Below are positions 1 to 64,000 of a stretch of 64,000 nucleotides of DNA, one piece after another; within the stretch, counting starts at the first letter, position 1, and each line of letters opens with the position of its first letter. Both the position numbers and the translations under genes were made by a program. The notes beneath the pieces were generated by a model, which saw nothing but the letters and a program-made list of their open reading frames with translations, was not told the origin of the DNA and made no database searches. Where the stretch lies: NCBI GenBank assembly GCA_016872835.1, contig VGYX01000002.1, forward strand, positions 124,001-188,000. Reading direction: 5' to 3'. The DNA is from Planctomycetota bacterium. GTDB taxonomy: Bacteria > Planctomycetota > Phycisphaerae > Phycisphaerales > SM1A02.

Positions 1-876
1 CAGTAACGCGCGCAGTGGCCCCTCGGGCAGCCACGCCTGCACCCAGCCGCCGAGATGCTGAAAGACCAAGTCGATCCCGTCCATCGGGAAGCGTGCCAGC
101 CAAAAGATGCTGGCGAAGAGCACCGCCATCACCATGATGAAGACCGCGCCGCCCGAGACCGGGTGGGTCAGCGCGGCGTCCACGCGGTCGGTCAGGCGCT
201 CGGCGCTGACGGCGCGTTGGCCGCCCACGCTGTCACGCACGCAGTCGCTGCACCACGCCGCCACGCGCACATCATCGTCCAGCGTCGGCAGGTGGGCCAG
301 GCGCGTCACGTGCGCGGGAGCGTCGAGCCCGGCGCGCGCCGCCTCGGCGGCGCGGCGTGCAAGCTGCTCCACCCCCTCGCCGGTCCGGCCACTGGTCACC
401 TCGACCGCGCAGCCCAGTCGGGCGGCAAGTTTCGCGGCGTCCACGCTCAGTCCCTTGCGACGCGCCTCGTCGGCAAGCGTGACCGCCACCACGCAGGGCA
501 CCTTCCGACGCAGCGCCTGGAGAACGAAGCGCAGCGAGCGCGCCAGATTCGTGGCGTCGGCGACGGCGATCACGACATCCGGCGCGCACTGGCCGATGCG
601 TCCCTCGATGCAGTCACGACACAATCGACTTTCAGGCAGTTCCAGGTGCAGGCCATAGGTCCCGGGCAGATCCATCAGCTCCAGTTCCACGCCCCCGATC
701 GAGACCGTGCCGACGCGACTTTCCACGGTGGTGCCCGGCAGGTTGCCCGTACGTGCGCGCACGCCACAGAGGCGGTTGAACAGCGTGGTCTTGCCCGTGT
801 TGGGCTGACCCAGCAGCGCGGCGCGAACGACCTTCGGGGTCGCCGTGGCCAAGGGAGTGGTGGGCGTGGCGCTCAC
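1..876 (-). CDS. feoB: Ferrous iron transport protein B (partial, cut by window edge)
   Basis: FeoB is the inner-membrane ferrous iron permease with a cytosolic G-protein domain. Only the first 292 codons are inside the window. G1 is GQPNTGKT (residues 23-30), T49 is a likely G2 threonine, and G3 is DLPG (69-72) followed by TYGL. The position of the usual NxxD G4 motif reads TLAD (133-136), so the guanine-contacting Asn is missing. A CRDC pair (86-89) sits in the switch II region. The first membrane segment is at about 237-260 (AVFIMVMAVLFASIFWLA). The GTG start at 876 is 16 bases after the stop of the upstream deoxyhypusine-synthase-like gene. No strong Shine-Dalgarno is visible, so the exact start is less certain than the family. 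It lies in the same transcription direction as feoA at 2993-3286. Confidence 0.93.
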   Translation of the reverse strand, partial: MSATPTTPLATATPKVVRAALLGQPNTGKTTLFNRLCGVRARTGNLPGTTVESRVGTVSIGGVELELMDLPGTYGLHLELPESRLCRDCIEGRIGQCAPDVVIAVADATNLARSLRFVLQALRRKVPCVVAVTLADEARRKGLSVDAAKLAARLGCAVEVTSGRTGEGVEQLARRAAEAARAGLDAPAHVTRLAHLPTLDDDVRVAAWCSDCVRDSVGGQRAVSAERLTDRVDAALTHPVSGGAVFIMVMAVLFASIFWLARFPMDGIDLVFQHLGGWVQAWLPEGPLRALL

Positions 877-892
877 CAGCGGTACCGCGCGC

Positions 893-1942
893 TCAGCGGG
901 TCCTTGCCAGCGAGCGACGGCTTTCCGCGCGGCTCGCCTGGATGATCCGGTCCGCGGCCTTCGGATGGGCCTTGCACTCAAGCAGCGCCGAGAACATCAG
1001 CGGCGCCACGATGGTCGCGTCGCTCTCGACCACGAACATCGGCGTGCGCTCGGTGAGCTTGTCCCAGGTGATCTTCTCGTTGGGCGTGGCACCCGAGTAG
1101 CTGCCGTAGCTGGTGGTGCTGTCCGAGATCTGGCAGAACCACGCCCAGGGCTTCACCGGCTCCTGCAGGTCGTACTTGATGCTCGGCACCACGCAGATCG
1201 GGAAGTCGCCGGCGATGCCGCCGCCGATCTGGAAGAAGCCGATGCCGCGACCTGTGGAGAGGCGCTTGTAATCGTCGTAGAACTGCGCCATGTACTCGAT
1301 GCCGCTCTTCACGATGCCGGCGCCGCAGTCGCCGTACTTCACATGCGAGGCGAAGATGTTGCCGAAGGTGCTGTCCTCGTGGCCCGGCACCACGATCGGC
1401 AGTTTCGCCTTCGCGGCCTCGAGCAGCCAGCACTCGCGCGGATCGCCCTCGAACTTCGAGCGCGGCAGCTTGCGCACCAGGTCGTAGAAGTACTCGTGCC
1501 AGAAGCGCCGATCGCCGTCGCGGCTCGCCTTCTTCCACATGGGCACCAGGATCTTCTCGACCGCGCGGAAGGCGTCGTCCTCGGGAATGCTGGTGTCGGT
1601 CACGCGCCGCATGCGCTGCTTCAGGATGCGCGTGTCGTCCTTCTTGGTGAAGTAGCGGTACTCGGGGAAGTCCTTGTAGCTGTCGTGCGCGACGAGCCGG
1701 AAGAGCGACTCCTCCAGGTTGGCGCCGGTGACGCTGAGACCGTGCACGAGGCCCGCACGGATCGCGGGCGCAAGGGTGATGCCCAGCTGCGCGCTGCTCA
1801 TCGCACCGGCCATCGCCAGATACATGCGGCCGCCGCCCTTCACGTGGTCCCAGTAGCTGAACGTCGCGTCGCGTGTGGCACGCGCGTTGAAGTTGCGGTA
1901 GTTGCGGGCGATGAATTCGAGGACGGGGAGCTTGGAAGCCAT
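893..1942 (-). CDS. Deoxyhypusine synthase family protein
   Basis: A 349-residue protein of the deoxyhypusine synthase fold, an NAD-dependent aminobutyl/aminopropyl transferase. The strongest sign is NEKITWDKL (288-296), which aligns with the region holding the catalytic lysine of eukaryotic deoxyhypusine synthase (SWGKI). K295 is the expected enamine/imine lysine. The following DATIVAPL and the GGGIAGDFPI segment (240-249) are also typical. Bacteria have no eIF5A, and bacterial members of this family have been linked to polyamine synthesis (homospermidine or spermidine type), so a polyamine role is the best inference; the substrate cannot be read from the sequence. It lies between a glycosyltransferase and feoB in one direction. 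The ATG at 1942 is preceded by TAGATT 12 bases upstream, a possible -10 with a very short leader. Confidence 0.88.
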   Translation of the reverse strand: MASKLPVLEFIARNYRNFNARATRDATFSYWDHVKGGGRMYLAMAGAMSSAQLGITLAPAIRAGLVHGLSVTGANLEESLFRLVAHDSYKDFPEYRYFTKKDDTRILKQRMRRVTDTSIPEDDAFRAVEKILVPMWKKASRDGDRRFWHEYFYDLVRKLPRSKFEGDPRECWLLEAAKAKLPIVVPGHEDSTFGNIFASHVKYGDCGAGIVKSGIEYMAQFYDDYKRLSTGRGIGFFQIGGGIAGDFPICVVPSIKYDLQEPVKPWAWFCQISDSTTSYGSYSGATPNEKITWDKLTERTPMFVVESDATIVAPLMFSALLECKAHPKAADRIIQASRAESRRSLARTR

Positions 1943-1976
1943 GGTGGGCCCTTGAATCTACCGCGCCCGGGAAGGT

Positions 1977-2969
1977 TCAGCGCAGTCGGTCGACGTGCGC
2001 GAGAAGGCTGCGCATACGGTGCTCGTAGGTGTGCTCGGACAGGGCGCGGCGGCGCGCGGCGTTCCCGAGGCTTCGGCGCAGCTCGGGCGACGCAAGCAGT
2101 CGCTCCGCCTGCGCCTCGAGTTCCTCCAGGGTCTCCCAGGTCGCGATCTCTCGCTCGGTGTCGAAGAGTTCCGGGAGCTCCGTGCGGCGGTCGACCAGTT
2201 GGCAGGCTCCGCATCCCGCCGCCTCGAAGAGCCTCGGATTGGTGCCGTGCGGCCAGCGGTCCCGCCATGTGTGCAGGTTCAGAACGATGTCCGACGAGGC
2301 GAAGATGCCCACCATCGCCTCCGGCGTGAAGAACCCGCTCTGCACGCGGTTTCGAAGCGGCGAGTCTGGCGCAAGCTTCTTCGACCAGGGTCCGTGGATG
2401 CGGACGTCAAATCGACGAGCGAGTCGTTCGCAGCAGGCCTCCCGGAGCGGATGCCAGTCTCCCGCGAAGCAGATGCCGGCACGGCGGTCGAGGGTCGGGG
2501 CCACCGGACGATGCACGGTCGGGTCGCACGCCGTCGGCAGCCAGTGCGCTTCGCGGAATCCTCCGTCTCTGTAGACGCGCACGCTGCCCGGATCGTTGCT
2601 GAAGACAAGGTCATGGCGCGCCAGCGTGGGCAGACTCGAGGCGGGCTCGAAGGGATCGTTCAGCCACCAGCAGGCGCTCACGATCCGTCGCTCGCGAAGC
2701 CGCTCGAGCTCGTCGCCCGCGATGCGCCAGCCGTAGAACGAGAGCACGAGATCGGGCTGGAACCGTTCCACGTCTCGTCGGAACCTGCGATTCAGCCATC
2801 GGGGCCAGATGGTTCCTCCTGCATCCAACGGGGCGAGTGCCTTGTCATGCCACCGGAGCGACGTGTCGAAGACCGTGACCTCGTGTCCCAGGGACTGGAG
2901 CGCCCGGCGGCTGCACGCCGACATCGGAAGCGTCCGAAGCTTGCCGGGAGCCGCCAGAAGGATCCGCAC
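1977..2969 (-). CDS. Glycosyltransferase, CgeB/GT1-like
   Basis: About 330 residues from a GTG start, opening with VVRILLAAPGKL, a Rossmann-like first strand with a glycine loop. The C-terminal half holds the family hallmark HGTNPRLFEAAGCGACQLVD: a conserved sugar-nucleotide-binding Glu followed by a G-x-x-G turn, as in glycosyl transferase group 1 (Glyco_trans_1_2/CgeB type). The N-terminal half has SFYGWRI and CWWLNDPFE, as in CgeB-type proteins of spore-coat and surface-glycan clusters. Reading frame upstream of 2969 is open but antisense to feoA, and a TACACT hexamer lies 7 bases before this GTG, which is why I place the start here. Acceptor and product are unknown. It has no obvious link to iron transport although it lies between feoA and feoB. 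Confidence 0.8.
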   Translation of the reverse strand: MRILLAAPGKLRTLPMSACSRRALQSLGHEVTVFDTSLRWHDKALAPLDAGGTIWPRWLNRRFRRDVERFQPDLVLSFYGWRIAGDELERLRERRIVSACWWLNDPFEPASSLPTLARHDLVFSNDPGSVRVYRDGGFREAHWLPTACDPTVHRPVAPTLDRRAGICFAGDWHPLREACCERLARRFDVRIHGPWSKKLAPDSPLRNRVQSGFFTPEAMVGIFASSDIVLNLHTWRDRWPHGTNPRLFEAAGCGACQLVDRRTELPELFDTEREIATWETLEELEAQAERLLASPELRRSLGNAARRRALSEHTYEHRMRSLLAHVDRLR

Positions 2970-2976
2970 GACGGCC

Positions 2977-2982
2977 AGTGTA
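2977..2982 (-). promoter_or_regulatory. Putative -10 (TACACT), glycosyltransferase
   Basis: TACACT on the minus strand ends 7 bases before the GTG at 2969, the spacing expected for a leaderless or 1-base-leader transcript. Part of the recurrent TAnnnT pattern of this window. Confidence 0.45.
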
Positions 2983-2992
2983 GGAAATCCGA

Positions 2993-3286
2993 TCACTCGG
3001 TCGGCGTCGCGTCGCCGGCGCCCATGTCGCACGGCGTCACGAGCAGGCGCTGCGCCACAGGTCCGCTGAGACCCACGCGCGTTCGTTCGACCTCGATGAT
3101 GCAGGGCTCGCCCGGCTTGCACACCCGAAGTTCGCAATGCTCGTGCACGCCCATCGCGCGCAGCAGGCACTGGTCGTTTTTGGGCAGGCCAGCCATGCAC
3201 CCTGCGTCCAGACGCGCGCGCTGGCCACGCTGCAGCTGCGTGAGCGGCACGCGAGGGCGTCCGGCGGTGTCGTGCGCGTCGGGCAT
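2993..3286 (-). CDS. feoA: FeoA domain protein (ferrous iron transport)
   Basis: A 97-residue protein with a FeoA (SH3-like) domain, the small cytosolic partner of FeoB. After a short N-terminal part it reads VPLTQLQRGQRARL, then LRAMGVHEHCELRVCKPGEP, IIEVERTRVGLSG and a terminal AQRLLVTP. This follows the FeoA pattern of LLxxGLxxG followed by a strand that ends in the IALR...A..I motif. The ATG at 3286 is chosen because the domain begins shortly after it and a TAGACT hexamer sits 7 bases upstream. A longer reading frame to 3397 would overlap the end of the upstream secreted gene. Downstream on the same strand come a glycosyltransferase, the deoxyhypusine-synthase-like gene and feoB, so the usual feoA-feoB pair is split by about 2.1 kb. 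Confidence 0.85.
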   Translation of the reverse strand: MPDAHDTAGRPRVPLTQLQRGQRARLDAGCMAGLPKNDQCLLRAMGVHEHCELRVCKPGEPCIIEVERTRVGLSGPVAQRLLVTPCDMGAGDATPTE

Positions 3287-3293
3287 TCGATGC

Positions 3294-3299
3294 AGTCTA
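3294..3299 (-). promoter_or_regulatory. Putative -10 (TAGACT), feoA
   Basis: TAGACT ends 7 bases before the feoA ATG at 3286. No Fur box could be recognised near it by eye. Confidence 0.45.
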
Positions 3300-3330
3300 G
3301 GTGCGACGTGGGGGCCGTTCAACGGCGCGT

Positions 3331-4077
3331 TCAGCGAGGTGGTGTCGGATTCGAGCCCGCCCGCTCGAGCGAGTTCACCACGAAGCGGAGCGAGCACTCG
3401 ACCAGGGGCGCGATCGTGTCGCGCGGCCGGAACGCCGAAGCGTTGGATCCAGCGCTCTCGGGCGCCAGCGAGAGCTCCGGCACCACCTCACCCCTCAGCA
3501 CCCAGATGCCCTTGGCATCCAGCGGATTCAGGCGAGGCACCGCGCTGGCAGGGCATCGGATGCGATACCAGCCTCCCACGCGCGCGCCACCCGCGTTCAG
3601 CGAGTACGCCTCGATGTCGAACTCGCGCACCGAACTGTTGGATGCAACGCCCACCTCGAGGATCTCGATCGTCCAGGTGATCGGCTGGCGCATGCGACGC
3701 TGTCGCAACGGGTCGCGGAACCATCGTTCGACCTCGGTGCGGTAGGCGGTCACGGCGCGGGCGTCGGTGGTCGCGTCGGGAACCGCAATGCCACGCGATG
3801 TCAGGTGCTCGCGCAGCATCTGTCCCAGACTGCGCCGCACGGCAAGCGGATTGCCGAAGTTGTCGGGACCGGGATCCTCCGTGGTCTTGGGCGCGTTGGC
3901 GGGCTTGGCGTTGCCCGACTCCAACGCCTGCAGTCGGTCCTTCGCGGCCTGCAGTTCGCGGGTCAGGCGCTGATTCTCGGCCTCGAGCGCCTTGATCCGA
4001 TCCTCGGTCGAGGCCTGTGCAAGGCAGGGGGCGTGCGTGAGGGCCAGGCACATGAGAGGCAGGCAGGCGCGCAGCAT
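3331..4077 (-). CDS. Secreted coiled-coil protein of unknown function
   Basis: 248 residues, not recognised. It begins with a signal peptide (MLRACLPLMCLALTHAPCLA, cleavage probably after residue 21, AQA). A short coiled coil follows (about 24-54, DRIKALEAENQRLTREL), then a proline/threonine linker and a globular part with WTIEILEV, FDIEAYSLN and LRFVVNSLER. Likely periplasmic or secreted. It is divergent from the MoxR/VWA operon with 46 bases between starts, and lies 44 bases upstream of feoA, so it could be the first gene of that transcript. The start is supported by a TACGAT hexamer exactly 6 bases upstream of the ATG. Confidence 0.75.
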   Translation of the reverse strand: MLRACLPLMCLALTHAPCLAQASTEDRIKALEAENQRLTRELQAAKDRLQALESGNAKPANAPKTTEDPGPDNFGNPLAVRRSLGQMLREHLTSRGIAVPDATTDARAVTAYRTEVERWFRDPLRQRRMRQPITWTIEILEVGVASNSSVREFDIEAYSLNAGGARVGGWYRIRCPASAVPRLNPLDAKGIWVLRGEVVPELSLAPESAGSNASAFRPRDTIAPLVECSLRFVVNSLERAGSNPTPPR

Positions 4078-4083
4078 GGCGGA

Positions 4084-4089
4084 ATCGTA
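4084..4089 (-). promoter_or_regulatory. Putative leaderless -10 (TACGAT), secreted protein
   Basis: TACGAT ends 6 bases before the ATG at 4077, so transcription would start at the A of the start codon. Confidence 0.5.
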
Positions 4090-4111
4090 TCGGGCGGACG
4101 AATGCCGCGAC

Positions 4112-4117
4112 TATGCT
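4112..4117 (+). promoter_or_regulatory. Putative leaderless -10 (TATGCT), MoxR/VWA operon
   Basis: TATGCT is followed by exactly 6 bases (GCCTGC) and then the ATG at 4124. No clear -35 is seen 17 bases upstream. Confidence 0.55.
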
Positions 4118-4123
4118 GCCTGC

Positions 4124-5863
4124 ATGCGAGCGTTGCGCAACCTCGTGCGCATGGCCTGGCGACGGCTGCAATGGCAGCGGGGACTTGAACTCGTCGCGCC
4201 AGGGCTGCTCGTGGCTTCGGGTGTCGCCATGCTCGTTCTGCTGTGCACGCGATGGGCGCGCATCGAATCCTGGTGGATCGCCGCCCTGGCGGGGATTGGA
4301 GCGGGTGCGGCGCTGGCGTGGGCGCTCGGTCGCCTGCGACCAGCGCCATCCATGCGTGGCGCCGCGATCGAACTCGACACGCGCCTGGCACTGGAGGGTC
4401 GCGTCGCGTCGGCGCTCGCGCTCGATGGTCGCGACGATCCCTTCGCGCGCGCTGCCGTCGAGGATGGCGCTCGAGTGGCGACGGATCCAGCGGTGCTTGC
4501 GCGCGCACGACGCGCCTTCCGGATCGCGATGCCGCCTTGGATGGCGTGGGTTCCTGTGGCATGGTGCGCCTTCGCGCTGCTGGCATGGATGGTTCCGACG
4601 CGCACCGCGCCGAAGCAGGAGCAATCTGCTGAGATTGCGACCACCACACCGGAGGAACTCGAGGTCCGTGCCGCCGAGGCGGAGACCCGCGTTCAGGAAG
4701 CCGTGCAGACCCTGGCCGAAAGTCCCGAAGCGCAGGAACAACTGAAGGCACTGCTGCAGGAGTTCGCCGCAACGCCCCCACCCGCTGCGGCCGGCGAGTC
4801 GGCGAACGGCCGCGACGCGAAACAGCGTGAGGCGGAAGCGTTGCAGCGGGCCGCGGCACTGGAGCAGCGGCTCAGCGAGGCGCTGGACTCGCCAGAACTT
4901 GAAGCGTCGCAGGAACTTCAGGATTTCCTTGCGGCGTTGCCGGATCTTCCGAACGTCGATCCCGGGTTGCTGGAGGCGTTGAAGACCGGACAGATGGATG
5001 CCGCGATGCAGGCGCTCGAGAAGTTGGCGAAGGACGCCGCTGGCGGCGACCCCAAGAAGGCCGAGGCCGCGCGCAAGTCGCTCGAGTCGCTCGCGCAGGC
5101 GATCGAGCGCGCCGAGGCGGCAGGCTCAAAATCGATGGCCGCGGCGCTGGAGAAGGCCGGGCTGGACCCGAAGCTCGCGCAGGATCCTGCCGCAGTGGCC
5201 AAGGCGATCGAGGAGGCCGCGAAGAAGGGCGAGATCTCGAAGGAGCAGGCGCAGGCGCTTCAGAAGCAGGCGCAGGCGCAGCAGCAATCGCAGCAGCAGA
5301 AGAAGGAGCTGGCCAAGAGCATGCGCGAGTGCAAGAACGGCTCCTCCGAGTCCGCGCGCCGACAGCTCTCGCGTCAGCAGGCCGCGCAGCGAATGCAGGC
5401 CACGCTGCAGATGGCGATGCAGCAGTGCAACAGTCCCGGCGCGGCAGGCTGGTCGATGCCGTGGACTCGAAGCAAGTCCTCGAAGTCAGGCGGAGCTGGT
5501 GGTGGAAAGGGTTCTGGCCAAGGCGGTGGCGGCAAGCCCGGACAGGGCGGCACGCCCGAAACGAACGGCCGCACCGACGCGATTGCGGACGGCAAGCTGG
5601 CGAACAAGCAGGAATCCGCGGGAGATGGCAGCCTGCTCGACGACGCGGCGGCGCGCGACTTCATTCGCGCCGAGGGCCTGCCCTCCGGAACCTCGAACAA
5701 GCAGATCCAGGCGGTCGCCGCGAAGGTGGCCGCCGGTCTTGAGGAAAGCAGCGAGGAGGACCCGGTGCCTGGACGACTGAAGCAGGCGCACAAGCGCTAC
5801 TTCGAGCAATGGAAGAAGCGGCTCGACGAGAAGGGTGCGGGCGCGCAGCCCTCGACGCCGTGA
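4124..5863 (+). CDS. Membrane-anchored coiled-coil protein of the MoxR/VWA operon
   Basis: 579 residues; no function known to me. The N-terminus has hydrophobic segments at about 20-45 and 52-72, and a third at about 140-160 (WVPVAWCAFALLAWMVP). From about 170 to 450 it is a long Ala/Glu/Lys/Gln-rich helical region, with a K/Q-rich run near residue 385-400 that is surely coiled coil. A glycine-rich linker follows (about 450-485), and the C-terminus ends in a small folded part with FEQWKKRLDE. Proteins of this look (large, membrane-bound, helical) often precede BatA/VWA genes in planctomycete MoxR operons. It probably acts as a membrane scaffold. The ATG at 4124 matches the hydrophobic N-terminus and the leaderless -10 at 4112. 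The next gene starts 44 bases after its stop. Confidence 0.8.
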   Translation: MRALRNLVRMAWRRLQWQRGLELVAPGLLVASGVAMLVLLCTRWARIESWWIAALAGIGAGAALAWALGRLRPAPSMRGAAIELDTRLALEGRVASALALDGRDDPFARAAVEDGARVATDPAVLARARRAFRIAMPPWMAWVPVAWCAFALLAWMVPTRTAPKQEQSAEIATTTPEELEVRAAEAETRVQEAVQTLAESPEAQEQLKALLQEFAATPPPAAAGESANGRDAKQREAEALQRAAALEQRLSEALDSPELEASQELQDFLAALPDLPNVDPGLLEALKTGQMDAAMQALEKLAKDAAGGDPKKAEAARKSLESLAQAIERAEAAGSKSMAAALEKAGLDPKLAQDPAAVAKAIEEAAKKGEISKEQAQALQKQAQAQQQSQQQKKELAKSMRECKNGSSESARRQLSRQQAAQRMQATLQMAMQQCNSPGAAGWSMPWTRSKSSKSGGAGGGKGSGQGGGGKPGQGGTPETNGRTDAIADGKLANKQESAGDGSLLDDAAARDFIRAEGLPSGTSNKQIQAVAAKVAAGLEESSEEDPVPGRLKQAHKRYFEQWKKRLDEKGAGAQPSTP

Positions 5864-5907
5864 TGCCTCCACCTCGACGCACGGTCGCCCTTTCCTGAAC
5901 GGCCGCC

Positions 5908-8816
5908 GTGCATATCGCCTTCGATCGACCCGGATGGCTCATACTGCTGGCGCTTCTGGCGCCCGTGGTGTGGCTTGGATGGCGCGCGATCCCGCATCTC
6001 GGTCGGCGTCGCGCGATCTCCGCAACCGTGATCCGTGCCTTGGTGGTGCTGCTTCTGGCGGCCGGACTCTCGCGTCCATCGATCATCCGCGCGGGTGAGG
6101 GCGTCAGCGTGATCGTGGTCGCAGATGCGAGCCGATCGATCCCGCCCGCGCTTCGTCAGCAGGCGCAGGCGTGGCTGCAGCAACGTGTCGCCGCCCGCAC
6201 GGATCCAAAGGACCGCGTGGGCGTCGTCACCGTGGCGCGCACGCCCGAAATCGTGTCGGTGCCGTCGGCGGTGGTCGCGCCCGACATGCTTCGGCATGCC
6301 GGTGACTCGGTCGGCACGGATCTGGCTTCGGGTGTGCGAACAGGTCTCGCGATGCTTCCACCAGACACCGTGCATCGAATCCTGCTGGTGAGTGATGGCG
6401 TGGAGACGGCCGGGAGCGTCGCCGAGGCGTCCGAGCGCGCAGCGGCGCTCGGCGTGCCGATCGATGTGGTGCCGATCGTGCGGCCCTCGGTCGCCGACGT
6501 GATGGTCGAGGCGCTGCGAACGCCCGCGCGCGCGCGCCGTGGACAGGTGATCGACGCGCGCGTGGTGGTGCGGAGTTCGTCCGCCACCTCCGGCAAGCTG
6601 CGGCTGCGCATGGATGGGCGATTCGTGGATCTCGATCCAAAGGGTTCATCCGATGCGCTCGCCATTCGGCTGGAGCCCGGCCCCAACGCCATCTCGATTC
6701 CCTTGCCGATGGATCGTTCCGGTGCGGTGCGCCTCGAGGCCATGTTCGAGCCCGACCAGTCCGCCGCGGACTCGGTGGTCGAGAACAACCTCGGGTCCTC
6801 GATCACGCTGGTTGCGGGCGATGGGCGCGTGCTGGTGGTGGGCGAGGGCCCCGCGCTGGATCCCATCGTGCAGGCCATCGAGGCGGCGAAGCTTGAGGCG
6901 GAGGTCGTGCTGCCCGACGGCGTGCCTTCGCGCGTGGCGGGCGGCGACTTTGACGCGTGCGTGCTGGTGGACGTGCCGCGCTGGGCGTTGGACGCGGACA
7001 CCGACCGCGCCCTTGCCGCAAGCGTGCACGACCTTGGTTGCGGCCTCGTGATGATCGGCGGGGATCGCAGCTTCGGCGCGGGCGGCTGGAACGAGAGCGC
7101 CGTGGCCGGCGCACTGCCTGTGGACATGGTCCCGCCGCAGGAGCGCAAGCTTCCAACGGGCGCGCTGGCCCTCGTGATCGACTGCTCGGGCAGCATGACG
7201 ATGCCCGTGGCCGGTGCGGGCGGCTCCACGCAGATGCAGATCGCGATCGAGGCCGCGATCAAGGCGATCGGCGCACTCACGCCGAGGGACGAGGTCACCG
7301 TGATCGCGTTCGCAGGCGAGCACACCACCATCGTGCCGCTCACGCGCTGCGAGAATCGCGCCAGCATCGAGTCGTCGCTCCGATCGATCCAGGCCTCCGG
7401 CGGCACGAACATGTTCCCGGCGCTCGAGGAGGCCAGGAAGGAACTCGCCAAGAGCCGCTCCTCGACGCGCCATGTCGTGGCGTTGACCGACGGCGCGACC
7501 TCGGGCGATCCTGCCGACGGTTTCGCGATCGCGCAGGCCATGCGGAAGGAAGGGATCACGCTCTCGACGGTGTCGATCGGCGACGGCTCCAACGACGGAC
7601 TGCTCGGGCGCCTTGCCAACGTCGCGGACGGACGCTTCTACGCCGTCACGGACACGCAGAGCCGCGTGTCGGTCCCGCAGATCTTCATCAAGGAAGCGCA
7701 GCTCGTCCGCCGCTCGATGGTGTGGGAGGGCGAGCCGTTCACGCCGACGCGCGTCGCGAACGCGGAGTGGACGCGCGGTCTCGCCTCGATGCCGCCGATC
7801 AGCGGCTACGTGATCGCGGGCGCGCGCGGCGAACCTGCACAAGTGGGCTTGGTGAGTCAGGCGGATCTTCCCGACCCGATCCTTGCGTGGTGGAACCACG
7901 GTCTCGGTCGCGCGGTGGCGGTGACCACGGATCTCGGCGGCAAGTGGACACCGACTTGGGTGCAGTGGTCGGGCTACCAGCCGTTCGTCGCGGGCATGAT
8001 GCGGTGGGTCATGCGCCCGGGTTCACCGCCGGATCTGGCGGTCCGCACGCGCGTGGATGGGGACGAGGCGATCGTGGAGGTCGAGGCCACGGGCGACGTG
8101 GCGCGCAAGGCGCAATCCGCCGAGGCGCGTGTGGTGGAGCCGGAAGGCGCCGCGCGCACCCTGTCGCTGCGACAGATCTCGCCGGGCCGATGGACCGGCC
8201 GTTTCGCGGTGGATCGCGCGGGCGCCTATCTGGTGAACGCCGCCGTGGGCATGGCCGCCGGTGCGCGACCGATGTTCACGCAGGCCGTGGTGAGCGTTCC
8301 CTATCCGCGCGAGTTCCGCAGCGCCGATCCGGATCTGGCGCGATTGGAGGCGATCGCGCAGCGCACGGGTGGGCGCGTGATCCGCGTGGGTGACGCTTCG
8401 GCGGACCTCTTTCTGGACGAGGGACTGCCCGTGCCCGAGACGATCCGGCAGGCGTGGGACCTGTGCGTGTACATCGCCGCGCTGCTGTTCATCGTGGACG
8501 TGGCGGTGCGACGACTCTCGCTGGAGTGGAACACGAAGCCCGCCGCGGAGGTGGTGCGCGACACGGCGCGCGTGACCGCGGCCTGGAGGCATGCGCGGGC
8601 GAGCGCGCGCGGAGCGTCGCCCTCCGCGGAGGCGCCGTCGATGCGGGACGCTTTGATGGCGCAGCGAACGAGTCCGGCAGGGCCCGCACCGACCGTCGTC
8701 GCCGAACCGGAACCGCCGGCAGCCCAGCCGGCGGTGCCCGAGGCTGAAGAACCCGAGGACGATTCGCCGATGGGTCGTCTTCGTGCGGCCAAGCGCAGAG
8801 CACGCGGGGGATCGTC

Positions 8817-8820
<4 letters not shown>
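5908..8820 (+). CDS. Large membrane VWA protein (BatB/GATase1-like)
   Basis: 970 residues with GTG start. Two membrane segments come first (about 9-24 and 38-56). A VWA-like fold follows whose metal site is degenerate (DASRS at 73-77 instead of DxSxS with full MIDAS context). The middle has a region like the glutamine-amidotransferase-like domain common in these proteins (FDACVLVDVPRWAL, then VMIGGDRSFGAGGW). The second VWA domain is intact: MIDAS DCSGSM at about 425-430, GGTNMFPAL and LTDGATSGD. A further membrane segment is near 855 (LCVYIAALLFIVDVAV), and the tail is Pro/Ala/Glu-rich. Family knowledge: VWA proteins of this type act with MoxR AAA+ ATPases in envelope assembly or metal insertion. 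The stop overlaps the moxR start (ATGA). Confidence 0.85.
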
Positions 8821-9832
<1,012 letters not shown>

Positions 9833-9836
<4 letters not shown>

Positions 9837-10738
9837 CCGCGCTGGGCCGCATCGATCAGCTGCTCGACGCACCGCTGGTGGCGGCTCTCGATCGTCTGGA
9901 CATCACGAGCCGACGTCCACTGCAGGGAACGCGAAAGGGTGAGCGACGCAGTCGCCGCCGTGGGCAGGGCATGGAGTTCGCGGACTTCCGGCCCTACGCG
10001 CCCGGAGACGACCTGCGCTTCGTGGACTGGAACATCTACGGACGCATCGAGCGGCTCTTCCTGCGCATCTTCCTGGAGGAGGAGGATCTGTCGCTGGTGG
10101 TGGCCGTCGACGAGAGTGCAAGCATGGGTTTCGGCACGCCGAGCAAGTTCGACGTCGCACGCCGCATCGCGATGGCGCTTGGCTACGTGGGGCTCGTGAA
10201 TCAGCATCGTGTCACGCTGGCGGGCCTGCGGGGAGATCGTGCCGAGCGACTGGAGGGGCTGCGTGGCCGCCGCAAAGCGAGCGAGGCGGCGAACTGGCTG
10301 CTGGGGCGTGAGCCTGGCGGGGCGCTGGACTTCGCGGCGGCGGTGCGGGACATGGCCTCGTCGCGACAGGGTCGCGGCATCGCGGTGATCGCGAGCGACT
10401 TCCTGTGCGATCAGGGTCTCGATGCGGGTCTGCAGGCGCTGCGTGTGCGTGGGTGGGACACCTTCGTGCTGCAGGTGCTGGCGCCGGAGGACCTCTCGCC
10501 GGGCGCGCACGGCATCGTGGGTGACCTGCGCCTCGTCGACTCGGAGCTTTCCACCGAGGTGGAGGTGACGGTCAGCGAGGCGCTGCTTCGTGATCACCGC
10601 AGGAGGCTGGAGGCCCACAACGCGAACCTGCGCGACCTCTGCACGCGCCTGGGCGCGCGCCATCTGGCGATCGACACGACCGCCGACCTGCCTCGACTCA
10701 TGATGGAGTCGCTGCGGCGCGGAGGCCTGCTTCGATGA
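9833..10738 (+). CDS. DUF58 domain protein
   Basis: 301 residues with the DUF58 signature RPYAPGDDLRFVDWNIYGR at about 51-70, preceded by the GxRKGERRSRRRGQGMEF type linker. A degenerate VWA fold follows (VVAVDESASMGFG, about 87-99). DUF58 proteins are constant partners of MoxR ATPases; their biochemical role is not established. There are 4-base overlaps (ATGA) at both ends. The protein has no membrane segment, so it is probably cytosolic and bridges MoxR and the membrane VWA proteins; that last point is inference. Confidence 0.93.
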
Positions 10739-12705
10739 GCCTGCTCACGCCGATGATGGGCGGCATCCTGCTTGCGGCCACGCTGGTGCCGCTGGTGGCG
10801 CTCTACATCCTCCGTCTGCGCCGCACGCGGAAGGTCATCGGAAGCGTGATCGGCTGGAAGCGCCGCACCGAGGACCTTCGCGCCAACGCACCGTTCCAGC
10901 GACTGCGTCCAAGCTGGCTCCTGGCGCTGCAGGCGCTGTTGCTGGCGCTGCTGGCATTGGCGGCCGCACAGCCCGTGATCCGCGGCCTTGGCGAGGGCGC
11001 CTCGCGCGTGGCGCTGCTGATCGACTGCTCCGCAAGCATGCGGACGCTGGATTGCGAAGGCAGATCGCGACTCGAGGAGGCTCGCGAGCGCGCGCTCGCG
11101 CGTGCCGAGGTGCTGCTTGGCGCCGGCCTCTTCGCGTTCGACACGCCGGAGGTGATGGTGGTCGCGTTCGCGGGCACCGCGGATGTCCGCGCTCCGCTTG
11201 GTCGCAGCGCGGCGCGCATCGCGCAGGCGATCGAGTCGATCACGCAGACCGACGAGTCGACGCAACTCGGTCCGGCGCTGGAGCTCGCGCGCGCGCATCA
11301 GGCTGGGGGTGGCGACGACAGTGCATCGCAGGCCATCGTGCCGATCCGGATCGAGATCTTCAGCGACGGCAAGTTCGGTGACGCTTCCGAGGTGGCGCCC
11401 CGCGCCTCGGAGACCGTTGAATGGGTGCGCATCGGTTCGGTGGAGACCGGCAATGCGGGATTCTCGGCGGCGGGCGTGGAGCGCAGCGCGGAGGATCCGG
11501 CGCGCGTGGAGGCCTTCGCGGCCCTCCGCAACTTCGGCACGACCGTGATCGAGCGCGCGGTGTCGCTGCGCGCGGACGGCAAGGGGATCGCGCGCACTCC
11601 GGACTCGGTCGAGGTGCCTGCGATGGTGCGCGACAAGGGTCAGACGCAGACCGGCGAGCGACGCATCACCTTCGCGCCGTTCACCGCGGGTGGCCAGCGT
11701 CTCGTCGAACTCACGACCGATCCCGGCGACGCCTTCACGACCGATGATCGCGCGTGGGTGGCCCTCCGCGCGGCGCGCGCACCGACGGTCGCGCTGGTCG
11801 GCGACGATGCCTCGCTGGATGCGCTGCTGTCCGCGCTTCCGCTTGGATCCCTGACTCGATTGGACCACGCGGCCGCCGATGCGGCGATCGCGAAGGACGC
11901 GGCGTGGACCGAGCGCTTCGATGTGGTGGTCAGCGTGGGAGCGCCCCCGCGCGAGATGTCACGCGGCCGCTGGCTTCACTTTGGTCCGCCGCCCGCGCTG
12001 CCTGGCCTCCATCCGCTGCCGGACCCGGGTCGCGACTATGCGCGGACTGCGCGACTCGATCATCCCACGCTGCGGCAGTGCAACCTGAACGAGCTCGTGG
12101 TGCGCAAGGCGCATGCGCTGGCGGCGGAGCGTGGATGGACGCCGCTCATCGAGGGCGGTCGCGCGCCCCTGGCGCTCGCCGGACGGACACCGGGGGGCTT
12201 CGCGATTCTCGTGGCGTTCGAACCCGGCGATTCGAACTGGCCCTTCCAGCGCAGCTTCGTGAACTTCACCGCGCAGGCGGTTGACATGCTCGCGGGCCTT
12301 GCAGAGGTCGCCAGCGAGGAGAGCGTGGCGCCGGGTGACATGATCCGAGTTCGGCTACCCGACGGCGTGAGCGTCGTGACCGTCACGCCACCGGGCGAGC
12401 GTGCGGTGCCATTGACGGTGCGCTCGAGCGAGGCTGCGTGGGGACCTGCTCGTCGGGTCGGCGCCTATCGCGTCGAGTGGACCGGCCGTGATGGCGTAGG
12501 GCAGTCGCGTTGGGTCACGGTGAACCAGCTGGATCCGCTGGAATGCGACGTGGCCGCCGCCGAAGCGGTGTCGCTGGGTGGCGCGGCCGTGCGGGCCTCG
12601 GCAGGGGGCAGCGGCGCGCTCGACGCATGGCCGTGGGCGCTGGGCCTCGCGCTGGCACTGCTCGTGCTGGAATGGTGGATCTATCACCGGCAGGTCTCGC
12701 GCTGA
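10735..12705 (+). CDS. BatA-like VWA membrane protein
   Basis: 656 residues. The N-terminal BatA-type region has a membrane helix (about 8-27, MGGILLAATLVPLVALYILR), a basic RLRRTRKVIGS stretch, and a second helix at about 62-80. A VWA domain follows with MIDAS DCSASM at 97-102. A C-terminal helix is near 630-650 (WPWALGLALALLVLEWWIY), so the body lies between membrane anchors on the periplasmic side. This is the last of the five coupled genes. The next gene (12762) has its own -10-like hexamer, which suggests the operon ends here. Confidence 0.88.
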   Translation: MSLLTPMMGGILLAATLVPLVALYILRLRRTRKVIGSVIGWKRRTEDLRANAPFQRLRPSWLLALQALLLALLALAAAQPVIRGLGEGASRVALLIDCSASMRTLDCEGRSRLEEARERALARAEVLLGAGLFAFDTPEVMVVAFAGTADVRAPLGRSAARIAQAIESITQTDESTQLGPALELARAHQAGGGDDSASQAIVPIRIEIFSDGKFGDASEVAPRASETVEWVRIGSVETGNAGFSAAGVERSAEDPARVEAFAALRNFGTTVIERAVSLRADGKGIARTPDSVEVPAMVRDKGQTQTGERRITFAPFTAGGQRLVELTTDPGDAFTTDDRAWVALRAARAPTVALVGDDASLDALLSALPLGSLTRLDHAAADAAIAKDAAWTERFDVVVSVGAPPREMSRGRWLHFGPPPALPGLHPLPDPGRDYARTARLDHPTLRQCNLNELVVRKAHALAAERGWTPLIEGGRAPLALAGRTPGGFAILVAFEPGDSNWPFQRSFVNFTAQAVDMLAGLAEVASEESVAPGDMIRVRLPDGVSVVTVTPPGERAVPLTVRSSEAAWGPARRVGAYRVEWTGRDGVGQSRWVTVNQLDPLECDVAAAEAVSLGGAAVRASAGGSGALDAWPWALGLALALLVLEWWIYHRQVSR

Positions 12706-12748
12706 ATCCGCGCACCCTGCACGCGCGCGATCGCGTCGCCCGCCGCCC

Positions 12749-12754
12749 TATCAT
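12749..12754 (+). promoter_or_regulatory. Putative -10 (TATCAT), TPR-YggX gene
   Basis: TATCAT ends 7 bases before the ATG at 12762. No Shine-Dalgarno lies between, consistent with a leaderless or 1-base-leader transcript. Confidence 0.5.
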
Positions 12755-12761
12755 CGCGACC

Positions 12762-13412
12762 ATGAACGAGGACCGAATCGCGAACTTCGAGCGCATGGCG
12801 CAAGCCGATCCGACCAACGAGATGGCGCACTTCAGTCTGGGCAACGCCTATCTGCAGGCGGGGCGCCACGCCGAGGCCGCGCAGAGCCTGGAGCGCTGCC
12901 TGTCCATCGCTCCTGAGATGAGCAAGGCATGGCAACTCTGCGGACAGGCGCAGATCGGTGCGGGCTGGGCCGACAAGGCGGCCGCCACGCTGATGAAGGG
13001 CTTCGAGGTCGCCGCGAGCAAGGGCGATCGCATGCCGCAGCAGGCGATCGGCGACCTGCTGCGCTCGATCGGTCGCGAGCCACCGAAGGTGGAGAAGCCC
13101 GTGGACGAGGCCGCCGAGGCCCTGCGTGCCAGCGGCGCGTTCGTGTGTCAACGCACCGGTCGGCCGGGCACGCGCATGGAGCACCCGCCGTTCCGCGGGC
13201 CCGTGGGCGCCTGGATCCAGGAGAACATCTCCGCCGAGACGTGGAAGGCGTGGATCGGGCAGGGCACCAAGGTGATCAATGAACTGCGCCTGGACTTCTC
13301 GCGTGACCGCGATCAGGAGGTCTACGACCAGCACATGCACGAGTTCCTCGGGCTCGACCCGGAGGCGCTGGTGCGCATCCGCGGCGCCGCCACGGCGGGA
13401 CAGGGTCGCTGA
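12762..13412 (+). CDS. TPR protein fused to Fe(2+)-trafficking protein YggX
   Basis: 216 residues. Residues 1-100 carry tetratricopeptide repeats (ANFERMAQADPTNEMAHFSL, GNAYLQAGRHAEAAQSLERC). The C-terminal 85 residues match the YggX family along its length: the conserved Cys in FVCQRTG, then GPVGAWIQENISAETWKAW, INELRLDF and a terminal HEFLG. YggX of gamma-proteobacteria (about 90 residues, free-standing) protects Fe-S enzymes and handles labile iron; its single Cys is present here. The fusion with TPRs is unusual and would give the module a protein-docking arm. ATG at 12762 is chosen because the preceding bases are antisense-like and a TATCAT hexamer lies 7 bases upstream. Followed by pyrD (4-base gap), an Fe-S/flavin-linked pathway enzyme class. 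Confidence 0.85.
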   Translation: MNEDRIANFERMAQADPTNEMAHFSLGNAYLQAGRHAEAAQSLERCLSIAPEMSKAWQLCGQAQIGAGWADKAAATLMKGFEVAASKGDRMPQQAIGDLLRSIGREPPKVEKPVDEAAEALRASGAFVCQRTGRPGTRMEHPPFRGPVGAWIQENISAETWKAWIGQGTKVINELRLDFSRDRDQEVYDQHMHEFLGLDPEALVRIRGAATAGQGR

Positions 13413-13415
13413 GAC

Positions 13416-14348
13416 GTGGCGGCGGCGCCCTCCGAGCGGCTTTCGACGGCGCTTGCTGGATGCTCGCTGCAGACGCCACTGGTGGCGGCGGCTGGAACCT
13501 GCGGCGTGCTGGATGAACTCGCGGAGGTCAGCGACGTGAGGTGGCTTGGCGCCGTGACGACCAAGAGTCTCACGCCCGAATCGCGCGAGGGCAACGCCCC
13601 GTGGCGCGTGGTCGAGACCAAGGGTGGCATGCTCAACGCGATCGGGCTGGCGAATCCGGGCGTGGACGCGTTCGTGCGCGAGCATGCGCCGCGCGCGCGC
13701 GCCATGCGCTGCGCGGTCATCGGATCGGTCGCCGGCCATGGCGTGGAGGAGTTCGTGCGCGTGGCCGTCGCGCTCGAAGGCGCAGGTCTCCACGCGATCG
13801 AGCTGAACGTGAGTTGTCCCAACACGTCCGACGGGCGCATGTTCGGCTCGGACCCGGTGCTGCTGGCCAGCGTGGTGCGCGCCGTGCGCGCGGCGGTGCG
13901 GGTACGCCCCCTGATCGTCAAGCTTCCACCCGATGGAGACCCCGTGGCGCTGGCCCGTGCGGCGGTCGAGGCGGGCGCCGACGCGCTCACGCTGTGCAAC
14001 ACCTTTCCGGCCATGCAGATCGACCCGGAGTCGCGGCGACCCGCGCTGAGTCGGGGCAGCGGCGGTCTCTCGGGCCCTGGCATCCACCCGATCGTCGTGC
14101 GGATCGTGCGCGAGGTGCATCGTCAGGTCGCCGGTCCTGCCGCCGTGCCGATCATCGGCCTTGGTGGGGTGCTCGACTGGCGCGACGCCGCGGAACTTGT
14201 CCTCGCGGGTGCGACCGCCGTCGGCGTCGGCACCGCGCTGCTGGTCGATCCGGGATCTCCCCGACGCATCGCGCAGGGACTCGACGCGTGGTGCGCGCGG
14301 CAGGGCGTGCGCTCCATTCAGGAACTCGTCGGCGCCGTGCAGGCATGA
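13416..14348 (+). CDS. pyrD: Dihydroorotate dehydrogenase, class 1-like
   Basis: 310 residues, GTG start. Flavin (FMN) TIM-barrel enzyme that oxidises dihydroorotate to orotate in pyrimidine synthesis. Visible motifs: AAGTCGVL near the N-terminus, TTKSLTPESREGN (FMN/substrate loop), NAIGLANPG, and ELNVSCPNT with the catalytic Cys typical of the cytosolic class 1 enzymes (class 2 has Ser here). Also IVKLPP, LCNTFPAMQID and C-terminal IIGLGGV plus AVGVGTALL phosphate-binding loops. Class 1B enzymes pair with PyrK, which is not in this window. The stop overlaps the start of the zincin gene (ATGA). Confidence 0.93.
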   Translation: MAAAPSERLSTALAGCSLQTPLVAAAGTCGVLDELAEVSDVRWLGAVTTKSLTPESREGNAPWRVVETKGGMLNAIGLANPGVDAFVREHAPRARAMRCAVIGSVAGHGVEEFVRVAVALEGAGLHAIELNVSCPNTSDGRMFGSDPVLLASVVRAVRAAVRVRPLIVKLPPDGDPVALARAAVEAGADALTLCNTFPAMQIDPESRRPALSRGSGGLSGPGIHPIVVRIVREVHRQVAGPAAVPIIGLGGVLDWRDAAELVLAGATAVGVGTALLVDPGSPRRIAQGLDAWCARQGVRSIQELVGAVQA

Positions 14349-14758
14349 GTCCCGACGAGCGCGAGCGCTTCGACCGTGTGCTCGAGTCGGTGCTGGAGAC
14401 GCTGCCTGACGAGCTGCACCGGCTTCTGGACGAGGCGCCGCTTGTGGTGGAGGACGCTCCCTCCGCGGAACTGCTCCGAGCGATGGGACTTCCCGAGGCC
14501 GACGACCTGTGTGGCCTGCATGAGGGGCTCTCGCGCACCGAGCGCTCGGTGGAGCATCCCGCGCTGCCCGACGTCATCACGCTCTTCCGTCGCGGCATCA
14601 TCGATCTTGCCGGGGGCTGGGATCCCGTGGTGAGCGAGGGCGAGACGATCGGGGGCGAGGCCGCCGTGCGCGACGAGATCCTCATCACGCTGCTGCACGA
14701 GATTGGGCACCACTTCGGCCTCGACGAGGACGATCTCGAACGGCTCGGTTACGCCTGA
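14345..14758 (+). CDS. Small zincin-type metallopeptidase domain protein
   Basis: 137 residues of the Zincin_1 family (PF06262 type). The zinc-binding motif HEIGHHFGL lies near residues 117-125 and is followed by the hallmark DEDDLERLGY ending. LPDVITLFRRG is the family's conserved strand before the active-site helix. The function of the family is unknown. Translation is coupled to pyrD by a 4-base overlap. The gene ends 3 bases from the convergent zinc-ribbon gene. Confidence 0.88.
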   Translation: MSPDERERFDRVLESVLETLPDELHRLLDEAPLVVEDAPSAELLRAMGLPEADDLCGLHEGLSRTERSVEHPALPDVITLFRRGIIDLAGGWDPVVSEGETIGGEAAVRDEILITLLHEIGHHFGLDEDDLERLGYA

Positions 14759-14761
14759 ATC

Positions 14762-15517
14762 TCAGCGCTTGCGCGCGGTTTCCGCCACGACTGAGGCGGC
14801 CATGTGCAGGATGCGCTTGCAGCTGACGCACTGCACCACCTTGCCGGTATCGCCGGCCAGGCGGGCATAGAGTGCCAGCGGGATCTCGGTGTTGCACGCG
14901 CTGCAGGCGTACTCGCGGTGACGTGCGTCGATCACCTCGACTTCGCTCATCGCCTCGCCATCGTGCAGGTCCGCGACCTCGTCGAAGAGGCTCATCGCGT
15001 CGGCGGGAACCTGTGCAGCGGCGGCGGCACGTTCGCGCTCGAGCTCGCCCAGTCGCTCGCTCGTGTCCTGTCGCCGTTGCGCGCATTCGGCCTTCGCCGC
15101 GTCACGTAGTCGGGTGCGCTCGGCCAGCAACGGCTCGAAGCCCTCGAGGCGCTTGCTCGTCTGCTCCACGCGCTCCAGGATGCCGAGCGCCTGCTCGTCG
15201 ATCGCGTCCTTCTGCGCCTCGATGCTCTTCATCTCGCACAGGATGGCGTTGTACTGCTTGGTGTTGCCGCTCTGGTTCAGGTCGTTGCGCAGGCGCTGCA
15301 CACGCGCATCGATCGACTTGGACTCGACCTCCATGGTCGCGGCCTGTGCCTGGAGCTGGCGGCGCTGGTTCTCCACGTCGGTGCGCTGCGCAAGGAGCTC
15401 GTCAAGCTGTCGCTGCTGGCCCGCCAGGAAGCGGTCGGCCTGCTCGAGCCTGGATCGGAGCGAGCGCACCTGCACGTCGACGCGGTGAAGGGCCAGCAAC
15501 TGCTGCAGCAGACTCAT
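14762..15517 (-). CDS. Coiled-coil zinc-ribbon protein (C4-type)
   Basis: 251 residues of the C4 zinc-ribbon family (zf-RING_7/DUF164 type). A long coiled coil occupies about residues 5-175, with the family signature NTKQYNAILCEMKSIEAQKD. A C-terminal zinc ribbon carries two CxxC knuckles: CSACN at about 205 and CVSCK at about 232. Members are proposed to bind nucleic acid, but function is unproven. The start at 15517 is fixed by a strong Shine-Dalgarno (AAGGAGG, 15525-15531) 7 bases upstream. This is one of few genes here with a clear ribosome-binding site. Confidence 0.85.
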   Translation of the reverse strand: MSLLQQLLALHRVDVQVRSLRSRLEQADRFLAGQQRQLDELLAQRTDVENQRRQLQAQAATMEVESKSIDARVQRLRNDLNQSGNTKQYNAILCEMKSIEAQKDAIDEQALGILERVEQTSKRLEGFEPLLAERTRLRDAAKAECAQRRQDTSERLGELERERAAAAAQVPADAMSLFDEVADLHDGEAMSEVEVIDARHREYACSACNTEIPLALYARLAGDTGKVVQCVSCKRILHMAASVVAETARKR

Positions 15518-15541
15518 GACGGAACCTCCTTGGGGGCCACA

Positions 15542-15547
15542 AGCGTA
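15542..15547 (-). promoter_or_regulatory. Putative -10 (TACGCT) with leader and strong RBS
   Basis: TACGCT lies 24 bases before the ATG at 15517, giving a short leader of about 18 bases that holds AAGGAGG at 15525-15531. It contrasts with the leaderless promoters elsewhere in the window. Confidence 0.4.
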
Positions 15548-15590
15548 CACGCATCATGTGCCGGGGGTTCCGAGCGGTCCCGTGCGTCAG

Positions 15591-16454
15591 TCAGGCCACG
15601 CCGCGCACGCCGAGCAACCACCACGCGGCTGGCGCCGTCAGCAGCAGGCTGTCAAGCACGTCCATCGCGCCGCCCATGCCGGGCACGGTCGCGCCCGAGT
15701 CCTTCGCGCCCGCCTGTCGCTTCAGGATGCTCTCCGAGAGATCGCCGATCGGACCGAGCAGCGACGCGATCAGGCCGAACGCCGCGCCACGCATGCCACC
15801 CACGCCCATCTGCTCGCCAAGCCAGGTTCCGGAGGCCACGCTGCACGCGGCGCCGCCCAGGAATCCCTCCCATGTCTTCTTGGGCGAGATCCATGGCACC
15901 ATGCGGTGCGTGCCAAGCGCCATGCCGGTGAAGTAGGCACCCATGTCGTTCACCTTGACCACCAGCACCGCGCCTGCGAGCGCCCACCATGGCGCCTCCG
16001 CGCGCAACGCGATCCAGCACGCGGGAAGTGCGCCGATCCAGCCCGCGACAAGCAGCCACCGGCCCACCTCGGCGAGCGCCTTCGCGCCGTCCGCACGCGT
16101 CAGCGCCACGATCGCCGGCAGAAGCCCGAGCGTCGTCACGATCGCTGCTCCGCGCGCGGCGACTGGAAGATTCCAGCTTGCGAACGTCACGCTGGCAAAG
16201 GCCGCCAGCGCGACCGGAAGAGCGGCGCCGATCGGCCACGCCGAGACACCGCTCGCGCGTAGCAGTCGCGTCAGCTCGATCGTGAGCGCCGGCACCAGCA
16301 GCAGCATCGCGACGGATCCCAGCAGCACGCCACCGGGCAGCGCGCCGCCCGGCCACGCTTGCACGGGAAGGTCCTGCCAGCGCGCATCCAGCCACAGCAG
16401 GCCCGCCAGCAGCGCGATGAGGATCGCTCCCGTCACCAGCCGTGTGTGCAGCAT
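15591..16454 (-). CDS. cdsA: Phosphatidate cytidylyltransferase
   Basis: 287 residues. Integral membrane enzyme making CDP-diacylglycerol from phosphatidic acid and CTP. About seven to eight hydrophobic helices are visible. The C-terminal signature is SILKRQAGAKDSG followed by VPGMGGAMDVLDSLL, matching the CdsA pattern S-x(2)-KR-x(4)-KD-x-G...G-x-GG-x(2)-D-x(2)-D. Two usually conserved signature positions differ: the His of GHGG is Met, and the Arg of DRxD is Val. The acidic metal-binding residues are kept. ATG at 16454 starts the first hydrophobic segment. It lies 4 bases after the rhodanese stop, so it is very likely cotranscribed. Confidence 0.9.
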   Translation of the reverse strand: MLHTRLVTGAILIALLAGLLWLDARWQDLPVQAWPGGALPGGVLLGSVAMLLLVPALTIELTRLLRASGVSAWPIGAALPVALAAFASVTFASWNLPVAARGAAIVTTLGLLPAIVALTRADGAKALAEVGRWLLVAGWIGALPACWIALRAEAPWWALAGAVLVVKVNDMGAYFTGMALGTHRMVPWISPKKTWEGFLGGAACSVASGTWLGEQMGVGGMRGAAFGLIASLLGPIGDLSESILKRQAGAKDSGATVPGMGGAMDVLDSLLLTAPAAWWLLGVRGVA

Positions 16455-16458
16455 GAAA

Positions 16459-16833
16459 TCAGTAGATCGGGATCGAGGGGTCGATGTCCACCGACCACAG
16501 ATGAATGCCGCCGGCCACGCTTCGGACCTGTTCGAACCCGGCTCGTCGCAGCGCCGCCGCAGCACGAAGGCTGCGCACGCCGTGATGGCACAGCGTGCAG
16601 ATCTCGCGCGATTCGTGCTCGCGCAGCGTCTCGATCTGTGCCTCCAGTTCCGCCAGCGGGATGTGCACGCTGCCGGCGATGCATCCGATCGCGCGCTCCT
16701 GCGTGGTGCGCACGTCGATGATGAGTGGCGTGTCAGGTCCATCGCGCAGCGCCCGCAGCGCGCGCGGCGTGATCTCCCATTCCTCGTTGAAGGGGTAGCC
16801 GTCGGGAAGGCCGCGCGGATCGAGCGCGCTCAT
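16459..16833 (-). CDS. Rhodanese-like domain protein
   Basis: 124 residues, single rhodanese domain. LIIDVRTTQERAIGCIAGSV gives the CH2A motif (DVRxxxE...GxI.G), and CHHGVRS is the active-site loop with the catalytic Cys, whose length (C-x4-R-S) fits sulfur rather than arsenate/phosphate chemistry. GGIHLWSVDID near the end is typical of GlpE/ThiF-linked single-domain rhodaneses. The substrate is unknown. The ATG at 16833 overlaps the stop of the upstream lipoprotein gene by 4 bases. Confidence 0.9.
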   Translation of the reverse strand: MSALDPRGLPDGYPFNEEWEITPRALRALRDGPDTPLIIDVRTTQERAIGCIAGSVHIPLAELEAQIETLREHESREICTLCHHGVRSLRAAAALRRAGFEQVRSVAGGIHLWSVDIDPSIPIY

Positions 16834-17372
16834 GGCGACGGGGTTCCGTCCGCCGCGACCCATCGCCAGAGGCCAGGTGCTTCGGCGCGCTGCACGGGCG
16901 GAAGCGTTCCATCCGCCTGCGCAGGACCTTGCATGGTGAGCCATGGCGGCATGCCAAGCACCATCCGCACCGGCGAAACCACCAGCAGCACGGCAGGCCA
17001 GCCGGCTTCCAGCGCGCCTTCGGCAGCCGCCGCATCGGCTGGAGTGCCGAGTTGCAGCGCGTCGTTCGTGGTCGGGAACGTCTCACCGTTGCGCGCGCCT
17101 CCGCCATTCAGGACCAGTGGCTCCGAGTAGGTGGGCTGGTGCTGCACCTGTCCGCGCGGCGCCTCCACGCGAACGACGCCCCAGTTCCGACGATCCAGCC
17201 CCTTCACGCTCGGTCCGGCGGACCTCGTTGCGGGCGGAACCTGATCGGGCGGATTCAGGTCGGGCGTCGGATCGGGACCGGCGTCGACCAGCGTGTCGCT
17301 GTCGTTCAGACACCCGCCGGCCATCAGGCCGGTCACCACGCAGGCGAGGAGGCTCAGTCGTCGGAGGGGCAT
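16830..17372 (-). CDS. Lipoprotein of unknown function
   Basis: 180 residues, not recognised. The N-terminus MPLRRLSLLACVVTGLMAGG ends in a lipobox (LMAGGC), so it should be lipid-anchored after Cys21. A Pro/Asp-rich linker follows (DAGPDPTPDLNPPDQVPP), then a compact domain with WGVVRVEAPRG and WPAVLLVVSPVRMVLGMPPW. The start lies inside the end of recX (19-base overlap) and the stop overlaps the rhodanese start, so it is in a coupled operon. Confidence 0.75.
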   Translation of the reverse strand: MPLRRLSLLACVVTGLMAGGCLNDSDTLVDAGPDPTPDLNPPDQVPPATRSAGPSVKGLDRRNWGVVRVEAPRGQVQHQPTYSEPLVLNGGGARNGETFPTTNDALQLGTPADAAAAEGALEAGWPAVLLVVSPVRMVLGMPPWLTMQGPAQADGTLPPVQRAEAPGLWRWVAADGTPSP

Positions 17373-17974
17373 GGGATTCCTGCGTTCCGCAAGGCTTCCT
17401 CGATGGTATCGAACTCGAAACCGCGACGCCCAAGCGTGCGCGTGATCCACGCGGCGCTGCGTCCCTCGCGTTTCCAGCGACGCGTGTGCACGGCGAGGTC
17501 CTGCGGCCGATCGGCGCCGCCTGCGGCCTTGCGCGCAAGTTTCGGCGCCACGCCCTCGGCCTCCAGTCGCACGGACACCATCTCGCTCGAGACCGGTCCG
17601 CTGCGACGAAGGTTCTCCGCGCGTCGCGTGGCGTAGGTGCCATCATCCAGCCAACCGTGCGTCGCGAGTTCGCCAACCACCTCGCGCGCGATGTCCTCGC
17701 CCCAGCGCGGGCTCAGCCGAACCACCAGCAGTTCACAGCTGTGATCGCGTCGACCAAGGCGTCGTAGCGCATCGGCGCGGCAGCCCTCGCGGCGCGCGAG
17801 CCGATCCACTTCCTTCTCGAGTCGAGCGGTCCATGAACGCCCTTCCGCAAGCCCGAGGGCCTCCGCAGCGTCGCGGCGAAGTGGACCTACGCTGGTGCGT
17901 CCGAGCCGCACGCGCACGAGCCCTGGATCCGTCGGGTCGGCGTCGATCGCCGTGATGGTCTGGCGTGTGCTCAT
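17354..17974 (-). CDS. recX: RecX family regulatory protein
   Basis: 206 residues. RecX modulates RecA filaments and recombinase activity. The helical triplet repeats are visible in the middle: ALRRLGRRDHSCELLVVRL, then VVGELATHGWLDDGTYATRR (the conserved L...G.ldD..YA..w segment) and VRLEAEGVAPKLARKA. The C-terminal repeat WITRTLGRRGFEFDTIEEAL completes the family. The N-terminal 70 residues are extra. recA is not in this window. The ATG overlaps the stop of the TPR gene by 4 bases. Confidence 0.88.
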   Translation of the reverse strand: MSTRQTITAIDADPTDPGLVRVRLGRTSVGPLRRDAAEALGLAEGRSWTARLEKEVDRLARREGCRADALRRLGRRDHSCELLVVRLSPRWGEDIAREVVGELATHGWLDDGTYATRRAENLRRSGPVSSEMVSVRLEAEGVAPKLARKAAGGADRPQDLAVHTRRWKREGRSAAWITRTLGRRGFEFDTIEEALRNAGIPCPSDD

Positions 17975-18288
17975 GTGAGCTCGTCCAGATAGCCGGCGAG
18001 TTCGTTCGCCGCCTTCGCGTCGCCCGCCGCGCGCGCGACCTGCAGTCCCTCTCGAAGTGCGGTCACGGCACCGTTCACGTCATCCATGCGCTCCAGGGCC
18101 TTGGCAAGATGGAAGCGCGCGTACGCGTGTCGCGGATCCGCGTCGATGGTCTTGCGGAACCAGACGACGGCCTCCTCGAATCGGCCCGCCGAGGCGTGTT
18201 CCTGCGCCACACCGTACAGGCAGAACGCGTCCAACGGATCCTGCGCAAGCATTCGCATCAGTGATTCCAGTCGATTGGAAGGCGCCAT
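17971..18288 (-). CDS. Small TPR protein
   Basis: 105 residues made almost only of tetratricopeptide repeats: FCLYGVAQEHASAGRFEEAV, then RKTIDADPRHAYARFHLAKA and GDAKAANELAGYLDEL. Probably a cytosolic adaptor; partners are unknown. It is the first gene of the recX-lipoprotein-rhodanese-cdsA run. ATG at 18288 is chosen because repeat structure starts right after it and TACGCT lies 7 bases upstream; the upstream continuation is antisense to the divergent lipoprotein gene. Confidence 0.82.
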   Translation of the reverse strand: MAPSNRLESLMRMLAQDPLDAFCLYGVAQEHASAGRFEEAVVWFRKTIDADPRHAYARFHLAKALERMDDVNGAVTALREGLQVARAAGDAKAANELAGYLDELT

Positions 18289-18295
18289 GGGCGAC

Positions 18296-18301
18296 AGCGT
18301 A
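18296..18301 (-). promoter_or_regulatory. Putative -10 (TACGCT), TPR-recX operon
   Basis: TACGCT ends 7 bases before the ATG at 18288. Confidence 0.45.
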
Positions 18302-18330
18302 GTGCGCCTGCACGGGCCGCAGGAAGGAAC

Positions 18331-18336
18331 TACCCT
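18331..18336 (+). promoter_or_regulatory. Putative -10 (TACCCT), beta-propeller lipoprotein
   Basis: TACCCT ends 9 bases before the ATG at 18346, so the leader would be about 3 bases. Weaker than the 6-7 base cases. Confidence 0.35.
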
Positions 18337-18345
18337 TTTGACCCT

Positions 18346-19869
18346 ATGACTCGTCGTCTCGTCCGAGCCGTGCTGCCGGTGCTTCTCCTGGTCGCGGGGT
18401 GTCTGGACAACACCTACGTGAAGGAGGATCGCACGGACCGAAGGCCGCGCGTGCTGGCCATCACGGATCAGGAGGGCGGCGCCCATGACTGCGTGCTGAT
18501 CCATGACCGGCTCTGGTACGTGGGGCAGGCTTCGCGCCTGCTGGTGCTGGAGGGCCGCGGCGCGCTGGTGAAGTCCGTCGAGGCGGGACCCATCGGCAAG
18601 ACGGGCGCGATCACCGATCTCGTGATTCATCGAGGTGATCTGGTCGGTGTGGTGAGCGGGGACGCGGTGGTGCGTTGGGACATCGCCAATCCGCGGGCAC
18701 CGGTGCTGATCGACCGGATCGACGCGAAGACGCTTGGCATGCAGCCGTGGAGTCTCTCGATCGTCGGAAGCGATCTGTTCATCTCCGGCCGAGGTGGCGT
18801 GCTGCGCGCAAGCGACGGTCGCCTGTTCCTGAAGGGCGAAGCCACGGGTGGTGTCGTCGCCAGCGTGCAGGGACTGGCGGCGGTGAGTGGCCGTCAGGTA
18901 CGGCTGCTGGAGGACGGAAAGTTCGTCGGTGCCGCCTCGGCGCTCGATCCGGGGCCGGCGGGCGTCTTCGGGTTCGCGTTGTCTGGCAGCAAGGGAAGCA
19001 CCGTCGGCGTCATGGGGCCTGACATGCGGGAGCGGATGGCCGAGGTCTTCTCAGCGTCGATCGTGCGTCTGCGCGTGACCGGCAACCGACTCTGGGTACT
19101 CGCGGAGGATGGTCTGGCGACGTGGAGCATCGCGGACGGCGGCATGAGCGATCCGGTCTACGCGAAGGTCAAGGGGGCACGAGATGTCGCGGCCCTCAGC
19201 GACAACCTCTACGCGATGGTGGGATCGTTCGGCCGCGCCGTCTACCGGCTGCATGACGACCGCGACGGCTCGGGCGACGCGTTCACCGACGTCAAGCGCG
19301 AGCCTGGCCGACTGGATCAAAGCGTCTTCGACGGTCGCCGGATCGTCGCCGGCAGCATCGAGGGCTACTGGCTCTACCCGATTCGCGGCAAGGCCACGCT
19401 GTCGGACAAGACGATCGACGTGACGCAGCTGCCGGAGAACAAGGCCACGCTCGCATGGGGCACCGCCACGATCGAGGTGGGCGATGGCAAGCCGGAAACG
19501 CCCGATGAGGCACGCGCGGTTCGCATCGACGGTCCTGCGGGAAAGGGCCGCTGGTCGCCGGGAGCCAATGGCTGGGTGAACTGCCTTGCCGCGATCGACG
19601 GGCAACTCTGGGTCGGACACTGGCGCGGTATCACCGTCCTGCGGCAGGTGCCTTCGCTTGTCACCGAGGAGGACGACGATGGAAAGCCCATCGCGCCGAA
19701 GCAGGTCGAACTCGAGGTCGTGGATGAACTCCGCATTCCCGGAAGCGTGACGTGGCTGCATCCCCTGCGCACCGGCGGGGGCGCCGCGTGGGTCAGTCGC
19801 TTCGGTGGGATGGGCGTGGCCGAGTTCGTGCCCGAGGGCGAGACGCCGAAGAAGAGCCCGACCGACTGA
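18346..19869 (+). CDS. Lipoprotein with beta-propeller-like repeats
   Basis: 507 residues, not assigned to a named family. The N-terminus MTRRLVRAVLPVLLLVAGC ends in a lipobox (LVAGC, Cys19). The body has repeated LVIVD/propeller-like blades: RLWYVGQASRLLVLEG, GDLVGVVSGDAVVRWDI, SDLFISGRGGVLRASDG, NRLWVLAEDGLATWSI and QLWVGHWRGITVLRQ. It is likely a periplasmic or outer-membrane-anchored binding protein. The last 77 bases overlap the 3' end of nth on the other strand. Confidence 0.78.
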   Translation: MTRRLVRAVLPVLLLVAGCLDNTYVKEDRTDRRPRVLAITDQEGGAHDCVLIHDRLWYVGQASRLLVLEGRGALVKSVEAGPIGKTGAITDLVIHRGDLVGVVSGDAVVRWDIANPRAPVLIDRIDAKTLGMQPWSLSIVGSDLFISGRGGVLRASDGRLFLKGEATGGVVASVQGLAAVSGRQVRLLEDGKFVGAASALDPGPAGVFGFALSGSKGSTVGVMGPDMRERMAEVFSASIVRLRVTGNRLWVLAEDGLATWSIADGGMSDPVYAKVKGARDVAALSDNLYAMVGSFGRAVYRLHDDRDGSGDAFTDVKREPGRLDQSVFDGRRIVAGSIEGYWLYPIRGKATLSDKTIDVTQLPENKATLAWGTATIEVGDGKPETPDEARAVRIDGPAGKGRWSPGANGWVNCLAAIDGQLWVGHWRGITVLRQVPSLVTEEDDDGKPIAPKQVELEVVDELRIPGSVTWLHPLRTGGGAAWVSRFGGMGVAEFVPEGETPKKSPTD

Positions 19870-20533
19870 CCGCCTTCGCGGCTTCGCTGCAGAATCTTCT
19901 GCAGATCGAGTCCTCGGCGCACGACCCTCCGCGTGCCTTGCACGCGCGGCGTCCATGGAAGATGAGCAGGTGGCTCAGCAGGCACCAATGCGTGCGTGGG
20001 AACAGGGCCATCAGGTCCCGTTCCACGCGTTCGGGGTCGGTGTGTCGCGTCAGGCCCATGCGGCGCGCAAGGCGACCCACATGCGTGTCCACCACCACGC
20101 CCTCCTGAATGCCGAACACGTTGCCAAGCACCACATTGGCGGTCTTCCGCGCCACGCCCCGCAGCGTCAGCAGTTCCTCCATCGTGCGCGGCACCTCGCC
20201 ACCGAAGCGTTCGGTGATCGTCCGCATGCTCTCGTGCACGGCGCGCGCCTTGTTGCGCCAGAAGTTCAGCGTCCGCAGGAAGGGTGCGATCGTCTCGGGC
20301 GACGCCGCGGCGAATGCGGCAGGGGTGGGAAAGGCCTGGAACAGCGCGGGGGTCGCCTTGTTCACGCCGACGTCCGTGCTCTGCGCGCTCAGGATCGTGG
20401 CCACCAGCAGTTCATGCGGCTGGCTCCACGTGAGTTCGCAGTGCGCGTCGGGGTGGCGGCGACGCAGCGCGGCCAGCAGCGCCTTGGCGCGAGCGCGTTG
20501 TGCGTCGGACTTGCGTGGCAGGGGCTTGTCCAC
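19793..20533 (-). CDS. nth: Endonuclease III (DNA glycosylase/AP lyase)
   Basis: 246 residues. Base-excision repair enzyme for oxidised pyrimidines. The HhH motif is LRGVARKTANVVLGNVFG with catalytic Lys130, and the catalytic Asp149 is in VVVDTHV. The Fe-S loop has four Cys (198, 205, 211, 215) with spacing C-x6-C-x5-C-x3-C instead of the usual C-x6-C-x2-C-x5-C. The last 25 or so residues (Ser/Arg/Pro-rich) are encoded antisense to the convergent lipoprotein gene and extend beyond the usual length of about 211. The GTG start at 20533 is supported by TAGGAT exactly 6 bases upstream. Confidence 0.93.
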   Translation of the reverse strand: MDKPLPRKSDAQRARAKALLAALRRRHPDAHCELTWSQPHELLVATILSAQSTDVGVNKATPALFQAFPTPAAFAAASPETIAPFLRTLNFWRNKARAVHESMRTITERFGGEVPRTMEELLTLRGVARKTANVVLGNVFGIQEGVVVDTHVGRLARRMGLTRHTDPERVERDLMALFPRTHWCLLSHLLIFHGRRACKARGGSCAEDSICRRFCSEAAKAVSRSGSSSASRPRARTRPRPSHRSD

Positions 20534-20539
20534 GCGGTG

Positions 20540-20545
20540 ATCCTA
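20540..20545 (-). promoter_or_regulatory. Putative leaderless -10 (TAGGAT), nth
   Basis: TAGGAT, 6 bases (CACCGC), then the GTG at 20533. Confidence 0.55.
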
Positions 20546-20566
20546 CGAACGGCGACATGTCGGGGC

Positions 20567-20572
20567 TATGCT
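20567..20572 (+). promoter_or_regulatory. Putative leaderless -10 (TATGCT), TIM-barrel gene
   Basis: TATGCT, 6 bases (GGCGTG), then GTG at 20579. The spacing favours the second of two adjacent GTG codons as start. Confidence 0.55.
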
Positions 20573-20578
20573 GGCGTG

Positions 20579-21322
20579 GTGCACGAGGCGCCGATTCCAC
20601 TCTCCGTCACGCTGCAGCCGCTTGGCCGCGTGGCCGACGCGCTCGACGAGGTTGCGGCGATCGGTCTGGCCGGCGTGCAGTTCGACGCCTCCGACCCGGA
20701 CCTGCGGCCGCGCGAGATGAGCGAGAGCGTGCGACGGGATCTTGGTGCGGCGTTGCGTCGGCGTGGTCTTGTGGCGAGTGGCGTCGACTGCTTCGTTCCC
20801 GTGGAGCGATTCGAGGATGCCGCGCGCGTGGAGCGAGCGATCGAGGCGGTGCAAGGCTCGATCCTGCTCGCGGAAAGCCTCAGAGGGGTGCCGGTATGCC
20901 TGTTCATGCCTCGAGGTGTGCGCGACGTCGCCGATTCCCTCGAGCGCGAAGCGCAGCGTCGCGGCGTGACGCTTGCCGATTTCGCGTGGCCCGCCTCGGA
21001 TGGATCGGGTGCCGTCGGCATCGATCCCGCGGCGCTGTTGGGCGCAGGCGCGGATCCCGCGTCGGTGGTGCCGGCGCTCGCGAGCCGACTGGCGGCGGCA
21101 CGCGTGGTCGACCTGCTGCGCAGCGGACTCCGCGGGCCGATCGGCGAGCAGGGTGGTTCACGCCTCGACGCCATGGCCTTTCGATTGGCGCTCGAGATGT
21201 CCGGCCTCCGCGGCCTCCCCGTGATCGATTGCCGGCAATGGCAGGCCCCGCTGCAAGGGGCACGGTCGTGCGCCGCACGATGGGTCGCGCTGCTGCCAGC
21301 CGTCGGAGGGTTCGCGTCATGA
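20579..21322 (+). CDS. Possible TIM-barrel sugar-phosphate isomerase/epimerase-like protein
   Basis: 247 residues. The pattern LSVTLQPLGRVADALDEVAA, then GLAGVQFDASDPDLRP, GLVASGVDCFVP and the closing IDCRQW resembles the AP-endonuclease-2/sugar isomerase TIM barrel, where a short strand ends in a residue binding metal. Clear metal-binding His/Glu sets are poor, so this may be a degenerate or divergent member. GTG at 20579 is chosen over 20576 by the position of the -10 hexamer. The stop overlaps the acpS start (ATGA). Confidence 0.6.
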   Translation: MHEAPIPLSVTLQPLGRVADALDEVAAIGLAGVQFDASDPDLRPREMSESVRRDLGAALRRRGLVASGVDCFVPVERFEDAARVERAIEAVQGSILLAESLRGVPVCLFMPRGVRDVADSLEREAQRRGVTLADFAWPASDGSGAVGIDPAALLGAGADPASVVPALASRLAAARVVDLLRSGLRGPIGEQGGSRLDAMAFRLALEMSGLRGLPVIDCRQWQAPLQGARSCAARWVALLPAVGGFAS

Positions 21323-21732
21323 ACGTGGAACTGACGGTCCTTGGGCATGGCGTGGATCTGATCGATGTCGCGCGCATCGAGCGCATGCTGATCGAGCACG
21401 GCGACCGCTTCCGCGAGAAGGTCTTCACGGAGACCGAGTGCGCGTACGCCGAAGCGGGTGGTCGCCGGCGCGGCGAGCGTTACGCGGCGCGCTTTGCCGC
21501 GAAGGAGGCCGCGTTCAAGGCCCTCGGCACGGGCTGGCGCAGTGGCATCGCCTGGACCGACGCCGAGGTGGTGCATGGCGCGGATGGCGCGCCGACGCTT
21601 CGGGTACACGGCGAGTTCGCGCGGATCGCGGGCGAGCGCGGTGTCACGCGCTGGCACCTCTCGATCACCCACACCGAGACGCTGGCGATGGCCAGCGTTC
21701 TGGCGGGCCGCGAACCGGCCGTGGCCGGGTAG
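21319..21732 (+). CDS. acpS: Holo-[acyl-carrier-protein] synthase
   Basis: 137 residues. Transfers 4'-phosphopantetheine from CoA to apo-ACP in fatty acid synthesis. Family motifs: GHGVDLIDVARIERML at 9-24 (Asp for metal binding), the central RYAARFAAKEAAFKALGTG (FAAKEA signature), and the C-terminal WHLSITHTETLAMASV (LSISH-type). Length fits the AcpS class. Translation is coupled to the preceding gene by a 4-base overlap. Confidence 0.96.
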   Translation: MNVELTVLGHGVDLIDVARIERMLIEHGDRFREKVFTETECAYAEAGGRRRGERYAARFAAKEAAFKALGTGWRSGIAWTDAEVVHGADGAPTLRVHGEFARIAGERGVTRWHLSITHTETLAMASVLAGREPAVAG

Positions 21733-21743
21733 CATGATGCGCC

Positions 21744-22421
21744 ATGCGAAGGCGCGGCTCTCCAACCCTGTACGAACTGGCGCGAAGCACCTCCGCGTCC
21801 GACACGTCGAGTCGTCCGTCCTCCGGGGCGCTCGAGGTCGCGATGCGCTCGATTCGTATACCGCTCGGCTTCCTGTGGCTGCTGGGAGTTGGCGTGCTCA
21901 TCCTGGCGGTGGTCGCGTACGCGTTCGGATACGGCCGAGGGCGGAGCGCCGGGTTCGCCGAGGGCGTCAGTCAGAAACTTGAGGAGCAGGCAGCGCAAGC
22001 GAGCGTTCGGACGGTCCGGGATCCGCTTCGGCAGCCCGCGCCCGCGAGCGTCGCCGCGGAGCCTGCGCCGGAACCCGCGTCCGCGGCGCGTCCGGCCGCT
22101 CCAGCACCTGTTCCGGCCGGCGGCGACCCTCGACAGCCCGGATATTGGTACTTCACCCTGGCCCGCCCCTCCTCGGCGGCGGCCGACGAGATGCTGGCTT
22201 TCTGCCGGGCCGAGGGGCTTGATGCGCACCTCGTTTCCGAGGATAATGGCAAGTCTCGCAAGATCATCGTCCTCCCGCCCTTGGCCAACGCGGAGGCTCG
22301 CAAGACCCCGGCAGGTCAGGCGTTGGAGGCGAAGATCAAGAAGGCGGGCGACCGCTGGAAGGCGAAGGCCAAGGGCAATCGGAACTTCTCCGATGCCTAT
22401 CCGGAACTGTTCAGGGGTTGA
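21744..22421 (+). CDS. Single-pass membrane protein, possible SPOR-like domain
   Basis: 225 residues. A 40-residue Ser/Arg-rich cytosolic N-terminus precedes one membrane helix at about 40-65 (LGFLWLLGVGVLILAVVAYA). A Pro/Ala-rich linker follows (about 95-130), then a small C-terminal domain beginning GYWYFTLARPSS and including LDAHLVSEDNGKSRKIIVLP. A single TM plus a Pro/Ala linker and a roughly 75-residue ab domain is the architecture of SPOR peptidoglycan-binding proteins; the sequence match itself is only suggestive. TAGCAT lies 8 bases before the ATG. Confidence 0.65.
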   Translation: MRRRGSPTLYELARSTSASDTSSRPSSGALEVAMRSIRIPLGFLWLLGVGVLILAVVAYAFGYGRGRSAGFAEGVSQKLEEQAAQASVRTVRDPLRQPAPASVAAEPAPEPASAARPAAPAPVPAGGDPRQPGYWYFTLARPSSAAADEMLAFCRAEGLDAHLVSEDNGKSRKIIVLPPLANAEARKTPAGQALEAKIKKAGDRWKAKAKGNRNFSDAYPELFRG

Positions 22422-22473
22422 GGCATCGCGCCAACACCCGCACTCGACACGAAACCCTCACCCCACGCAGACC

Positions 22474-22758
22474 ATGAGCATTCATCCCAGCCTCAAAACC
22501 AAGTCCGGCGCCCTCAACCAGCATCGCAACGTGCTCAAGCGTTCCGAGCGAATCGCAAAGCTCACCCTTGAGGTGGGCTACGACGCCGAGAAGAAGGGCG
22601 TGCTGGGCCTTGTGAAGGTCCGCTCGATCAAGGCGAAGGCCGGCAAGAAGGCCGTGAAGAAGGATGCGGCAGCTGCGGGTGACGCGCAGGCCGCCGCTCC
22701 TGCCGCGAGTGCGAAGGCCGCCGTGCCTGCCGCCGGCGCAGCCGCCAAGAAGAAGTGA
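22474..22758 (+). CDS. Small basic protein (PVC-type, probably ribosome-associated)
   Basis: 94 residues. The first 55 match the small basic protein family known from Verrucomicrobia, Chlamydiae and Planctomycetes: MSIHPSLKTKSGALNQHRNV, LKRSERIAKL and KKGVLGLVKVRSIKAKA. The C-terminus is a low-complexity Ala/Lys tail (about 56-94) ending AAAKKK. The family is usually described as rRNA/ribosome-linked; direct function is not shown here. It is a useful lineage marker. The aminotransferase GTG starts 3 bases after the stop. Confidence 0.85.
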   Translation: MSIHPSLKTKSGALNQHRNVLKRSERIAKLTLEVGYDAEKKGVLGLVKVRSIKAKAGKKAVKKDAAAAGDAQAAAPAASAKAAVPAAGAAAKKK

Positions 22759-22761
22759 CGC

Positions 22762-23943
22762 GTGGCCGGCGCCTCCGCTGGCACCGAAGCACGCCTGTCC
22801 TTCGAGCGGCTCATCGCCGCGCGAAGTCGCTCCATTGACGCATCGGGCATCCGCAAGGTCTTCGACCTTGGGGCGAAGCTCAAGGATCCGATCAATCTCT
22901 CCATTGGGCAGCCCGACTTCGCGGTACCGGAGCCGATGCGCGCCGCGGCATCGCACGCTGTGCTGGAGAATCGCAGCGGCTACTCGGTCACGCAGGGCAT
23001 TCCCGAACTCCATGCGGCGATCTGGGCGCACTTGGCGGAGGATGTGGGCTGGAAGGGGCCAAGTGCCGAGTTGGGATGCGCGGTCACCAGCGGCACCAGC
23101 GGGGGGCTTCTGCTAGGCCTGATGGCGGTGTGTGACGCCGGGGACGAGTTCATCGCGCCGGACCCGTATTTCGTGATGTATCCGCAGATGGCCAAGATGC
23201 TGGGCGCGAAGTGCGTGCTGTGCGACACCTATCCCGACTTCCGCATGACCGCCGAACGCGTGGAGCCGCTCATCACGCCGCGCACCAAGGCCGTGCTGGT
23301 CAACTCTCCGAGCAACCCATGCGGCACCGTGATGACCGGTGCCGAGTTGCGAGATCTGGTCGACCTGTGTCGTGCGAGGGGCGTGCTGCTGGTGTCCGAC
23401 GAGATCTACGACGAGTTCTGCTTCCCCGACGCGCGCGAAAGTGGTCGGTGTCCGAGCTCCGCTCGATACACGCAGGACTGCCTGTTGATCCGCGGCTTCG
23501 GCAAGACCTATGGATGCACTGGCTGGCGCCTGGGCTACGCGGCTGGTCCGATGCCGATCATCCAGGAGATCTGCAAGCTGCAGCAGTACAGCTTCGTGTG
23601 CGCGCCCACGCCGCTGCAGTGGGGCGTGATGCCGAGCTTCGACTGCGACCTCTCGCCGCAGATCGCGGAGTACGCGCGGCGTCGCGATCTTGTGGTGAAG
23701 GCCTTCGAGGGTGTGGCCGAGGTGGCGCGACCCGGGGGCGCGTTCTACGCGTTCGTGCAGGTACCTCGGCAACTTGGCCTGACGGCCACGCAGTTCGTCG
23801 AGAAGGCGATCGAGCGGCGCGTGCTGGTGATTCCCGGCAACGTGTTCAGCCAACGCGACACGCACTTCCGCCTGAGTTTCGCGACCAACCCCTCGAAGCT
23901 TGAGGAAGGCCTGTCGATCCTGCGCGAACTCATGTCGGCATAA
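22762..23943 (+). CDS. Class I/II aminotransferase (PLP-dependent)
   Basis: 393 residues, GTG start. Fold type I aminotransferase. The substrate loop region is LSIGQPDFAVPEPM. The PLP-binding features are NSPSNPCGTV (Asn-Pro-x-Gly), LLVSDEIYDEF (Asp for pyridine N), and RGFGKTYGCTGWRLGY with the Schiff-base Lys and phosphate-binding Arg. HFRLSFATN near the end supplies the carboxylate-binding Arg. It resembles aspartate/aromatic aminotransferases of the AspC/PatA group; the exact amino acid substrate cannot be told. Confidence 0.92.
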   Translation: MAGASAGTEARLSFERLIAARSRSIDASGIRKVFDLGAKLKDPINLSIGQPDFAVPEPMRAAASHAVLENRSGYSVTQGIPELHAAIWAHLAEDVGWKGPSAELGCAVTSGTSGGLLLGLMAVCDAGDEFIAPDPYFVMYPQMAKMLGAKCVLCDTYPDFRMTAERVEPLITPRTKAVLVNSPSNPCGTVMTGAELRDLVDLCRARGVLLVSDEIYDEFCFPDARESGRCPSSARYTQDCLLIRGFGKTYGCTGWRLGYAAGPMPIIQEICKLQQYSFVCAPTPLQWGVMPSFDCDLSPQIAEYARRRDLVVKAFEGVAEVARPGGAFYAFVQVPRQLGLTATQFVEKAIERRVLVIPGNVFSQRDTHFRLSFATNPSKLEEGLSILRELMSA

Positions 23944-23969
23944 CAGGGGCTGACCCTGCTACTCGGACC

Positions 23970-24836
23970 TCACTCGCCTGGAATGTGAACGAAGGTGCCG
24001 CTCCAGGGACTGCTCGCCGAGCCAAGCAGCTTGCGCGGGATTCGGCCCGCACGCGCACCAAGCCATCCTGACTCGCACGCCAGCCGCATCGCGTGCGCCA
24101 TCTGGATTGGTTCGGCCGCGTGCGCGATGCCCGTGTTCAGCAACACGCCGTCCGCGCCAAGCTCCATCGCGATCGTGACATCACTCGGGGTGCCCACGCC
24201 CGCGTCCACGATCACGGGATAGTCCGCACGCCCCCCGTGCTCGGGGCTCTTCAGCACCTGCAGCAGCACCGCGATCGCCTCGGGGTTCGACACGCCTCGG
24301 CCGCTCCCGATCGGACTGCCCGCCGGCATCACGCTGGTCGCGCCCGCGTCGCGCAGGCGCTGTGCCAGGATCGCGTCATCGCTCGAATAGACCAGAACCT
24401 CGAAGCCGTCCCTCACGAGCTCGCGTGTCGCCTCCAGCGTGCCCACCGGATCCGGCAGCAGCGTGGCCTTGTCACCGAGCACCTCAAGCTTGACCCAGCG
24501 TGCGCCCGCGTTGCCGAGTTGTTCCAGCAGGTCGCGCCCGAGCCGCGCCACGCGCACCGCGTCGTCCGCCGTGAAGCACCCAGCCGTGTTCGGAAGCACG
24601 GTCAGCCGGTTGAGCGGCAACGCGTCCAGCAGTGAACGGCCCTGTGCGTCGTACAGCCGCTCGCGTCGTACGGCCACCGTCACCGCGTCGGCGCCGCTGG
24701 CATCGATCGCGGCCCGGGTCTGCTCGAAGTCCTTGTACTTGCCCGTGCCGACCACCAGACGCGATCGAAGCGAGAATGAACCGACCTGAAGGGCTGGGAT
24801 AGCGGGGGTGGCGGCGGTGTTCATGGTGTCCTGCAT
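23970..24836 (-). CDS. thiG: Thiazole synthase
   Basis: 288 residues. TIM-barrel enzyme that makes the thiazole ring of thiamine from deoxyxylulose phosphate, dehydroglycine and ThiS thiocarboxylate. Motifs: [61 protein letters not shown] (Lys forming the imine with the sugar phosphate), [21 protein letters not shown] and [11 protein letters not shown]. The thiS stop is 3 bases upstream, so the pair is one transcript. An alternative start at the fifth codon (24824) would also suit. Confidence 0.96.
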
Positions 24837-24839
24837 GCC

Positions 24840-25040
24840 TCAGCCTCCTCCGACGAGCGTGACCACCTCGACACGATCGCCTTCGGACAACGCGTGCTCG
24901 GCATGGCGGCGATGCGGCACGAGGTTGCGATTCACCTCGACCGCGCAGGGCACGCCCTCGCGACCGACCACGCGGAGCAAATCCCGCACGGTGCATCCCA
25001 GGGGCAGTTCCTTCGGCGAACCGTTCACGTCCACGATCAT
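24840..25040 (-). CDS. thiS: Sulfur carrier protein ThiS
   Basis: 66 residues, ubiquitin-like fold. It opens MIVDVNGSPKELPLGCTVRD and ends EVVTLVGGG with the terminal Gly-Gly that is adenylated and thiocarboxylated for thiazole synthesis. It is immediately upstream of thiG. TAGGAT lies 7 bases upstream of the ATG and no thiamine riboswitch is possible in so short a leader. Confidence 0.95.
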   Translation of the reverse strand: MIVDVNGSPKELPLGCTVRDLLRVVGREGVPCAVEVNRNLVPHRRHAEHALSEGDRVEVVTLVGGG

Positions 25041-25047
25041 CGAACGG

Positions 25048-25053
25048 ATCCTA
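25048..25053 (-). promoter_or_regulatory. Putative -10 (TAGGAT), thiS-thiG
   Basis: TAGGAT ends 7 bases before the thiS ATG at 25040. Confidence 0.5.
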
Positions 25054-25077
25054 GCGCCTTCGGCCTCGCCGATTCCC

Positions 25078-25083
25078 TAGGAT
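25078..25083 (+). promoter_or_regulatory. Putative leaderless -10 (TAGGAT), lipoprotein
   Basis: TAGGAT, 6 bases (GCTTGC), then the ATG at 25090. Confidence 0.55.
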
Positions 25084-25089
25084 GCTTGC

Positions 25090-25893
25090 ATGCCTCGTCC
25101 ACTGCTGATCGCCGTCGCTTGCCTTGTGGCGGCCTGTGGGCGACCCTCCTACGACACGGCCACGCCCGAGGAGACGCTGGATGCCGCCGTGGAGATGGTC
25201 GACGATGGCGACGCGCGTGCGCTCCCGTTCCTGATCGAGATTCCCGCGCGAGACATCACCTTCGACGACGGCGTGACTGAGGCGAGCGCGATCGCCGAGG
25301 TGAAGGCCAAGGCGGGCGAGATGCTGATGCAACTTCTGCGCGTGGCCAAGACGCTGCGCCGGAAGTTCCCCGGCGAGGTCGACCGCGAACTGAAGGCCGT
25401 GCTGGACCAGAAGGCCAAGGGTGCGCGCGACATCGCGATCGCGGTGCTTGCGGACCCCTCGGCCTGGATCGCCGCGCAGCGGCCGCGTCTGGCCGCCACG
25501 GATCTTGGCGATGGAACCGCCGCGCTGACATGGGACGGCGAGCCCATCCTGGCCGGCGTGCTCACGCTTGCGGAGACCTCCGAGGGCTGGCGCTTCCGAG
25601 TGCCCGTGGAACTGGTGCGCGACAGTCCGTACTGGCCGGACACACGTCACGAGTGGAGCGTGCTCGCAAGCATGATGCTGGCGGTCGAGCACGCGCTTGA
25701 GGACTTCGAGCGCGATCTGAACACCGGCAAGATCACCAGCCTCTCGATGGCGAGCTCGCGCGTGGGCCGGCTGGTGGGCGAGAGTGTGGCCGTGCAGTCG
25801 ATCATCTACGCGGCCATGAAGCGACCTGAAGCCGAGGGCGCCGCGAAGCCCGCCACGCAGCCGCCTGCCACGCCGCCCGCACCGAAGGGCTGA
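25090..25893 (+). CDS. Lipoprotein of unknown function
   Basis: 267 residues, not recognised. Short signal MPRPLLIAVACLVAAC with lipobox (LVAAC, Cys16), then an acidic, mostly helical region (ATPEETLDAAVEMVDDGDAR, RVAKTLRRKFPGEVDRELKA). A central strand set follows (AALTWDGEPILAGVLTLAE, WRFRVPVELV), and it ends in a Pro/Ala/Thr-rich tail. Probably periplasmic and membrane-anchored. Convergent with the antiporter gene (8-base gap). Confidence 0.75.
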   Translation: MPRPLLIAVACLVAACGRPSYDTATPEETLDAAVEMVDDGDARALPFLIEIPARDITFDDGVTEASAIAEVKAKAGEMLMQLLRVAKTLRRKFPGEVDRELKAVLDQKAKGARDIAIAVLADPSAWIAAQRPRLAATDLGDGTAALTWDGEPILAGVLTLAETSEGWRFRVPVELVRDSPYWPDTRHEWSVLASMMLAVEHALEDFERDLNTGKITSLSMASSRVGRLVGESVAVQSIIYAAMKRPEAEGAAKPATQPPATPPAPKG

Positions 25894-25901
25894 TACGTCT
25901 C

Positions 25902-27353
25902 TCAGCCCAGGAAGAGCCAGGTGACGAGGGTGAACACGGGAATCAGGATCGTGGCGGCCCAGGCCGCGTAGCCGCCGAAGCCCGGCATGCGCACGCCCTC
26001 GCGCGCGGCGATCGCACGCACCATCAGATTGGGACCGTTGCCGATGTAGGTCATCGCCCCCATGAACACGGCGCCCAGCGAGACGCCCGTCAGCAGGTCG
26101 CCGCGCACCCAGCCCTCGGCGCCCAGCGGCACCATGCCATCGCCCGCCACCTGCTGTGTCGCGCCGCGCGCGACCTCCAGGAAGACCAGATAGGTGGGCG
26201 CGTTGTCCAGCACGCTCGACAGCGAGCCGGTCGCCCAGAACAGCTTCCACGGGGCATCAAGCGACAGTTCCGCGCCCTTCGCGCCAAGCACCGCCAACGG
26301 CACCTGCATCGCCAGGAAGATGCCGGCGAACAGTGCCGCGACCTCCGCCATGGGTGCGAGCGAGAATCCGTGTGACTTCCGCGCACGCCACGGCTCGAAC
26401 CCGAGACTCAGGCCCGCCAGCGCGAGCAGCGCGAACTCACGACCGAGAGGCGGTGGCGTGAAGCCCAGAAGCGGCAGCGGGCGGCCATGCTGCACGACCG
26501 CCACCACGACCACCGCGAGAAGCAGTAGTCCGACGCTCGGCCAGCCGTGAATTCGCACACGTCCACCGGGCGCGCCACGCGAACCGAGCGGTTCGCGTCG
26601 CTGCAACTGTCGGTCCAGCACCGCATAGATCGCCAGCAGCATCGCCAGCGCGACCAGCCACTCGCGCCACAGGCTCGCGGTCCAGAAGAAGGGCACCCCT
26701 CGCAGAAACCCCAGGAAGAGCGGGGGATCGCCGATCGGGAGCAGGCACCCCCCGACGTTGCTGACCAGGAAGATGAAAAAGATCACGGTGTGGACGCGAT
26801 AGGTGCGATGCGCGTTCGATCGCAGCAGCGGCGTGATCAGCAGCATGCTCGCGCCAGTGGTTCCAAGCAGGTTCGCAAGCACCGCGCCGATCGCCAGCAT
26901 CGTGGTGTTGGCCGTCGTGGAGGCGGGCAGGCGACCCTCGAGTCGCACGCCACCCGCGATCACGTAGAGCGACAGCAGCAGCACGATGAACGGGACGTAC
27001 TCCAGCGCGCCGTGCGCCGCCGCGTGCAACGCCGCCTCCGTGCCAAGGTTCGAGGCAAGCCATGCAAGCGCGATCAATCCGAGCACGCCGCTCAGCGCCA
27101 GCTTGCTCGCGTTGCGCTCCCACCAGTGCTCGGTGGCGGGAATCAGCGGCAAGACCGCCATCGCTCCAAGCAGCACCACGAATGGAACGCAGCCGAGCCA
27201 CCAGGAGGCCTGTGCCGCCACCGCGCCGGACTCCAGCTTCGCCCCGATGGACAGTCCGCGCAGTGCCAGCAACGCAGCCAGGAGCGCGAGTCCCAAGGCC
27301 GCCCATCGCGTGACGCGGGCGACGCCCGCGGAGGCCAGGTGTGTCCCATGCAT
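25902..27353 (-). CDS. NhaD-like sodium:proton antiporter
   Basis: 483 residues, about 11-13 hydrophobic segments. Belongs to the ion transporter (NhaD/ArsB/citrate transporter) superfamily. The repeated re-entrant loops are visible: NVGGCLLPIGDPPLFLGFLR in the first half, and GSLSSVLDNAPTYLVFLEVA plus TYIGNGPNLMVRAIAAREG in the second, as in the NhaD type Na+/H+ antiporters. Direction of transport and ion are inferred from family. I chose the ATG at 27353; a GTG at 27371 in frame adds six residues. TACAAC lies 6 bases before the ATG. Confidence 0.85.
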   Translation of the reverse strand: MHGTHLASAGVARVTRWAALGLALLAALLALRGLSIGAKLESGAVAAQASWWLGCVPFVVLLGAMAVLPLIPATEHWWERNASKLALSGVLGLIALAWLASNLGTEAALHAAAHGALEYVPFIVLLLSLYVIAGGVRLEGRLPASTTANTTMLAIGAVLANLLGTTGASMLLITPLLRSNAHRTYRVHTVIFFIFLVSNVGGCLLPIGDPPLFLGFLRGVPFFWTASLWREWLVALAMLLAIYAVLDRQLQRREPLGSRGAPGGRVRIHGWPSVGLLLLAVVVVAVVQHGRPLPLLGFTPPPLGREFALLALAGLSLGFEPWRARKSHGFSLAPMAEVAALFAGIFLAMQVPLAVLGAKGAELSLDAPWKLFWATGSLSSVLDNAPTYLVFLEVARGATQQVAGDGMVPLGAEGWVRGDLLTGVSLGAVFMGAMTYIGNGPNLMVRAIAAREGVRMPGFGGYAAWAATILIPVFTLVTWLFLG

Positions 27354-27359
27354 GCCCAA

Positions 27360-27365
27360 GTTGTA
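27360..27365 (-). promoter_or_regulatory. Possible leaderless -10 (TACAAC), antiporter
   Basis: TACAAC ends 6 bases before the ATG at 27353. It lacks the final T of the other hexamers, so it is weaker. Confidence 0.3.
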
Positions 27366-27380
27366 ACGCACCGCGCAGCG

Positions 27381-27409
27381 TTGCGTCGTCCCGTCAGCAC
27401 GGCTACCGT
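27381..27409 (+). promoter_or_regulatory. Putative leaderless promoter, NHL-repeat gene
   Basis: TTGCGT (27381-27386), a 17-base spacer, TACCGT (27404-27409), then exactly 6 bases to the ATG at 27416. It is the only leaderless case here with a recognisable -35. Confidence 0.6.
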
Positions 27410-27415
27410 TGCAGC

Positions 27416-29506
27416 ATGCGCTGGCTTGCCGCGGTCTGGATCATGCTCTGCCTGAATCGGCCCTGCCTGTCGCAGGCCCAGCCATACGTGTTCGAGTCTG
27501 ACGCGCTTGGGGTGCTCGATCCACTCGACGTGGGATTCGACGCGGAGGGCCGTGTCCTGATCGCCGCCGGTCGCGAGGGCCTGCTCCGACTGGAGCCCGA
27601 CGGCACGCGCACCACCATCGCCGCCGATCGATGCGAACGGGTGCCCGGTCGCACGGTGATCGCCGAACCCGTGCTGCATCGGGTGCTTGTGGGCGATGCC
27701 GCCTCCCGACGCGTGATCGACGGCGCCGCGTGGCCCATCGGTCGCCTGCTGGCACCCGAATCCGCGGCCGTTGCACCGAACGGATCGATCTGGATCGCAG
27801 ACACCGGTAACGCGCGCGTCGTCCGACTCAACCCGGACGGCATAGCCACCGCCTTTGGCGAGCGCGGCTTCTTTCCGGGGCAGTTCGTCGCACCTGCCGG
27901 CATCGCCTTCGACGAGGATGGACCGCTTGTCTCGGATCGCCTGAACCATCGCGTCACGCGCCTCGCCTGGGACGGGACGTACCGCGACCTCTTCGGGTTG
28001 CATGCCTTTCGTCCGCGAGAAGGCAAGGGGAAGATCCACTACCCGCAGGCGGTCGCCTTCGACGCGGCGACCGGTCGAGTCGCTGTGGCGGAACCATTCG
28101 AGCGTCGCGTGCAGGTGTTCCGGCGGCCTCGCCCCGACGAAGCGCCGCGCCCGATGCCGCCCATGCCCAGCAAGGACGGCGTGAACAGCCACTTTGGACC
28201 GGATTGTTCGGTGGGTGGTGACATGGTCGCAGCGTGGGAACCCGAGAGCGGTTGCGTGGTGCTGTGGGACACGCGTCGCGATCCACCGGCGCACGTCTCG
28301 ACCTTCGGCGGCACGGGAGATCGACCTGGCGCATTCCGTCGACCATCATCCGTTCTTGTCGAGCCGGATGGTCGAGCGACCTGGGTACTTGACGCGCTTG
28401 GGGATCGTGTGGAGCGGTGGTCGCTCGTGCGTGACCCGAAGGATCCCGTGCAGTTCGATCCCTTCATGCCCCGCCTTGCGGTCGGTCTTCCGCTTGCCGT
28501 CGCGCGAGCCGAGGCGGGCGTTCCCGAACATGTCGCGGTCGAACTGATCTGGAAGGAGGGTCGGGTCGGCATCGTCTTCGGGGACGGATCGGTGGCGTGG
28601 ACCGATCCGGCGATGTCACGATTCGTGAAGGACGACATGCGTGCACGCGCCCGCGAAGATTCGGCTTCAGTGCGCGCGGCAACGGTCGATGGTGGGGGAC
28701 GCCTGCTCGTGCTTTGGCCTGATGGACTCGAGATCCGCGGTGTGCAGGAACCAACGTTCGTTTCGCTCGCCCGCGTCGCCCTGGATCCTCGAGGCGTGGT
28801 CGACATGAGTGGATCGTTCGCGATTTCCGACGCGGCGACGGACACCATCCTGCGTGTGCGGGAATCCGGCGAGATGGGGGCCCCCATCGTCGGCCGGCGA
28901 TCGTCGTCGCTTCGTTTCGATGGTGCCACCGCGAACGAGGATGGGCAGCTCTGGATCCCGGCTGGAATGGCAGGGGGTGGCGGGTCACCGGTCCTCGTCG
29001 TGGACTACGGCAATCATCGACTGCAGCGTTTCGGCGCCGACGGCCGCTGGGAGGCCACCTTCACGTTGAGCAAGAGCCGTGCACGGGACAAGACCGCGCC
29101 AAGCGAGGCGCCCAGCGCCACGGAACTCGCGCGTGTCGAGGCGCGGCGGCAGGAGTCGGTCGCGCGTGCGAAGGCAGGCCGTGGCGTGATCCAGATTCCA
29201 GGTAGCGGTCGCCTGGAGTGGAGCGCGAACGGCGCCGTTCCGCGCGGGGAGCCCTTTCTGATGCAGGTGCGTGCGTTCGGAGCGGATGGCGAACCACTCA
29301 AGGGCCACGTGCTCGGCGTGGACTGCACCATGCCGCATCACGGTCATGGCATGAACGTACGCCCCGTCATCACGGAGACCGCCACCGGTTGCTGGACGGT
29401 CGACCCGCTGCTGCTTCACATGCCGGGGCGTTGGGAACTTTGCTTCGATCTGGCAGGAACGGACTCGCGGAATCGCCGTTCGCAGACCACGCTGGAGGTC
29501 GAGTGA
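27416..29506 (+). CDS. Secreted NHL-repeat beta-propeller protein
   Basis: 696 residues. Signal peptide (MRWLAAVWIMLCLNRPCLSQ, then AQ). NHL-type blades follow: NGSIWIADTGNARVVRLNPD, then GIATAFGERGFFPGQFVAPA, LVSDRLNHRVTRL and later SPVLVVDYGNHRLQRFGADG. This makes one or two six-bladed propellers over about residues 25-540. A C-terminal Ig/FixH-like domain begins near 590 (PRGEPFLMQVRAFGADGEPL, ending GRWELCFDLAG), with HHGHGMN as a possible metal site. Likely periplasmic. The stop overlaps the GTG start of the di-haem cytochrome (GTGA), so the two are translationally coupled and probably work together. Confidence 0.82.
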   Translation: MRWLAAVWIMLCLNRPCLSQAQPYVFESDALGVLDPLDVGFDAEGRVLIAAGREGLLRLEPDGTRTTIAADRCERVPGRTVIAEPVLHRVLVGDAASRRVIDGAAWPIGRLLAPESAAVAPNGSIWIADTGNARVVRLNPDGIATAFGERGFFPGQFVAPAGIAFDEDGPLVSDRLNHRVTRLAWDGTYRDLFGLHAFRPREGKGKIHYPQAVAFDAATGRVAVAEPFERRVQVFRRPRPDEAPRPMPPMPSKDGVNSHFGPDCSVGGDMVAAWEPESGCVVLWDTRRDPPAHVSTFGGTGDRPGAFRRPSSVLVEPDGRATWVLDALGDRVERWSLVRDPKDPVQFDPFMPRLAVGLPLAVARAEAGVPEHVAVELIWKEGRVGIVFGDGSVAWTDPAMSRFVKDDMRARAREDSASVRAATVDGGGRLLVLWPDGLEIRGVQEPTFVSLARVALDPRGVVDMSGSFAISDAATDTILRVRESGEMGAPIVGRRSSSLRFDGATANEDGQLWIPAGMAGGGGSPVLVVDYGNHRLQRFGADGRWEATFTLSKSRARDKTAPSEAPSATELARVEARRQESVARAKAGRGVIQIPGSGRLEWSANGAVPRGEPFLMQVRAFGADGEPLKGHVLGVDCTMPHHGHGMNVRPVITETATGCWTVDPLLLHMPGRWELCFDLAGTDSRNRRSQTTLEVE

Positions 29507-30735
29507 TCCGGTCCATCGCGATCTACGCCTTCGTGCTCGCGCTCGCGACGGCACCTGACATGGACGCGGTCACGAAAGAGCGACTGCTGAAGTTGGGGCC
29601 GCTGCCCGCGCCCCCAACGGATCCAACCAATCGCTGGAGCGACGATCCGAAGGCGGCGGAACTCGGCCGCTGGCTGTTCCACGAGCCACGGCTCTCGCGC
29701 AACGGCGAAGTCAGTTGCGCCACCTGCCATCAGCCTGAACTCGGGTTTGCGGATGGGCGATCACTTGCGAAGGGACTGGGCACCGGCTCGCGTCACACGC
29801 AGTCGTTGCTCAACGCGGCGCATCAGCGGTGGCTCACGTGGGACGGTCGCGCGGATTCGCTGTGGAGCCAGGCACTGCATCCGTTCGAGAGTCCGCTGGA
29901 GATGGGTCTCTCTCGCGGCGAGGTGATCGAACGCGTGCGTGCCATCGAGCCGCTTCGAACGCGATACGAGTCCGTGTTCGGCGCGTTACCTGCCGCCGAG
30001 GACACAAAGGGCGTCCAGATCGCGTTCGGTCGCGTTGGCAAGGCCATCGCCGCGTTCGAGCGGCGGCTGGTCACGGGTCCCGCCCCGTTCGATCGCTGGC
30101 TCGAGGCGGTGCGTGCGGGACGCGACGCACCGATCGACGGATTCGGTGCCGACGCGATCCGCGGGGCGCAGCTGTTCGTCGGGAAGGCGGACTGCGTGCG
30201 CTGCCACACAGGCTCGTTGCTCTCCGATGGTGAATTCCATCTCATCGGTGTCCCCTCGAAGGATGGGGGCTTGCCGACCGATCGAGGTCGACTCGACGGC
30301 GTCGATCGCCTTCGCAAGGACCCGTACAACGCGGCGAGTCCGCACAGCGACGACCCCAACGGTGCCCGAGCACGCTGGACCGCGGCGACGCAGCCTGACC
30401 CGGAAACATGGGGTCGTTTCCGGACCCCCTCCCTTCGATCCGCGGCCGCTTCGCCTCCCTTCATGCATCAGGGGCAACTGGCCTCGTTGGAGGACGTCGT
30501 TCGCTTCTACGACACGCTTGAGGGCGCGACATCGCTGGACCACCATTCCGAGCGGGTTTTGGAGCCTTTGGCGCTCTCGGAACAGGAGCGCTCGGATCTC
30601 GTCGCGTTCCTCAAGGGGGTGCATGGAACCCCGCCGGACAGGACCGTGTGGAATGATCCTTGGCCAGATCGACCCCCGGAATTGGTTCAAAAAACGGGGG
30701 TTGGTGCTTCCCCACAGGCCATTCCGGGACCATGA
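29503..30735 (+). CDS. Di-haem cytochrome c peroxidase/MauG-like protein
   Basis: 410 residues, GTG start in the frame that opens with a signal peptide (VIRSIAIYAFVLALATA). Two c-type haem motifs are present: CATCH near residue 69 and CVRCH near residue 231, in the spacing of the bacterial cytochrome c peroxidase/MauG family. Supporting segments: LGRWLFHEPRLSRNGEVS, FADGRSLAKG, HTQSLLNAAH, FRTPSLRSAAASPPFMHQG and the terminal LSEQERSDLVAFLKGVHG. It could be a peroxidase or a MauG-type protein-modifying oxidase; the neighbouring NHL protein may be its partner. Periplasmic. Confidence 0.88.
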   Translation: MIRSIAIYAFVLALATAPDMDAVTKERLLKLGPLPAPPTDPTNRWSDDPKAAELGRWLFHEPRLSRNGEVSCATCHQPELGFADGRSLAKGLGTGSRHTQSLLNAAHQRWLTWDGRADSLWSQALHPFESPLEMGLSRGEVIERVRAIEPLRTRYESVFGALPAAEDTKGVQIAFGRVGKAIAAFERRLVTGPAPFDRWLEAVRAGRDAPIDGFGADAIRGAQLFVGKADCVRCHTGSLLSDGEFHLIGVPSKDGGLPTDRGRLDGVDRLRKDPYNAASPHSDDPNGARARWTAATQPDPETWGRFRTPSLRSAAASPPFMHQGQLASLEDVVRFYDTLEGATSLDHHSERVLEPLALSEQERSDLVAFLKGVHGTPPDRTVWNDPWPDRPPELVQKTGVGASPQAIPGP

Positions 30736-30805
30736 TAGAAGGGTCTCCGGTCTGTCCGGGGGCTGTCACTTGACCCACGACTCCAAGCTAAGGGACCCGA
30801 TCGCG

Positions 30806-33097
30806 ATGCAAAGCTTGCTCAAGACCTGTTTCATGCTCGGCGCTTCGTTGGCAGCGCTGTGCGTCACCGCGTTCGCGCACGAAGGCGATCCGAAACTGCG
30901 TGACTACAAGGGAGCGGTGCAAGCGCCGGTGTGGCTTGCGGATCAGGCGGATCCGGTGGCGGAAGCCGCGCCCAGCTTCCAGAGCAACGGCGTCCGGCTG
31001 ATGGCCTGGTTCCCGGTCACCTCGTTCAACGCGGCCAACACCAGCGGCAACGACGTGTGGGGATACGTCAGCCCCTCGGGTCGTGAATACGCGCTCATGG
31101 GACTTTCCAACGGCACGGGCTTCGTCGAGGTGACGAATCCCGGATCTTCCCAGATCATCGCGTTCATCAGCGGCCCGTCCAGTCTCTGGCGCAACGTGAA
31201 GACCTACCAGAACTACGCCTACTCGGTCAGCGAGGGTGGTGGTGGCATTCAGGTGTTCAACCTGGCGAACATCGACAACGGTGTCGTGACGCTGGTGAAC
31301 ACGGTCGATGCCGGCGCCGCCACGCCCGCGACGCACACGATGATCATCAACGAGCAGACCGGCTTCCTGTACCGCATGGGCGGTGGATCGAACGGTCTGC
31401 GCGTCTACACGCTGAAGCCGACCACGGCGGCACCCTCGGCGAGCGCGACCAACCCAGTGCTGGTCGCGAGCTGGACCACGAAGTACACGCATGACGGAGC
31501 CGTGTTCAACTGGACCACGGGTCCGTATGCGGGCAAGGAGATCTTCTTCGCGTGCGGCGGCCTGAACGGCGGCCAGACCGACACCGGCGTGGACATCCTG
31601 GACGTCACGAACAAGTCCGCGATCACCGTCATCGGGCGCTTCACCTACTCGAACTCGAACTTCTGTCATCAGCTCTGGCTGAGTCAGGATCGGCGCTACG
31701 CGTACATCAACGACGAGCTCGACGAGGACAATCGCGGCATCTTCAACGTGGGCCGCATCATGGACATCGCGAACCTGGCGTCGCCAGTCGCGGCAGGCAC
31801 CTACACGACGGGCCTGCGCGCCGTCGATCACAACGAGTACGTCCACAACAACCTGCTCTTCTGCAGCAATTACACCACGGGACTCCAGATCTTCGATCTG
31901 ACGAATCCTGCAAGCCCGCAGCGCACCGCATGGTTCGACACGCATCCCAACGATGACGCGTCCCCGACGGCGTCGTTCAACGGTCTCTGGAGCAACTATC
32001 CATACCTTCCCTCGGGCACGATCCTGGGGTCCGACATCGAGCGCGGACTGTTCGTCTGGAGACTTGGCGTCGATCCGGCGACGGTGTCGCTCGTAGGCCC
32101 CGTGCGCACCGAGTTCGATCCGCGTGGTCAGGGGATCCAGGTCGACGTGACCACGAATCCTGGCTTCAGCGTGACTTCGGACGGCGTGTTGCTTCGGACC
32201 ACGGTCGCCGGCGTGACGACCGAGACGCCGCTGCAGCAGGTGTCCGCCACGCGATGGGGCGGGCGCGGCCCGTCGTACGCATGCGGTGCCGAGATCGAAT
32301 GGAACGTAGAGGCCTTCGTGAGCGACGGCACCTCGGTCAAGTACCCGGCCGCCGGGACGCTCCGATCGCTCGCGGCGACCTCGAACGAGATCACGCTCTC
32401 TGACTTCTGCGAGATCGCCACCGGCTGGACGGTCGGCCTGGCGGGCGACAACGCGACGGCGGGCATCTGGACGAACGCCGATCCGGTCCCCACCGCGGCG
32501 CAGCCCGATGACGATCGTTCCGTGAACGGCGTGCGGTGCTGGGTGACGGCCAATGGCCCGGTGAACGGATCGCTTGGAGCCGCCGACGTCGATAATGGCA
32601 CGACGACGCTGACCTCGCCGACCTACTCCGTGGCCGGCCTGAGCGATCCCTACATCTCCTACGCACGCTGGTACAGCAACAACCAGGGCGGAGACCCGAA
32701 CAACGACTCGATGCCGATCCAGATCTCGGGCAACGGTGGCTCGACGTGGGTGCAAATCGAGCTCGTCACCGAGAACGCGGGCGCTTGGGTCGACAAGCAG
32801 TTCCGCGTGAAGGACTTCGTCACCCCGACGGCGAACACGGTGCGCCTGCGCTTCATCGCGCGCGATCTTGGCGCCGGATCGGTGGTGGAGGCCGCGATCG
32901 ACGACGTGCAGGTGCGCGACCTGGTGTGTCCAACGGGGCCCGACGGCGATCTCGATGGTGACGGCGGCGTCGGCCCCGGCGACCTGGCGGTCTTGCTGCT
33001 GGATTTCGGCGACTGCCCCGGCTGCTCGTCGGATCTGGACGGCAGCGGCACGGTCGACAATGGCGACACCGCCCTCCTGCTCCTCCTCTTCGGCTGA
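30806..33097 (+). CDS. Secreted choice-of-anchor B (LVIVD) protein with dockerin-like repeats
   Basis: 763 residues. Signal peptide (MQSLLKTCFMLGASLAALCV...AFA), then HEGDPKLRDYKG, the conserved opening of the choice-of-anchor B family. LVIVD-type propeller repeats run to about residue 430: YALMGLSNGTGFVEVTNPGS, VDILDVTNKSAITVIGRF and LQIFDLTNPASPQRTAWFDT. A beta-sandwich region follows (about 440-710). The C-terminus has two calcium-loop repeats, DLDGDGGVGPGDLAVLLLDF and DLDGSGTVDNGDTALLLLLF, of dockerin type common in planctomycete secreted proteins. Tail repeats suggest surface attachment or sorting. A truncated tandem copy follows directly. Confidence 0.88.
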   Translation: MQSLLKTCFMLGASLAALCVTAFAHEGDPKLRDYKGAVQAPVWLADQADPVAEAAPSFQSNGVRLMAWFPVTSFNAANTSGNDVWGYVSPSGREYALMGLSNGTGFVEVTNPGSSQIIAFISGPSSLWRNVKTYQNYAYSVSEGGGGIQVFNLANIDNGVVTLVNTVDAGAATPATHTMIINEQTGFLYRMGGGSNGLRVYTLKPTTAAPSASATNPVLVASWTTKYTHDGAVFNWTTGPYAGKEIFFACGGLNGGQTDTGVDILDVTNKSAITVIGRFTYSNSNFCHQLWLSQDRRYAYINDELDEDNRGIFNVGRIMDIANLASPVAAGTYTTGLRAVDHNEYVHNNLLFCSNYTTGLQIFDLTNPASPQRTAWFDTHPNDDASPTASFNGLWSNYPYLPSGTILGSDIERGLFVWRLGVDPATVSLVGPVRTEFDPRGQGIQVDVTTNPGFSVTSDGVLLRTTVAGVTTETPLQQVSATRWGGRGPSYACGAEIEWNVEAFVSDGTSVKYPAAGTLRSLAATSNEITLSDFCEIATGWTVGLAGDNATAGIWTNADPVPTAAQPDDDRSVNGVRCWVTANGPVNGSLGAADVDNGTTTLTSPTYSVAGLSDPYISYARWYSNNQGGDPNNDSMPIQISGNGGSTWVQIELVTENAGAWVDKQFRVKDFVTPTANTVRLRFIARDLGAGSVVEAAIDDVQVRDLVCPTGPDGDLDGDGGVGPGDLAVLLLDFGDCPGCSSDLDGSGTVDNGDTALLLLLFG

Positions 33098-33114
33098 AAG
33101 GTGTGCACGTCTCC

Positions 33115-33731
33115 ATGCGGACCACCCTTCGCCTCGCGCTTCTGGCGCTGGTCATGTCGAAGGCCACGTTCGCCCATGAGGGTGACCCCAAGCTTCTCGA
33201 CTACAAGGGCGCGGTGACCGGTCCCGCGTGGCTGGCCGACCAGCAACCCGAGGGCGACAAGGCCGCGAGTCCGTTCCGTTCCAGTGGTGTGCGTCTGATG
33301 GCGTGGTTCCCGGTGGCGTCCTTCAAAGCGGACAACACCAGCGGAAGCGACGCGTGGGGATATGTCAGTCCCTCAGGTCGCGAGTACGCGCTGATGGGGC
33401 TCTCCAATGGAACCGGATTCGTGGAAGTCACGAACCCAGGCTCGTCGCGGATCATCGCGTTCATCAGCGGCCCGCCCAGCCTCTGGCGCAACGTGAAGAC
33501 GTACCAGAACTACGCCTACTCGGTCAGCGAGGCTGGTGGCGGCATGCAGGTGTTCAACGAGGCGCAGCCGGATGATGATCACTCGACCACCGGCACGAAG
33601 TGCTGGCTCACCGGCAATGGACCCCCGGGCCGCGCGGCGTTCTCGCCGGATCTGGATGGTGGCACGACGACCCTGACCTCTCTGGCGTGGATGGCGGTGA
33701 CATCTCGCTGCTCCTGCTGCTCATGAACTGA
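33115..33731 (+). pseudogene. Internally deleted tandem copy of the choice-of-anchor B protein
   Basis: A decayed paralogue of the gene at 30806. From the ATG at 33115 it keeps a signal peptide, HEGDPKLLDYKGAV and about 145 residues parallel to the intact copy (YALMGLSNGTGFVEVTNPGS is identical in both). It then jumps at MQVFN to EAQPDDDHSTTGTKCWLTGN, which corresponds to residues about 560 onward of the intact protein, an in-frame loss of about 411 codons. After TTTLTS a second loss of about 420 bases joins to the final dockerin repeat in the wrong frame. Read in the other frame the end gives DLSGVDGGDISLLLLLMN, stop at 33729-33731, while the current frame stops at 33724-33726. A 203-residue secreted product is still possible, but the propeller is gone. 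Confidence 0.8.
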
Positions 33732-33734
33732 CCC

Positions 33735-34523
33735 ATGACCCGTCTGGCGACGCTTCTTCTGGTTGCGGTGTCGTTGGGGATGGCGGGGGATGCGACGCGA
33801 ATCCGCGTGGACGGCACCGCGATCGAGATCACGGTACGGGCGGTGCCAGGCATCGAGGGCGTCCACGTTTCGGCGACGGAGATTCCATGGGAACTTCTCG
33901 ACGCCTTCGTGTACGAGAAGCCTGAGGCCACTGGGACGGGCGCCGACGCCGTCGCACGCCCCAGCCAGCCCTACATCTCGATGGACCGCGGATTCGGTCA
34001 CGCGGGCTTCCCAGCCATCTCCGTCAACAGCGATACCGCACAGGCCTTCTGCGCGTGGCTCTCCCGCCGCACGGGGCGGACCGTACGGCTGCCACGCGTC
34101 GCGGAATTGCAAGCGGCGTGTGCGACGGTCGGCGCCGATTCCGACGTCTGGCACGCTGGTCGAAGCGCTGGCAAGACTCGTCGCGCGGGCAGTGGCAAGC
34201 CAAACGCGGCGGGATTTCACGACCTGCAGGGCAACGTGGCCGAGTGGGCGACCGACGAGCAGGGCAAGGTCGTCGTCTGGGGAGGCTCGTTTCAGGATCC
34301 AGCGTCGGAGCAGCGATGCGATCGCATTCGCGGGCCTGATCCGGAGTGGAACGCGAGCGACCCGCAGATGCCTCCGAGCCGGTGGTGGCTGGCGGACGGA
34401 TCGTTCATCGGATTCCGGGTAGCGGTGGAGGACGCTTCGCGTCAGAATGCGCCCACGCCGGCACAGTCGCCCGCGTCCGTCAAGGAGAAGACCGATGGAA
34501 CCAAGCCAGCCGCAATGCCCTGA
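33735..34523 (+). CDS. Secreted SUMF1/FGE-sulfatase-domain protein
   Basis: 262 residues. Signal-like N-terminus (MTRLATLLLVAVSLGMAGDA). A formylglycine-generating-enzyme type (SUMF1) fold is seen in FPAISVNSDTAQAFCAWLSR, GRTVRLPRVAELQAAC, then FHDLQGNVAEW and VVVWGGSFQDP, ending GSFIGFRVAVE. The Cys pair of true formylglycine-generating enzymes (after GGS) is absent, where SFQDPASEQRC stands instead, so sulfatase activation is unlikely and a structural or ligand-binding use is more probable. It starts 4 bases after the pseudogene; its 3' end overlaps the next gene by 29 bases. Confidence 0.8.
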   Translation: MTRLATLLLVAVSLGMAGDATRIRVDGTAIEITVRAVPGIEGVHVSATEIPWELLDAFVYEKPEATGTGADAVARPSQPYISMDRGFGHAGFPAISVNSDTAQAFCAWLSRRTGRTVRLPRVAELQAACATVGADSDVWHAGRSAGKTRRAGSGKPNAAGFHDLQGNVAEWATDEQGKVVVWGGSFQDPASEQRCDRIRGPDPEWNASDPQMPPSRWWLADGSFIGFRVAVEDASRQNAPTPAQSPASVKEKTDGTKPAAMP

Positions 34524-35808
34524 TCGTCGAGCCTTCCTTGGAGGCGCCTTGATCGCCGGCGCCGCGATCGCCGGGCCCGTCGTGCGCGCCGTCGCCGCGG
34601 TGGCTCCTGCCACCGGCAGCGACCAGATCAAGGTGGTCGTGGTGGGTTGCGGCGGGCGAGGCACCGGCGCGGCCATGCAGGCGCTGAAGGCCGACCCCGG
34701 CGTGGTGATCTGGGCGATGGCCGACGCGTTCGGTGACCGCATCGACACCGCCATCCTGGAACTGCAGAAATCCTCCATGGTGGATCGCGTGCAGGTTCCG
34801 CCCGAGCGTCGCTTCACCGGTTTCGACGGGGTGACCAAGGCGTGCGCCAGCGGCGTGCAGGTGGCGATCCTGGCCGCTCCTCCCGGTCTCCGCCCGGATC
34901 ATCTACGTGCGGCGGTCGACGCGGGCCTGCACGTCTTCTGTGAGAAGCCGATGTTCGTGGATGCCGCCGGAGCGAAGCGCGTCATCGAGTCGGCTCGCGC
35001 CGCGCGCGCCAAGAACCTGAATCTGGTGAGTGGATTCTGCTGGCGCCGCGCCGCGCCGGAACGCGAGCTTTTCCGACGCGTCGCGGACGGGCAGATCGGC
35101 GATGTCGTGGCGATGCACAGCGACTACCTGACCACCCCGCTCGGCGTGCAGATGCGCCGCCCGGAGTGGACCGACATGGAGTTTCAGCTGCGCAACTGGC
35201 AGCACATGGTCTGGCTGTCCGGCGACTTCATCGTGGAGCAGGCCGTGCACAGCATCGACAAGATCAACTGGGCTTTCGGCAACGAGCCGCCCGAGCGATG
35301 CACCGCGGTCGGCGGGCGTTCGCTACGCGAGCCGATTCCCGAGCGCGGCGATGTGTACGACTACTTCGCCGTGGTCTACGAGTGGCCCGGCGATCGTCGC
35401 GCCACGCTGATGTGGCGGCAGTATCCCGACAGTTTCAACGAGAATGTGGACACGATCATCGGCACCAAGGGTCGCGCGTTCGTGAATGGCTGGGCGCCCG
35501 TGCACCGCATCACCGGCAACGCGAACTGGATCCGATCGAAATCGGCATCTCGACCGAACATGTACCAGGTCGCGCAGGACGAGCTTTTCCGCGCGATCCG
35601 CACGGGCGAGCGCATTGACGACTCGGACTGGATGGTGCAGAGTTGCCGTCTGGCGCTCATGGCGCGCATGGCGGCCTACACCGGGCAGGCCGTCACTTGG
35701 AAGGACGTGCTGGAGAGCCGGGAGGATCTGATGCCGGCGACGCTGGCGATGGACGCGCCGCCCCCGGTGCCGACGATCCGGCAGCCGGGTCGGACGAAGC
35801 TCGTTTGA
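34495..35808 (+). CDS. Tat-exported Gfo/Idh/MocA family oxidoreductase
   Basis: 437 residues. The N-terminus has a twin-arginine signal (DRRAFLGGALIAGAAIAGPV), usual for planctomycete members that act outside the cytoplasm. The NAD(P) Rossmann motif is VVVVGCGGRGTG. Further family motifs are the HVFCEKPMFVD segment (the EKP Lys) and the GDFIVEQAVHSIDKINW region with substrate-side His. Sugar or polyol dehydrogenation is the family role; substrate unknown. ATG at 34495 is supported by an AAGGAG Shine-Dalgarno 7 bases upstream. The last 116 bases overlap the 3' end of apbE on the other strand. Confidence 0.88.
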   Translation: MEPSQPQCPDRRAFLGGALIAGAAIAGPVVRAVAAVAPATGSDQIKVVVVGCGGRGTGAAMQALKADPGVVIWAMADAFGDRIDTAILELQKSSMVDRVQVPPERRFTGFDGVTKACASGVQVAILAAPPGLRPDHLRAAVDAGLHVFCEKPMFVDAAGAKRVIESARAARAKNLNLVSGFCWRRAAPERELFRRVADGQIGDVVAMHSDYLTTPLGVQMRRPEWTDMEFQLRNWQHMVWLSGDFIVEQAVHSIDKINWAFGNEPPERCTAVGGRSLREPIPERGDVYDYFAVVYEWPGDRRATLMWRQYPDSFNENVDTIIGTKGRAFVNGWAPVHRITGNANWIRSKSASRPNMYQVAQDELFRAIRTGERIDDSDWMVQSCRLALMARMAAYTGQAVTWKDVLESREDLMPATLAMDAPPPVPTIRQPGRTKLV

Positions 35809-36766
35809 TCGAGTTCCATGCTCCGGTGCTATGCACACCACCATCCTTCACGCGCCGGTCGATGCGAGCGGCGGTCGTGGCGGTCTCGGCCACCGACAAC
35901 GCGTCCGCGATTGGCAGCGTGCAGAGCGCCGTGGCGATCGCATCGGCGGTGGTGGCATCCTTGGCGATCACGGTGGCTTGACGGAGTGACGGAACCGGAA
36001 GCGGACGCCCATTCGAGGGGTCCACGATGTGTCCAATGGTTTTCGCACCCCCCGCGACGGGCTCCGCTTGCACACGATCGCCACTCGTGCTGACCCCCAC
36101 GTCATGCAACAGGAGCGTTTCTGCTGCCTGGCCATCGACGCCCGGGGCGACCTCGATGCGCCAACCGGCCTCGCCGGGTGGCGCCGCGCCCAGTGCGATG
36201 TCGCCACTCACGTCCACGAGCGCCTGTGGCACGCTCGCCTCGCGCAAGGCAGCCAGTGCATCGTCAGCGGCCAGACCACATCCAATCCCGCCGAAGTCCA
36301 TCCGAACGCCGTCACGCTGCGCGATGAAGGTGGACGTGTCCTTCATCCACAGCCACGCGTTCCAGCCCGCGCACGCCACGGCCTGCGAGAGCGCCGCATC
36401 GCTCGGCATCGAGCCGCTGCGTTGGGCCTCGCGCCAAAGTCGGGTGAGCGAGCCGAGTCCCGCATCGAACCCGCCGCGCGTCACCTGCGCAAGTCGCCAC
36501 GAGGTGTCCAGCGCGTCGCGGAGTCGACCCTCCACATGCTGCGAGGCGCCCGCCCGGCTTGGTAGCCGCTGCGCAGGCGTGTCAGGGCGCCAGTCACTGA
36601 GGGCGTCATCCCAGGCACGCACGCGGTCAAACGCGGCGCGCGCCGCTGCGGCCGCACGTGACGCATCCTCGGCATGAAGCACGATGCGAACCTCCACGCC
36701 CAAGTGGACCTCGCGGAATTCGAAGCGACCAGACAGCGACGCGGCGACTAATGCAAGAGCGATCAT
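35693..36766 (-). CDS. apbE: FAD:protein FMN transferase (ApbE family)
   Basis: 357 residues. ApbE attaches FMN to Thr/Ser of partner flavoproteins. Visible: ALSDWRPDTPAQRL, GGFDAGLGSLTRLW, MDFGGIGCGLAADDAL, VDVSGDIALG, VGVSTSGD, GHIVDPSNGRPL and DATTADAIATALCTL with the metal-binding Asp/Thr. The usual Lys in the GGIAKG loop is Cys/Gly here (GGIGCG), a deviation. The N-terminus is a short hydrophobic stretch (MIALALVAASLSG), a minimal signal. In-frame sequence upstream stays hydrophobic (AVVILWA) but offers no start codon. The last 37 residues are low complexity, encoded antisense to the oxidoreductase gene. Confidence 0.88.
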   Translation of the reverse strand: MIALALVAASLSGRFEFREVHLGVEVRIVLHAEDASRAAAAARAAFDRVRAWDDALSDWRPDTPAQRLPSRAGASQHVEGRLRDALDTSWRLAQVTRGGFDAGLGSLTRLWREAQRSGSMPSDAALSQAVACAGWNAWLWMKDTSTFIAQRDGVRMDFGGIGCGLAADDALAALREASVPQALVDVSGDIALGAAPPGEAGWRIEVAPGVDGQAAETLLLHDVGVSTSGDRVQAEPVAGGAKTIGHIVDPSNGRPLPVPSLRQATVIAKDATTADAIATALCTLPIADALSVAETATTAARIDRRVKDGGVHSTGAWNSIKRASSDPAAGSSAPGAARPSPASPASDPPGSPARPSK

Positions 36767-36813
36767 GGCCCATAATATAACAACGGCGCCGCGACCAGCG
36801 CAATGGAGATCAT
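36763..36813 (-). CDS. Possible 16-residue coupling peptide upstream of apbE
   Basis: A tiny frame (MISIALVAAPLLYYGP) whose ATG overlaps the stop of the REC-PP2C gene (ATGA) and whose own stop overlaps the apbE ATG (ATGA). Such a chain of 4-base overlaps is what translational re-initiation looks like elsewhere in the window. It may be a coupling leader, or chance within a 43-base gap; no protein-level evidence exists. Confidence 0.3.
   Translation of the reverse strand: MISIALVAAPLLYYGP
36774..36779 (-). promoter_or_regulatory. Putative -10 (TATATT), apbE
   Basis: TATATT ends 7 bases before the apbE ATG at 36766, and TTGCGC lies 18 bases further upstream as a possible -35. This is the most AT-rich stretch of the region, so apbE may have its own promoter beside read-through from the chemosensory operon. 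Confidence 0.5.
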
Positions 36814-37994
36814 GCTTGAAAGCGTAGTTCCAGCACGCTCACGTCGTCCTTGAAGTTATCGGATGCTTGCACGGTCCGCGCATGCGCCAGCATCTCGTCG
36901 AGATCCTGATTCGGTCTCGCCGCCACCGCGTGCAGATACTCGTCCAGCGTGGCCATGGGACCACCGGGCTGCTGCAGTTCATAGATGCCGTCGCTGTACA
37001 GCAGCAGACGTGATCCGGGTTGCATGATGATCTCGTCGGTGTCGTACGGTACGCCGGCCGCGGCGCCGATCATGAGGCCCTGCGAATCGAGTCGGGTCAG
37101 CGAACCGTCCGGCGCGATCAGCACCGCGGGAGGGTGGGCACCGCCGCTCCAGCGAAGCGAGCCGGTCTGCACGTCGAGAATTCCGTACCACAACGTGAAG
37201 AACATCTCGTTGTGACGCTCCATCGGGAAGAGCTCGTTGAGCCCTTCCATCACGGCACCGGGTTCTCCCATGTCGCGGCCCGGGAGGGCGCCGGAGTGGA
37301 TCACGTTCATCGCGCTCACCCCCAGTAGCGCCGGACCCACGCCATGGCCACAGACGTCAAGCAGGTAGATGGCGAGCCGCCGCTCATCCAGCCAGTGATA
37401 GCCGAACGCGTCGCCCCCCAGGCTCTCGCTTGGAACGAACCGCCAGTCGGCGCGCGCAGGACCGTCGGTCAGAGGAGGCGGCAGGAGACTGCGTACGTAC
37501 TCCGCCGCGCGACGCACCTCGTTCTGCAGATGTTGTTCGCTCTTCGCCAGGGCGGCGAATGCCGCGTTGCGCTCGCGAAGCGCCTTGTAGCCCTCGCTGT
37601 GGTGGCGGAGACGCGCGATCATCTCGACCGGATCGGGCAGCTTCACCAGATAGTCGTTCGCGCCCAGCGCGAAGGCCTTCGCCTTGGTCTCCGCCTCCTC
37701 CTTCGAACTCAGCACGACCAGTGGAACATCCTTCAGTTCGGGACGCTCGCGATAGGCGCGAACAAGATCCAACCCATCAATTCCGGGCATCACGAGATCC
37801 TGCAGGATCACGGTCGGCTTCAGGGCGACGGCCTGCTCCACCGCCTGGCTCGGCTCGGCGCAGAAGTGAAATTGCCACTCGGTCTGACCCGCGAGGATCT
37901 TCTTTACGGCGGCGCCGATGATCGGCTGGTCGTCGACCAGAAGTATCACGGTCGGCAGGGCGATCATGGATGGCTTCAGCACGGTCTGGCTCAT
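36810..37994 (-). CDS. Response regulator with PP2C (SpoIIE/RsbU-type) phosphatase output
   Basis: 394 residues. Receiver domain at 14-130: DD21-22, phospho-acceptor Asp66 in LQDLVMPG and Lys98. A short coiled coil follows (about 135-165), then a PP2C-type Ser/Thr phosphatase of the SpoIIE/RsbU class with GGDAFGYHW, LLDVCGHGVGPALL, LRWSGGAHPPAVL and RLLLYSDGIYE supplying the metal-binding Asp/Gly set. Such proteins dephosphorylate STAS anti-anti-sigma factors in partner switching. It occupies the place that WspR (REC-GGDEF) has in Wsp operons. Its ATG overlaps the cheB stop by 4 bases, so it is the direct output partner of this CheA; the STAS target is not in the window. Confidence 0.92.
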   Translation of the reverse strand: MSQTVLKPSMIALPTVILLVDDQPIIGAAVKKILAGQTEWQFHFCAEPSQAVEQAVALKPTVILQDLVMPGIDGLDLVRAYRERPELKDVPLVVLSSKEEAETKAKAFALGANDYLVKLPDPVEMIARLRHHSEGYKALRERNAAFAALAKSEQHLQNEVRRAAEYVRSLLPPPLTDGPARADWRFVPSESLGGDAFGYHWLDERRLAIYLLDVCGHGVGPALLGVSAMNVIHSGALPGRDMGEPGAVMEGLNELFPMERHNEMFFTLWYGILDVQTGSLRWSGGAHPPAVLIAPDGSLTRLDSQGLMIGAAAGVPYDTDEIIMQPGSRLLLYSDGIYELQQPGGPMATLDEYLHAVAARPNQDLDEMLAHARTVQASDNFKDDVSVLELRFQA

Positions 37995-39016
37995 GGGCGA
38001 TGAATTCCCGATTCGGAGAAGTGGGCAAGTATGGCCGGGCCAATCTGGTCGACCCCAAGCACGCGCGTGGCGGCGCCGCATTGGACCGCCGCGCCCGGCA
38101 TGCCCCAGACGACGCTGGTGTCCTGATCCTGCGCGAGCGTCGTCCAGCCCGCTCGGCGCAGCGCAAGCAGCCCCCGCGCGCCATCGGTGCCCATGCCCGT
38201 GAGGATGGCCGACACACCGGGCTGAAGGCCCGCCCGCGCCGCACTCTCCAGAAGGGCGTCAACCGAAGGTTGGTGTATGTCGGATGGTGACCCCGCCTGA
38301 TGTCGGAACGCGCAGTCGGAATCAAGAACGAGATGCTGGGAACCCCCGGCGAGGTACACCGTTCCTGCACGGGCTGCCTGCCCCGGCTCCGCAATCTTGA
38401 CCTTGTGATGGCACTCGCGGCCCAGCCACTCGGCCAGGCCCGGCACGAAACCCGCGTCCAGGTGCTGCACGATCACCGCGGCGAAAGGCAGCGGCTCGGG
38501 CCACGTCAGCAGGACACGGCGAAGCGCCTGCGGGCCACCGGTGCTGGCTCCGAGAAGGGCGGGGGTCGGCAGGGGCTGGCTTCCCGCCCTTGGCGCGGAC
38601 ACCACAAGGCTTGCGGTGGCCGCGACCACCGGTCGGGAAAGCCGCACGATCGTCTGGATGCGCTTGCACAGCCGTTCGACGCCCGCGGGATCGTTCAGGT
38701 TGGGCGTGTCGATCGCGTCAAGCGCGCCGGCGCCAAGCGCCTCGAACACCCTCGCCGCGTTGCCGGTCACGGTCGCGGTCACCACAAGGATCGAACAGGG
38801 TGCCTGCTGCATGATGCACCGAGTCGCCTCCACGCCGTCCATCACCGGCATGATGAGGTCCATCAGCACGATATCCGGTCGATCATGTGCGCACCTCGCC
38901 ACGGCCTCGGCGCCATCCATCGCCGTCCAGGCGACCGTCGCTTCTGGTATGCGCGCCACCGTGCGTCGCAACGCTTCAAGCGCGATCGGAAGGTCGTTCA
39001 CCAGGCCGATCCTCAT
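37991..39016 (-). CDS. cheB: CheB-type receiver/methylesterase (WspF-like)
   Basis: 341 residues. Receiver domain with acceptor Asp53 (IVLMDLIMPVMDG), then the methylesterase domain with the full catalytic triad: Ser158 in LLGASTGGP, His185 in VIVQHLDAGF and Asp278 in ILTGMGTDGARG. It removes methyl or amide groups from chemoreceptors and resets the array. Its presence with a CheR implies a methylated receptor somewhere in the genome. Overlaps cheA (ATGA) upstream and the REC-PP2C gene downstream. Confidence 0.95.
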   Translation of the reverse strand: MRIGLVNDLPIALEALRRTVARIPEATVAWTAMDGAEAVARCAHDRPDIVLMDLIMPVMDGVEATRCIMQQAPCSILVVTATVTGNAARVFEALGAGALDAIDTPNLNDPAGVERLCKRIQTIVRLSRPVVAATASLVVSAPRAGSQPLPTPALLGASTGGPQALRRVLLTWPEPLPFAAVIVQHLDAGFVPGLAEWLGRECHHKVKIAEPGQAARAGTVYLAGGSQHLVLDSDCAFRHQAGSPSDIHQPSVDALLESAARAGLQPGVSAILTGMGTDGARGLLALRRAGWTTLAQDQDTSVVWGMPGAAVQCGAATRVLGVDQIGPAILAHFSESGIHRP

Positions 39017-41301
39017 GGCGCGGCCTCCCCGATCAGATCCGCGATCGTGCGCGCGAACGTCTGGTCCTGGAAGGAGCCCTTCGTCAGGTAGGCGTTCGCC
39101 CCGGCTTCAAGCCCCGCCGCGCGATCCTCGGCACGATCCTTGTAGCTCACGATGGCCACCGGAAGGTTGGTGAAGCGCGGATCACGGCGCAGCATGCGGA
39201 CCAGTTCGATTCCGTTCATGCGCGGCATGTCCACGTCGGTCACCAGCAGATCGAAGGTGCCGGCACACAGCTGGTTCCATGCGTCCATCCCGTCCACGGC
39301 CACCTCGACGTCGTGGCCGAGTCGTCGAAGCAGTTGTCGTTCCACTTCGCGCACGGTGATCGAGTCGTCCGCCACCAGCACCCGCCTTCGCGCACGGGCA
39401 TCTCCGGACAGCGTGCCGGCCGCGACGCCCCGGATCGCACCATCGGACAGGCCGCGTCGAATCGAGACCAGGAGGTCCTCCACATCCATCACGAGCACCG
39501 GCAGGCCGTCGTCGTCGATGGCTGCAGCGGCGACCCCGGGCACCCGCCCGAGTCGCGCATCCAGTGGACGCACCACAAGATCGCGCTCGCCCAGGAACCC
39601 GTCCACCGCCAGCGCGGTGCGTTCGCCAGCGCCTCCCACCACCAGAAGGCTCACCATGCCGTCACGCCGGAGGGAATCGCCGCCCAGCGCCAGCAGTTCC
39701 GAGGCGCGAAGCACGCCGATCGCCTGTCCATCCAGCTCGAACTGCAATCGGCCCTCGACGCGCTGCAGCGCATCCTGTGGCAGGCGAACGATGCGCTCGA
39801 TGCGCGCAAGCGGGAAGGCCAGCGTCTCGCCGCTGACACGAACCAGCGCCGCGCGGATCACGCTCAGGGTGATAGGCAGGCTGAGCACGAAGGCGGTGCC
39901 CGCGCCAGGCTCGCTCTCGATGCGCACCGATCCACCAAGCTCGCGCAAGGTCTGGTGAACCACATCCAGCCCGACGCCGCGGCCACTCACCTCGGTCACG
40001 GCGCTCGCGGTGCTGAATCCCGGGAGGAAGAGGAACTCCAGAAGTTCGACACGCCCAAGGTCACGCGCGACCGCCTCGGACTGCAGGCGGCGCTCGATCA
40101 CCTTCGTTCGGATCCGTTCCGGATCAATGCCCGAGCCGTCGTCGATCACGCGCACCTCGAGCATGCCCGCCCGATGGCGAGCCTGCAGCCGCAGGCTTGC
40201 CGACGCGCTCTTGCCGGCCGTGCGACGCCGATCCGGTGCCTCGACCCCGTGATCCATCGCGTTGCGCAGGAGATGATTCAGCGGCGCATCGAGGCGCGCC
40301 AGGATGTCGCGGTCCACCGGCGTCCGCTCGCCGTCGATCTCGAAACGCACCTGCTTGCCGAGCATCTTCGCCAGATCCCGGATCATGCGGGGGAAGCCCG
40401 CGCACGCGTCACCGAACGGTCGCATGCGGCTGCCGATCACCTCGTGGTACAGGCGGGTGCCGACCTCCTCGGTCCTTCGGAACGTGGACTCGAGCAGTCC
40501 CGTGTGATGCGAGAGCGCCTTCTCGAGCGTCGCGAGCTGGCGACGCGCCTCCTCAAGCTCCGGCGCCGCGCCAGCGGACTCGACGACCTCGCGCGTGATT
40601 CGAAGACGGCTCTTGAGTTCGCGAAGGCCGCGCTGCACCTGCGGGTAGCGGCGACCCTCGACCATGCTCTCGCCGGCCAACCGCATCAGCCGATCCAGAT
40701 TGTCGGCGTTCACGCGAACCGTGCGCACCTCCTGCGAGGGCGCCTCGGCAGGTCTCGGTCGCGCAGGCGAGGGCTCACTCGGCGGCGTCACGTCGGAGGG
40801 CGCGACGGGCTGCGAAACGCGAACGACCGCCACCTCCGGGTCCGCGCGTGCGTCCGGCTTCGCAACCACCGGTGCCGAAGATTGCGTGGCGGGTGGATCG
40901 GCGGACGCCGGCGCCGAGAGGGCGGTGACCAGACCGTTGATCTCGGCGGCGTGACCCGCGCTCCACGCGGGGAGGTCCGCCTCTCGGAGTCCCGAGAGCT
41001 GCGTCAGCAGGTCCGTCGCCTGCAACAACTGGTCCACGCGTGCGGGAGTGCATGCTTCCATGCCCTTCTGCACACGCACCATCGCGTCTTCCATCTGATG
41101 CGCAAGGCCTACCACCACGTCGATGCCGACCACGCGCGCGGCGCCCTTGATCGAATGGGCCGCACGCATCAGTCCTGCGATCGGTGCGGGATCGGCCACG
41201 TTCGCCTCCAGCGCCAGGAGACCAGCGTTCAGCGCGGCGCCATGGGTCTCCACCTCGCCCTTGAAGAGTTCGAACAAGTCGAGGCCGCCCAGATCGCTCA
41301 T
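39013..41301 (-). CDS. cheA: CheA-type hybrid histidine kinase with C-terminal receiver (WspE-like)
   Basis: 762 residues. Hpt domain with phospho-accepting His49 (MRAAHSIKGAARVVG), then an Ala/Pro-rich linker without a recognisable P2 domain (about 120-195). Dimerisation helices follow (NLDRLMRLAGESMVEGRR). The HATPase has NHLLRNAMDHGVEAPDRR (N box), IDDGSGID and GRGVGLDVVHQTL (G boxes). A CheW-like P5 domain is at about 500-630. A receiver domain at about 640-755 has RVLVADDSITVREV, acceptor Asp in LLVTDVDMPRMNG and Lys in VSYKDR. The fused receiver is the hallmark of WspE/FrzE-type kinases. ATG at 41301 overlaps the cheW stop by 4 bases. Confidence 0.95.
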   Translation of the reverse strand: MSDLGGLDLFELFKGEVETHGAALNAGLLALEANVADPAPIAGLMRAAHSIKGAARVVGIDVVVGLAHQMEDAMVRVQKGMEACTPARVDQLLQATDLLTQLSGLREADLPAWSAGHAAEINGLVTALSAPASADPPATQSSAPVVAKPDARADPEVAVVRVSQPVAPSDVTPPSEPSPARPRPAEAPSQEVRTVRVNADNLDRLMRLAGESMVEGRRYPQVQRGLRELKSRLRITREVVESAGAAPELEEARRQLATLEKALSHHTGLLESTFRRTEEVGTRLYHEVIGSRMRPFGDACAGFPRMIRDLAKMLGKQVRFEIDGERTPVDRDILARLDAPLNHLLRNAMDHGVEAPDRRRTAGKSASASLRLQARHRAGMLEVRVIDDGSGIDPERIRTKVIERRLQSEAVARDLGRVELLEFLFLPGFSTASAVTEVSGRGVGLDVVHQTLRELGGSVRIESEPGAGTAFVLSLPITLSVIRAALVRVSGETLAFPLARIERIVRLPQDALQRVEGRLQFELDGQAIGVLRASELLALGGDSLRRDGMVSLLVVGGAGERTALAVDGFLGERDLVVRPLDARLGRVPGVAAAAIDDDGLPVLVMDVEDLLVSIRRGLSDGAIRGVAAGTLSGDARARRRVLVADDSITVREVERQLLRRLGHDVEVAVDGMDAWNQLCAGTFDLLVTDVDMPRMNGIELVRMLRRDPRFTNLPVAIVSYKDRAEDRAAGLEAGANAYLTKGSFQDQTFARTIADLIGEAAP

Positions 41302-41849
41302 CCGGCGGCTCCTTCCCAACCATGCAGGAGCGCCTCGGTCTGCAGCACGGCGACCTGCTCGCCCTCGACCTGCGCCAGCAAGCGCGTGGCGGTTCCAAGG
41401 CCGCGACGAAGCGTCGTCGGCGCGGGCGCAAGCTCGCTTGCGGCTGTGCGCACCACGCCATCCACGGCATCCACCTGAAAGGCCCAGCCGTGGTGTTCCG
41501 GGCCGACCACGATCATTCGGGCTGCTGGTGAGGGCGGGGGCGTGGCAGGCCCAAGATCGAGCAGGCGTTCCAGCGATCCCACGAGCAGCAGCTCGCCCCC
41601 ATGGGCGACCAGCCCTCGAAATGCGGGTCGATCGCGATGCGGCACGCGTCGCACGGGCAACGCGGCAAACACCTGCTGGACGTCCTGCGCAGACACCGCG
41701 AACCGCTCTCCGGCGCACCGGAAGCACAGGAGCGGCTGTAGTGCGCCGGGGTCCTCTGAGAGCGGCGCGGCCAGTGCCGCGGTCTGCGCCTCGATGGCCG
41801 ATTCGCTCAGGCGTGCACGCGCGGGAAGGTCAGGTGTGTGGGCGCTCAT
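41298..41849 (-). CDS. cheW: CheW-type adaptor, second copy (WspD-like)
   Basis: 183 residues. A CheW SH3-like fold begins after a 35-residue N-terminal extension: LLCFRCAGERFAVSAQDVQQ, VPHRDRPAFRGLVAHGGELL, VVGPEHHGWAFQVDAVDGVV and VAVLQTEALL. CheW links CheA to receptors. The two CheW-like genes flank the CheR-TPR gene, as WspB and WspD do. ATG at 41849 overlaps the cheR stop (ATGA). Confidence 0.88.
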   Translation of the reverse strand: MSAHTPDLPARARLSESAIEAQTAALAAPLSEDPGALQPLLCFRCAGERFAVSAQDVQQVFAALPVRRVPHRDRPAFRGLVAHGGELLLVGSLERLLDLGPATPPPSPAARMIVVGPEHHGWAFQVDAVDGVVRTAASELAPAPTTLRRGLGTATRLLAQVEGEQVAVLQTEALLHGWEGAAG

Positions 41850-43003
41850 GTTGCGTCGCCTCTCAAGACATGAGCCGCCCGCATACGCATGCGCGCCGAA
41901 GCTGTTCCATCGCCGCGTTCCTCCGCGAACATGCTGAGTTGAAGGAGCGCAAGGGCATGATCCGGATGCAGATATACCACCTTGCGGAAGCAGGCCTCGG
42001 CTTCGACCGAAGCTCCGCGCGCCAGATGGGCCGAGCCCAGAAGCTGCCACGCTTCGACATCGATGGGGTCGGACTGCACGATCCGCTCCAGAATCCCGAT
42101 CGCTTGATCAAGATCGCCGGCGTCGGCGAACTCCTGCGCCCGCGTCAGCGACGGCACTGCCGGCGCCATGGGGGCCACGGCCGTCGGAGTCGCGATGGGA
42201 CCGAGACGTGTGCGCGATGGCGCTGCCTGCGGCTGCTCGTGCAAGGGATCGAAGCGTTCAAGGGCGAACGCTCCGGCAACCGCGATCGGCCGGAATGCGT
42301 CGGACCAGAGCCGTGGTGGATCGGCGTGCCCGAGACACAGCAGCCCTCCCATTTGGGTGCTTGTGGCAAGATTTCGCGCGAGTCTGTCACGCGATATCTC
42401 GTCCAGATAGATCGCCACGTTCCGGCAGAACACGATGTCGCAGTCGAGTGGCATGCGTTCGCCGGTGATGTCGTCATGAACCCAACGGATCATCGCCATC
42501 GCTTCGGGCACCAGCTGCAGCGAACCATTCGAGTCGGTCTGGAAATGACGGGCCGCCCACGCAGGAATCGCGCCGCGCTGCGCCAACGGAGGACAGGTTC
42601 CGGTTGCGGCACGACGCAGATTCTCCTGGTTCCAGTCCACGGCCACGATCTCGCATGTCAAGGCATCGCGACCAGCCTCGCGTGCGGATGCGGCCAGAGA
42701 GAACGCCTCCGCGCCCGTGGCGCAGCCGAGACTCAGGATGCGAGCCTTTCGCGGCCCCACGGATCGCAGTTGCGATCGTGCGCAATCGAACGCGGGCAGA
42801 TGCCGAAAGAGCCAGGTCTCCGCGGGCACCGCGACGGCCAGCACCTGCTCCAGCACGCTGGGATCGTCCTGAAGCGTTTCAAGGAACGTCGATTCACTCA
42901 CGCGTGCCGCATTCGCCAGGCGGCGCGCCTGATCGATCGCGTGCTGCAGCACGTTCTGCTGGAGTGGCAACTTTGATCGCAGCCAGCTTTCCAGAGCGTT
43001 CAC
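41846..43003 (-). CDS. cheR: CheR methyltransferase with C-terminal TPR (WspC-like)
   Basis: 385 residues, GTG start overlapping the cheW stop (GTGA). SAM-dependent receptor methyltransferase: PAETWLFRHLPAF, SAM-binding LSLGCATGAEAFSLA, IVAVDWNQENLRRA, and the DIVFCRNVAIYLD motif IV. The N-terminal helical domain is short. After a Pro/Ala linker (about 265-290) come tetratricopeptide repeats (RAQEFADAGDLDQAIGILER, GSAHLARGASVEAEACFRKV, then LHPDHALALLQLSMFAEERG). The CheR-TPR fusion is the diagnostic feature of WspC-class proteins. Confidence 0.93.
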   Translation of the reverse strand: MNALESWLRSKLPLQQNVLQHAIDQARRLANAARVSESTFLETLQDDPSVLEQVLAVAVPAETWLFRHLPAFDCARSQLRSVGPRKARILSLGCATGAEAFSLAASAREAGRDALTCEIVAVDWNQENLRRAATGTCPPLAQRGAIPAWAARHFQTDSNGSLQLVPEAMAMIRWVHDDITGERMPLDCDIVFCRNVAIYLDEISRDRLARNLATSTQMGGLLCLGHADPPRLWSDAFRPIAVAGAFALERFDPLHEQPQAAPSRTRLGPIATPTAVAPMAPAVPSLTRAQEFADAGDLDQAIGILERIVQSDPIDVEAWQLLGSAHLARGASVEAEACFRKVVYLHPDHALALLQLSMFAEERGDGTASARMRMRAAHVLRGDAT

Positions 43004-43488
43004 GGGTGTGAGCCCGGCAGCGTCGACAAGGAGGATGAACCCTGCAGCAGTCCTGCATGCTGCGCGGCAAGACGGGCCGCATCCAGCACCAGGACATCGC
43101 GATGATCCACGCGTGCGACTTCGCGGATGAACGGCAACTCCGGCAATCCGTTCCTGGCGGTCCAGGAGCCGTCACGGTCCAGCGTGGCGGGCGCGTCCAC
43201 CGTGTCAACCAAAGCCCCGAAGACGGCGCGTCGCCCTTCGGCGGAGCCGTCGATCGGCCCCTCCAGCAGGAGAATGCGCGCGCCCAGCGTCGGTTCCACG
43301 GCGGGTCCGCCCAGAAGCATGCTCAGATCCACCGAGGGGATGAGCGTTCCGTGGTAGTTCAGCAGGCCGCGAATCCAGGGTGGCGCCCCTGGCACCTCCC
43401 GAAATCGCACCATCGGACAGACCTCGCGAACCCACGAGAGGTCCACGGCGAGATTCCGTGCGCCGACGGTGAATTGCAGACACCGCAT
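43000..43488 (-). CDS. cheW: CheW-type adaptor, first copy (WspB-like)
   Basis: 162 residues. MRCLQFTVGARNLAVDLSWV opens a CheW domain; REVPGAPPWIRGLLNYHGTL is the conserved P5/CheW interface segment and IPSVDLSMLLGG follows. It is the first gene of the chemosensory run. A TATCCT hexamer sits exactly 6 bases before its ATG, which places the operon promoter here rather than upstream of the HD-GYP gene. That gene ends 32 bases earlier and could still read through. Confidence 0.9.
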   Translation of the reverse strand: MRCLQFTVGARNLAVDLSWVREVCPMVRFREVPGAPPWIRGLLNYHGTLIPSVDLSMLLGGPAVEPTLGARILLLEGPIDGSAEGRRAVFGALVDTVDAPATLDRDGSWTARNGLPELPFIREVARVDHRDVLVLDAARLAAQHAGLLQGSSSLSTLPGSHP

Positions 43489-43494
43489 CCAGAA

Positions 43495-43500
43495 AGGATA
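43495..43500 (-). promoter_or_regulatory. Putative leaderless -10 (TATCCT), chemosensory operon
   Basis: TATCCT, 6 bases (TTCTGG), then the ATG of the first cheW at 43488. No obvious -35. Confidence 0.5.
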
Positions 43501-43520
43501 GCCCGCGCCAACGCTTGAAC

Positions 43521-45305
43521 TCAGTCCGGATGCGCCGCGCGCAGATCACGCAGACGATCCAGCAGCGCGAAGAAGATCTCGACAAGTTCCGGGTCAAAGT
43601 GGCGCCCAGATTCGCCCCGGATGAGATTCAGCACGGGCTTCTCGACCCACGGCTGCTTGTACGCGCGCGCGCTCTGTAGCGCGTCGTACACGTCGGCAAG
43701 CCCGACGATTCGCGCGAACAAAGGAGTCTCCTCGCCGCGCTTGCCGCCGGTGCGGGGCATTCCGCTGCGCGGATCCTTCAATGGCCGACCTTGCAGGTCG
43801 ACATGTCCCGGGTAGCCCGTCCCATCCCACCGCTCGTGATGGTTCAGCACCACGTCACGGGCGGCCTCGTCAAACTCGGTGGGGTGATCCATGTCCATGA
43901 AGAAGCGCGCGCCAATGATCACGTGCTGGCGCACGTGCACGATCTCCTCCGGCGTCAGCGGTCCCGGCTTGGACAGGATGGTGTCGCTCACGCCGACCTT
44001 GCCCACGTCATGCAGGCGCGCCGCCACCACCAGACGGTCGCGTTGGCGTTCGTACGCCGCGCCCGACAGTCCACGTCGATGGGCCCAAGCCTCGAAGATC
44101 AGCGCGGCCACGCCGGCCACCCGTTCCGCGTGCGGCGCGGTCTCGGCGGGATCGCGCGACGCCGCCATGCGCAGCATGCGCGAGATGATGCTCTCGGCCA
44201 GCCGGCTGCGTTCGATCGCGACCGTCGCCATGCTGGCAAAGTGCCCCAGCAGCACCTGATCCGCCTCGGAGAAGCGGTCCCGCGGCCGGCCGCGCTCGTC
44301 CAGTGCGTTCAGCAACTGCAGCACCCCAAGCGTGCTGCCCATGCTGGTCCGGAGGGGAAGCGCGATCATCGACCGGGTCGCGTACCCGGTGAGCCGATCG
44401 AAACTCGGATCGAAGCGGTAGGGCAGCGAAGCGTCGATGTCGTACGCATCCGCCAGATTCACCGCTTCGCCGCTCATCGCGACCCATCCCGCGATAGATG
44501 TCTCCGTGACCGGCAATTGGTAGGCGTTGAACTTCGCGGCCTCGGGCGCGCGCTTGGAAAGCGTGTCGTTCTGCGCGTAGGCGAATCGGAGGCTGCGCGA
44601 CTCACGCAGGAAGATCGTCCCCGCGTCGGCGCGCAGCAGCGCGCGCGCCTCGCTCAGGATCCGTTCCATGAGCACGTGGAAGTCCTGCAGCTTGTTCAGT
44701 TCCAGGCCCAGCTGGACCATCCGTTCCACCCGGCCGCGCTGCAGGGCGTTGTCGGCCTGCAGCGACGAGCGCATGTGCTGCACGATCTGCCGCATCTCCC
44801 CAAGGTCGCGGTCCCGCTCACGCAGGCGCGTCTGCAGACGCGCGATCGCGGCGTCCGCATCGATGGAGCGTCGCGTGGCGCCTCCGAGCTTGCCAAGGGT
44901 CCGAAGCCTCGCGCGCAGTTCCTCCGGTTCGATGACGCGGGTGACGAAATCCTCCACACCCGCCGAGAAGGCGGCAGCGCGGACCAGCGGATCGTCCGAC
45001 GCGGCGATCGCCAGCGACGGAATGCTCGAAGTCGCAGGACTCGCCTGCAGGCTTCGCAACAGGTCAAAGGGCATCGGATCACCGCCCGTGATGTCCACCA
45101 CAACGACCGATGGCGCGAGTCGCGACACGCGCTCCAGCGCGTCCGCATCCCGTGACATCGTCCGGATTTCATGCTCCGCCGGATCCGCTGCGGCCTGAAC
45201 GAGATCGAGCACCCACGCCTGTCCGGAAACCACGCAGACAAGGATCCGATCCCATGGCGCAGTGGCCTTGAGCTTCGAATCCGCAGCGACGCTTCCGTCG
45301 GGCAT
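43521..45305 (-). CDS. Receiver-GAF-HD-GYP protein (cyclic-di-GMP phosphodiesterase type)
   Basis: 594 residues. A receiver-like N-terminal domain (about 18-140) has PSVVVVDITGGD with an Asp at the acceptor position but otherwise weak receiver motifs. A coiled coil follows (about 145-200), then a GAF domain (about 205-375; ADAGTIFLRE, GWVAMSGEAVNLADAYDI, ALPLRTSMGSTLGVLQLLNA). The HD-GYP domain (about 385-590) is intact: HAERVAGVA, ARLHDVGKVGVSDTILSKPG, VLNHHERWDGTGYP and IVGLADVYDAL. These proteins hydrolyse cyclic di-GMP. It sits directly upstream of the Wsp-like operon. ATG at 45305 is divergent from the 45328 gene with only 22 bases between. Confidence 0.92.
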   Translation of the reverse strand: MPDGSVAADSKLKATAPWDRILVCVVSGQAWVLDLVQAAADPAEHEIRTMSRDADALERVSRLAPSVVVVDITGGDPMPFDLLRSLQASPATSSIPSLAIAASDDPLVRAAAFSAGVEDFVTRVIEPEELRARLRTLGKLGGATRRSIDADAAIARLQTRLRERDRDLGEMRQIVQHMRSSLQADNALQRGRVERMVQLGLELNKLQDFHVLMERILSEARALLRADAGTIFLRESRSLRFAYAQNDTLSKRAPEAAKFNAYQLPVTETSIAGWVAMSGEAVNLADAYDIDASLPYRFDPSFDRLTGYATRSMIALPLRTSMGSTLGVLQLLNALDERGRPRDRFSEADQVLLGHFASMATVAIERSRLAESIISRMLRMAASRDPAETAPHAERVAGVAALIFEAWAHRRGLSGAAYERQRDRLVVAARLHDVGKVGVSDTILSKPGPLTPEEIVHVRQHVIIGARFFMDMDHPTEFDEAARDVVLNHHERWDGTGYPGHVDLQGRPLKDPRSGMPRTGGKRGEETPLFARIVGLADVYDALQSARAYKQPWVEKPVLNLIRGESGRHFDPELVEIFFALLDRLRDLRAAHPD

Positions 45306-45311
45306 TCGCGG

Positions 45312-45317
45312 ATCCTA
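45312..45317 (-). promoter_or_regulatory. Putative leaderless -10 (TAGGAT), HD-GYP gene
   Basis: TAGGAT, 6 bases (CCGCGA), then the ATG at 45305. Overlaps by two bases the opposite-strand hexamer at 45316-45321. Confidence 0.55.
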
Positions 45318-45321
45318 CTCT
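45316..45321 (+). promoter_or_regulatory. Putative leaderless -10 (TACTCT), small membrane protein
   Basis: TACTCT, 6 bases (GCCTTC), then the ATG at 45328. It shares its first two bases with the minus-strand hexamer of the HD-GYP gene. Confidence 0.55.
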
Positions 45322-45327
45322 GCCTTC

Positions 45328-45600
45328 ATGAGTACCTCGCCGTTGCGACTCGAAGCGCCGATCGACGAGATCGTCCGTCTTGGCGCTGCGCTGTCGGCCC
45401 ATGCGGCGCTTCTGCACGATGGCCGCACGCGCGCCACTGCGCTGCCTGACGCGCTGGGTTCCGACATCCTGATCGACGAGGCACCCGAAGCGAGCCTGAA
45501 CGTGCTCGAGTTCGCCAACGTCGAGCTGCTTGAGTGGATGATCATCCTGCTGATCTCGGCCGAGATCGTGTTCAGCGTGGTGGCGTTCCTGCGGCACTGA
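45328..45600 (+). CDS. Small C-terminally anchored membrane protein
   Basis: 90 residues. A soluble part (LRLEAPIDEIVRLGAALSAH, ALPDALGSDILIDEAPEASL) precedes a single C-terminal hydrophobic helix (LLEWMIILLISAEIVFSVVA). The end, LEW followed by a hydrophobic run with a central Glu, resembles the C-terminal tail of DUF155/RMD1-type proteins, but the rest of that family is missing, so this is either a short relative or a coincidence. It is divergent from the HD-GYP gene. Confidence 0.55.
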   Translation: MSTSPLRLEAPIDEIVRLGAALSAHAALLHDGRTRATALPDALGSDILIDEAPEASLNVLEFANVELLEWMIILLISAEIVFSVVAFLRH

Positions 45601-46044
45601 GGCAGCTCAGGTTGACGTGATTTCCCTGAATTTCTCGGCGGGCGTGTCCCGCCGCTTCAGCCACTCGGTGAATGGAGCGCCCGGATGGAGGCGTTCGATG
45701 CGCCAGCAGATGACCGTAGCCACCGCTCGGACAGCCATGCCAGCGACGACGCGCGGAGGACTCCTGTGCTCGGAGTCTCGCCGATTCGGATTCGATGCAC
45801 CTGTCCATCGCTCGGGGCGTCCACGCAACGCCAGAGGGCGGGCACCTACGCACGGTCCACGGAGACGCCTGCGCATGACATGTCTCCACGTGTGCGATGC
45901 ATGGAGGCCTCGCGATTTCTCGGGGTTGCAGTCGAGCTCCATCTCGACGCGCCCGTGATCGGATTGGCGGGGGAGGCCCTTGAGCGGCCAACCAGAAACA
46001 TCTCGAGATTCCCAAGCTGATCTCGGGAAGCGTCTTGCGCGCAA
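45601..46044. other. 444-base region without an assignable gene
   Basis: Lies between the small membrane protein gene and the 3' end of tRNA-Leu. Long frames across it on the minus strand start inside the tRNA and look spurious. The last 43 codons on the minus strand (45607-45738, ending EWLKRRDTPAEKFREITST) have a more coding-like third-base pattern and may be a small gene or a remnant, but I recognise no family. No integrase, inverted repeat or duplicated tRNA end is visible. Confidence 0.5.
46004..46025 (-). terminator. Weak hairpin downstream of tRNA-Leu
   Basis: CGAGAT and ATCTCG (6 bp stem, 10-base loop) about 20 bases past the tRNA 3' end, followed on the minus strand by GATGTTT. The stem is short and the U-tract poor. 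Confidence 0.25.
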
Positions 46045-46129
46045 TGGGACCGGTGGGAGTTGCACCCACACGCCGGTTTCCCGGCCGCGGCTTTTAAGGC
46101 CGCTGCGTCTGCTGTTCCGCCACGGTCCC
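46045..46129 (-). tRNA. tRNA-Leu (anticodon UAA)
   Basis: 85-base class II tRNA. Acceptor stem GGGACCG/CGGTCCC (7 bp) with discriminator A. D stem GCG/CGC. Anticodon stem GCGGC/GCCGC with loop CTTAAAA, giving anticodon UAA. Long variable arm GCCGG-GAAA-CCGGC. T stem GTGGG/CCCAC with loop TGCAACT. CCA is not encoded (ATTG follows), so it must be added after transcription. Confidence 0.93.
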
Positions 46130-46136
46130 GCGGGGC

Positions 46137-46142
46137 AGGGTA
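46137..46142 (-). promoter_or_regulatory. Putative -10 (TACCCT), tRNA-Leu
   Basis: TACCCT ends 7 bases before the first base of the mature tRNA, between it and the zwf stop codon. Confidence 0.4.
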
Positions 46143-46152
46143 GCCGCGGCGG

Positions 46153-47538
46153 TCAGTCGTCCACGCGTGGCGCGTGCCAGCCGCCCTCGGGCAGCAGCAC
46201 CTCGTTCACGGCGTCGGGACCCCAGGTTCCGGGCGCGTAGCGATGCACGGGCACGGCGTTCCCCAGAATCGGGTCCACGATGCGCCACGCCTCCTCCACA
46301 ACGTCCTGTCGCGCGAACAGCGTCTGGTCACCCTTCAGCGCGTCGCCAAGCAGCCGCTCGTAGGGCGTCATCTCGTCGGCCTGCTGGTCCACGGCCTTCA
46401 ACTCGAGTGGCTGTCCCACCATGCGCTCGCCGTCGGACTTCACCTGGATGTTCATGCCGATCTCGATGCGCGGACTCAAGAGGAATCGCCAGTAGTTGTG
46501 TGGCGGCTTCTGCTCGTTGGGGAACACCACGGCGGGCGGACGGTGGAATTCCACGCGAACCTCGGTCGCGGTCATCGGCATGCACTTGCCAGCGCGCAGG
46601 TAGATCGGCACGCCCGCCCATCGCCAGTTGTCCACATGGACACGAACGGCGGCGTAGGTCTCCACCTGACTGTTGGGGGCCACGCCCTCCTCCTTCAGGT
46701 AGCCCTCGAACTGCCCGCGCACCACGTCGTTGGGGCCCAGCGTTCGGATGCTTCGGAACAACTTGATCTGCTCGTCACGCACACGCTCCATGTCGGGCCA
46801 GAAGGGCGGTTCCATACAGAGGAAGCCCACCACCTGCATCAGGTGATTCTCGATCACGTCGCGGATCGTGCCGGCGCTGTCGTAGAAGCGGCCACGACCC
46901 TCCACGCCGAACTTCTCGGCCATGGTGATCTCGATCTGCTTCACGTGATCGCGGTTCCACAAAGGCTCCAGGAACGCGTTCGCGAAGCGCGTGAACAGGA
47001 TGTTCTGCGTCGCTTCCTTGCCAAGGTAGTGATCGATGCGGAAGATGTCGCGCTCTGCATACACGCGGTGCAGCGTGGCGTTCAGCTGCGCCGCCGTGTT
47101 CAGGTCGCGGCCAAAGGGCTTCTCCACCACGATGCGGCTGCCGTCCGCGCAGCCACTGGCCTTCAGTTGATCGGTCACCAGCCCGAACACCACTGGCGGA
47201 ATGGCCAGATAATGCAGCGGGCGCTTCGCGCCGCCCAAGGCCGCGCGCAGCTTTCGGAAGGTCTCCATGTCGGCGTAGTCCCCATCCACGTACTGGAAGC
47301 GATCGCTGAACTTCTTGAACGCTGCCTCATCCACGCCGCGGCCGAACGTCGTGATGCCCTCGCGCGCTCTTGCCAGCAACTGGTCGCGCGTCATGCCGCT
47401 CTTGGCCACGCCGATCACCGGCGCGTCCAGATGGCCACGCTTGAACAGCGCCTGGATGGTGTCGAATGTCTTCTTGTGGGCAAGGTCGCCGGTGGCTCCA
47501 AAGAGCACCAGCGCGTCACTGTGTTCGGGGGCGCTCAT
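46153..47538 (-). CDS. zwf: Glucose-6-phosphate 1-dehydrogenase
   Basis: 461 residues. First step of the oxidative pentose phosphate pathway, NADP(or NAD)-dependent. Nucleotide-binding loop GATGDLA at 14-20, substrate-binding and catalytic segment [20 protein letters not shown] with the conserved His/Lys, and VVEKPFGRD (EKPxG motif). Length is slightly below the usual 480-510. GGAAGGA lies about 6 bases before the ATG. The gnd stop is 15 bases upstream, so gnd-zwf is one transcript making two consecutive pathway enzymes. Confidence 0.97.
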
Positions 47539-47553
47539 GGGCTTCCTTCCAGC

Positions 47554-48576
47554 TCAGTGCGAGCCGCTGGTCTTCTCGTGATGTCCACCGAACTCAAAAC
47601 GCATCGCCGAGCACACCTTGTCGGCGAACAGCGCGTTGCCGCGACTGCTGAAGCGCTCGTACAGCGCGGCGGTGAGCACGTGCGCGGGCACGCCCTCGTC
47701 GATCGCCGCGTCGATGGTCCATCGGCCCTCGCCCGAATCGCTCACGCGACCACCGAAGTTCGCCAGTTGCGGATCCTTCGACATCGCGTCGGCGGTCAGG
47801 TCCAGCAGCCAGCTCGCCACCACGCTGCCGCGGCGCCACAGCTCGGCGATCTCGCCCAGATCGAAGTCGTACTGGTACGCCTCGGGCTCACGCAGCGGGG
47901 TCGTCTCGGCGTCCTTCTCGCGCTGCACCTTGCCGGCGTTCGCGTTCTTCAGGATGTTCAGGCCTTCCGCGTACGCGGCCATCAGGCCGTACTCGATGCC
48001 GTTGTGCACCATCTTCACGAAGTGGCCCGCGCCGCTGGCACCGCAGTGCAGGTAACCCTGCTCGGCGCTACCACCGCGATTGCCACGTCCCGGCGTGACC
48101 GGAATCGAGCCCTTGCCGGGGGCGAGCGCCGCGAAGATCGGGTCCAGGCGCTGCACGGCCGCCTTCGGTCCGCCGATCATCTGGCAGTAGCCGCGTTCCA
48201 GGCCCCACACACCGCCCGAGGTGCCGCAGTCCACGTAGTCAATGCCCTGCGCCGACAGCTGCTTTGAGCGCCGGATGTCGTCCTTGTAGTAGCTGTTGCC
48301 GCCGTCGATGAGACAGTCGCCCTTCGACATGAGCGGCGCGAGCTTGTGGATGGTCTCGTCCACGAAGGCGGCGGGGATCATCATCCACACGCTGCGCGGC
48401 GCCTCGAGCTTTCCGACAAGGTCCTTCATGTCGCCGGCGGCGATCGCGCCCTTTCCGGAGAGCTCCTTCACCGCGGCCGCGTTCATGTCCCAGACGACCA
48501 CTTGGTGGCCGGCCTTGAGAAGGCGAAGCGTCATGTTGGCGCCCATGCGGCCGAGGCCGATCATCCCGATCTTCAT
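47554..48576 (-). CDS. gnd: 6-phosphogluconate dehydrogenase, decarboxylating (short type)
   Basis: 340 residues, the short bacterial GndA/YqeC-like form (the long form is about 470). NAD(P) loop GLGRMGANMTLRLLKAGHQV at 7-26, DGGNSYYKDD, GTSGGVWGLERGYCQMIGG and the active-site segment GAGHFVKMVHNGIEYGLM with catalytic Lys and substrate His/Asn. Converts 6-phosphogluconate to ribulose 5-phosphate. A purine-rich AAAAGGAAA stretch precedes the ATG. Cotranscribed with zwf. Confidence 0.95.
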   Translation of the reverse strand: MKIGMIGLGRMGANMTLRLLKAGHQVVVWDMNAAAVKELSGKGAIAAGDMKDLVGKLEAPRSVWMMIPAAFVDETIHKLAPLMSKGDCLIDGGNSYYKDDIRRSKQLSAQGIDYVDCGTSGGVWGLERGYCQMIGGPKAAVQRLDPIFAALAPGKGSIPVTPGRGNRGGSAEQGYLHCGASGAGHFVKMVHNGIEYGLMAAYAEGLNILKNANAGKVQREKDAETTPLREPEAYQYDFDLGEIAELWRRGSVVASWLLDLTADAMSKDPQLANFGGRVSDSGEGRWTIDAAIDEGVPAHVLTAALYERFSSRGNALFADKVCSAMRFEFGGHHEKTSGSH

Positions 48577-48616
48577 GGTGAGGTTTCCTTTTGGCTCGAG
48601 TACGAAGCGAGTAAGT

Positions 48617-49270
48617 CTACCGACCGGCGCGCATCCTCGCGGCAGGCAGGATCCGGTCCGTCAGCCAGGCCGCGAAGAGCGATTTCGCGCAGCGCCCGTC
48701 CGGCCGCTCCACGCGACCATCCGCCCAGACCAGCGCACCATCGATCTCTGCGGCATCCATCGTCTCGAGCGGGTTCGCCACGATGCAATCCGCCCGCTTG
48801 CGGCCCAACTTTGCATGCGCGGAGTCGAGCAGGTCATCAGCCGGCTCCAGCGCGAAGCCGACCACGAACTGATTGGACCTCGCATCGAGCGATCCAAGGA
48901 TTTCGCCGACGGGCTCAAGCTGGATCGATACGCGCCCTGCAGAACGGCGCCGCTTGCCCGCCTGCACCTCCACGGGTCGCCAATCCGCCACCGCAGCCGC
49001 CATCACCAGCAGGTCGGCGCTCGGCCATCGGCTCGCCAGCGCCGCTCGCAGTTCCTCGGCCGTGCGGAACCGCACAACCTCGGGAAGCGAATCCAGTCCC
49101 GGTGGCTGGCAGGGCCCAGCCATCGCTGTGACGTGGCATCCCCGCCTCAGAAGTTCCGCCGCGATCTCGGTTCCCATTCGCCCACTGGAACGGTTGCCCA
49201 CGAAACGGACCTCGTCGAGAGGCTCCTGCGTGGGACCCAGTGTCACGATGGCGCGAAGAGGGGCTGACAT
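48617..49270 (-). CDS. coaB: CoaB-type phosphopantothenoylcysteine synthetase domain protein
   Basis: 217 residues. Only the synthetase half of the DFP/CoaBC enzyme: GPTQEPLDEVRFVGNRSSGR at the N-terminus (nucleotide-binding GxTxEPID...NxSSG), AAAVADWRP (central motif), and KLGRKRADCIVANPL near the C-terminus. No CoaC flavoprotein decarboxylase domain is present on either side; in most bacteria the two are fused (about 400 residues). The usual KIKK motif reads KRRRS, so activity needs testing. It is divergent from pilB with 83 bases between starts. Confidence 0.85.
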   Translation of the reverse strand: MSAPLRAIVTLGPTQEPLDEVRFVGNRSSGRMGTEIAAELLRRGCHVTAMAGPCQPPGLDSLPEVVRFRTAEELRAALASRWPSADLLVMAAAVADWRPVEVQAGKRRRSAGRVSIQLEPVGEILGSLDARSNQFVVGFALEPADDLLDSAHAKLGRKRADCIVANPLETMDAAEIDGALVWADGRVERPDGRCAKSLFAAWLTDRILPAARMRAGR

Positions 49271-49284
49271 GGCGGTGTCTTCGG

Positions 49285-49313
49285 TTGCGGGCAACCGCAG
49301 GACACCGCATACT
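49285..49313 (+). promoter_or_regulatory. Putative promoter of the pilus assembly cluster
   Basis: TTGCGG (49285-49290), 17 bases, CATACT (49308-49313). The start of transcription would fall near 49320, giving a leader of about 35 bases with TGGAG just before the GTG at 49354. Unlike most divergent genes here this one has a leader. Confidence 0.45.
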
Positions 49314-49353
49314 AGAGTTTCGGCATCCGCTCGCGACCCCCTCTGGAGACACC

Positions 49354-51090
<1,737 letters not shown>

Positions 51091-51130
51091 ACCACGAATC
51101 GCGCCCTGAGGCCCAGGGCAGGAGCACGAC

Positions 51131-52282
51131 ATGAGCGCAGAAGGCGGCAATGCACCGTTGGGCAAGCAGAGCTCGGTCCAGATCGACCGACTCCTCGACG
51201 TGATGGTGAAGCAGGACGCTTCGGACCTTCACGTGACGGTGGGCCGCCCGCCGACCGTCCGTCTCAACGGCCGTCTGCGCAACATGCAGACGAAGGTGCT
51301 CGATGCCGACGACTGCATGGCCCTGATGAAGTCGATCACCCCCGAGAAGAACCAGGCGGAGTTCCAGGAGAAGGGCGGCACCGACTTCGGCTTCAGCTTC
51401 AGCGAGGCCGCGCGCTTCCGAGTGAGCGTGTTCCGACAGAAGGGCAACGTGGCGATGGTGCTTCGCCTCATCCCCAACCGATTGCTGCCCTTCGACGTGC
51501 TCGGCCTGCCGGGCATCGTGAAGGACCTGATCCGCCGCCCGCGCGGCCTGTTCCTGGTCACGGGACCGACCGGTTCCGGCAAGACCACCACGCTCGCCAC
51601 GATGATCGACGAGATCAACGTGAATCTCGAGCGGCACATCATCACGGTCGAGGACCCGATCGAGTATTACCACCCGCACAAGAAGGGGATCATCAACCAG
51701 CGCGAGGTGGGTGGCCTGGCCGACGTCCCAAGTTTCAGCGAGGCGCTGCGCCGCGCTCTGCGCCAGAATCCCGACGTGATCCTGGTGGGTGAGATGCGCG
51801 ACCTCGAGACCATCGAGGCCGCCATCAAGGCCGCCGAGACCGGCCACCTGGTGTTCGGAACCCTGCACACCACAGGCGCCGCCGGCACGATCAACCGAAT
51901 CATCGACGCCTTCCCGGTCGCCCAGCAGGAGCAGGTCCGCGTGCAGCTGTCCACCAGCCTGCTGGCGGTGCTCAGCCAGGTGCTGCTGGCCCGCTCCGAC
52001 AAGCCCGGCCGAATCGCCGGCTACGAGTTCCTGGTGGTCACGCCGGCCATCAGCAACCTCATCCGCGAGAACAAGACCTTCCGCATCGACTCCGCGATCC
52101 AGACCGGCAAGAAGTTCGGCATGCAGCTCCTCGACGAGCACCTGTGGAACATCTATTCCAAGGGTCTGATATCTGCAGAGGAAATGGTCGACAAGGCCCG
52201 CAACCCAGGCGAGCTCAGCGAGCGCGTCCGGCGCTCCGGTGTGCAGTTGGCACGAGCCGAACTTGAGGGCGGCGAGGCCTGA
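51131..52282 (+). CDS. pilT: Twitching motility/pilus retraction ATPase PilT
   Basis: 383 residues. PilT hexameric retraction motor: DVMVKQDASDLHVTVGRPPT at the N-terminus, Walker A GPTGSGKTTTLATMID at about 144, TVEDPIEY, Walker B VILVGEMRDLETI (the GEMRD form typical of PilT), GTLHTTGAAGTINRIIDAFP, and the C-terminal AIxxLIRE-like motif (PAISNLIREN). There is no zinc tetracysteine, which separates it from PilB. The AIRNLIRE variant PAISNLIRE keeps the charged end. 40 bases after pilB1. Confidence 0.95.
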   Translation: MSAEGGNAPLGKQSSVQIDRLLDVMVKQDASDLHVTVGRPPTVRLNGRLRNMQTKVLDADDCMALMKSITPEKNQAEFQEKGGTDFGFSFSEAARFRVSVFRQKGNVAMVLRLIPNRLLPFDVLGLPGIVKDLIRRPRGLFLVTGPTGSGKTTTLATMIDEINVNLERHIITVEDPIEYYHPHKKGIINQREVGGLADVPSFSEALRRALRQNPDVILVGEMRDLETIEAAIKAAETGHLVFGTLHTTGAAGTINRIIDAFPVAQQEQVRVQLSTSLLAVLSQVLLARSDKPGRIAGYEFLVVTPAISNLIRENKTFRIDSAIQTGKKFGMQLLDEHLWNIYSKGLISAEEMVDKARNPGELSERVRRSGVQLARAELEGGEA

Positions 52283-52305
52283 ACCGCAGCCGGTCGCCGA
52301 CCTGA

Positions 52306-52334
52306 TTGCGCCAGAGATCTGCCGTTTGTGTAGT
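52306..52334 (+). promoter_or_regulatory. Possible internal promoter before second pilB
   Basis: TTGCGC (52306-52311), 17 bases, TGTAGT (52329-52334), in the 146-base gap between pilT and the second ATPase. The leader would be about 88 bases and holds GAAGGA before the ATG. Confidence 0.35.
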
Positions 52335-52428
52335 TTCAAAGTCGCATCGTTTCCTTGGTTCCTGTGCAACACCGGCCCATTTCACCCCGGAGGATGATTC
52401 GGGGGCGAGACAGCCAAGAAGGACCTTC

Positions 52429-54216
52429 ATGCCTCCGACACCACCTCCGCTCAAGCCCGATCCGTCCAATCCGAAGTACGTCGAAGCTGAACTGAAGGGC
52501 CGACGCTTCGGTCGTGCATTGGCCAAACTCGGAAAGGCCACCCGCGAGCAAGTTCACGAGGCTTTGGCGCTCCAACAGGGCGCGAGCAAGGGGAAGCGGC
52601 TTGGCGAGATCCTGATCGAGATGGGACTGCTGACGCAGCAGGACGTGACGATGACGCTGGCGGGAATGATGGGGCTTTCCTACACGTCGCTTCGGGAACG
52701 CTCGCTGAGCGAGGACACGATCAAGGCGATCACGGGTGAGACGGCGCGCAGCTACCAAGTCGTGCCGATCGATTTCGACCCGAGCAGCAAGCGGCTCGTC
52801 GTGGCGCTGAAGGGGCCCGAGAATTTCCGCGCGATCGACGATCTCCGCATGCTGATGGGCATGAAGGTCTCGGCGATCGTCGCGCCGGCCGAAGAGGTCG
52901 AGGAACTGCTGAAGAAGCACTATGCGACTGCGTCGGGCAAGGAGGCCATGAAGCAGGTCATGGCTGATCTCGAGACGAGTGACGCGGCGCAGGCGCTCGC
53001 CGGTCGCGGCGACAGCATCGACCTTGGTGCGCTCGGTGACGCCGCCAACGACAACAGCGTGGTGACGCTGCTGAACCTGGTGCTCCTGCAAGCCATCAAG
53101 GACAAGGCGAGCGACATCCATTTCGAGCCGTTCGAGGACGAGTTCAAGATGCGCTACCGCATCGACGGTGTGCTCTACGAGATGGATCCGCCCCCGAAGG
53201 ATCTCGCGATGGCGATCGTGAGCCGCGTGAAGGTCATGGCGAAGCTCGACATCGCCGAGCGGCGCCTGCCGCAGGACGGCCGCATCGAGCTGACCCTGAA
53301 CAACGCGCCGGTCGACCTGCGTGTCGCCGTGCTTCCGACCATGTTCGGAGAGAGCGTCGTGATGCGCGTGCTCGACCGCGGCAATGTGCAGCTCAGCCTT
53401 GATCGAATCGGTCTGCGCGAGGACGACCTCGAGAAGGTCCGCGGCCTGATCAACAAGCCCAACGGGATCGTGGTGGTCACGGGCCCGACCGGCTCGGGCA
53501 AGACGACCACGCTCTACGCCGCCCTGAACGAGCTCAACACGCCGGACACCAAGCTGCTCACAGCCGAGGACCCCGTGGAGTACGACATCGCCGGCATGAT
53601 CCAGTGCCAGGTGAACGTGGAGCAGGAGCTGACCTTCGCCAAGCTCCTGCGAAGCTTCCTGCGTCAGGATCCCGACATCATCCTGGTGGGCGAGGTCCGC
53701 GACCTCGAGACCGCCCAGATCGCCATTCAGGCCAGCCTCACGGGCCACTTGGTGTTCACCACGCTGCACACCAACGATGCCCCAAGCAGCATTCTGCGAC
53801 TCGTGGACCTTGGCGTGGAGACCTTCCTGCTCACCGCCACGCTGGAAGCGATCGTCGCGCAGCGCCTGGTGCGCCGCATCTGCGTCAAGTGCAAGGAGGA
53901 GTTCACGCCCAACGAGGAGCAGATCATGGAACTTGCGCTGAAGCCCGAGGACATCCGTGGCCGCAGCTTCTTCCGAGGCAAGGGCTGCGATCACTGCAAT
54001 CGCACTGGCTACAAGGGCCGTCTGGCGCTCTTCGAGATCATGTCGATGGACGACACCCTGCGTGAACTGATCATGGCGCAGGCGAACACCTCGGTGCTGC
54101 GCACCGAGTCGCGCAAGCGCGGCATGCGCACCCTGCGCGAGGTGGGTCTGCTCAGCATCTACGACGGCCAGACCACCATCGACGAGGTCGTCCGCGAGAC
54201 GATCGTCGAGGATTGA
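52429..54216 (+). CDS. Type IV pilus/T2SS assembly ATPase, second copy (GspE/PilB)
   Basis: 595 residues. Same architecture as the first copy: MshEN domain (LGEILIEMGLLTQQDVTMTL), SDIHFEPFEDEFKMRYRID, Walker A GPTGSGKTTTLYAAL near 351, TAEDPVEYDIAG, Walker B IILVGEVRDLETA, TTLHTNDAPSSILRL and zinc motif CVKC...CDHC, ending DEVVRETIVED. It is followed after 32 bases by pilC/gspF, so this copy is the natural partner of the platform protein. ATG at 52429 has GAAGGA upstream. The first copy may serve a different filament. Confidence 0.94.
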   Translation: MPPTPPPLKPDPSNPKYVEAELKGRRFGRALAKLGKATREQVHEALALQQGASKGKRLGEILIEMGLLTQQDVTMTLAGMMGLSYTSLRERSLSEDTIKAITGETARSYQVVPIDFDPSSKRLVVALKGPENFRAIDDLRMLMGMKVSAIVAPAEEVEELLKKHYATASGKEAMKQVMADLETSDAAQALAGRGDSIDLGALGDAANDNSVVTLLNLVLLQAIKDKASDIHFEPFEDEFKMRYRIDGVLYEMDPPPKDLAMAIVSRVKVMAKLDIAERRLPQDGRIELTLNNAPVDLRVAVLPTMFGESVVMRVLDRGNVQLSLDRIGLREDDLEKVRGLINKPNGIVVVTGPTGSGKTTTLYAALNELNTPDTKLLTAEDPVEYDIAGMIQCQVNVEQELTFAKLLRSFLRQDPDIILVGEVRDLETAQIAIQASLTGHLVFTTLHTNDAPSSILRLVDLGVETFLLTATLEAIVAQRLVRRICVKCKEEFTPNEEQIMELALKPEDIRGRSFFRGKGCDHCNRTGYKGRLALFEIMSMDDTLRELIMAQANTSVLRTESRKRGMRTLREVGLLSIYDGQTTIDEVVRETIVED

Positions 54217-54248
54217 TCGCCACCCACGCCTGAATCAAGGAACATCGC

Positions 54249-55538
54249 ATGCCGACCTTTGCCTACGAGGCCATGAACGCGTCCGGGAAGGCCCAGAAGG
54301 GCACCATGGATGCGGCCAGCAGCGACGAGGTGATCCAGAAGCTCCGGGGCGACGGCATGTTCCCCACCTCGGTCCGCGAGGCGAAGGCGGCGGGCAAGGC
54401 CGAGAAGCCGAAGGCGGAGAAGGTCAAGAAGAAGCGCAAGCTCAGATTCTCGATGCCCGGCGGCGTGAGCGCGAAGGCGCTCACCCTGTTCACGCGCCAG
54501 ATGAGCACCCTGCAGGACGCCGGCCTGCCGCTGCTGCGCTCCCTGCAGATCCTGGAGCAGCAGCAGAAGCCAGGCAAGATGAAGACGATCCTCGGCAAGG
54601 TGTGCGAGGACGTCGAGGGCGGCAACACGCTCAGCGAGAGCTTCTCGCGGCACCCGAAGGCCTTCGACCGCCTGTACTGCAAGATGGTGGCGGCCGGCGA
54701 GGTCGGCGGTGTGCTTGACGTGATCCTGCAGCGACTCGCCGACTTCATGGAGAAGGGCGAGCGTCTGAAGCGGCGCATCAAGGGCGCCCTGATCTATCCC
54801 AGCTGCGTGATCTCGATCGCCATCGCCATCGTGACGGGCATCATGTACTTCGTCATCCCGAAGTTCCAGGAGATCTTCAAGGACTTCGGCGTGAAGCTGC
54901 CGGCGGCGACGACCTTCCTGATCGACGGCAGCAAGTGGGTCGCCGGCACCTACACCAAGGACCAGTCGGTCCCGGGTGTGATCTGGATCCTTGCGGCGCC
55001 GTTCGTGATCTTCTTCGCGTTCAAACTGATACGAAAGACGCCGATCGGCAGGGCGGTCTTCGACGTCGTGATCCTTCGCCTTCCCGGCATCGGCAATCTG
55101 ACGCGCAAGACCGTGGTGGCCCGCTTCACGCGAACGCTGGGAACGCTGGTCAGCGCAGGCGTGCCGATCCTGGAGGCGGTGCTGATCACGCGCGACACCT
55201 GCGGCAACTACGTGTTCGAGAAGGCCCTGAACAAGGTCCACGACAGCATCCGCGAGGGCGAGAACTTCGCGGTGCCGCTGCGCGAATCCAAGGTGGTCGA
55301 CTCGCTCGTGGTGAACATGATCGACGTGGGCGAAGAGACCGGTGACATGGACGTCATGCTCACCAAGATCGCCGACAACTACGACGAGGAAGTCGACGTG
55401 GCGGTGGGCAGCCTGCTCAGCCTGCTGGAACCCTTCATGGTGATCATTCTGGGGAGCGTGATCGGCGGCATCGTGCTGGCGCTCTTCCTGCCGCTGGTCA
55501 GCATGATCGAGAGCGTGTCCGGCGGAGGCAAGAAGTGA
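54249..55538 (+). CDS. pilC: Inner-membrane platform protein PilC/GspF
   Basis: 429 residues with two T2SSF domains. The N-terminus is the typical PTFAYEAMNASGKAQKGTMD, and KALTLFTRQMSTLQDAGLPL begins the first domain. Membrane helices are at about 185-205 (PSCVISIAIAIVTGIMYFVI), about 245 and the C-terminus (MVIILGSVIGGIVLALFLPL). The second domain repeats RFTRTLGTLVSAGVPILEAV. Anchors the assembly ATPase and pilins. The stop overlaps the first prepilin start (ATGA). Confidence 0.95.
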   Translation: MPTFAYEAMNASGKAQKGTMDAASSDEVIQKLRGDGMFPTSVREAKAAGKAEKPKAEKVKKKRKLRFSMPGGVSAKALTLFTRQMSTLQDAGLPLLRSLQILEQQQKPGKMKTILGKVCEDVEGGNTLSESFSRHPKAFDRLYCKMVAAGEVGGVLDVILQRLADFMEKGERLKRRIKGALIYPSCVISIAIAIVTGIMYFVIPKFQEIFKDFGVKLPAATTFLIDGSKWVAGTYTKDQSVPGVIWILAAPFVIFFAFKLIRKTPIGRAVFDVVILRLPGIGNLTRKTVVARFTRTLGTLVSAGVPILEAVLITRDTCGNYVFEKALNKVHDSIREGENFAVPLRESKVVDSLVVNMIDVGEETGDMDVMLTKIADNYDEEVDVAVGSLLSLLEPFMVIILGSVIGGIVLALFLPLVSMIESVSGGGKK

Positions 55539-56926
55539 TGTCTCGCGCCTGTCGCGTCGGTTTCACGCTGATCGAGCTGCTCGTCGTCATGGGCATCATC
55601 GGCGTGCTGGCCAGCCTGCTCGTCGTGGGCGTGGGCGCCGCCACGCGCCGTGCGCAGAAGGGCAAGACGGCCACGCTGCTCACCTCGCTTTCGCAGGCCA
55701 TCTCGCGGTTCAAGTCGGACAACGGCTACTACCCGCCGGTGCTTGGTGATCCGCGAGGCCTGTCCGCAGGCGGGGCCGCGCTCGGCTGGGCCGCGAACCT
55801 GCCGTTCTCGACCGGTCCCGCGCCCACTGCGGTGGGCAACTTCATGCCCGCTGGACAGCTGGGATGGATGCGCGACCTGCTGCCGCCTCCGGTGAAGGTC
55901 GTCAACACCGCGCTTGGAACAACGAAGGTGTCACAGTGGAGCAGCGCGGAGGCGAAAGCCCTGCAGCGATGGAACAGCGTCACCAGCCTCGCCGAGTATC
56001 TGGTCGGCCCCGGCGATCGCGCGCAGGACGGCTACGGCATCTGCGGCGACATGCCGGAGGTGATGCCGCGGGATCCGAAGCGCGGACTGCGCGAGGTGCC
56101 ACGCGAGGGCATTCGCGCACCCGGGACCGATGGGGTGTGGGGCGCCGCGCTCTCGCCGGTGCTGCCGGTCGACTTCACCGGCACCTCGCTGGCGACCAAC
56201 TACACGGGTGCCAAGTTCGGTGTGGGACTGTTCGGAAGCCGCAACCTTGCGGTGCCGGCCCGCAACACCGCCGCGCAGCCGATCCCGGCGGCCAACAGCG
56301 CCGTGGGCAACGACGATGCGCAGTGCGTGGTGCGCGTGCAACCCAACCTGAAGGGCAAGACCCTTGGTCCGTATCTTGAACTCAAGGACCCCAGCACGCT
56401 CGGCGGCATCCGTGGCATCCGCAGCGTCGGCGACGTGACGGGCGACGGCCAGCCGGACTTCGACTACGACGTGGTGCGCGCCACTGACGGCGATCCGAAC
56501 TTCGACGCGTACCCCAAGTGCATCGTCGACTTCTGGGGCACGCCGATCCGCTACTACCGACGCGGCTACCTCAACATGACTCCCAATCAGGTGGACAAGG
56601 CCAGCGATGGCACGCGCTTCGATCTGGGCGACTTCTTCGTGCTGCGACCGAGCAGTGCCACGGAGGGAGACTTCCTGGATCCGGCCGAAGCTGCGCGCGA
56701 GGCGCTCGACGACGAGAATCCGGACTTCCCTGTCGATCCGGCGATGAAGGGGCGCGACCGGTCGAGCACGCGGCGCCTGCGAGCCGCGGAATTCGCGGTG
56801 ATGAGCTACGGCCCCGACAAGCGCGCTGACCTGAGCCGTCGCGTGAACTTCAGTGGCCCGAAGGCAGCCGGTGGCACCGGCCGCGAGAACGTGAACGAGG
56901 ACAACATGGTGGAGACCGGCCCGTGA
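55535..56926 (+). CDS. Large prepilin-like protein, GspG type
   Basis: 463 residues, far longer than the usual 130-160. Leader MMSRACRVG, then the processed N-terminus FTLIELLVVMGIIGVLASLL with Glu5; prepilin peptidase would cut after Gly9. The large C-terminal part contains a calcium-loop-like GDVTGDGQPDFDYD and a WGTPIRYYRRGYLN segment. First of a series of seven coupled pseudopilin genes. Probably the major or a tip-proximal subunit of a G-type pseudopilin; its long insert region is not recognised. Confidence 0.88.
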   Translation: MMSRACRVGFTLIELLVVMGIIGVLASLLVVGVGAATRRAQKGKTATLLTSLSQAISRFKSDNGYYPPVLGDPRGLSAGGAALGWAANLPFSTGPAPTAVGNFMPAGQLGWMRDLLPPPVKVVNTALGTTKVSQWSSAEAKALQRWNSVTSLAEYLVGPGDRAQDGYGICGDMPEVMPRDPKRGLREVPREGIRAPGTDGVWGAALSPVLPVDFTGTSLATNYTGAKFGVGLFGSRNLAVPARNTAAQPIPAANSAVGNDDAQCVVRVQPNLKGKTLGPYLELKDPSTLGGIRGIRSVGDVTGDGQPDFDYDVVRATDGDPNFDAYPKCIVDFWGTPIRYYRRGYLNMTPNQVDKASDGTRFDLGDFFVLRPSSATEGDFLDPAEAAREALDDENPDFPVDPAMKGRDRSSTRRLRAAEFAVMSYGPDKRADLSRRVNFSGPKAAGGTGRENVNEDNMVETGP

Positions 56927-57702
56927 GCGTGCGCCGCGGCTTCACGCTGGTCGAGCTGCTCGTGGTCATCGGCGTGATCGCCGTGCTCGCGGGGCTCGTA
57001 CTGGCCGTGGGGTCGGGCGTCGCGTCACGCTCGGAGCGCCAGCAGATGCAGGACGCGTTTTCGCTGCTGGATCAGGCGATCGCGGAGCTCGAGTCGGCGC
57101 GAGGGCAGCCGCTGGTCTTCCAACGGGTCAACGGAACCGCCTCGGACGCGCTCCCGTTCTACGACGTGTTGCAACTTCAGGTTCCAGCCTCGGACTCGCG
57201 CGGCGCGGACTACATCATCTGTGCGCTGCTTGAACTGCTCATGCGCAACGAGAAGAGCCGCGAGTACCTGAACCGGATCCCGCCCGAGCTGCTGCGGCGA
57301 CAGACGCAGACGTTCAATGGTGTGACGTACAACTACGTGCTGAAGGATCCGTGGGGCGAGACCGTGAAGGCGTATCCGTGCGGTCGCCCCGCCACGCGCG
57401 GTGAGATCAAGAAGGCGCGCGATCTCATCGCTGCGGGAACCCCCACGGCCGCAGCGGATCCCGTGCTGAAGTTCGGCATCGACCTCGACGACGCGACGGT
57501 GCGCACCTATCAGGAAGACGAGCTGGGCTTCGCCTGTGCGGGGCGCCAGTGGCTGTTCTTCAGCAAGGGTCCGGATGGTCAGATCGGACGACCATCCTTC
57601 GACACCACCGCCACGGACACCCAGAAGGATTCCAACAAGGACGGCATTCCGGACTGGTCCGACAACGTGCTCAGTCACGAACCGCTGAGGCCCAATCCAT
57701 GA
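56923..57702 (+). CDS. Prepilin-like protein, GspG type (paralogue A)
   Basis: 259 residues, GTG start in the GTGA overlap. Leader MSVRRG, then FTLVELLVVIGVIAVLAGLV with Glu5. Shares with the next gene LAVGSGV after the helix, CGRPATR followed by EI, and GIDLDDATVRT, so the two are tandem paralogues. Near the C-terminus is DSNKDGIPDWSDN, a DxNxDGxxD loop that could bind calcium as in GspG. Confidence 0.88.
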   Translation: MSVRRGFTLVELLVVIGVIAVLAGLVLAVGSGVASRSERQQMQDAFSLLDQAIAELESARGQPLVFQRVNGTASDALPFYDVLQLQVPASDSRGADYIICALLELLMRNEKSREYLNRIPPELLRRQTQTFNGVTYNYVLKDPWGETVKAYPCGRPATRGEIKKARDLIAAGTPTAAADPVLKFGIDLDDATVRTYQEDELGFACAGRQWLFFSKGPDGQIGRPSFDTTATDTQKDSNKDGIPDWSDNVLSHEPLRPNP

Positions 57703-58502
57703 GCCATCGGTTGCGACGGATCCTCTTCCGGGGATTCACGCTCATCGAGCTGCTCGTGGTGATCGGCGTCATCGCGGTGCTTGCGGGGCTCGTGCTGGCA
57801 GTGGGATCGGGTGTGCTTCGTCGTACCGAGCGCACCATGACCGAGACCGCGCTCACCTCCCTGGAGCAGGCGATCGACGAGCTGGAGTTGTGCCGGGGTC
57901 AGTCGCTGGTGTTCAACCGACGCAAGGGTGTCGCCGCGTCGGATCTGCAGGACGCGCTGCCGTTCATGGACGTGAACGAGCTGCCGCCGGGGTTCGTGAA
58001 CGAGGCCTACATCATGCCGCGCCTGATCGCGTTGCTGGCCGCGAATCAGGCATCCGCCGCGATGCTTGCGCGCATTCCCGGCGACCTGCTGCGCGCCGAG
58101 GAGCGGCGATGGCCCGACGGCACGGTGACACGCATGAACCTTCGCGACGCTTGGGGCGAGCAGATCGCGGTGGTGCCCTGTGGACGCCCGGCGACGCGCT
58201 CCGAGATCTCCCTGGCGCGCGAGTCGGTTCGCTCCGGAAGTTCCAGCGAGTCGGCGGATCCGCTGCGCATCGGCATCGATCTGGAAGATGCCACCGTGCG
58301 AACCACGGACGAGTGGTCGCTCAACGTGGGGTGCCGTGGTCGCCGTTGGCTGTTCATCTCGCGGGGGCCGGACCAGTCGCTCGGCATGCCGCCGTGGGGC
58401 CCAGGCGGGCCTGCGACCAGCGTGAGCGACGGCAACCGCGACGGCCAGCCCGACTGGACCGACAACCTCTTCAACTACGAACCTGGAAGGAATGAGCGTT
58501 GA
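57699..58502 (+). CDS. Prepilin-like protein, GspG type (paralogue B)
   Basis: 267 residues. Longer leader (MSHRLRRILFRG) then FTLIELLVVIGVIAVLAGLV with Glu5. Parallel to the preceding protein in order and motifs (VVPCGRPATRSEISLARES, GIDLEDATVRT) and in the C-terminal DGNRDGQPDWTDN loop. ATG in a 4-base overlap with the previous stop. Confidence 0.9.
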   Translation: MSHRLRRILFRGFTLIELLVVIGVIAVLAGLVLAVGSGVLRRTERTMTETALTSLEQAIDELELCRGQSLVFNRRKGVAASDLQDALPFMDVNELPPGFVNEAYIMPRLIALLAANQASAAMLARIPGDLLRAEERRWPDGTVTRMNLRDAWGEQIAVVPCGRPATRSEISLARESVRSGSSSESADPLRIGIDLEDATVRTTDEWSLNVGCRGRRWLFISRGPDQSLGMPPWGPGGPATSVSDGNRDGQPDWTDNLFNYEPGRNER

Positions 58503-59452
58503 CTCGTCGCGCCTTCACCCTGATCGAGCTGCTCGCCGTGATCGGCGTGCTGGTGGCCCTTGCGGCCATCACCGCCGTCAGCGTGCAGCGCATCGGGCAG
58601 GACACGCGCATGACGAAGGCCGTGAATGATCTCCTGAACGTGCTGGAGACGGCGCGTGCCCTGGCGATCCGAAGCCACCAGCCGGTGATGGTCGCGTTTC
58701 GGGCGCGGGCCGAGCGATTCGACGAGGCCGCCGCCGACATCATGAAGTTCCCGAATCCGGCCCGCATCAAGCGGCGCTGGACCGAGGCGGTGGTGGGGCG
58801 GCTTGAGGAGCCGATGCAGCGAAAGGTCGCCAGCGGCGACGCCACCAAGCAGATCTTCATCGACCGATTCGTGCCTGAGCCGGGCATGATCGCGTTCGCC
58901 TTTCCGGAAGGCATCGGCGTGGCCGGAAGCTTCGCCGGCTTCGGCAACGAACTGTACGACCGCGCGTGGGTGACGCAGCCCAAGCTCAGCGAGGACGCGA
59001 GCGCCGACGAGCCCAACGAGTGTGGCAGTCTGGTGGCCGTGATCTTCGACGATCAGGGGCGACTGATCACGCGTCTCGACAGCAGCGGCATCGCCTCGCT
59101 CAGCCAGGGTCGCTACCCGATGATGGACTTCAACCGCAACGGGGTGCAGGACATCCTGAACGAGGCCGCCAGCACGGCGCAGCCGCACATCCAGGATCAG
59201 GAGGGTGACGAGCCGCATGCCGTGACCACGCAGGTGCTCGCGGTGTACGACGACAAGGTCGCGCGCGAGGGCTACGACGAGAAGAACTGGCTCGGCAGCG
59301 GATTCTCCCCGTGGACCACCGCCAAGGCCTGCTCCGATCTGGGCATCGGGCAGTCGCGCAAGATCTGCGAGCAGACCGAGTTCATAGAGCAGTTCGGCAC
59401 GCGCATCCAGTTCAACCGCAACACGGGTCGCGCGGAGGTGCAGCAGCGATGA
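58499..59452 (+). CDS. Prepilin-like protein, GspH type
   Basis: 317 residues. The likely start is TTG at 58499 in a TTGA overlap, giving leader MTRRA then FTLIELLAVIGVLVALAAIT with Glu5. The residue before the cleavage site is Ala, not the usual Gly. The helix is followed by VLETARALAIRSHQPVMVAF, as in GspH/FimT-type minor pseudopilins. A DFNRNGVQD segment lies near residue 210. By position (after G-type, before I-type) it fits GspH. Confidence 0.85.
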   Translation: MTRRAFTLIELLAVIGVLVALAAITAVSVQRIGQDTRMTKAVNDLLNVLETARALAIRSHQPVMVAFRARAERFDEAAADIMKFPNPARIKRRWTEAVVGRLEEPMQRKVASGDATKQIFIDRFVPEPGMIAFAFPEGIGVAGSFAGFGNELYDRAWVTQPKLSEDASADEPNECGSLVAVIFDDQGRLITRLDSSGIASLSQGRYPMMDFNRNGVQDILNEAASTAQPHIQDQEGDEPHAVTTQVLAVYDDKVAREGYDEKNWLGSGFSPWTTAKACSDLGIGQSRKICEQTEFIEQFGTRIQFNRNTGRAEVQQR

Positions 59453-60921
59453 GGCGCCGCGGCTTCAGCCTGGTCGAGCTCATTCTCGCGATCTTCGTGC
59501 TGGGCATCGGCATGATCTCGATCGCGGCGCTGTTCCCGGCCGGCATCGTGCAGCAGCAGTTCGCCGAGGACGACGTGTACGGTCCGATCGTGGCCAAGCA
59601 CGCGCTGTCGGTGCTGCGCACGCGCCTGTCGCAGGACGACTTCGGCACCTTCGAGGAGTTCACGCCGACGGGAGCCACGCAGATCGTGCGCGATCCCGTG
59701 CCCCTGAATCGCACGACGCCTCGCAATGGTCCCGCCACCGTGAGTGGCGACTGGACGTGGAAGCGCCCTGGCCTGTGCGTGGATGACAACGCGGCCACCA
59801 CCGGGGTGGACGAGGCCGGCATGTACGACATCTTCAGCCTGATCCACACGGCGCGGGAAGGGGGGCGAAAGCTCGCCACCTCGCTGCCGCCCCAAGGGTT
59901 CGGGCGCCAGTTGAGCGATCTTCCACGCGGTGTCGTGTACTCCAACGGCTCCGCGACCGATCGGCTGTTCGGCATCCCGTACAACCGCGCCAAGTACGAC
60001 CAGCGGCGTGACACCCGTGAGACGAACCATGTGTGGACGTTTGGCAGTCGGCCCGCGAAGGCGCAGGGCACGTTCGGTGGTTCGCCACCGCGCACCGGCG
60101 ACGCAGCCAACCCCAACAACGCACCGCAGGAGCCAGGCATCTTCTTCACGCAGCGCGAGCGCTATTGGCCACAGCCTGCCGATGGCGTGGGCCGCGTGGA
60201 TCCTCCGCGCTATGTCTGGGACTGCATGTTCCGGCGTCTCGATGGTCGAATCCAGGTCGCGCTGTTCGTGTATCGCGTGGGCAAGCTGAACGCCTCGCCG
60301 AACGCGGCCGGCACGCCCTACGTGTCGGCGCCTGTCGATGTACGCGCTGATCCTGAGTTCGGCGCACAGATCGCGGACCGTCCGCCGATCCCGCAATGGG
60401 TTTCCAGCCGGACCTCATCGCTGAACAACCTGCGGCGAGCGCTCGGTGAGGGGCAAGGCAACGTCTGGGGCGCGGGCGGTCTTGACGCGAAGACGAACGC
60501 CACGATCAATGCGAGTCGGTACGGACCTGGTCTGGACGACTCGGGTGTGCCTGGAACGGGTCCGGTGTCCGCGACCGACAGCTCCGACCTGCTCGGACTG
60601 CCCTACGCGGATCAGTGGCAGTCGGGCGGCCAGTGGCTGGTGGACATGTACGGCAACGTGCACCATGTGGTGTCGGGTCGCAGCACGATCGCCGACGGAC
60701 CGGTGTTCCTGGCGCGACCGGTTCCTCTGCAGCCCTTCAGCGAGGCGCTGTTCGACGCGGACAACTCGTCGATCGGCAGCAACGTGGCGGGAGGAATCCT
60801 GGCACTGCCGCGATCCGGCGGCGACGCGCCGCAGGGCATCCAGGATCTCTGGTTCGTGCCCCGCTGGGACGCCAACGACAACGAACTCGTGCCGGTGTAC
60901 GCCACCGTGGAGGAACTGTGA
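59449..60921 (+). CDS. Prepilin-like protein, GspI/PilV type
   Basis: 490 residues. Leader MRRRG, then FSLVELILAIFVLGIGMISI with Glu5; the ILAIFVLGIGM helix is of the PilV/GspI kind. The C-terminal part is very long (about 450 residues) and rich in loops (GSSDLLGLPYADQWQSGGQW), with GQWLVDMYGNVHHVV near residue 400. ATG in a 4-base overlap. Confidence 0.86.
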   Translation: MRRRGFSLVELILAIFVLGIGMISIAALFPAGIVQQQFAEDDVYGPIVAKHALSVLRTRLSQDDFGTFEEFTPTGATQIVRDPVPLNRTTPRNGPATVSGDWTWKRPGLCVDDNAATTGVDEAGMYDIFSLIHTAREGGRKLATSLPPQGFGRQLSDLPRGVVYSNGSATDRLFGIPYNRAKYDQRRDTRETNHVWTFGSRPAKAQGTFGGSPPRTGDAANPNNAPQEPGIFFTQRERYWPQPADGVGRVDPPRYVWDCMFRRLDGRIQVALFVYRVGKLNASPNAAGTPYVSAPVDVRADPEFGAQIADRPPIPQWVSSRTSSLNNLRRALGEGQGNVWGAGGLDAKTNATINASRYGPGLDDSGVPGTGPVSATDSSDLLGLPYADQWQSGGQWLVDMYGNVHHVVSGRSTIADGPVFLARPVPLQPFSEALFDADNSSIGSNVAGGILALPRSGGDAPQGIQDLWFVPRWDANDNELVPVYATVEEL

Positions 60922-63104
60922 CCCACCGTCGCGCCTTCACGTTGGTCGAGTTGCTCGTCAGCATCACGGTGCTGCTGATCATCCTTGGCGCGGTGGCCCG
61001 CATCTTCTCCACGGCCAGCAAGGTGTCCGGTCTTGGCGAGGCCAACGCGGACCTGCAGACCACGGCCACGGCGATCGAGCGCCTGATCCGTTCGGACATC
61101 GAGCGGATCAATCGTGAGGGGTTCCTGGCGATCCAGTGCGTGGCGGTTCGCAACGATGTGAATCGCTGGATCTATCAGGCGCCGAGCGATCCGACCGTGC
61201 CGCTGCTCGATCCGACTCGCCCGATCGACGAGTACCTGCGATGTGATCAGATCGTCTTCTTCACCGATCGGCAGCAGCCCACCGTGCAGTATCAGGCGCC
61301 GGGTGGTGCTGGCAACACCGGTCTGAACGACGGGTACGGATACGGACTGCGTGTGCAGCCCAAACTGGGCGGCACCAAGCAGATCCAGCTCACGCCTGAA
61401 AGTGGCACCTGGAACAGCATGGTGCGGATCGGCACGGCGGTGCAGGCGCCGCTGCTCACCACAGACAGCATGCGAACCGAGGTGCCGCAGTACTTTCCGG
61501 ATCCGCTCAGCGTGGGCAAGGGCTCGGGAAGTTCCAGCCGCCTGATTGCCGGCTCGCCGCTGATGCCATGGACTTACAACAAGCCTGCCGAAGGCCCGCA
61601 GCTTGAGCTGAGCTACTTCAACATGGCGGCACCGAACGCGAATCGGGGATACGGCACGCAGCCAGAGCCGCGTCGATGGATTCTGGGGCGCCAGAGCGTG
61701 CTTCTGGCCGACGATGGCGGTGCGCGTCGACAGTCTGGCGGGACCGGCTTGGCCGCCGACGGCGCGCTGTACCACCGTGCGCAGCGCATCCAGACCGCGG
61801 TGGCTGGCGTGTCGATGAACATGCGGCCGAACAGCTCGGTGAACATCTTCCAGATCGGTCCTTCGGATCGGACCAACGGAACCCCGAAGGAGGTCGACGG
61901 CACCGCGATGGTGGCGATCTCCGGCGGCACGAACCCGAGCCTCGGTGATGCGCAACTCTTCCCCGATCGCTGGACGCTGAACTCGCGCGTCGACATCGCG
62001 TCCACCACGCTTCGCGACCTGCGGGCGCTGCTTGAGACGCGCGACCTCACCGGCACGCCGGTGGCGTGGCTCTCGGAACTTGATCCGCTTCGCTCGGCCA
62101 CTACCACCATGCCGTCGCTCCGGCAACGCATTGCGTCCGCATGCTTCGGCGGCGCCTCACAAGGTGTCGCAGCGCAGAGCAACGAGGGCATGTGGGGCTT
62201 CTCGCGTGCCGAGCGCGCCGCACCGAGCATGAGTCGGGGCGACTCCATGCTGGTTGCGCCCACCATGAGCGGCAACTGCAGCTCCTTTCAGATCGACTGG
62301 ACCTGGAAGCCTGGCGTGGGCAAGGTCGTCGGCACTGGACAGTCTCCGCAGTTCGCCACGGCCTCGATCGCCCGTCCGGCGGGAGGGTTCCTGAACGTGA
62401 CCGATGTCGCGCTGCCGGGCCTGATCACTTCGCGTTTCCCAGCGAACGCATCGCCGAATCCCGGGCGACCGAAGGGTGGCGGAACCGCGGGGGTTCCGGC
62501 GGCGCCCGCCGATGATCCGCTCTTCAACAATCCGCTTCACCGGATTCCGTGGTTCGGCCTGCCGGATTCACTCTTTCCTCCGCAGCAGCGAACCGGCGTG
62601 ACGATGCTGTCAGGCGCCCTCGCGCCCGACTTTCAGGGCTCGAGCACAGGCAGTGCGGCGATCGGCTGGGCTGGCGCCATCGCAGCCAATCCGACCAACA
62701 CCAATCCTGCGCTCGCCACGCCGATCTCGATCCTCGATCCGGCCAAGCGCCAGACCGTCGCGGCGGGGCGCGCGGCGGCAAGCGACACGCTCACGGTGGC
62801 GGTCGCCGGTCCCCCGGTTGATGTCGCTCGAATCGAGGGCACGCGCGGCATCCTGCGTCCGCTCGGCACCCAGGTTCCAGTGTTCATCTATCAGGCGATC
62901 TTTGGCTTCAACGGCTCGCAGCCACTCACGGTCGAGCCCGGCTTCACCCGCGACGAGTCCGCGTCATTCCGCGAGATTCGAAACGACTACACGCCGTGGC
63001 CCACGGCGCTTCGATTCACCATGACGCTGCATGATCCGAAACTCGCTCTTTCCGCGGGGCGCACCTTCCAGTTCGTCGTGGATCTTCCAAAGGCACCCCA
63101 ATGA
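60918..63104 (+). CDS. Very large prepilin-like protein, GspJ/PilW type
   Basis: 728 residues, GTG start in a GTGA overlap. Leader MTHRRA (Ala before the site), then FTLVELLVSITVLLIILGAV with Glu5 and ARIFSTASKVSGLGEANADL, the PilW/GspJ-type helix. The following 650 residues are unrecognised and Gly/Pro/Ser-rich; an exceptional size for a minor pseudopilin. It is likely a tip-complex subunit with a large adhesive or structural head. Confidence 0.85.
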   Translation: MTHRRAFTLVELLVSITVLLIILGAVARIFSTASKVSGLGEANADLQTTATAIERLIRSDIERINREGFLAIQCVAVRNDVNRWIYQAPSDPTVPLLDPTRPIDEYLRCDQIVFFTDRQQPTVQYQAPGGAGNTGLNDGYGYGLRVQPKLGGTKQIQLTPESGTWNSMVRIGTAVQAPLLTTDSMRTEVPQYFPDPLSVGKGSGSSSRLIAGSPLMPWTYNKPAEGPQLELSYFNMAAPNANRGYGTQPEPRRWILGRQSVLLADDGGARRQSGGTGLAADGALYHRAQRIQTAVAGVSMNMRPNSSVNIFQIGPSDRTNGTPKEVDGTAMVAISGGTNPSLGDAQLFPDRWTLNSRVDIASTTLRDLRALLETRDLTGTPVAWLSELDPLRSATTTMPSLRQRIASACFGGASQGVAAQSNEGMWGFSRAERAAPSMSRGDSMLVAPTMSGNCSSFQIDWTWKPGVGKVVGTGQSPQFATASIARPAGGFLNVTDVALPGLITSRFPANASPNPGRPKGGGTAGVPAAPADDPLFNNPLHRIPWFGLPDSLFPPQQRTGVTMLSGALAPDFQGSSTGSAAIGWAGAIAANPTNTNPALATPISILDPAKRQTVAAGRAAASDTLTVAVAGPPVDVARIEGTRGILRPLGTQVPVFIYQAIFGFNGSQPLTVEPGFTRDESASFREIRNDYTPWPTALRFTMTLHDPKLALSAGRTFQFVVDLPKAPQ

Positions 63105-64000
63105 TCGCTCGCGCTTCGATGCAATTCTCCCGTGGCCGCAAGGGCAACGCGCTGCTGCTCGTCAGCGGCCTGCTGGTCATGCTCACGCTCATCGCGGCCG
63201 CCTACCTGTCCCGCTCGCGCGCCCAGCGCACCACCGCCGCGGCGATCCATGACACCGTCGGTGACGCGTCGCGCGCCTCGATGATCGCGCAGCAACTGGC
63301 CTCGGACGTGTCGCAGCACCTCTTCCTGCGACCGGTCGATCCGAACAGCGTGGGGTCCGGCATCTTTGGCGGCAACTCGGCGGCGGCGCGCAAGAATCCG
63401 TCGCCCTACGACGCCCGTTACGGCGTGGAGGCCGCCAGCACCTTCATCGGTGCCAATGGTCGCGGCGACATGCTCGCGGACTCCGTCTCGCCCGCCGATC
63501 CGCTTCGCGTGACGGGGGCTCGCTCCGGCGAGGGTGATGGCTGGCCGGATGGCTACAACTTCGCGCCCTACAGCGTTATCCCGTGGACCAACTGGCCGGA
63601 CCATGTCCAGCCGGTGGATCTCGATTCGGGCGGCAATCCGGGCTCGAACCGGTTCTTCCCCATCCAGCCGCTGCCAGACGCTTTCCCGAACTTCGCCACG
63701 CCCGGAACGCTTGCCAACAATCCGATCGGCAATCCCGGATTCGGCGACACGCGCTGGCTGCGCAGCAGCGAGCCGGTGCGCATGACGGAGTGGCGGCTGC
63801 TGCCTGGAACCAACACCACGCCGCTGCCGACCGTTCCGGACGGCGCGTTCTTCAGTCACTGGCAGCACCTCTCGTTCCCCGCGACCGCCAACAACGGTTG
63901 GCGGGTGGTCCCCGATGTCAGCGACATCGAGGGACACACGATGACGTTTGGCGAGGCCGCACTTGGCAAGTTCGCGCCTGGCACCACCATCTCCACCGGC
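63101..64000 (+). CDS. GspK/PilX-like minor pseudopilin (partial, cut by window edge)
   Basis: The first 300 codons; the gene continues past the window. ATG in an overlap with the previous stop (ATGA). N-terminus RKGNALLLVSGLLVMLTLIA: a hydrophobic helix after a Gly but without Glu5, as in GspK and PilX-type minor pseudopilins. The long helix continues with AAYLSRSRAQRTTAAA. A GEGDGWPDGYNFAPYS segment recalls the DG-rich loops of the other prepilins. Its place after G, H, I and J types supports the GspK reading. Confidence 0.8.
   Translation, partial: MIARASMQFSRGRKGNALLLVSGLLVMLTLIAAAYLSRSRAQRTTAAAIHDTVGDASRASMIAQQLASDVSQHLFLRPVDPNSVGSGIFGGNSAAARKNPSPYDARYGVEAASTFIGANGRGDMLADSVSPADPLRVTGARSGEGDGWPDGYNFAPYSVIPWTNWPDHVQPVDLDSGGNPGSNRFFPIQPLPDAFPNFATPGTLANNPIGNPGFGDTRWLRSSEPVRMTEWRLLPGTNTTPLPTVPDGAFFSHWQHLSFPATANNGWRVVPDVSDIEGHTMTFGEAALGKFAPGTTISTG

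Follow-up and report, generated by a model that had tools for sequence, protein, structure and literature searches.

A Wsp-class chemosensory operon with a PP2C phosphatase response regulator that probably acts through partner switching

We identified a Wsp-class chemosensory operon whose response regulator joins a WspR-type receiver to a SpoIIE/PP2C phosphatase, on the minus strand of the window (the whole 64,000-nucleotide stretch of planctomycete DNA analysed here). Based on sequence comparisons, we put at about 0.72 the probability that it encodes a Wsp-class pathway in which this phosphatase regulator acts on a STAS partner switch (hereafter Wsp-P). The same REC-PP2C Wsp arrangement is found in several other bacterial groups. 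In the window, the open reading frames and Pfam matches define six overlapping genes at 36810-43488 (CheW, CheR-TPR, CheW, CheA-REC, CheB and REC-PP2C), with a 4-bp overlap at each of the five gene junctions, confirming the cluster and domains named in an earlier sequence-only reading. The features are as follows:

43521..45305, minus strand: protein with pseudo-receiver, GAF and HD-GYP domains, 594 aa (Pfam)
43000..43488, minus strand: CheW, first copy, 162 aa (Pfam)
41846..43003, minus strand: CheR-TPR methyltransferase, 385 aa (Pfam)
41298..41849, minus strand: CheW, second copy, 183 aa from the ATG at 41849 (Pfam, scanned as a longer 250-aa frame)
39013..41301, minus strand: CheA-REC hybrid kinase of the Wsp clade, 762 aa (Pfam, tree)
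37991..39016, minus strand: CheB methylesterase, 341 aa (Pfam; above the cut-off of the NCBIfam CheB subfamily NF009206)
36810..37994, minus strand: REC-PP2C response regulator, WspR-type receiver plus SpoIIE/PP2C phosphatase, 394 aa (Pfam, WspR match, conservation, structure model)
37524..37952, minus strand: WspR-type receiver and stalk of REC-PP2C, residues 15-157 (identity to WspR of 3i5a and 3bre)
36819..37388, minus strand: PP2C phosphatase domain of REC-PP2C, residues 203-392 (Pfam PF07228, 136.4 bits)

Three lines of evidence bear out the claim of Wsp kinship: the gene order, the CheA clade and the receiver of the last protein. The Wsp-class order (CheW, CheR-TPR, CheW, CheA-REC, CheB, response regulator) is present in the window and in its relatives. 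The CheA protein, which consists of Hpt, dimerisation, HATPase and CheW domains followed by a C-terminal receiver, joins the Wsp kinases with a support of 99/100, in a tree whose bootstrap had not settled and in which branch order within the Wsp clade is not resolved. Wsp kinases in this tree came from Azoarcus, Mesorhizobium, Cupriavidus, Variovorax, Novosphingobium and Burkholderia, with Pseudomonas WspE left out, and five long outgroup rows of an earlier tree were removed before the final one was built. In two loci labelled as GGDEF in the trees (L170 and L193, both Methylococcaceae), the domain is GGDEF-like and its motif degenerate. The score gap and the tree rule out a flagellar-type or Tfp-like class for this CheA, and its position outside the flagellar-type group answers the check that the sequence-only reading had set for itself. 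Its closest relatives among the matches listed (60 of 447 plasmid records) are 45-50% identical to it and come in part from two annotated Wsp operons.

The receiver and stalk of REC-PP2C share 83 of 143 residues (58%) with the WspR protein of 3i5a and 81 of 143 (57%) with that of 3bre. These are by far the top PDB matches of the receiver, at 174 and 171 bits, followed by RssB with 103 bits over the full length and the next ordinary receiver with 57 bits. The GGDEF domain expected of the WspR subfamily is absent by Pfam, and a SpoIIE/PP2C domain stands in its place, as had been claimed. Since the receiver and stalk are WspR-type, we conclude that this is a Wsp operon with GGDEF replaced by a PP2C phosphatase. 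Residues D195, D213, D335, D383 and D384, which we take to be the catalytic aspartates of PP2C, are invariant in 22/22 relatives.

We then asked how tightly REC-PP2C is tied to the chemosensory genes. Within the family (41 loci from 15 genera) it occurs in 39 loci, always inside this cluster, indicating that the arrangement is not due to chance; at the other two (L019 and L056) the contig ends first. The expected linkage thus holds at every testable family locus, but not throughout the wider set, where 12 of the 34 loci with both flanks of at least 8 kb have no Wsp-type CheA nearby. The 80 further loci were baited with REC-PP2C and therefore give no output frequencies. Going by record titles, REC-PP2C with a linked Wsp operon spans about eight phyla, mostly in metagenome-assembled genomes. 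Across 392 planctomycete genomes, 24 WspR-type receivers were found, and none of the 23 examined carried a GGDEF domain.

The window's operon has no receptor (MCP) gene, nor do the three other g1 loci. The sequence-only reading was right on this point for the operon itself, but not for the system, as 31 of the 41 family loci have an MCP gene in front of the first CheW; the lack of one is characteristic of this genus. That reading had also placed the receptor elsewhere in the genome, and a search returned two MCPs on another contig (C27), both related to the operon-linked MCPs of the family. MCP genes are present in 66 of the 67 family genomes with this CheA, a set that includes fragments (G139 and G011), compared to 15 of the 84 without it.

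With a phosphatase in place of a messenger-making enzyme, the operon probably acts through partner switching, and this output, proposed from the start, is still the best reading, as other lineages have STAS and RsbW-like genes next to the same REC-PP2C gene. One or both adjoin it in L133 (by Pfam), in L136 (by similarity only) and in 8 of the 80 further loci, from Desulfoferrobacter, Acidobacteria and others. Two of these eight, L153 and L169, combine them with full Wsp operons, and in L153 (Desulfoferrobacter suflitae DRH4) the receptor, kinase, phosphatase, STAS and RsbW-like genes are all adjacent. Matches to STAS or RsbW-like proteins numbered 11 in the 294 kb within 2 kb of a REC-PP2C gene, and 2 in the 873 kb beyond. 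L122, where kinase, REC-PP2C and STAS genes occur together, and L144 were set aside as examples because their receivers are ordinary. A chemosensory pathway without a partner switch, in which the PP2C substrate is some other Ser/Thr phosphoprotein, is unlikely given these neighbours, although several results count against the partner switch. No STAS or RsbW-like gene is among the recurrent neighbours of the operon in this family, where the one candidate is a STAS-like ORF that L068 carries upstream of its MCP gene, and none was found within 2 kb of REC-PP2C in 72 of the 80 further loci, some with short flanks. Among 151 genomes, neither STAS_C4 (43/67 genomes with the system, 63/84 without) nor STAS_C2 (32/67 and 35/84) was associated with the system; this test covered two of the five STAS genes of this genome. 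Against profiles built from the linked partners, STAS_C4 and its neighbouring kinase scored highest, with a margin so small that we name no partner for this genome.

Two further alternatives would keep the operon and change the role of its phosphatase. RssB of P. aeruginosa is both the best fold match of REC-PP2C and a full-length sequence match, and the phosphatase domain of REC-PP2C could, as in RssB, be an adaptor with unused catalysis, while the receiver would govern whether it binds a sigma factor or some other protein. The invariant catalytic residues, the WspR-type receiver and a score of 101.6 bits against the 700-bit cut-off of the NCBIfam RssB model make such an adaptor very unlikely. 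Alternatively, cyclic-di-GMP could still be the main output, with CheA acting mostly through HD-GYP proteins and REC-PP2C as a secondary branch. An HD-GYP gene (43521-45305), absent from the sequence-only reading, lies on the same strand with its end 32 bp upstream of the first CheW gene, is perhaps co-transcribed with the operon, and adjoins it in all four g1 loci and two g26 loci; a second WspR-type receiver of the genome has HD-GYP as its fusion partner. However, the adjoining protein, with intact HD-GYP motifs, has a degenerate pseudo-receiver (27.6 bits against a Pfam cut-off of 30.2), the second fusion is unlinked (contig C3) and lacks the HHE motif, and the linked regulator in 39/41 family loci is REC-PP2C, so that we hold this explanation to be highly improbable. 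An HD-GYP branch that lowers cyclic-di-GMP may nonetheless exist beside the phosphatase output, and with the adjoining gene and the second fusion, the original claim that the operon swaps out its cyclic-di-GMP output was too strong.

Wsp-P builds on the genes, their domains and kinship, the conserved catalytic residues and linkage, and the STAS and kinase genes beside REC-PP2C elsewhere. In the pathway we propose, the transmembrane MCPs encoded on C27 would control CheA together with the CheW proteins and would be adapted by methylation through CheR-TPR and CheB. CheA is predicted to phosphorylate Asp66 in the WspR-type receiver, which, via a long helix (residues 122-170), probably alters the dimer and switches the phosphatase on. 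The phosphatase would then dephosphorylate a STAS protein of this genome previously phosphorylated by an RsbW-like kinase, and the dephosphorylated STAS protein would bind the kinase or another partner, whose activity would presumably change.

Pseudomonas and other Wsp systems with WspR share the gene order, CheR-TPR, CheA-REC, WspR-type receiver and stalk, and CheA clade of the window's operon, but have a diguanylate cyclase (GGDEF) output, whereas the operon here has PP2C and, in this genus, its MCP gene lies outside. SiaA of P. aeruginosa is a PP2C in a Ser/Thr phosphorylation pathway; its PP2C is a fold match to REC-PP2C, but SiaA is a membrane sensor and not CheA-driven, as we propose for REC-PP2C. 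A survey from 2021, covering beta- and gammaproteobacteria, states that every Wsp system appears to rely on either WspR or WspH (PMC8552884). The WspH system of Burkholderia, as described there, likewise has a Wsp operon with a WspR-type receiver on a non-GGDEF domain, but this is a histidine kinase rather than a phosphatase. Chemosensory genes also stand beside partner-switch genes in F7 stage-1 clusters, reported to carry anti-sigma factor antagonists and a serine phosphatase (PMC7184735), and in Shewanella Che1, with CrsR and CrsA (PMC9855816); these are F7-type clusters with CheY and CheD, in contrast to the CheR-TPR, CheA-REC and WspR-type receiver fused to PP2C of the window. A 2012 tally lists REC fused to a protein phosphatase (family 2C) among the regulators of cheR-TPR/ACF clusters (PMC3447774). 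Unlike our analysis, the tally itself gives neither a WspR-type receiver nor a link to STAS or kinase genes, and the article's main text does not contain the word 'planctomycet'. With this listing, and with partner-switch genes in chemosensory clusters of another class, to call the system undescribed was too strong.

A gene of the WspH kind, in that its WspR-type receiver is joined to a non-GGDEF domain, occurs at one locus in our set (L125). It is possible, though doubtful, that one old chemosensory class uses the WspR-type receiver as an interchangeable module, joined in different lineages to PP2C, GGDEF, histidine kinase, HD-GYP or nucleotide-cyclase-like domains, with a PP2C/partner-switch output at least as old and widespread as cyclic-di-GMP, the latter then being derived in one branch. 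The spread of the linked REC-PP2C over about eight phyla and the lack of GGDEF among the planctomycete receivers examined would fit this view.

In textbooks, Wsp links the sensing of surfaces to cyclic-di-GMP, and partner switching is the logic of many stress and sporulation controls. A third, phosphatase output of Wsp in many groups would join a methylation-adapted receptor array to partner switching, and would present a case in which a receiver changed its output while keeping the same type of kinase. Wsp-P offers a test of receiver specificity, and with Desulfoferrobacter suflitae DRH4 also a named organism.

The six-gene operon described by the sequence-only reading was borne out in position (43488–36810, minus strand) and gene sizes; each of its five junctions is a 4-bp overlap. 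Pfam identified, in order, CheW, CheR with TPR, CheW, CheA (Hpt, dimerisation, HATPase, CheW and receiver domains), CheB and a receiver fused to a SpoIIE/PP2C phosphatase (hereafter REC-PP2C).

Genes flanking the operon
43521–45305, minus strand (same as operon): protein with receiver-like, GAF and HD-GYP domains, 32 bp upstream of the operon
35693–36766: ApbE gene, downstream of the operon

Divergent from the HD-GYP gene is a small ORF of 90 aa (45328–45600, plus strand), possibly a fragment, with a membrane-like C-terminal segment. A short gene at 33103–33726 resembles parts of its larger neighbour (29939–33097) but lacks the middle, as a truncated duplicate would.

The receiver and stalk of REC-PP2C (residues 15–157) matched two solved WspR structures, with 83/143 and 81/143 residues identical and scores of 174 and 171 bits. 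RssB, which aligned along the full length, scored 103 bits, and the best ordinary receiver after it reached 57 bits. The CheA also belongs with Wsp. Among the best 60 of 447 matches in plasmid records, the nearest 20 were 45–50% identical (425–512 bits) and the others scored at most 278 bits. We inspected six loci among these 20, two of them annotated: L123 as MCP-CheW-CheR-CheW-CheA-CheB-diguanylate cyclase, and L127 in the same order but with a PleD-family regulator, which translates to a GGDEF protein. The regulators of the Novosphingobium, Cupriavidus and Variovorax loci translate to REC-GGDEF, and that of the Burkholderia locus is a WspH-like receiver-histidine kinase. A tree of 56 CheA cores split 46 Wsp-type rows, including the window's CheA, from ten others (planctomycete flagellar-type, Acinetobacter, Deferribacter and two Gemmata-like rows) with support of 99/100. 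The GGDEF rows and Burkholderia formed one group (86/50), and the deep branches within the Wsp clade were without resolution.

CheA of the window's type occurs in 67 of 151 family genomes (best match at least 47% identity, fragments counted), and a further 11 have only a more distant CheA (at most 39% identity). REC-PP2C is linked to the operon in 39 of 41 family loci from 15 genera, one of them (L076) with a partial gene at a contig end; in the other two (L019 and L056) the contig ends ahead of its position. Few non-operon neighbours recur, each in at most four genera (antisense frames of operon genes set aside). CheR was unrecognised in L059 and L062. In the two loci of genus g36 (L088 and L089) neither CheR nor CheB was recognised, with CheW, CheA and REC-PP2C still together, perhaps a version without adaptation.

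An MCP gene lies ahead of the first CheW in 31 of the 41 family loci (12 genera), and was not found there in the four loci of the window's genus (the window, L051, L052 and L053) or in L070, L084, L088 and L089; contig ends limit the view in L019 and L076. The sequence-only reading had noted that the operon has no receptor gene and had placed the receptor elsewhere. In the genome, a 2.39-Mb assembly of 46 contigs (98.9% complete; window on contig C2), MCP signalling domains were found only in two tandem genes on contig C27, and a single CheA was found at E ≤ 1e-20 (seven of 23 first-look candidates scored). The tandem genes (L042, 1–3139) overlap stop to start, the first copy being truncated by the contig start, and share an identical stretch (300 nt reported), for which the cause could be gene conversion, a duplication in recent times or the assembly itself. 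The complete copy has HAMP and MCPsignal domains and is 35–42% identical to the MCPs of relatives' operons, over nearly full length in most loci. Across the family, 66 of 67 genomes with window-type CheA carry MCP genes versus 15 of 84 without; a more distant CheA is present in ten of the latter 15.

In 22 aligned relatives of REC-PP2C, the receiver residues D21, D22, D66 and K118 and the PP2C residues D195, D213, S334-D335-G336 and D383-D384 are invariant. An AlphaFold model (mean pLDDT 92.9, pTM 0.73) joins the two domains by a single helix (122–170). Its best fold matches were P. aeruginosa RssB chains (ranks 1–4), other RssB chains and WspR (ranks 5–10), and then RsbU-domain, SiaA and SpoIIE structures.

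Searching 392 planctomycete genomes with the receiver alone gave 24 receivers of WspR type (E ≤ 1e-25), spread over 19 genomes. Eighteen are fused to PP2C, one (G260) is a histidine kinase-receiver encoded last in a Wsp operon, and four are fused to HD-GYP, in genomes G028, G025 and the window's own (by Pfam) and in G045 (by similarity and sequence); no GGDEF was seen among the 23 examined, all but G005:C19. The receiver-HD-GYP protein of the window's genome, on contig C3, keeps the receiver acidic pair, Asp and Lys and lacks the HHE motif of HD-GYP domains; the operon-adjacent HD-GYP protein has the HD-GYP motifs and a degenerate receiver. These outputs indicate that the operon probably acts through PP2C, with a possible HD-GYP branch in the window's genome. 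Two deltaproteobacterial loci (L166, 7654–8208; L212, 8359–8904) encode, before REC-PP2C, a second WspR-type receiver fused to nucleotide cyclase-like sequence, which from sequence reads like two different outputs within one Wsp operon. In two Methylococcaceae loci (L170, 497–931; L193, 672–1121), the WspR-like regulator of the Wsp operon has a degenerate GGDEF motif and is accompanied by a divergent REC-PP2C gene, followed in L193 by a STAS gene; this is perhaps an output undergoing replacement.

By record titles, and mostly from metagenome-assembled genomes, Wsp-type operons with REC-PP2C extend to Planctomycetota, Chlamydiales, Elusimicrobia, Lentisphaerae, Acidobacteria, Ignavibacteriae, Verrucomicrobia, deltaproteobacteria (Desulfoferrobacter, Desulfovibrio, Smithella) and one gammaproteobacterium. 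Among the matches listed, 77 loci had at least 1.5 kb of upstream sequence: CheB is immediately upstream of REC-PP2C in 41 and Wsp-type CheA is within the locus in 49. Of the 34 listed whose flanks each reach 8 kb, 22 include a Wsp-type CheA and 12 show none within the locus. Some Gemmata-like loci place REC-PP2C ahead of an MCP gene. CheA and CheB are linked in 12 of 13 loci of the phylum with WspR-type REC-PP2C (L130–L142).

The exception, L133, from another planctomycete family, has no che genes within its 19.9 kb, and its REC-PP2C (51% identical) is directly followed by STAS and RsbW-like genes. These bear on the proposed partner-switching output, as does L136, where a Wsp-PP2C operon is followed by opposite-strand RsbW-like (E 4e-6) and STAS-like (E 7e-7) genes, identified by similarity only. 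Scanning named genomes for REC-PP2C gave at least 80 loci and 577 relatives, and eight of the best 80 loci have such genes close by.

Loci with a STAS and/or RsbW-like gene within 2 kb of REC-PP2C
Desulfoferrobacter suflitae: L153
bacterium SM23_31: L169
Acidobacteria: L192, L200
Methylococcaceae: L193
Kiritimatiellae: L216
Verrucomicrobiaceae: L217
Opitutales: L219

Pfam confirmed all eight submitted of the eleven STAS/RsbW-like genes in these loci. Match density was ~16-fold higher within 2 kb (11 in 294 kb) than beyond (2 in 873 kb), the profiles having been refined on the same loci, which brings no bias toward nearness yet makes the comparison not independent. The window's genome has four genes for SpoIIE-type PP2Cs, five for STAS proteins and two for RsbW-like ATPases above cut-off, and each RsbW-like gene adjoins a STAS gene; no other SpoIIE-type PP2C, STAS or RsbW-like gene of the genome adjoins the operon. 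Two of the five STAS genes were not associated with the system (Fisher p 0.16 for STAS_C4 and 0.51 for STAS_C2), which we count against partner switching. On contig C19 (L048, 1–2326), STAS and RsbW-like genes directly follow a secretin-like gene, a possible further partner-switch site.

The Wsp systems in the set of PMC8552884 apparently all have WspR or WspH, PMC3447774 places phosphatase-type regulators within CheR-TPR clusters, PMC10782961 treats CheA classes, with a receiver in ACF, and PMC7184735 and PMC9855816 describe partner-switch genes in chemosensory clusters of another class. Among the best literature matches, a set with subscription papers mostly outside it, we saw neither a WspR-type receiver joined to PP2C nor a planctomycete Wsp system described. 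The mechanism with the best support is partner switching, its last steps in the window's organism being putative, and the operon is a real, conserved and widespread Wsp variant with a phosphatase output.
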